Of a DNA stretch of 10,541 nucleotides, positions 1 through 10,541 are shown piece after piece. A program made the translations under genes and the position numbers. Within the stretch, counting starts at the first letter, position 1. Each line of letters begins with the position of its first letter. Origin of the DNA: Oscillospiraceae bacterium (GTDB lineage Bacteria > Bacillota_A > Clostridia > Oscillospirales > Oscillospiraceae); assembly GCA_017540945.1 (NCBI GenBank), contig JAFYAB010000045.1:1-10541 (forward strand), read 5' to 3'. The notes beneath the pieces are model-generated. The model was not told the DNA's origin and did no database searches. It saw only the letters and a list, made by a program, of their open reading frames with translations.

Positions 1-168
1 AACGCAAGTGAAATCGTATAAAGGGATAAGGCGGACACATTGCGATAAATCCTTTGTTTTCAAGCGTTTTGGAGGATTTTATTAAAGCCCTATGAGGGGC
101 AGTAACCACTTATGAAATCGTGGTTTTCAAATTCCAGTTTGCCGGGTGATTCATACAGCAAGCATGTG

Positions 169-212
169 AAAAAAGATGCAGCCGGGGTGCATGTTTTGCA
201 CACTCCGGCTGC
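169..212 (-). terminator. Rho-independent terminator of the minus-strand operon
   Basis: Arms GCAGCCGG (178-185) and CCGGCTGC (205-212) pair perfectly, and the stem continues imperfectly inward through GTGCA/TGCAC around a short T-rich loop. Read on the minus strand, the hairpin is followed by ATC and six Ts (plus-strand A run 169-174). It lies 22 nt beyond the stop codon of the last operon gene, which fits transcription ending here. Confidence 0.85.
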
Positions 213-233
213 AGTTCACATAGAAACAAGCTG

Positions 234-704
234 TTATTCAGAATCATCCACCGACATTACGTAGATCTGGCATGGATTCCATTCGTCCCAGAGTGTCGGA
301 AAGACCTCGAACTCCTTGAAGCCGAGGCTGAGATAGAATCGGTTTGTGGCGTCATATTCCGGGTACCGGCCCATCTGCACGGTTTTCACCTGGAGGAAGG
401 AATAGCCCCGCTCCCGAGCAATGCGTTTCGCCGCCTGGACCAGCGCTGTACCGACGCCCTGCCGGTGGTATTCCTTCAAAACGCCCATCACGGCCAGCTC
501 CAGGGTGTCCCTGCCCGTTTCCTTCAGGCAGAGAAAGCCATCCGGTTCTCCGCCCTCCGACGATACCAGCATGATCTCGTCGGCGCTCTCGCGGATATAG
601 TTCTCCCGCGCCTCCGGGATGCCGAACCACTCCGGCAGCGCCTCCAGAATCACCCGGGCGACCCGCTGCTTTTCCTGTCTGTCGTCAAGCATTTGTATCC
701 GCAT
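234..704 (-). CDS. GNAT family N-acetyltransferase
   Basis: A 156-residue single-domain GNAT acetyltransferase, expected to move an acetyl group from acetyl-CoA to an amine of unknown identity in the cytoplasm. The acetyl-CoA pyrophosphate loop is visible as QGVGTA (residues 82-87) after the beta-4 segment AVMGVLKEYH; the C-terminal part has the usual NRFYLSLGF helix-strand. A start six bases further upstream (TTG at 710) is possible, but the GAGG at 713-716 is 8 nt from the ATG at 704 and only 2 nt from the TTG, so I choose the ATG. It is the last gene of a four-gene operon, 21 nt after the DUF5655 gene, and is followed by a terminator. It closely resembles the GNAT at 4870-5331: both have LPEWFGIPE, QVKTV, YPEYD.TN.FY and LWD..NPCQ. 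The substrate cannot be read from the sequence. Confidence 0.9.
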   Translation of the reverse strand: MRIQMLDDRQEKQRVARVILEALPEWFGIPEARENYIRESADEIMLVSSEGGEPDGFLCLKETGRDTLELAVMGVLKEYHRQGVGTALVQAAKRIARERGYSFLQVKTVQMGRYPEYDATNRFYLSLGFKEFEVFPTLWDEWNPCQIYVMSVDDSE

Positions 705-725
705 ATCCAAAACCTCAAAGCTTCC

Positions 726-1100
726 TTAGATCCTGTTTCCGAATGCATAGGCCCGCCGGATCCATTCCAGCAGCTCGGCGTCCAGCTCCGAGGCACCGGC
801 CAGAACGATATGATGGGTCCAACGCCCGGGCTGCGCTTCGGTTTTCGCGGCGATGCGCGGGGAATCCAGCGGATCCGGCAGCCCCAGGGTCAGTACAAGA
901 TAATGGGCCGGCAGCAGCCGTTTCGGCAGCACCCGGAAGACCGACACGCAGGCGAAGACCCGCCGGTTTTTCAGGGAGATCTGCGTCTTATGGGCTATCG
1001 CCGTAAATGCCCCGAGCGCTTTGATCCGATCCAGCAGCGTCTCGTACAGCGCCAGCTCCTCCGGCTTCCCGTCAAAGAAAAACAGCTCGTCCATCGTCAT
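726..1100 (-). CDS. DUF5655-like protein
   Basis: A 124-residue protein resembling the DUF5655 family: an N-terminal helix with a 'FFDGKPEELALYETLLDRI' look, a central strand region (FTAIAHKTQISLKN, then RVFACVSVF), and a C-terminal 'GRWTHHIVL...LDAELLEWIRRAY' segment whose paired His and closing W-x-x-x-AY are typical of that family. No enzymatic activity is established for the family as far as I know. The start ATG at 1100 is preceded by a good AAGGGAG site near 1110-1117. It is third in the minus-strand operon, 20 nt after the DUF1905 gene. DUF5655, DUF1905 and DUF1801 proteins often occur together or fused, which supports a shared but unknown role. Family assignment is by recognition of pattern, not a search. 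Confidence 0.75.
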   Translation of the reverse strand: MTMDELFFFDGKPEELALYETLLDRIKALGAFTAIAHKTQISLKNRRVFACVSVFRVLPKRLLPAHYLVLTLGLPDPLDSPRIAAKTEAQPGRWTHHIVLAGASELDAELLEWIRRAYAFGNRI

Positions 1101-1120
1101 GGTTCTACGCTCCCTTTCCG

Positions 1121-1399
1121 TCAGTCCCGCGGCTCGATGATCACGTGGATCGCGTCGCCGTCATGCTTACCCAGGGCCGAGCGGATGGCCTTCGTGACGC
1201 CGATGAGATAGCAGACCGAGCCGTCCGGGTTCTTGACTCCCATGTTCACAATGCTGCCGTCGTAGCCGACACCGTCAAACTGGGCGTGGACCTTGACCCG
1301 GCCCCTGCCGAACACTGCCCGGATATCCCAGGGGAAGGCCACGTAGGCGCCGCCGTTCTCCGGGATCTCATGCAGGATCGCGTCGTATTCATATTTCAT
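1121..1399 (-). CDS. DUF1905 domain protein
   Basis: A 92-residue protein covering one whole DUF1905 domain. Visible hallmarks in order: a first beta strand (YEYDAILHEI), the 'YVAFPWDIRAVFGRGRVKVHAQFDG' segment (residues about 19-43) in which the P-[FW]-D-[IV]-R..FG pattern is diagnostic, a 'GSIVNMG' turn, and the C-terminal 'YLIGVTKAIRSALGKHDGDAIHVII' that closes the small beta barrel. The fold resembles a compact beta-barrel nucleic-acid or ligand binding shape, but function is not known. ATG at 1399 follows a strong GGGAGGG ribosome binding site. It lies 22 nt after the DUF1801 gene and 20 nt before the DUF5655 gene in the same operon. Confidence 0.85.
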   Translation of the reverse strand: MKYEYDAILHEIPENGGAYVAFPWDIRAVFGRGRVKVHAQFDGVGYDGSIVNMGVKNPDGSVCYLIGVTKAIRSALGKHDGDAIHVIIEPRD

Positions 1400-1421
1400 T
1401 TTGTTTCCCTCCCGGCGGCGC

Positions 1422-1838
1422 TCAGGCGTGGTTTCCGGTATCCCGGCACCAGGCGGCGATCTCGGCGATCAGTGCCAGGGGCAGCTCCCCGGAATACGGA
1501 ATCTGAATCGTGCCCTTGCTGTATTGGTACCCGCCCTCGTCCAGCTTATCCGCGAAATGGGCCACTGCCTCCGGGCCGGGGTACAGGCCGACGTGTTTTT
1601 TCGCCGCCGCGAAATGGAGGACGTTGCCGCCCTGCCAGTAGGTCGGCATGGACCAGGAGATCTTCTCCTTCGCCTCCGGCAGCTGCGCCAGGATGGTCTC
1701 CCGGACCTGCCGCAGCGGCTCCCGGAGGGCTTCGTCCTGGGCGTTGATATACTCGTCAATGCTTTCCGGGGCCTTCCCGCAGTCGTGCTGTTGGGTTTCG
1801 CCGCGGAAGGCGCGCCCGCAGTTCGGACAGGTCCACAT
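1422..1838 (-). CDS. DUF1801 (YdhG-like) protein with N-terminal zinc knuckle
   Basis: A 138-residue protein in two parts. Residues 1-20 hold C4-x2-C7 and H18-x-C20, a likely CCHC zinc-binding knuckle. Residues about 27-138 match the DUF1801/YdhG pattern: an N-terminal helix (SIDEYINAQDEALREPL), the helix 'VRETILAQLPEAKEKISWSMPTY' with the characteristic E.I.W.MP.Y, a strand 'GNVLHFAAAKKHVGLYPG' and the 'YSKGTIQIPYSGELPLALI' end. YdhG-type proteins have been linked to iron handling in Bacillus, but for this protein that is only a family hint. It is the first gene of the operon; ATG at 1838 has AAGGAG 7 nt upstream, and a sigma-A-like promoter lies about 45 nt further up. Confidence 0.88.
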   Translation of the reverse strand: MWTCPNCGRAFRGETQQHDCGKAPESIDEYINAQDEALREPLRQVRETILAQLPEAKEKISWSMPTYWQGGNVLHFAAAKKHVGLYPGPEAVAHFADKLDEGGYQYSKGTIQIPYSGELPLALIAEIAAWCRDTGNHA

Positions 1839-1882
1839 AGAATCGCTCCTTTGCTTCGAGTGTGTACAGCCTTCTGCTGTTT

Positions 1883-1911
1883 ATCATACTACAGGAGGCC
1901 GGATTTGTCTA
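1883..1911 (-). promoter_or_regulatory. Sigma-A-type promoter of the minus-strand operon
   Basis: On the minus strand, TAGACA (1911-1906) and TATGAT (1888-1883) are separated by exactly 17 bp. This matches TTGACA/TATAAT at five of six positions in each box. It sits about 45-70 bp upstream of the DUF1801 start codon, and no other good pair is visible nearby. Confidence 0.7.
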
Positions 1912-2133
1912 TATGGCAGATTTTCAATAATAGATTTCGAAATAGTACCCGCTGTGCGGCTGATTTTGAATATTTGATGTGAATCCTGTGAGAATAGTTT
2001 CCCTTATTTTTCCCTTAAACGGGGTGGTACTGGGTAACATCAGGGGGTAGCAGGGAACAGATAAACGGGCAATAAGGGAAAAAAATCAGCCCAAAAGGCA
2101 CGGTATAACACGGAAAAACAGCACACCGGGCAC
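1912..2133. other. Gene-free AT-rich stretch
   Basis: No convincing gene or RNA is visible on either strand. The minus-strand reading frame over 2040-2234 runs through the hairpin and repeat array and matches nothing I recognise. The stretch has scattered purine- and pyrimidine-rich runs (TTTCCCTTATTTTTCCCTT near 1998-2016, AAGGGAAAAAAA near 2072-2085), which might be short repeated binding words, but this is weak. Confidence 0.4.
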
Positions 2134-2156
2134 TTCGAATCCTTCTCCCGCTGCCA
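2134..2156 (+). other. tRNA 3'-end-like sequence, possible attachment-site scar
   Basis: The 23 bases look like the 3' end of a tRNA gene: a T-loop TTCGAAT, a stem-like CCTTC, an acceptor-like TCCCGCT and a final GCCA. The upstream bases (GGGCAC) do not pair with CCTTC, and no D-arm, anticodon arm or 5' acceptor strand is visible, so this is not a complete tRNA. Integrating elements that use tyrosine recombinases commonly leave a duplicated tRNA 3' end at their attachment site, and a terminator-like hairpin follows at once, as after a real tRNA. Reading it as an att scar is inference; chance resemblance is possible. Confidence 0.4.
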
Positions 2157-2157
2157 T

Positions 2158-2199
2158 GAAAAAAGCGTCTTTTGTCTACCGACAAAAGGCGCTTTTTTC
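2158..2199. terminator. Strong hairpin, bidirectional terminator-like
   Basis: Arms 2158-2176 and 2181-2199 form a 19-bp stem with one G-T wobble (at T2168) and a TACC loop. Each arm begins or ends with six A/T pairs flanking a GCGYCTTTTGTC core, so on either strand the stem ends in a T run. It could stop transcription from both sides. It follows the tRNA-3'-like scar directly and precedes the repeat array. Confidence 0.7.
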
Positions 2200-2200
2200 A

Positions 2201-2375
2201 ACGAAATCCGTCCTTGCGGACGGGTGAAATCCACCTGCGGCGGGCGAAATCGCTGCGCGGTGAAATTCCGCTTCGCGGGTGACGGACGGATTTCATTTCA
2301 CCCGAGGACAAAGTCCGAGGATTTCACCAACGTCGCAGACGTTGATTTCACCGTGAGCACAGCGAACGATTTCAC
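2201..2375. repeat. Array of GTGAAAT / ATTTCAC words separated by mini-hairpins
   Basis: The left half carries ACGAAAT (2201-2207), GTGAAAT (2224-2230), GCGAAAT (2244-2250) and GTGAAAT (2260-2266). The right half carries the reverse complement: ATTTCAT (2290-2296), then ATTTCAC at 2295-2301, 2321-2327, 2345-2351 and 2369-2375. The last three are exactly 24 nt apart. Between the words lie small hairpins with different sequences: CCGTCC/GGACGG with TTGC loop (2208-2223), CCGC/GCGG (2268-2278), GGAC/GTCC (2306-2316) and a perfect CAACGTC/GACGTTG with GCA loop (2328-2344). The spacers differ in sequence but most keep the ability to fold, and the words invert at the centre. GAAATCCGTCC (2203-2213) is also exactly complementary to 2284-2294, so the halves can pair over a distance. 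From memory, similar tracts accompany four-helix-bundle genes in gut Clostridia; this needs a search. Confidence 0.8.
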
Positions 2376-2377
2376 TG

Positions 2378-2406
2378 TTGAACATTCATTTACGATTTGT
2401 TATACT
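2378..2406 (+). promoter_or_regulatory. Sigma-A-type promoter of the four-helix-bundle gene
   Basis: TTGAAC (2378-2383) and TATACT (2401-2406) are 17 bp apart. The -35 box begins two bases after the last ATTTCAC word of the repeat array, so the array lies outside the transcript of the downstream gene. A GAGGTGAG ribosome binding site follows at 2413-2420. Confidence 0.7.
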
Positions 2407-2421
2407 GTTTTTGAGGTGAGT

Positions 2422-2775
2422 ATGATGGTAAAAGGAAAGCTTTCTGATCTGTCCATGGATTTCGCTGTCAGCGCTTTGAAACTTTGTGGCAGCATCAAGG
2501 GCCATTATTCCCTTGTCAATCAGCTGGAACGTTCCGCAACCAGTATCGGCGCAAATATCCGTGAAGCAAATTACGCGCACAGCAAACCGGATTTCATTGC
2601 AAAACTTCAAATTGCGCTGAAAGAATGTTATGAAACCGAATACTGGCTTGAATTGATTATAAAAGCTGAAATAGTCGGAGAAGACAGCGTTTCCGCATTA
2701 CTGCGCAATTGCGGGTCACTGCGCAGAATGCTTATTTCATCTATCAATATTGCAAAAACAAATATGAGGAGTTAA
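2422..2775 (+). CDS. Four-helix-bundle protein (23S rRNA intervening-sequence protein family)
   Basis: A 117-residue all-helical protein of the family first seen encoded in intervening sequences of 23S rRNA (related to the Avd accessory protein of diversity-generating retroelements). Key signatures: 'LVNQLERSATSIGANIREA' (about 31-49), with the Q-L-x-R-[SA]-x-x-S-I-x-x-N-I-x-E-[AG] pattern, and 'FIAKLQIALKECYETEYWLELI' (about 58-79), where the K..IA..E..E...WL pattern is diagnostic. The frame is open upstream to 2224 across the repeat array, but the promoter, the GAGGTGAG site and the ATG pair at 2422/2425 place the start here; either Met is possible. Members form pentameric barrels in known structures and may bind nucleic acid; the role of stand-alone copies is unknown. 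Base composition is AT-richer than the flanking operons, consistent with transfer. Confidence 0.88.
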   Translation: MMVKGKLSDLSMDFAVSALKLCGSIKGHYSLVNQLERSATSIGANIREANYAHSKPDFIAKLQIALKECYETEYWLELIIKAEIVGEDSVSALLRNCGSLRRMLISSINIAKTNMRS

Positions 2776-2812
2776 GAACATTTTTACTACCAGGGCAATA
2801 GAGGTTTCTTTA

Positions 2813-2841
2813 TTGTTTCATAATGTTGAGTATGGTATAAT
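2813..2841 (+). promoter_or_regulatory. Sigma-A-type promoter upstream of a decayed ORF
   Basis: TTGTTT (2813-2818) and a consensus TATAAT (2836-2841) are 17 bp apart. GTTGAG (2825-2830) and CTCAAC (2845-2850) form a 6-bp inverted repeat around the -10 box and could be an operator. GGAGG at 2856-2860 and an ATG at 2870 follow, so the expression signals of the broken reading frame remain intact. Confidence 0.65.
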
Positions 2842-2869
2842 CACCTCAACCAAACGGAGGGGAAAAAGC

Positions 2870-2964
2870 ATGACCTATATTCACATGAATGATAGAAGAA
2901 TATTAGATTTTTTGAACAGGTTATTCACAACAAAAGTAACATTCGTGCAATAGCTGCAGACCTT
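2870..2964 (+). pseudogene. Frameshifted N-terminal fragment, possibly IS30-type transposase HTH
   Basis: The ATG at 2870, 9 nt after GGAGG, opens a 27-codon frame that stops at 2951. Adding one T to the six-T run at 2908-2913 would restore a frame reading MTYIHMNDRRILDFFEQ then VIHNKSNIRAIAADL. That layout (short start, acidic helix, then [SI].IR.IA..L) resembles the N-terminal helix-turn-helix of IS30-type transposases, which usually continues with a GRSPSTISRE-like helix. That continuation is absent: after AADL the frame runs into sequence I do not recognise. So this is a remnant that is both shifted and truncated. The family name is tentative; it could be another HTH protein. Confidence 0.4.
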
Positions 2965-3300
2965 TTGACTTGGCTTGATCATAATGTGGAATACAGTAGA
3001 CTGAATGTCTTTTGCGCGGTCTTTCTATGGTTTGGTGTACTTTTACGCGCTCTTTCACAAGAAAAGAAGCTAAAATCCTCGGGTTTTGGCTCTTTTTTTG
3101 CTTTTCGGTGCTTATTGGCTATTTCATCAATTTTCCGCAGCGGTGGCATCTTCCTCTTCAACGTGCTGTTGGTTGCCATCGTCCCAACCCCTCGTTGAGT
3201 CGGTTTCTTCTCTTTTCTATCACGCCACAACCTGCCGGATCTTTCCATATAATAGCTATCCAAAGTTGAGAGGATACGCGTATACAGCTTAAATTATAGA
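2965..3300. other. Gene-free stretch with no recognisable content
   Basis: Several frames of 60-95 codons are open on both strands (for example minus strand 3263-2979 and plus strand 2965-3198), but none has a good ribosome binding site together with a recognisable domain. The plus-strand translations are Phe/Leu/Ser-rich because of local T-richness, not because of regular membrane segments. A 10-base palindrome ATACGCGTAT lies at 3274-3283, about 18 bp upstream of the next promoter. The stretch may be the eroded remainder of the mobile element whose start is at 2870. Confidence 0.4.
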
Positions 3301-3328
3301 TTGCAATTCCCATCAAATCCTGTATAAT
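3301..3328 (+). promoter_or_regulatory. Sigma-A-type promoter of the peroxiredoxin-led operon
   Basis: TTGCAA (3301-3306) and consensus TATAAT (3323-3328) are 16 bp apart. They are followed by an untranslated leader of about 70 nt and a strong AGGAGG (3395-3400) 7 nt from the ATG at 3408. The palindrome ATACGCGTAT at 3274-3283 just upstream might be a binding site, though no regulator is identifiable. Confidence 0.7.
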
Positions 3329-3407
3329 TATATTTAGGATGGTAGCTGGTTATGGGATAACTCTTTTCTAATACAATGAACCATAGCATGGAATAGGAGG
3401 ATTCGAT

Positions 3408-3863
3408 ATGTTAGCAATTGGAACCATAGCCCCGGAGTTTGAATTATTGGACCAGAACGGAGAGGCCCACCGCCTGGCGGATTACCGCGGACGGAGGGTG
3501 ATCCTGTATTTCTACCCAAAGGACATGACCGCGGGCTGTACGAAGCAGGCCTGCGCCTTCGGGGAGCTCTATCCGCAGTTCCGGGAGAAGGGGGCCGTGG
3601 TACTGGGCGTCAGCAAGGACAGCGTGGCCTCCCACAAGCGCTTTGAGGAGAAGTACGGCCTGCCCTTTACGCTGCTCTCCGACCCCGAGCGCAAGGTCAT
3701 CCAGGCCTACGACGTCTGGAAGGAGAAGATGAACTACGGCAAGGTCACCATGGGCGTGGTCCGCACCACCTATCTGATCGACGAAAACGGGATCATCATC
3801 CGCGCCTTCGACAAGGTCAAGGCCGCCGACAACCCCGCCCAAATGCTGGCCGAGCTGGGCTGA
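3408..3863 (+). CDS. bcp: Thiol peroxidase, Bcp/PrxQ-type peroxiredoxin
   Basis: A 151-residue cytoplasmic peroxiredoxin of the Bcp/PrxQ class, which reduces hydrogen peroxide and organic hydroperoxides using thioredoxin as electron source. The active-site loop is visible: P37-x3-T41-x2-C44 (peroxidatic Cys) in YPKDMTAGCT, and C49 five residues later, the position of the resolving Cys in the PrxQ type that forms an intramolecular disulphide. Further family marks are the N-terminal 'GTIAPEFELLDQNGE', 'VVLGVSKDSVASHKRFEEKYGLPF', 'LLSDP' and the late Arg in 'VVRTTYLIDENG'. Length is normal for the family. The usual Pro in TPGC is Ala here, a mild variation. It is the first gene after a good promoter and leads a plus-strand run with short gaps; the next gene starts 45 nt on. 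Confidence 0.95.
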   Translation: MLAIGTIAPEFELLDQNGEAHRLADYRGRRVILYFYPKDMTAGCTKQACAFGELYPQFREKGAVVLGVSKDSVASHKRFEEKYGLPFTLLSDPERKVIQAYDVWKEKMNYGKVTMGVVRTTYLIDENGIIIRAFDKVKAADNPAQMLAELG

Positions 3864-3908
3864 AAAGGACAAACCAAATGGACGGACAGTCAGAAGGAGA
3901 CAGGATCC

Positions 3909-4130
3909 ATGGAGCTGCATTGGGAAGAAGGATTTGAGATTCACGTCAGCGTGGAAGGCCATGAGGCCCGGATTTCTGCGAACGCCGCAGGGCTGCGCTC
4001 TTTGGCCAATCACCTCCTGGCCTTGGCTGAGGAGCAGCCAGGAAGTCATCTGCACCTGGATCCGTACAACAGCCTGGAGGAGGATTCCGCGCCGCTGCTG
4101 CTGGAGCGAATCAAGGAGAACGAAGCATGA
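3909..4130 (+). CDS. Small Imm32-like protein
   Basis: A 73-residue acidic protein that recalls the Imm32 family of predicted immunity proteins. The matching features are a strand pair 'FEIHVSVEGHEARISANAAGLRSLANHLLALAE' with the 'N..GL..LA..LL.LA' helix (residues about 25-41), then 'GSHLHLDPYNSLEEDSAPLLLERI', where H-[IL]-H-[LF]-D, S-L-E and S..L.[IL]E.. are the usual pattern. There is no toxin gene beside it, and in Clostridia such proteins are often found alone in operons of unrelated genes, so an immunity role is not supported here. ATG at 3909 follows AAGGAG by 9 nt. The gene overlaps the next by four bases (ATGA), which implies coupled translation. Confidence 0.6.
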   Translation: MELHWEEGFEIHVSVEGHEARISANAAGLRSLANHLLALAEEQPGSHLHLDPYNSLEEDSAPLLLERIKENEA

Positions 4131-4366
4131 AAAGCATCCTGATTGCCGATACGACCCGGGCGGAGCGGGAGCGGATCGTGGCGGAATCCGTCGGCAGCAT
4201 CGACGGCCTCTGCGACGGTTGCAGCCCCGGCCTGCTCAGAATGTACGACGACTACATCGAAGGCCGCAAAGAGCTGCGGGAGATCAACATGGAGTTCCGC
4301 GCCCGGTATATGTCCGGCGCGGCTGGCCCGGACAAGCCCGGCTGCGGCTGGATGGAGCAGCTGTGA
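4127..4366 (+). CDS. Small conserved-looking protein with CDGC motif
   Basis: A 79-residue cytoplasmic protein. N-terminal 'KSILIADTTRAERERIVAES' (2-21) is a short strand plus charged helix, followed by 'GLCDGCSPG' (C29, C32) and a second helical part 'MYDDYIEGRKELREINMEFRARYMSG' with a further Cys at 73. The Cys pair could bind a metal or act in redox, but nothing proves it. I recall small proteins of this look in gut Clostridia that databases sometimes label 'purine biosynthesis protein PurH'; it is far too short to be the bifunctional PurH enzyme, so that name should not be trusted. It overlaps the previous gene by ATGA, and the following GNAT starts one base after its stop codon, so the three genes are almost surely co-translated. 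Confidence 0.75.
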   Translation: MKSILIADTTRAERERIVAESVGSIDGLCDGCSPGLLRMYDDYIEGRKELREINMEFRARYMSGAAGPDKPGCGWMEQL

Positions 4367-4367
4367 A

Positions 4368-4856
4368 ATGCTGATCCGAACAGCGAGCGGCGAGGAAATG
4401 CTGGCCCTTTGGGGGTATCCGGATTTCAACGCCGCCTCCCCGACAGCACGGTTTTTCTATCAAAACATTGCTGCAGGCAACGCCGTGTTCTGGGCATTGG
4501 AGCACGAGGGGGCCATGATCGGCGAGCTGTACGCCTTTTTCGATCTGGAGGACAGGGCCTTCGCGGACGGGAAAAGCACCGCCTATCTCTGCGCGTTCCG
4601 CGTGAAAGAGGGCTTCCGCGGCCAGGGACTTGGCAGCAGGCTCATGGAAACGGCCCTCGGGGAGCTGAAAGCCCGAGGCTTCCGTCGGGCGTCCATCGGC
4701 GTCAGCGAGAGCGAGCCCCAGAACCTGCGGCTCTATCGCCGCTTCGGGTTTACGGAGAAGGGGAAGGACTGCCGCGCCGATCCCTGCGCCATGGACGAGC
4801 ATATGCGGCCCGTCGTCGATCCGGAGAGCTGGGTGCTGCTGTACAAAGCGCTGTAA
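4368..4856 (+). CDS. GNAT family N-acetyltransferase
   Basis: A 162-residue GNAT acetyltransferase. The acetyl-CoA binding loop is RGQGLG (R84 to G89) after the strand 'AYLCAFRVKEGF'; the C-terminal signature is 'EPQNLRLYRRFGFTEKGK' (about 116-133), the typical N..[AR]..LY...GF. The N-terminal 'MLIRTASGEEMLALWGY' and 'GAMIGELYAFFDLED' match the first strands and helix of the fold. The frame is open upstream to 4143, but translation from there would overlap the preceding gene out of frame. The ATG at 4368, one base after that gene's stop and 10 nt after GGAG (4354-4357), is the natural start. It is not close in sequence to the GNATs at 234 and 4870; the substrate is unknown. Confidence 0.9.
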   Translation: MLIRTASGEEMLALWGYPDFNAASPTARFFYQNIAAGNAVFWALEHEGAMIGELYAFFDLEDRAFADGKSTAYLCAFRVKEGFRGQGLGSRLMETALGELKARGFRRASIGVSESEPQNLRLYRRFGFTEKGKDCRADPCAMDEHMRPVVDPESWVLLYKAL

Positions 4857-4869
4857 AGAGAGGTGCCGT

Positions 4870-5331
4870 ATGATCGAGCGAATCACAGACAAGGATCGGA
4901 AGGAGCATATCGCGCGGCTTATCCTGCTGGCCCTGCCCGAATGGTTCGGTATCCCGGAGAGCACGCGGGCCTATATCGAAGCCAGCCGGGAGCTGCCCTT
5001 TTGGGCCGCGTTCGAGGATGGAAATGCCGTCGGGTTTTTGGCCCTGAAGGGGACCGGGCCAAAGACCGTGGAGCTCCACGTCATGGGGGTGCTGCCGGAA
5101 TATCACCGGCGCGGGATCGGCGCCGGTCTGTGGGAGGCGGCAAAAGCATACGCCAAGGCACAGGGATACCTGTACGCCCAGGTGAAGACCGTGGCGAGCG
5201 GCCATTATCCGGAATACGACCGGACCAACGCGTTTTACCGTGCGATGGGATTCGAAGCGCTGGAATGCTTTCCGATCCTGTGGGACGCCCGGAATCCCTG
5301 TCAGGTCTATGTGCAATACCTTGGAGGCTGA
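4870..5331 (+). CDS. GNAT family N-acetyltransferase, paralogue of the GNAT at 234-704
   Basis: A 153-residue single-domain GNAT. The acetyl-CoA loop is RGIGAG (R81 to G86) after 'VELHVMGVLPEYHR'; the C-terminal part reads 'YPEYDRTNAFYRAMGF'. By eye it shares more than half of its residues with the minus-strand GNAT at 234-704, including LPEWFGIPE near the N-terminus and the FP.LWD..NPCQ.YV end, so the two arose by duplication or were acquired twice. ATG at 4870 follows GAGAGGTG. It starts 13 nt after the previous GNAT and its last codons contain the ribosome binding site of the phosphatase gene that follows. Substrate unknown; the long conserved N-terminal motif suggests both copies use the same kind of acceptor. 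Confidence 0.92.
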   Translation: MIERITDKDRKEHIARLILLALPEWFGIPESTRAYIEASRELPFWAAFEDGNAVGFLALKGTGPKTVELHVMGVLPEYHRRGIGAGLWEAAKAYAKAQGYLYAQVKTVASGHYPEYDRTNAFYRAMGFEALECFPILWDARNPCQVYVQYLGG

Positions 5332-5335
5332 TTTT

Positions 5336-5797
5336 TTGGGGAAAAGAATTCTGTTTGTCTGCCACGGGAATATCTGCCGCAGCCCGATGGCGGAGTTTGT
5401 TTTGAAGGACATGGTAAAAAAGTGCGGGCTGGAAAAGGAATATGAGATCGCCTCCTCCGCCACCAGCCGGGAGGAGATCGGCAACCCGGTCTATCCCCCC
5501 GCCCGGCGGAAGCTGGCGGAGCACGGGATCGGCTGCGCGGGCCACCGCGCCCGGCAAATGACAAAGTACGACTACGGGTACTATGATTGGATCGTCTGCA
5601 TGGATCACGCCAACGTCCGCAACGCTTCCCGGATCACCGGCGGCGACCCACGGAACAAGATCCGCCTGCTGCTGGACTTCACCGACCGGGCGGGTCAGGA
5701 GGTGGCCGATCCCTGGTACACCGGCGATTTCGATGCGACCTGGCGCGACGTGACCGAGGGCTGCGCCGCGCTGCTGGAGCAAACCCGAAACACATAA
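5336..5797 (+). CDS. Low-molecular-weight protein tyrosine phosphatase
   Basis: A 153-residue cytoplasmic phosphatase of the low-molecular-weight type, which removes phosphate from phosphotyrosine (or phosphoarginine in YwlE-type members) through a phospho-cysteine intermediate. The P-loop C9-H-G-N-I-C-R15-S lies right at the N-terminus as expected (C-x5-R-S), with the second Cys (C14) that protects the nucleophile. The general acid is D125 in the 'DPW' motif ('VADPWYTGDF'). Length is normal. No ATG is present at the right place; the frame's earlier ATG at 5240 would add about 32 foreign residues from inside the GNAT gene. The TTG at 5336, 8 nt after GGAGG (5323-5327), gives the correct N-terminus, so I call a TTG start. 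It begins 4 nt after the GNAT stop, with its ribosome binding site inside that gene. Confidence 0.93.
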   Translation: MGKRILFVCHGNICRSPMAEFVLKDMVKKCGLEKEYEIASSATSREEIGNPVYPPARRKLAEHGIGCAGHRARQMTKYDYGYYDWIVCMDHANVRNASRITGGDPRNKIRLLLDFTDRAGQEVADPWYTGDFDATWRDVTEGCAALLEQTRNT

Positions 5798-5845
5798 GGG
5801 CCGAACCCGAAGCGTGCCGAAGCATGCCCGCGTCGGCCCTGTCCA
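5797..5845. repeat. Degenerate copy of a palindromic intergenic repeat
   Basis: AGGGCCGA (5797-5804) pairs perfectly with TCGGCCCT (5833-5840), and inside lies a second hairpin GCGTGC/GCATGC (5812-5817, 5822-5827) with a CGAA loop. The right part, 5823-5845, matches 9943-9965 at 19 of 23 bases, including the flank TGTYCA, so it belongs to the same family as the perfect inverted repeat at 9934-10004. It fills the gap between the phosphatase and the next gene and could act as an RNA hairpin in the operon transcript. Confidence 0.7.
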
Positions 5846-5862
5846 TGGAAAAGGAGTCTGCA

Positions 5863-6606
5863 ATGATATTCAAAACCGGAAACGGCTGGCGCTGCTGTTA
5901 TGACCCGGAGACCGGCCTGTACACCGCGGAGGTCGGGGGCGGGCCCAATCATGATCTGTTCGAGATCACAAAGGAGATCTTTGACCGGGTGGACGATCCG
6001 GACCTGGAATGGCCCACGCGCCTGATCCACGAGGGCCGGCATCTGTATATGGCGGTGGACGACCGCTGCGGCCCGCCCTACACGGTGATCCTGGATACAG
6101 ATTATCAAAAGCTGTGCCCCTGGGCGAAAACCAGCGTGTCGGGAAGGGTCTGGGATGAGGATCTGACGGACGCCGCCGTGGAGGTCTTCGCCTCCGAGGC
6201 CGCCAACCGGCCCCAGCGCCGCGCCAAAAGGGCGGCCCGGGAGAAGAAAAAGGCGGAAGAAGCCGCGGCTCAAACAAAACAGAAGGACGCAGACCCGGAA
6301 GTCCCAGCGCAGTCCGCCGCGGAGCGCTCCGCCGCCGCGGAAACGCGGGACTACCGCCGCCTGACCCGGTATCTGCCCGTCCTGGAGACGGACGAGACCC
6401 TGTATGACGCCGAAAACGGCTGCAGCGAGGTCCTGTTCCGCTTCGCGGAGGATCTGGATCTCGCCTTTGAGAAGGAACCGGACAACGAGATCCTGCAAAG
6501 GCTGAAACGGATCATCGATCAGGAGAAAACCGAACCCGGCTTTCTCGTTCAACATCTGCAGGAGATCCTCGGCGGCCTAATAGAGCTGGAGACGCAGAAG
6601 AGCTGA
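5863..6606 (+). CDS. Hypothetical protein with two domains and charged linker
   Basis: A 247-residue soluble protein of unknown function. The N-terminal part (about 1-112) looks like one alpha/beta domain: 'WRCCYDPETGLYTAEVG', 'LFEITKEIFDRV', 'LYMAVDDRCGPPYTVILDTDY'. A linker of about 50 residues (115-163) is very rich in Ala, Lys, Glu and Arg ('KRAAREKKKAEEAAAQTKQ') and may form a helix or coiled coil. The C-terminal part (164-243) is helical ('LTRYLPVLETDETLYDAENG', then 'EILQRLKRIIDQEK'). No signal peptide, membrane segment or catalytic motif is visible. ATG at 5863 with GGAG 6 nt upstream is preferred; an in-frame ATG at 5845 is an alternative without a better site. It follows the phosphatase after a repeat hairpin and probably ends the operon. 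Confidence 0.8.
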   Translation: MIFKTGNGWRCCYDPETGLYTAEVGGGPNHDLFEITKEIFDRVDDPDLEWPTRLIHEGRHLYMAVDDRCGPPYTVILDTDYQKLCPWAKTSVSGRVWDEDLTDAAVEVFASEAANRPQRRAKRAAREKKKAEEAAAQTKQKDADPEVPAQSAAERSAAAETRDYRRLTRYLPVLETDETLYDAENGCSEVLFRFAEDLDLAFEKEPDNEILQRLKRIIDQEKTEPGFLVQHLQEILGGLIELETQKS

Positions 6607-6607
6607 C

Positions 6608-6733
6608 GGTCCGGGTCAGCCCGACCTTCCGGGGCTGGTTTTCCGGTTCCGCGGCGAGATGCAGATCGCCCGTTTCTGGCTGACGCATCCCGGCGTGACG
6701 GTCAACGGAATCATGACGAAGATGGGACTGTAA
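6608..6733 (+). pseudogene. Possible C-terminal gene remnant
   Basis: Between two intact genes, a frame with no usable start upstream reads GQPDLPGLVFRFRGEM then QIARFWLTHPGVTVNGIM and ends at TAA 6731-6733. Codon composition is gene-like and the sequence looks like the tail of a real protein rather than noise, but I cannot assign it. It could be translated from the ATG at 6659 as a 24-residue peptide, but no good ribosome binding site precedes that ATG. Confidence 0.25.
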
Positions 6734-6775
6734 ACAGGAGGATAACAGAAACGCTTTTTTGAGGAGGAAATGAGA

Positions 6776-7090
6776 ATGAGCCCATTTGCAATCATCGTCC
6801 TTGGAGTGGTCGCTGCCGTTGCCGCTTATATGGCCTATAAGATCTGGATCACGAAAAAGAACGGGATCGAGGCGATGGCGGTCGTCACCAACATCACGGA
6901 AGAGACAACAATGGATTCGGACGGCTCCAGCACGTCCTATACCTACTATGTGCGCTATACCACAGCCGACGGGGTACAGCAGGAAGCCAAGATCGCCAAC
7001 ATGGGTTTCAAAAAAGGACCGGAAGTCGGCGACCGGATCAGAATCAAGTACCTGCCGGAGAAGCCGAACGCGGCGGTATGGATCCGCTGA
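6776..7090 (+). CDS. Small membrane-anchored DUF3592-like protein
   Basis: A 104-residue protein with one N-terminal membrane segment (about 4-24, 'FAIIVLGVVAAVAAYMAYKIW') and a soluble beta-rich domain resembling DUF3592: 'GIEAMAVVTNITEETTMDSDGSSTSYTYYVRYTTADG', then 'EVGDRIRIKYLPEKPNAA'. That family has strands with A.V......Y.YYVRY...DG followed by [GD]..V.I.Y.P..P. The domain probably faces outward or lies at the membrane; function is unknown. Two start codons are close: the ATG at 6770 is only 2 nt from GGAGG (6763-6767), the ATG at 6776 is 8 nt away, so the second is chosen. It stands alone between debris regions, with a hairpin about 115 nt downstream. Confidence 0.8.
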   Translation: MSPFAIIVLGVVAAVAAYMAYKIWITKKNGIEAMAVVTNITEETTMDSDGSSTSYTYYVRYTTADGVQQEAKIANMGFKKGPEVGDRIRIKYLPEKPNAAVWIR

Positions 7091-7205
7091 AGACAAACCT
7101 GTCAATCGGATAGTTCTCTGATTGCCAAGTGCGCCTCGGCCACCCGCAGCCTCCGATCATTCCCTATACGCCTACGACACAGACCCATGTTCGAAAGCGA
7201 AATCC

Positions 7206-7241
7206 AGCGGCGCAGACTGAATGCTATCAGCCTGCGCCGCT
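7206..7241. terminator. Hairpin, terminator-like
   Basis: AGCGGCGCAG (7206-7215) pairs perfectly with CTGCGCCGCT (7232-7241), and the stem goes on with CTGA/TCAG (7217-7220, 7227-7230) after one mismatch, leaving a 6-nt loop. The sequence after it on the plus strand is only moderately T-rich (ATTTATCAT), so termination efficiency is uncertain. It sits between the DUF3592-like gene and the end of the broken hydrolase and could serve either. Confidence 0.55.
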
Positions 7242-7256
7242 ATTTATCATGTCAAT

Positions 7257-7571
7257 CTCTTCGTCCAGGTCGATCTTATGATAGAAGACGCTCCCCGGGT
7301 CTTCGTTCTGCGCCAGCATGTAGTTGAGGGTCGTGATCGTCGTTTTCCCGGAGCCCGTGCCCTTGTCCTGGCTGCCCACGACGATGAAGCCCCAGGAGGC
7401 GAACAGCTCGAACTGTGGCTCGTATTTCGTCGCCTTGCCGCCCGTCCCGTTCACCATCAGGATCATGGGATAGGGTTTGCCGGAGCATTCCAGCTCCTGC
7501 GGATAACACACCGTGTATTTTTTGATGGGGTCCTCCGCCTTGGCGGTGAACTTCTTCGCCGACACTTCTAC
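7257..7571 (-). pseudogene. Alpha/beta-hydrolase fragment, truncated at both ends
   Basis: About 105 residues match the early part of a dienelactone-hydrolase or chlorophyllase-like alpha/beta hydrolase: 'KKYTVCYPQELE', the strand and oxyanion turn 'YPMILMVNGTGGKATKYE' and 'FASWGFIVVGSQDKGTGSG', then 'NYMLAQNEDPGSVFYHKIDLD'. In such proteins KID.. is followed by the nucleophile strand with GHSQGG; here the frame leaves the family at that point and stops at 7227-7229. The catalytic Ser, Asp and His are therefore all missing. At the other end the frame runs on beyond 7571 to an ATG at 7640, but that extension is antisense to a TetR fragment and is not hydrolase-like. It is a dead remnant. Confidence 0.7.
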
Positions 7572-7751
7572 CGCATTATGACCCCGTCCGACCGGGAGAT
7601 GGACACCCTGAGCAGCTACCGGGAGAAGTTCTGCGCCCACGGACTCTACGGCCTTCCGGACGAATGGATCAAACGGGACTTCCGGGAGACCCCGGAGGAG
7701 ATGGGGGAAACGATCCGGCAGATCGTGCCGGGGATGGGAAGCGGGACATAA
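7563..7751 (+). pseudogene. C-terminal fragment of a TetR-family regulator
   Basis: The last 62 codons before TAA at 7749-7751 read like the ligand-binding C-terminus of a TetR/AcrR regulator: 'HFYRIMTPSDREMDTLSSYRE', then 'FCAHGLYGLPDEWIKRDFRETPEEMGETIRQIV'. The pattern 'YG.[LY]G...EWI......[ET]PEE[LM]......I' is typical of TetR C-terminal domains. No N-terminal helix-turn-helix is present: upstream the frame crosses directly into the antisense of the hydrolase fragment. It begins where the hydrolase fragment ends, in divergent orientation. It cannot bind DNA as a regulator and is a pseudogene. Confidence 0.65.
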
Positions 7752-7929
7752 AACCGAGCTTTGTACGGGGAAAGAACGCAGGCGCGGGCAATGGCTCCTT
7801 CGCCGTTGCAGATCAAGCGGCTCGGCGCGGCCGGAGACGCGAGAAAAATAAGATTTGGATCAGAAACGCTGAAATAACACGCCTGAAAATCCAGATCTGA
7901 ACAATATCCGGATTCCGGCAGATTCTTTG

Positions 7930-7964
7930 TTGACACGGACCGGATCAAGTGATATATTAATATA
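7930..7964 (+). promoter_or_regulatory. Strong sigma-A-type promoter with palindromic -10 region
   Basis: A perfect TTGACA (7930-7935) is 17 bp from TATATT (7953-7958). The -10 box is the left half of a perfect 12-base palindrome TATATTAATATA (7953-7964), a possible operator. It is the best promoter in the window and lies about 230 nt upstream of the GNAT-hydrolase gene. The 170 bases before it (7752-7929) contain nothing I can assign. Confidence 0.8.
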
Positions 7965-8005
7965 CGGAGGGTCCGCGGGAGCGGGCCGGAAAGGAGCGTA
8001 CACCG

Positions 8006-8032
8006 ATGATCCAGAAGGGCTTCAACGACTGA
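8006..8032 (+). CDS. Possible leader peptide of 8 residues
   Basis: ATG at 8006, 9 nt after AAGGAG (7991-7996), opens the frame MIQKGFND and stops at TGA 8030-8032. The ribosome binding site directly follows hairpin 1 and the stop codon lies just before hairpin 2. This position is what one expects of a leader ORF that senses ribosome stalling, as in leaders of antibiotic-resistance genes. The codons contain no run of one amino acid. It may equally be a chance ORF. Confidence 0.35.
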   Translation: MIQKGFND

Positions 8033-8113
8033 TAACTGAATACAGGCGCAGAACAGACAGGAGGGGTTTCCCTCCCGGTTTGGTGCGCCATTCCAGTAAC
8101 TTTCGATGGTAAG

Positions 8114-8160
8114 AACCGCAGGATGCAGCCATACGGGAGCTGCTTCGCTGCGGGTTTTTT
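8114..8160 (+). terminator. Rho-independent terminator in the leader
   Basis: CCGCAG (8116-8121) pairs with CTGCGG (8148-8153), and inside it GCAGC (8125-8129) pairs with GCTGC (8139-8143). Six Ts follow at 8155-8160. It lies 30 nt upstream of the start codon of the fusion gene and downstream of the strong promoter at 7930, with no other good promoter between, so transcripts must read through it to express that gene. Confidence 0.75.
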
Positions 8161-8189
8161 ATACCCTTTTATCATGGAGGAAAATAAAA

Positions 8190-9929
8190 ATGAATATTAC
8201 ATTGAGACCCGTTGATAAAAACAACCGCAAGGCCGTTCTGGCCCTCTCCGTCCGGGAGGACCAGCCCTTCGTGGCGTCCAATAAAACGTCTCTGCGCCAG
8301 GCCGACGAGGCTAACGCGGAGCAGCCCGGCGTGGCCCGGCCCTTCGCCATCTACACCGGCGACAAGCTTGTGGGCTTCTGCATGTTCGCCTTTGACCCGG
8401 AGGAGGAAGACGAGGACGACCGCTACTGGCTCTGGCGCTTCATGATCGACAAGGACGAGCAGGGCAAGGGCTACGGCCAGGCCGCCCTGCAGGAGATCAT
8501 AAAGTATTTCAAGGACAACGGGGCGGACCGGCTCTATCTGTCTACCGAGCCGGAGAACGAGCGGGGCCTGCACGTCTACCACAAGGCGGGCTTCCGGGAG
8601 ACCGGCATCATCGGCGACGACGAGGCCGTGCTGATGCGGATGCTGAAGGGCCCCAACAAGCTTGTTAAGAATTGCTATGGCGTCGATGTGGACAAACGTC
8701 TGCGGATCCACGGAAAGAAGGGTTATGGCGTCAGCATCGCGGTCCAGGACGGAGAGGAGGATTTCCTCACGTACTGCGCCGGCAGCGGCCGCTTCGGGCA
8801 GGATTTCCCGGTGAACCCGGACATGCTGTTCCAGGCGGGCTCCGTATCGAAACCCATGTTCGCCCTGACCCTGCTGCGCTACGTGGACAAGGGCCTCATC
8901 GACCTGGACGCGGACATCTCCGGCATCGTGCCGGAATTCGTAAAGAAGGGCTCGATGACCTTTTCTGCCCTGCTCAGCCACACGGCGGGCTACAACGTGC
9001 ATGGCTTCCCCGGCTACCGGGCGGATCACGAACCGCTCTCCCTGGAGGACGTGCTGAACGGAAAGGGCGTCACGCCGAAGCTCCGCCGGATCCGTCCTTA
9101 CGGCAAGCAGTTTATCTACTCCGGCGGCGGCGTCACCCTGGCGCAGCTCGCCTTTGAGCGCATCACCGGCACGACCCTGCGGGAGGCCTTCCAAACCGAG
9201 GTCGCCGAGCCTCTGGGCCTGAAACACACCGGCTATTTCCAACCCCTGGACGAGGAACTGATCGAAAATGCGGCCTTCGGCGGCAGGCTCGGGATCAAAG
9301 AGGATCCCGCCCACGGTTATCACTATTATCCCGAGCACGCGGCGGCGGGCCTTTGGACCACGCCGACGGAGCTGGTCAAGCTCGGACTGGCCCTTTCCAA
9401 GAGCTACCGGGAAGGCGGCTTCCTGAAGAAAGAGACGGCTCGGCGCATGCTGACGCCGGTCATGGACAACTACGGTCTGGGCATTCACAGCTTCCGGGGC
9501 GACGTCGGCTATCATGACGGATGGAACGAGGGCTTCCTGACAACCTGGATATTCTCCCTGCGGGAGGATCTGTGCGCAGCCGTGATGTTCAACCGGACCA
9601 CGGAGGAGCTGGATTGGGAACAGTCGAAGATCGCCCTAGAGATCTTCCAGACCGTAGAGGAGGACGCTGCCGACGCGCCGGGCAAACGGAGTCTGAAAGC
9701 CCTCTGCGGAAAATACGAGCATCCCGAAAACGCTGATTTCTGCGTGGACGAGGTGTTCCTGCAGGATGGAAAGCTGTATGCGAGGTTCCTTGACGCGGAG
9801 GACGGCGCGTTTACCAGTCAGCTCTATCCCATCGGGAAGAAGACCTTCGGCCGCAAGGGCGGCTTCGCCAAAATCATCTTCGGCGAGGACTGCCTGACCA
9901 TCGACGGAACCACCTGCAAGAAGCTTTGA
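8190..9929 (+). CDS. GNAT acetyltransferase fused to a beta-lactamase-family serine hydrolase
   Basis: A 579-residue fusion. Residues 1-152 are a GNAT of the spermidine/spermine-acetyltransferase look: 'YWLWRFMIDKDEQGKGYG' with the acetyl-CoA loop QGKGYG (91-96) and 'ERGLHVYHKAGFRETG'. Residues about 170-490 are a class-C-beta-lactamase-like serine hydrolase with S218-V-S-K221 (nucleophile and base, SxxK), Y310-S-G in place of the usual Y-[SA]-N, and H442-D-G (HxG in place of KTG). Residues 500-579 look like the small C-terminal beta domain often found in these hydrolases. No signal peptide: the enzyme is cytoplasmic. ATG at 8190 with GGAGG 9 nt upstream marks the start at the GNAT; the open frame back to 8106 crosses the terminator. 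Such hydrolases include esterases, amidases and D-amino peptidases; the substrate is unknown. Confidence 0.93.
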   Translation: MNITLRPVDKNNRKAVLALSVREDQPFVASNKTSLRQADEANAEQPGVARPFAIYTGDKLVGFCMFAFDPEEEDEDDRYWLWRFMIDKDEQGKGYGQAALQEIIKYFKDNGADRLYLSTEPENERGLHVYHKAGFRETGIIGDDEAVLMRMLKGPNKLVKNCYGVDVDKRLRIHGKKGYGVSIAVQDGEEDFLTYCAGSGRFGQDFPVNPDMLFQAGSVSKPMFALTLLRYVDKGLIDLDADISGIVPEFVKKGSMTFSALLSHTAGYNVHGFPGYRADHEPLSLEDVLNGKGVTPKLRRIRPYGKQFIYSGGGVTLAQLAFERITGTTLREAFQTEVAEPLGLKHTGYFQPLDEELIENAAFGGRLGIKEDPAHGYHYYPEHAAAGLWTTPTELVKLGLALSKSYREGGFLKKETARRMLTPVMDNYGLGIHSFRGDVGYHDGWNEGFLTTWIFSLREDLCAAVMFNRTTEELDWEQSKIALEIFQTVEEDAADAPGKRSLKALCGKYEHPENADFCVDEVFLQDGKLYARFLDAEDGAFTSQLYPIGKKTFGRKGGFAKIIFGEDCLTIDGTTCKKL

Positions 9930-9933
9930 GCCC

Positions 9934-10004
9934 GTAGGGGCCGATGCCCACATCGGCCCTGTTCACGATTCGCAACGCGGGCCGATGTGGGCATCGGCCC
10001 CTAC
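9934..10004. repeat. Perfect 26-bp inverted repeat (palindromic intergenic element)
   Basis: Arms 9934-9959 and 9979-10004 are exact reverse complements around a 19-nt centre. Each arm is itself nearly palindromic (GGCCGATG CCCA CATCGGCC), so DNA or RNA could form either one long stem or two short ones. The arm ends are GTAGGGGCC. Just after the right arm CCCCTACAA occurs twice in a row (9998-10006, 10007-10015), perhaps a trace of insertion or slippage. It fills nearly the whole gap between the two hydrolase genes and may also act as a terminator-like stem, although no T run follows. Confidence 0.9.
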
Positions 10005-10033
10005 AACCCCTACAACCTGAAATGGAGGTACAT

Positions 10034-10541
10034 ATGGATAAACATAGTATGATGAAGAAATTGGCCCAGGCGTTGAACGAAAAGGACGTGTTCAACGGGG
10101 CGTGGCTCTATGCCGAACACGGCGAGATCGTCTCCAAGGGAACCCTCGGCTTCCGGGACCCCGAGAACACTCTGCCCATCACGGAGGACACGATCTTCCA
10201 GCTGGCTTCGGTCAGCAAGACGTTCACGTCGGCGGCCGTCATGCTGACCGTCCGGCAGGGGCTGCTGTCCCTGGACGATGAAATTACAAAATACTTCCCG
10301 GAGATCCCCTATCCCGGCGTGACAGTCCGGCATCTGCTGTCCCACACCGGCGGCATCCCCGATTACTTTGACGACGCGGACTGGTTCATCAGGATCTGGC
10401 AGGAAGAAAAGCGGGTCCCCGGCAACGATGAGATCCTGCGCTTCCTCCGGGAAACCAAGGCGAAGCCCTATTTCGCCCCCGGGGAGGGCCTGCACTACTC
10501 CAACACCGGCTTCAACCTGCTTGCCCTGCTGGTGGAGCGGC
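10034..10541 (+). CDS. Beta-lactamase-family serine hydrolase, 3' end outside the window
   Basis: The first 169 codons of a second serine hydrolase of the class-C beta-lactamase / penicillin-binding-protein-like family. S59-V-S-K62 is the SxxK motif, Y155-S-N157 the YxN motif, and 'VTVRHLLSHTGGIPDYF' (about 96-112) the typical LLSHTSG-like stretch; the HxG motif would lie beyond the window. No signal peptide or lipobox is seen at the N-terminus (MDKHSMMKKLAQALNEKD), so it appears cytoplasmic, unlike true beta-lactamases. ATG at 10034 follows GGAGG (10024-10028). It lacks a GNAT domain and is separated from the fusion gene only by the inverted repeat; the two hydrolase domains are related but not recent duplicates, since they share mainly the family motifs. 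Confidence 0.92.
   Translation, partial: MDKHSMMKKLAQALNEKDVFNGAWLYAEHGEIVSKGTLGFRDPENTLPITEDTIFQLASVSKTFTSAAVMLTVRQGLLSLDDEITKYFPEIPYPGVTVRHLLSHTGGIPDYFDDADWFIRIWQEEKRVPGNDEILRFLRETKAKPYFAPGEGLHYSNTGFNLLALLVER

Follow-up and report, generated by a model that had tools for sequence, protein, structure and literature searches.

REPINs are inverted pairs of REP sequences. In REP/RAYT systems (REPtrons), short palindromic repeats that carry a conserved short word at a hairpin are dispersed, and they co-evolve with the protein of a cognate gene that is mostly single-copy (PMC8266576). A second group close to the locus described here is that of the 23S rRNA intervening sequences, which have been proposed to be mobile and whose S23p/IVP proteins belong to Pfam family PF05635. 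In the Coxiella intervening sequence three tandem heptamers GACAGAT (two in some strains) lie just upstream of the S23p ORF, and the function of PF05635 proteins is given in the same account as not known (PMC4990558). Avd of diversity-generating retroelements is described as related in family and structure (PMC10053308), and both the intervening sequences and Avd are RNA-linked systems with relatives of these four-helix-bundle (FHB) proteins (PMC4990558, PMC10053308). Elsewhere, the 23S rRNA IVP is named among CRISPR-linked candidates (PMC10910872) and FHB genes are listed as strain-specific (PMC8700078). The Rfam motif Gut-1 (RF01706) stems from a 2010 paper whose entry for it gives a likely non-coding RNA, lists it for the human gut only and names no gene link (PMC2864571). 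No link between FHB proteins and word arrays was found in searches of open-licence PMC papers.

We analysed a 10,541-nt stretch of Oscillospiraceae DNA (the window), in which nine GTGAAAT/ATTTCAC-like words lie within 180 nt upstream of an FHB gene. A first-order Markov simulation gave a mean of 0.74 words and a maximum of six in 20,000 draws, which bears out the array of four forward and five reverse words claimed in a preliminary description made from the sequence alone. The forward words (pattern [CT]GAAAT, counted on the + strand) start at 2202, 2225, 2245 and 2261 (span 2202..2266), with mini-hairpin spacers between them; those at 2202 and 2245 read CGAAAT and the other two TGAAAT. The five reverse ATTTCA words (pattern ATTTC[AG], also on the + strand) start at 2290, 2295, 2321, 2345 and 2369 (span 2290..2374). 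The first two of these overlap by one base, and the last three are spaced by exactly 24 nt; this period had already been pointed out, as had the perfect stems at 2208–2223 and 2328–2344, which are present in the sequence.

The forward half-array (2199..2271, + strand) matches Gut-1 in Rfam with 63.1 bits, above the gathering cut-off of 50, and the reverse half-array (2290..2377, − strand) is a second, inverted Gut-1-like motif that scores 37.4 bits (E 2e-5), which does not reach the cut-off. The array is made up of two copies of this orphan motif in inverted orientation, the reverse one matching weakly. Directly before the array stands a terminator-like left terminal hairpin (2157..2200, + strand) with 20-nt arms that are 95% complementary and a 4-nt loop, preceded in turn by a tRNA-like 3′ end fragment (2134..2156, + strand), read by eye from the T-loop TTCGAATCC to ...GCCA; ARAGORN found no tRNA in the window. 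The array centre GGACGGATTTCATT (2284..2297, + strand) is the complement of 2200–2213 (14 nt, 93%) and could be an alternative partner for this first hairpin arm. The preliminary description had seen neither the Gut-1 identity nor the long hairpin, the 14-nt complement and the tRNA-like 3′ end. A sigma-70-like promoter, TTGAAC-17-TATACT (2378..2406, + strand), was predicted by a scan that is weak, with three promoter-like sites as against 1.2 expected in shuffles; its −35-like TTGAAC begins two bases past the last 7-mer word, just as had been noted, and TATACT ends at 2406. The next gene after the array is the FHB gene (2422..2775, + strand), which encodes 117 amino acids with profile matches to TIGR02436 (95.7 bits) and PF05635 (84.6 bits; cut-off 33.8) and has 2RLD as its nearest solved structure (profile 108 bits). 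Near the other end of the window, positions 9934–10004 hold a REP/REPIN-like inverted pair GTAGGGGCCGATGCCCACATCGGCCC...GGGCCGATGTGGGCATCGGCCCCTAC, with similar sequence at locus L198 of genome G020.

Relatives of the window protein came from a protein search, in which at least 8,000 candidates were scored and all those listed pass E 1e-3, and from a scan of species genomes with at least 553 confirmed relatives. The closest set is the best 80 of these at least 553. Its 80 loci, the one contig with an FHB relative from a scan of viral contigs and the window together hold 84 FHB genes, two of which are second genes of another lineage (L014 and L021). One order recurs in these related Clostridia, namely tRNA 3′ CCA, hairpin, forward words, reverse words and FHB gene. 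An intact tRNA on the same strand precedes 56 of the 81 FHB genes with at least 330 nt of upstream DNA; these tRNAs, of 12 isotypes, end 150–320 nt upstream, just before the left hairpin. In front of at least nine of the other 25 genes, the window's included, a tRNA 3′ fragment with CCA at its end can be made out by eye, and it is the position of 2134–2156 in the window that holds the intact tRNA or the fragment in related loci. Two or more TGAAAT words together with two or more ATTTCA words occur upstream of 73 of the 80 FHB genes in the closest set with a full-length protein and enough upstream DNA. The seven misses are L007, L057 and L062 (one and four words), L026 (one and two), L069 (two and none), L047 (none and one) and the second gene of L021, which has another word. 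At L012, L040, L043, L051 and L070 the intact tRNA is followed by 132–217 nt, then by an exact 16–20 nt repeat of the tRNA 3′ end and then by the array, which indicates that another small insert has split the tRNA from the array. These inserts could belong to a further small element that also makes use of the 3′ ends of tRNAs. The array centre at L074 is interrupted by another MITE-like insert, which is about 200 nt long and has the inverted ends GGTGACAGAAGGCTAA...TTAGCCTTTTGTCACC.

Upstream word scores were drawn from 189 unique FHB genes with DNA. The best inverted 6-mer within 420 nt upstream scores at least 6 in 113 of 184 FHB genes, compared with 2.9% of simulated sequences. Read by eye, the words differ by FHB lineage and include GTGAAAT, ATGATAT, ATGATG, TGAAG, ATGAATT, GTTATAT, GCTAAAT, GCGATAT and others. 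On a tree of 123 FHB proteins, made by a quick method from few columns and with 53 of its 120 inner branches open, the nine word classes of 60 automatically labelled genes require nine changes (the minimum is eight), as against 27–32 in 300 shuffles. Eight changes (17–24 when shuffled) are needed for the 32 genes and eight classes that are left when the GTGAAAT class is removed, and 11 changes (38–45 when shuffled) for the 74 genes and 11 classes obtained with 14 additional hand labels; the 49 tree rows with no word label were excluded from all change counts. Several genomes (G015, G042, G053, G077, G103, G198 and G262) combine several FHB lineages with several words, thus indicating that the word follows the protein and not the species or host lineage. 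The pairing of words and proteins, which have diversified together, is well supported; the agreement between words and tree would also be expected if array and gene were inherited together as a single locus.

The array-associated FHBs form a branch separate from the IVP-type proteins and have common residues at G38, A39, Y46, D52-F53, K62-E63 and W70 (alignment numbering). Most of these residues are replaced in the 18 IVP-type proteins (L203–L220), all 18 of which have G62-S63. No catalytic or nuclease motif was recognised in the FHB alignment. An HEPN-like RNase was considered and rejected, since the type-A R-x5-H motif is not conserved (of 83 proteins, 57% have R and 40% have H at position 42).

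FHB relatives also occur on plasmids (25 records, mostly from Nostoc and other cyanobacteria, but also from Treponema, Bernardetia and others) and in phages (two records), and eight of the 25 plasmid places and both phage places were examined. All eight of these plasmid genes, from cyanobacteria, Treponema and Bernardetia, are flanked by tandem words on one side and by the reverse complement of these words on the other, as with (AATTCGT)n and (ACGAATT)n at Nostoc C052 or (TTAGTGA)n and TCACTAA in Bernardetia, and both phage genes have stacked arrays as in the window. By a strict count, in which a word occurs at least twice upstream and its reverse complement at least twice downstream, brackets surround eight of the ten plasmid and phage FHB genes (swapped-flank mean 1.28), 24 of 80 other FHB genes (7.75), 6 of 18 IVP-type genes (0.94) and 12 of 295 control ORFs. 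Bracketing in type A, the window's type, was found in 11 of 82 genes and is not above the swapped control mean of 9.9; this type is therefore stacked, with both halves upstream of the gene, and not bracketed. Six or more word copies are present at 73 of 82 type A, 56 of 80 other, 7 of 18 IVP-type and all ten plasmid or phage genes and at 15 of 94 control ORFs, although such simple copy counts separate FHB genes from control ORFs less sharply than the bracket count does. At L400, on a Nostoc plasmid, cas2 and cas1 stand on either side of an FHB gene and its word bracket.

In 20 genomes that were chosen through FHB loci, each genome has 3–45 Gut-1 matches at E 1e-3; matches above the gathering cut-off are present in 18 of the 20, and the Gut-1 matches outnumber the FHB matches (1–5 per genome). 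The numbers overstate the arrays and mix families, because array halves are counted separately and the model also detects arrays built from different words (GTGATAT in G020 and G014, for example). One of 14 control genomes (E. coli) gave a match, which was below the cut-off. Most Gut-1-type matches have no FHB gene alongside. Among 41 genomes around G015, 13 have an FHB match, 16 a Gut-1 match and ten have both; FHB is present in 10 of 16 Gut-1-positive and 3 of 25 Gut-1-negative genomes (Fisher P 0.0014), where absences of either are soft since completeness of the draft genomes is not given. All seven genomes with ten or more Gut-1 matches have an FHB match (partial in G022), the six Gut-1-positive genomes with no detected FHB have 1–4 matches each, and 3 of the 13 FHB genomes have no Gut-1 match. 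A census of word clusters (at least three same-strand words each) in the fetched loci gave 345 clusters. Of the 273 left halves, 65 stand behind a tRNA, 33 behind a CDS end and 175 behind neither; the corresponding numbers are 2, 26 and 22 for the 50 single halves and 0, 7 and 15 for the 22 right halves.

The preliminary description had proposed that array and protein form one unit. The words upstream of 73 of 80 FHB genes and the tracking of the FHB tree by word class agree with this part of the proposal, whereas the Gut-1-type matches far exceed the FHB genes in the 20 genomes compared, and the unit is therefore better described as few protein genes with many dispersed arrays. We consider it probable that the array belongs to a dispersed family of palindromic, non-autonomous repeats, of which it is one copy, and that the adjoining FHB gene encodes the cognate protein of this family, which would promote its spread. 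The best reading is a REP/RAYT-like pair with a PF05635 bundle instead of a transposase. REP/RAYT systems likewise combine many dispersed repeats with few cognate genes that have co-evolved with them, but two of their defining features differ: RAYT is a tyrosine (Y1 HUH) transposase whereas the protein here is a PF05635/TIGR02436 four-helix bundle, and the foot of the REP hairpin is GTAG whereas the words here are others. The roughly eight words per array, the frequent location at tRNA 3′ ends and the coupled cargo genes are further differences. A REP/RAYT-like character had been suggested at the outset, together with searches of related genomes and spacer comparisons as possible checks, and tests of this kind support it.

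Loci L001 and L009 have in common a 745-nt unit with 97.6% identity in unrelated flanks, which runs from CCA at its left edge to about 125 nt beyond the FHB stop. Array copies in G011 are 96–98% identical over 175–287 nt, other pairs in this genome being 70–93% identical, and six GTGATAT half-arrays in G020 are near-identical by eye, with the same flank at L197 and L200. Orthologous sites that are occupied in one species and unoccupied in another were found beside two genes, named mutS and lepA by eye. All 11 of the 11 genus members matched at the mutS-like locus. A GTGATAT array is present in L301 and absent from L345 (90% identical), and L351 carries a complete array that has a hairpin at each end; in L346 and L347 a similar centre is surrounded by other, simple words, and six members have no array by eye. 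The lepA-like locus was matched in 24 of 26: L313 has an array and L320 and L322 (84–85%) have none, words of the GTGAATAGTGAA type are found in L319 and L321 and other tandem words in L334 and L342, which come from one genome, and the remaining matches have no array by eye or a different upstream gene. Since the occupied and unoccupied sites differ between species and not between strains, gain and loss are indistinguishable. Simple tandem words of another kind thus stand round a similar centre at the orthologous intergenic sites L346, L347, L319 and L321, as if arrays at one site could switch word family. When 80 genomes were searched by flank for an unoccupied tRNA-Gly site among relatives of G018, only four weak matches were obtained apart from G018 itself.

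Pairing within the spacers is kept while the stems change. Perfect stems of at least 5 are found in 44% of 175 de-duplicated spacers compared with 1.9% when shuffled (maximum 6.3%), in line with the conserved words and varying but foldable spacers of the preliminary description. In the spacers given by seven word patterns, most loops on the ATTTCA strand have a closing C-G pair, both triloops (175 of 205; cGNAg in 82) and tetraloops (115 of 145; cGNNAg in 79). Such C-G-closed loops are stable in single-stranded DNA, and the folded form may be single-stranded DNA that arises at the fork or through fold-back copying. An excess of G-T over A-C mismatches on one strand (27 versus 5 before de-duplication; afterwards 18 versus 6 in array-assigned spacers and 22 versus 17 in all) is not robust and is kept as a suggestive signal only. 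Long-range pairing of the centre shows a modest excess (31% versus 13% in swapped controls). In 10 of the 59 clusters at CDS ends, which comprise left and single halves and of which 28 have any hairpin, the left hairpin consists of the host gene's own 3′ end and an inverted copy of it, as against 5 of 1147 control ORF ends. Five of the ten are clear (L276, L391, L312, L134 and L270; P 5e-5 for these alone) and five are doubtful because the ORF may be spurious (L135, L184, L051, L310 and L146); such hairpins are also found below the threshold in L380 and L382 and by eye in L319 and L321 at the lepA-like locus. An inverted copy of the target end at the left hairpin suggests that fold-back copying could occur at insertion.

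Arrays are frequently located immediately downstream of a same-strand tRNA gene, which would also suit a different explanation, in which Gut-1 is an RNA regulator made by tRNA read-through or from a local promoter and bound by FHB, the dispersal reflects old recombination and FHB moves nothing. Rfam and the 2010 paper do list Gut-1 as a likely non-coding RNA (PMC2864571), and FHB relatives are tied to the RNA-linked systems named above. We nevertheless regard this explanation as unlikely, given that some copies are one-half only or lie behind ordinary genes, that a terminator-like hairpin stands before the array, that recent dispersal is visible and that the ATTTCA-strand tetraloops have no marked GNRA preference (45 of the 79 cGNNAg loops). 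Moreover, the reverse half is an inverted copy, so that only one half could be Gut-1 in any one transcript.

An ORF lies within 250 nt downstream of FHB in 66 of 79 genes of the closest set with enough downstream DNA, although the first start codon was taken and some of these cargo ORFs are surely spurious. The start is at −20 to +19 of the FHB stop in 44 cases and exactly at −4 (ATGA, once GTGA) in 22 of the 66, an overlap that is seen in 7 of 66 other FHB genes and 1 of 18 IVP-type genes; the window FHB gene has no coupled cargo. Cargo varies between loci. Pfam was run on 20 chosen of the 46 coupled cargo proteins, three of which had no match above the cut-off; GNAT was found three times, HAD twice, and NUDIX, MazG, methyltransferase, SfsA, cytidine deaminase, ASCH, pyrophosphatase, nucleotidyltransferase, WapI, DUF4279, DUF4288 and DUF6678 once each. 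Among 88 cargo proteins there are 13 similar pairs at E 1e-6, seven of which differ in word label (in three of the seven one label is missing). The cargo of L015 and L246 is 59% identical, with the words GTGAAAT and GCTAAAT, respectively, and that of L104 and L287 is 82% identical with FHBs at 43%, the FHB of L104 being truncated. Tandem units are present in L014, L021 and L059. A conserved linker, ACTTTTGCTTACTTTTACCTCGATTCTGCTCC..., often stands right after the cargo stop and before the next hairpin or unit; it was seen at 13 distinct places (L013, L014, L037, L054, L059, L060, L111 and others) and is not general. Several GNAT-like and other small accessory genes surround the locus in the window (234–5331 and 8106–9929, by eye), and their classes also occur as FHB-coupled cargo at other loci.

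The change of the ORF after FHB from locus to locus and the tracking of the FHB tree by the words both argue against passive MITE-like arrays that were moved by an unrelated transposase or recombinase, with FHB as a passenger or as a host factor that tames them. This explanation, which would be in keeping with the absence of a recognised nuclease motif in the FHB alignment and with the other small inserts, with 16–20 nt repeats, at tRNA 3′ ends of the same loci, appears improbable to us. It is very unlikely that the array is instead an operator for FHB and coupled cargo in an autoregulatory or defence-like expression cassette and no mobile repeat, as the abutting promoter and the 4-nt overlap of cargo start and FHB stop in 22 of the 66 genes that are followed by an ORF could suggest, because many Gut-1-type matches per genome stand against only 1–5 FHB genes and arrays occur behind ordinary genes.

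For the preferred reading, a dispersed repeat with a cognate FHB gene, a mechanism is proposed where the repeat would follow a plan of terminal hairpin, about four forward words, centre and about four reverse words. FHB, probably a pentameric ring as reported for one family member, would recognise the lineage-specific word beside the mini-hairpins and would promote copying or insertion of arrays, and new arrays would come to lie immediately after tRNA genes and at the ends of other genes. We infer that the FHB protein binds the word and that FHB itself, and not another enzyme, drives the dispersal or copying. The FHB branches that go with different repeat words point to an unrecognised two-part, mobile-like genetic element.

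The other described systems resemble this element in part. The 23S rRNA intervening sequences have proteins of the same Pfam family, and the Coxiella heptamers before the S23p ORF can be read, by analogy, as the same habit as the FHB word arrays; in contrast, the window array is not in a 23S rRNA helix (an Rfam gathering scan of the whole window gave only Gut-1), and the array FHBs are on their own branch with their own conserved residues. Avd is related in family and structure, although neither a reverse transcriptase nor a repeat pair was noticed by eye among the window ORFs. Integron cassettes likewise combine a folded site with a variable small cargo gene, and tandem units occur here as well, but here FHB is within the unit or the array stands alone. 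The forward half-array belongs to Gut-1 by the family cut-off; unlike the arrays described here, Gut-1 is listed as an orphan RNA, and the inverted pairing, FHB and the tRNA link are absent from its description in that source (PMC2864571).

A broader reading is possible, although we hold it to be doubtful. Non-rRNA PF05635 proteins would be the protein half of bacteria-wide mobile elements with ends made of inverted arrays of an approximately 7-nt word specific to the lineage, the FHB ring would read this word and drive fold-back (self-primed) copying, and the 23S intervening sequences would be one specialised branch. Fold-back copying would make ever-changing perfect hairpins, would leave the inverted end of the target gene at the left border and would bring coupled cargo genes to tRNA 3′ ends.

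FHB lineages that are tied to their own words provide a testable partner both for the function-less PF05635 family and for Gut-1, an orphan since 2010. If FHB disperses the arrays, this would be a repeat-dispersal system that lacks any known transposase fold, which would account for many heptamer-type repeats of bacterial genomes and would carry accessory genes to tRNA genes.
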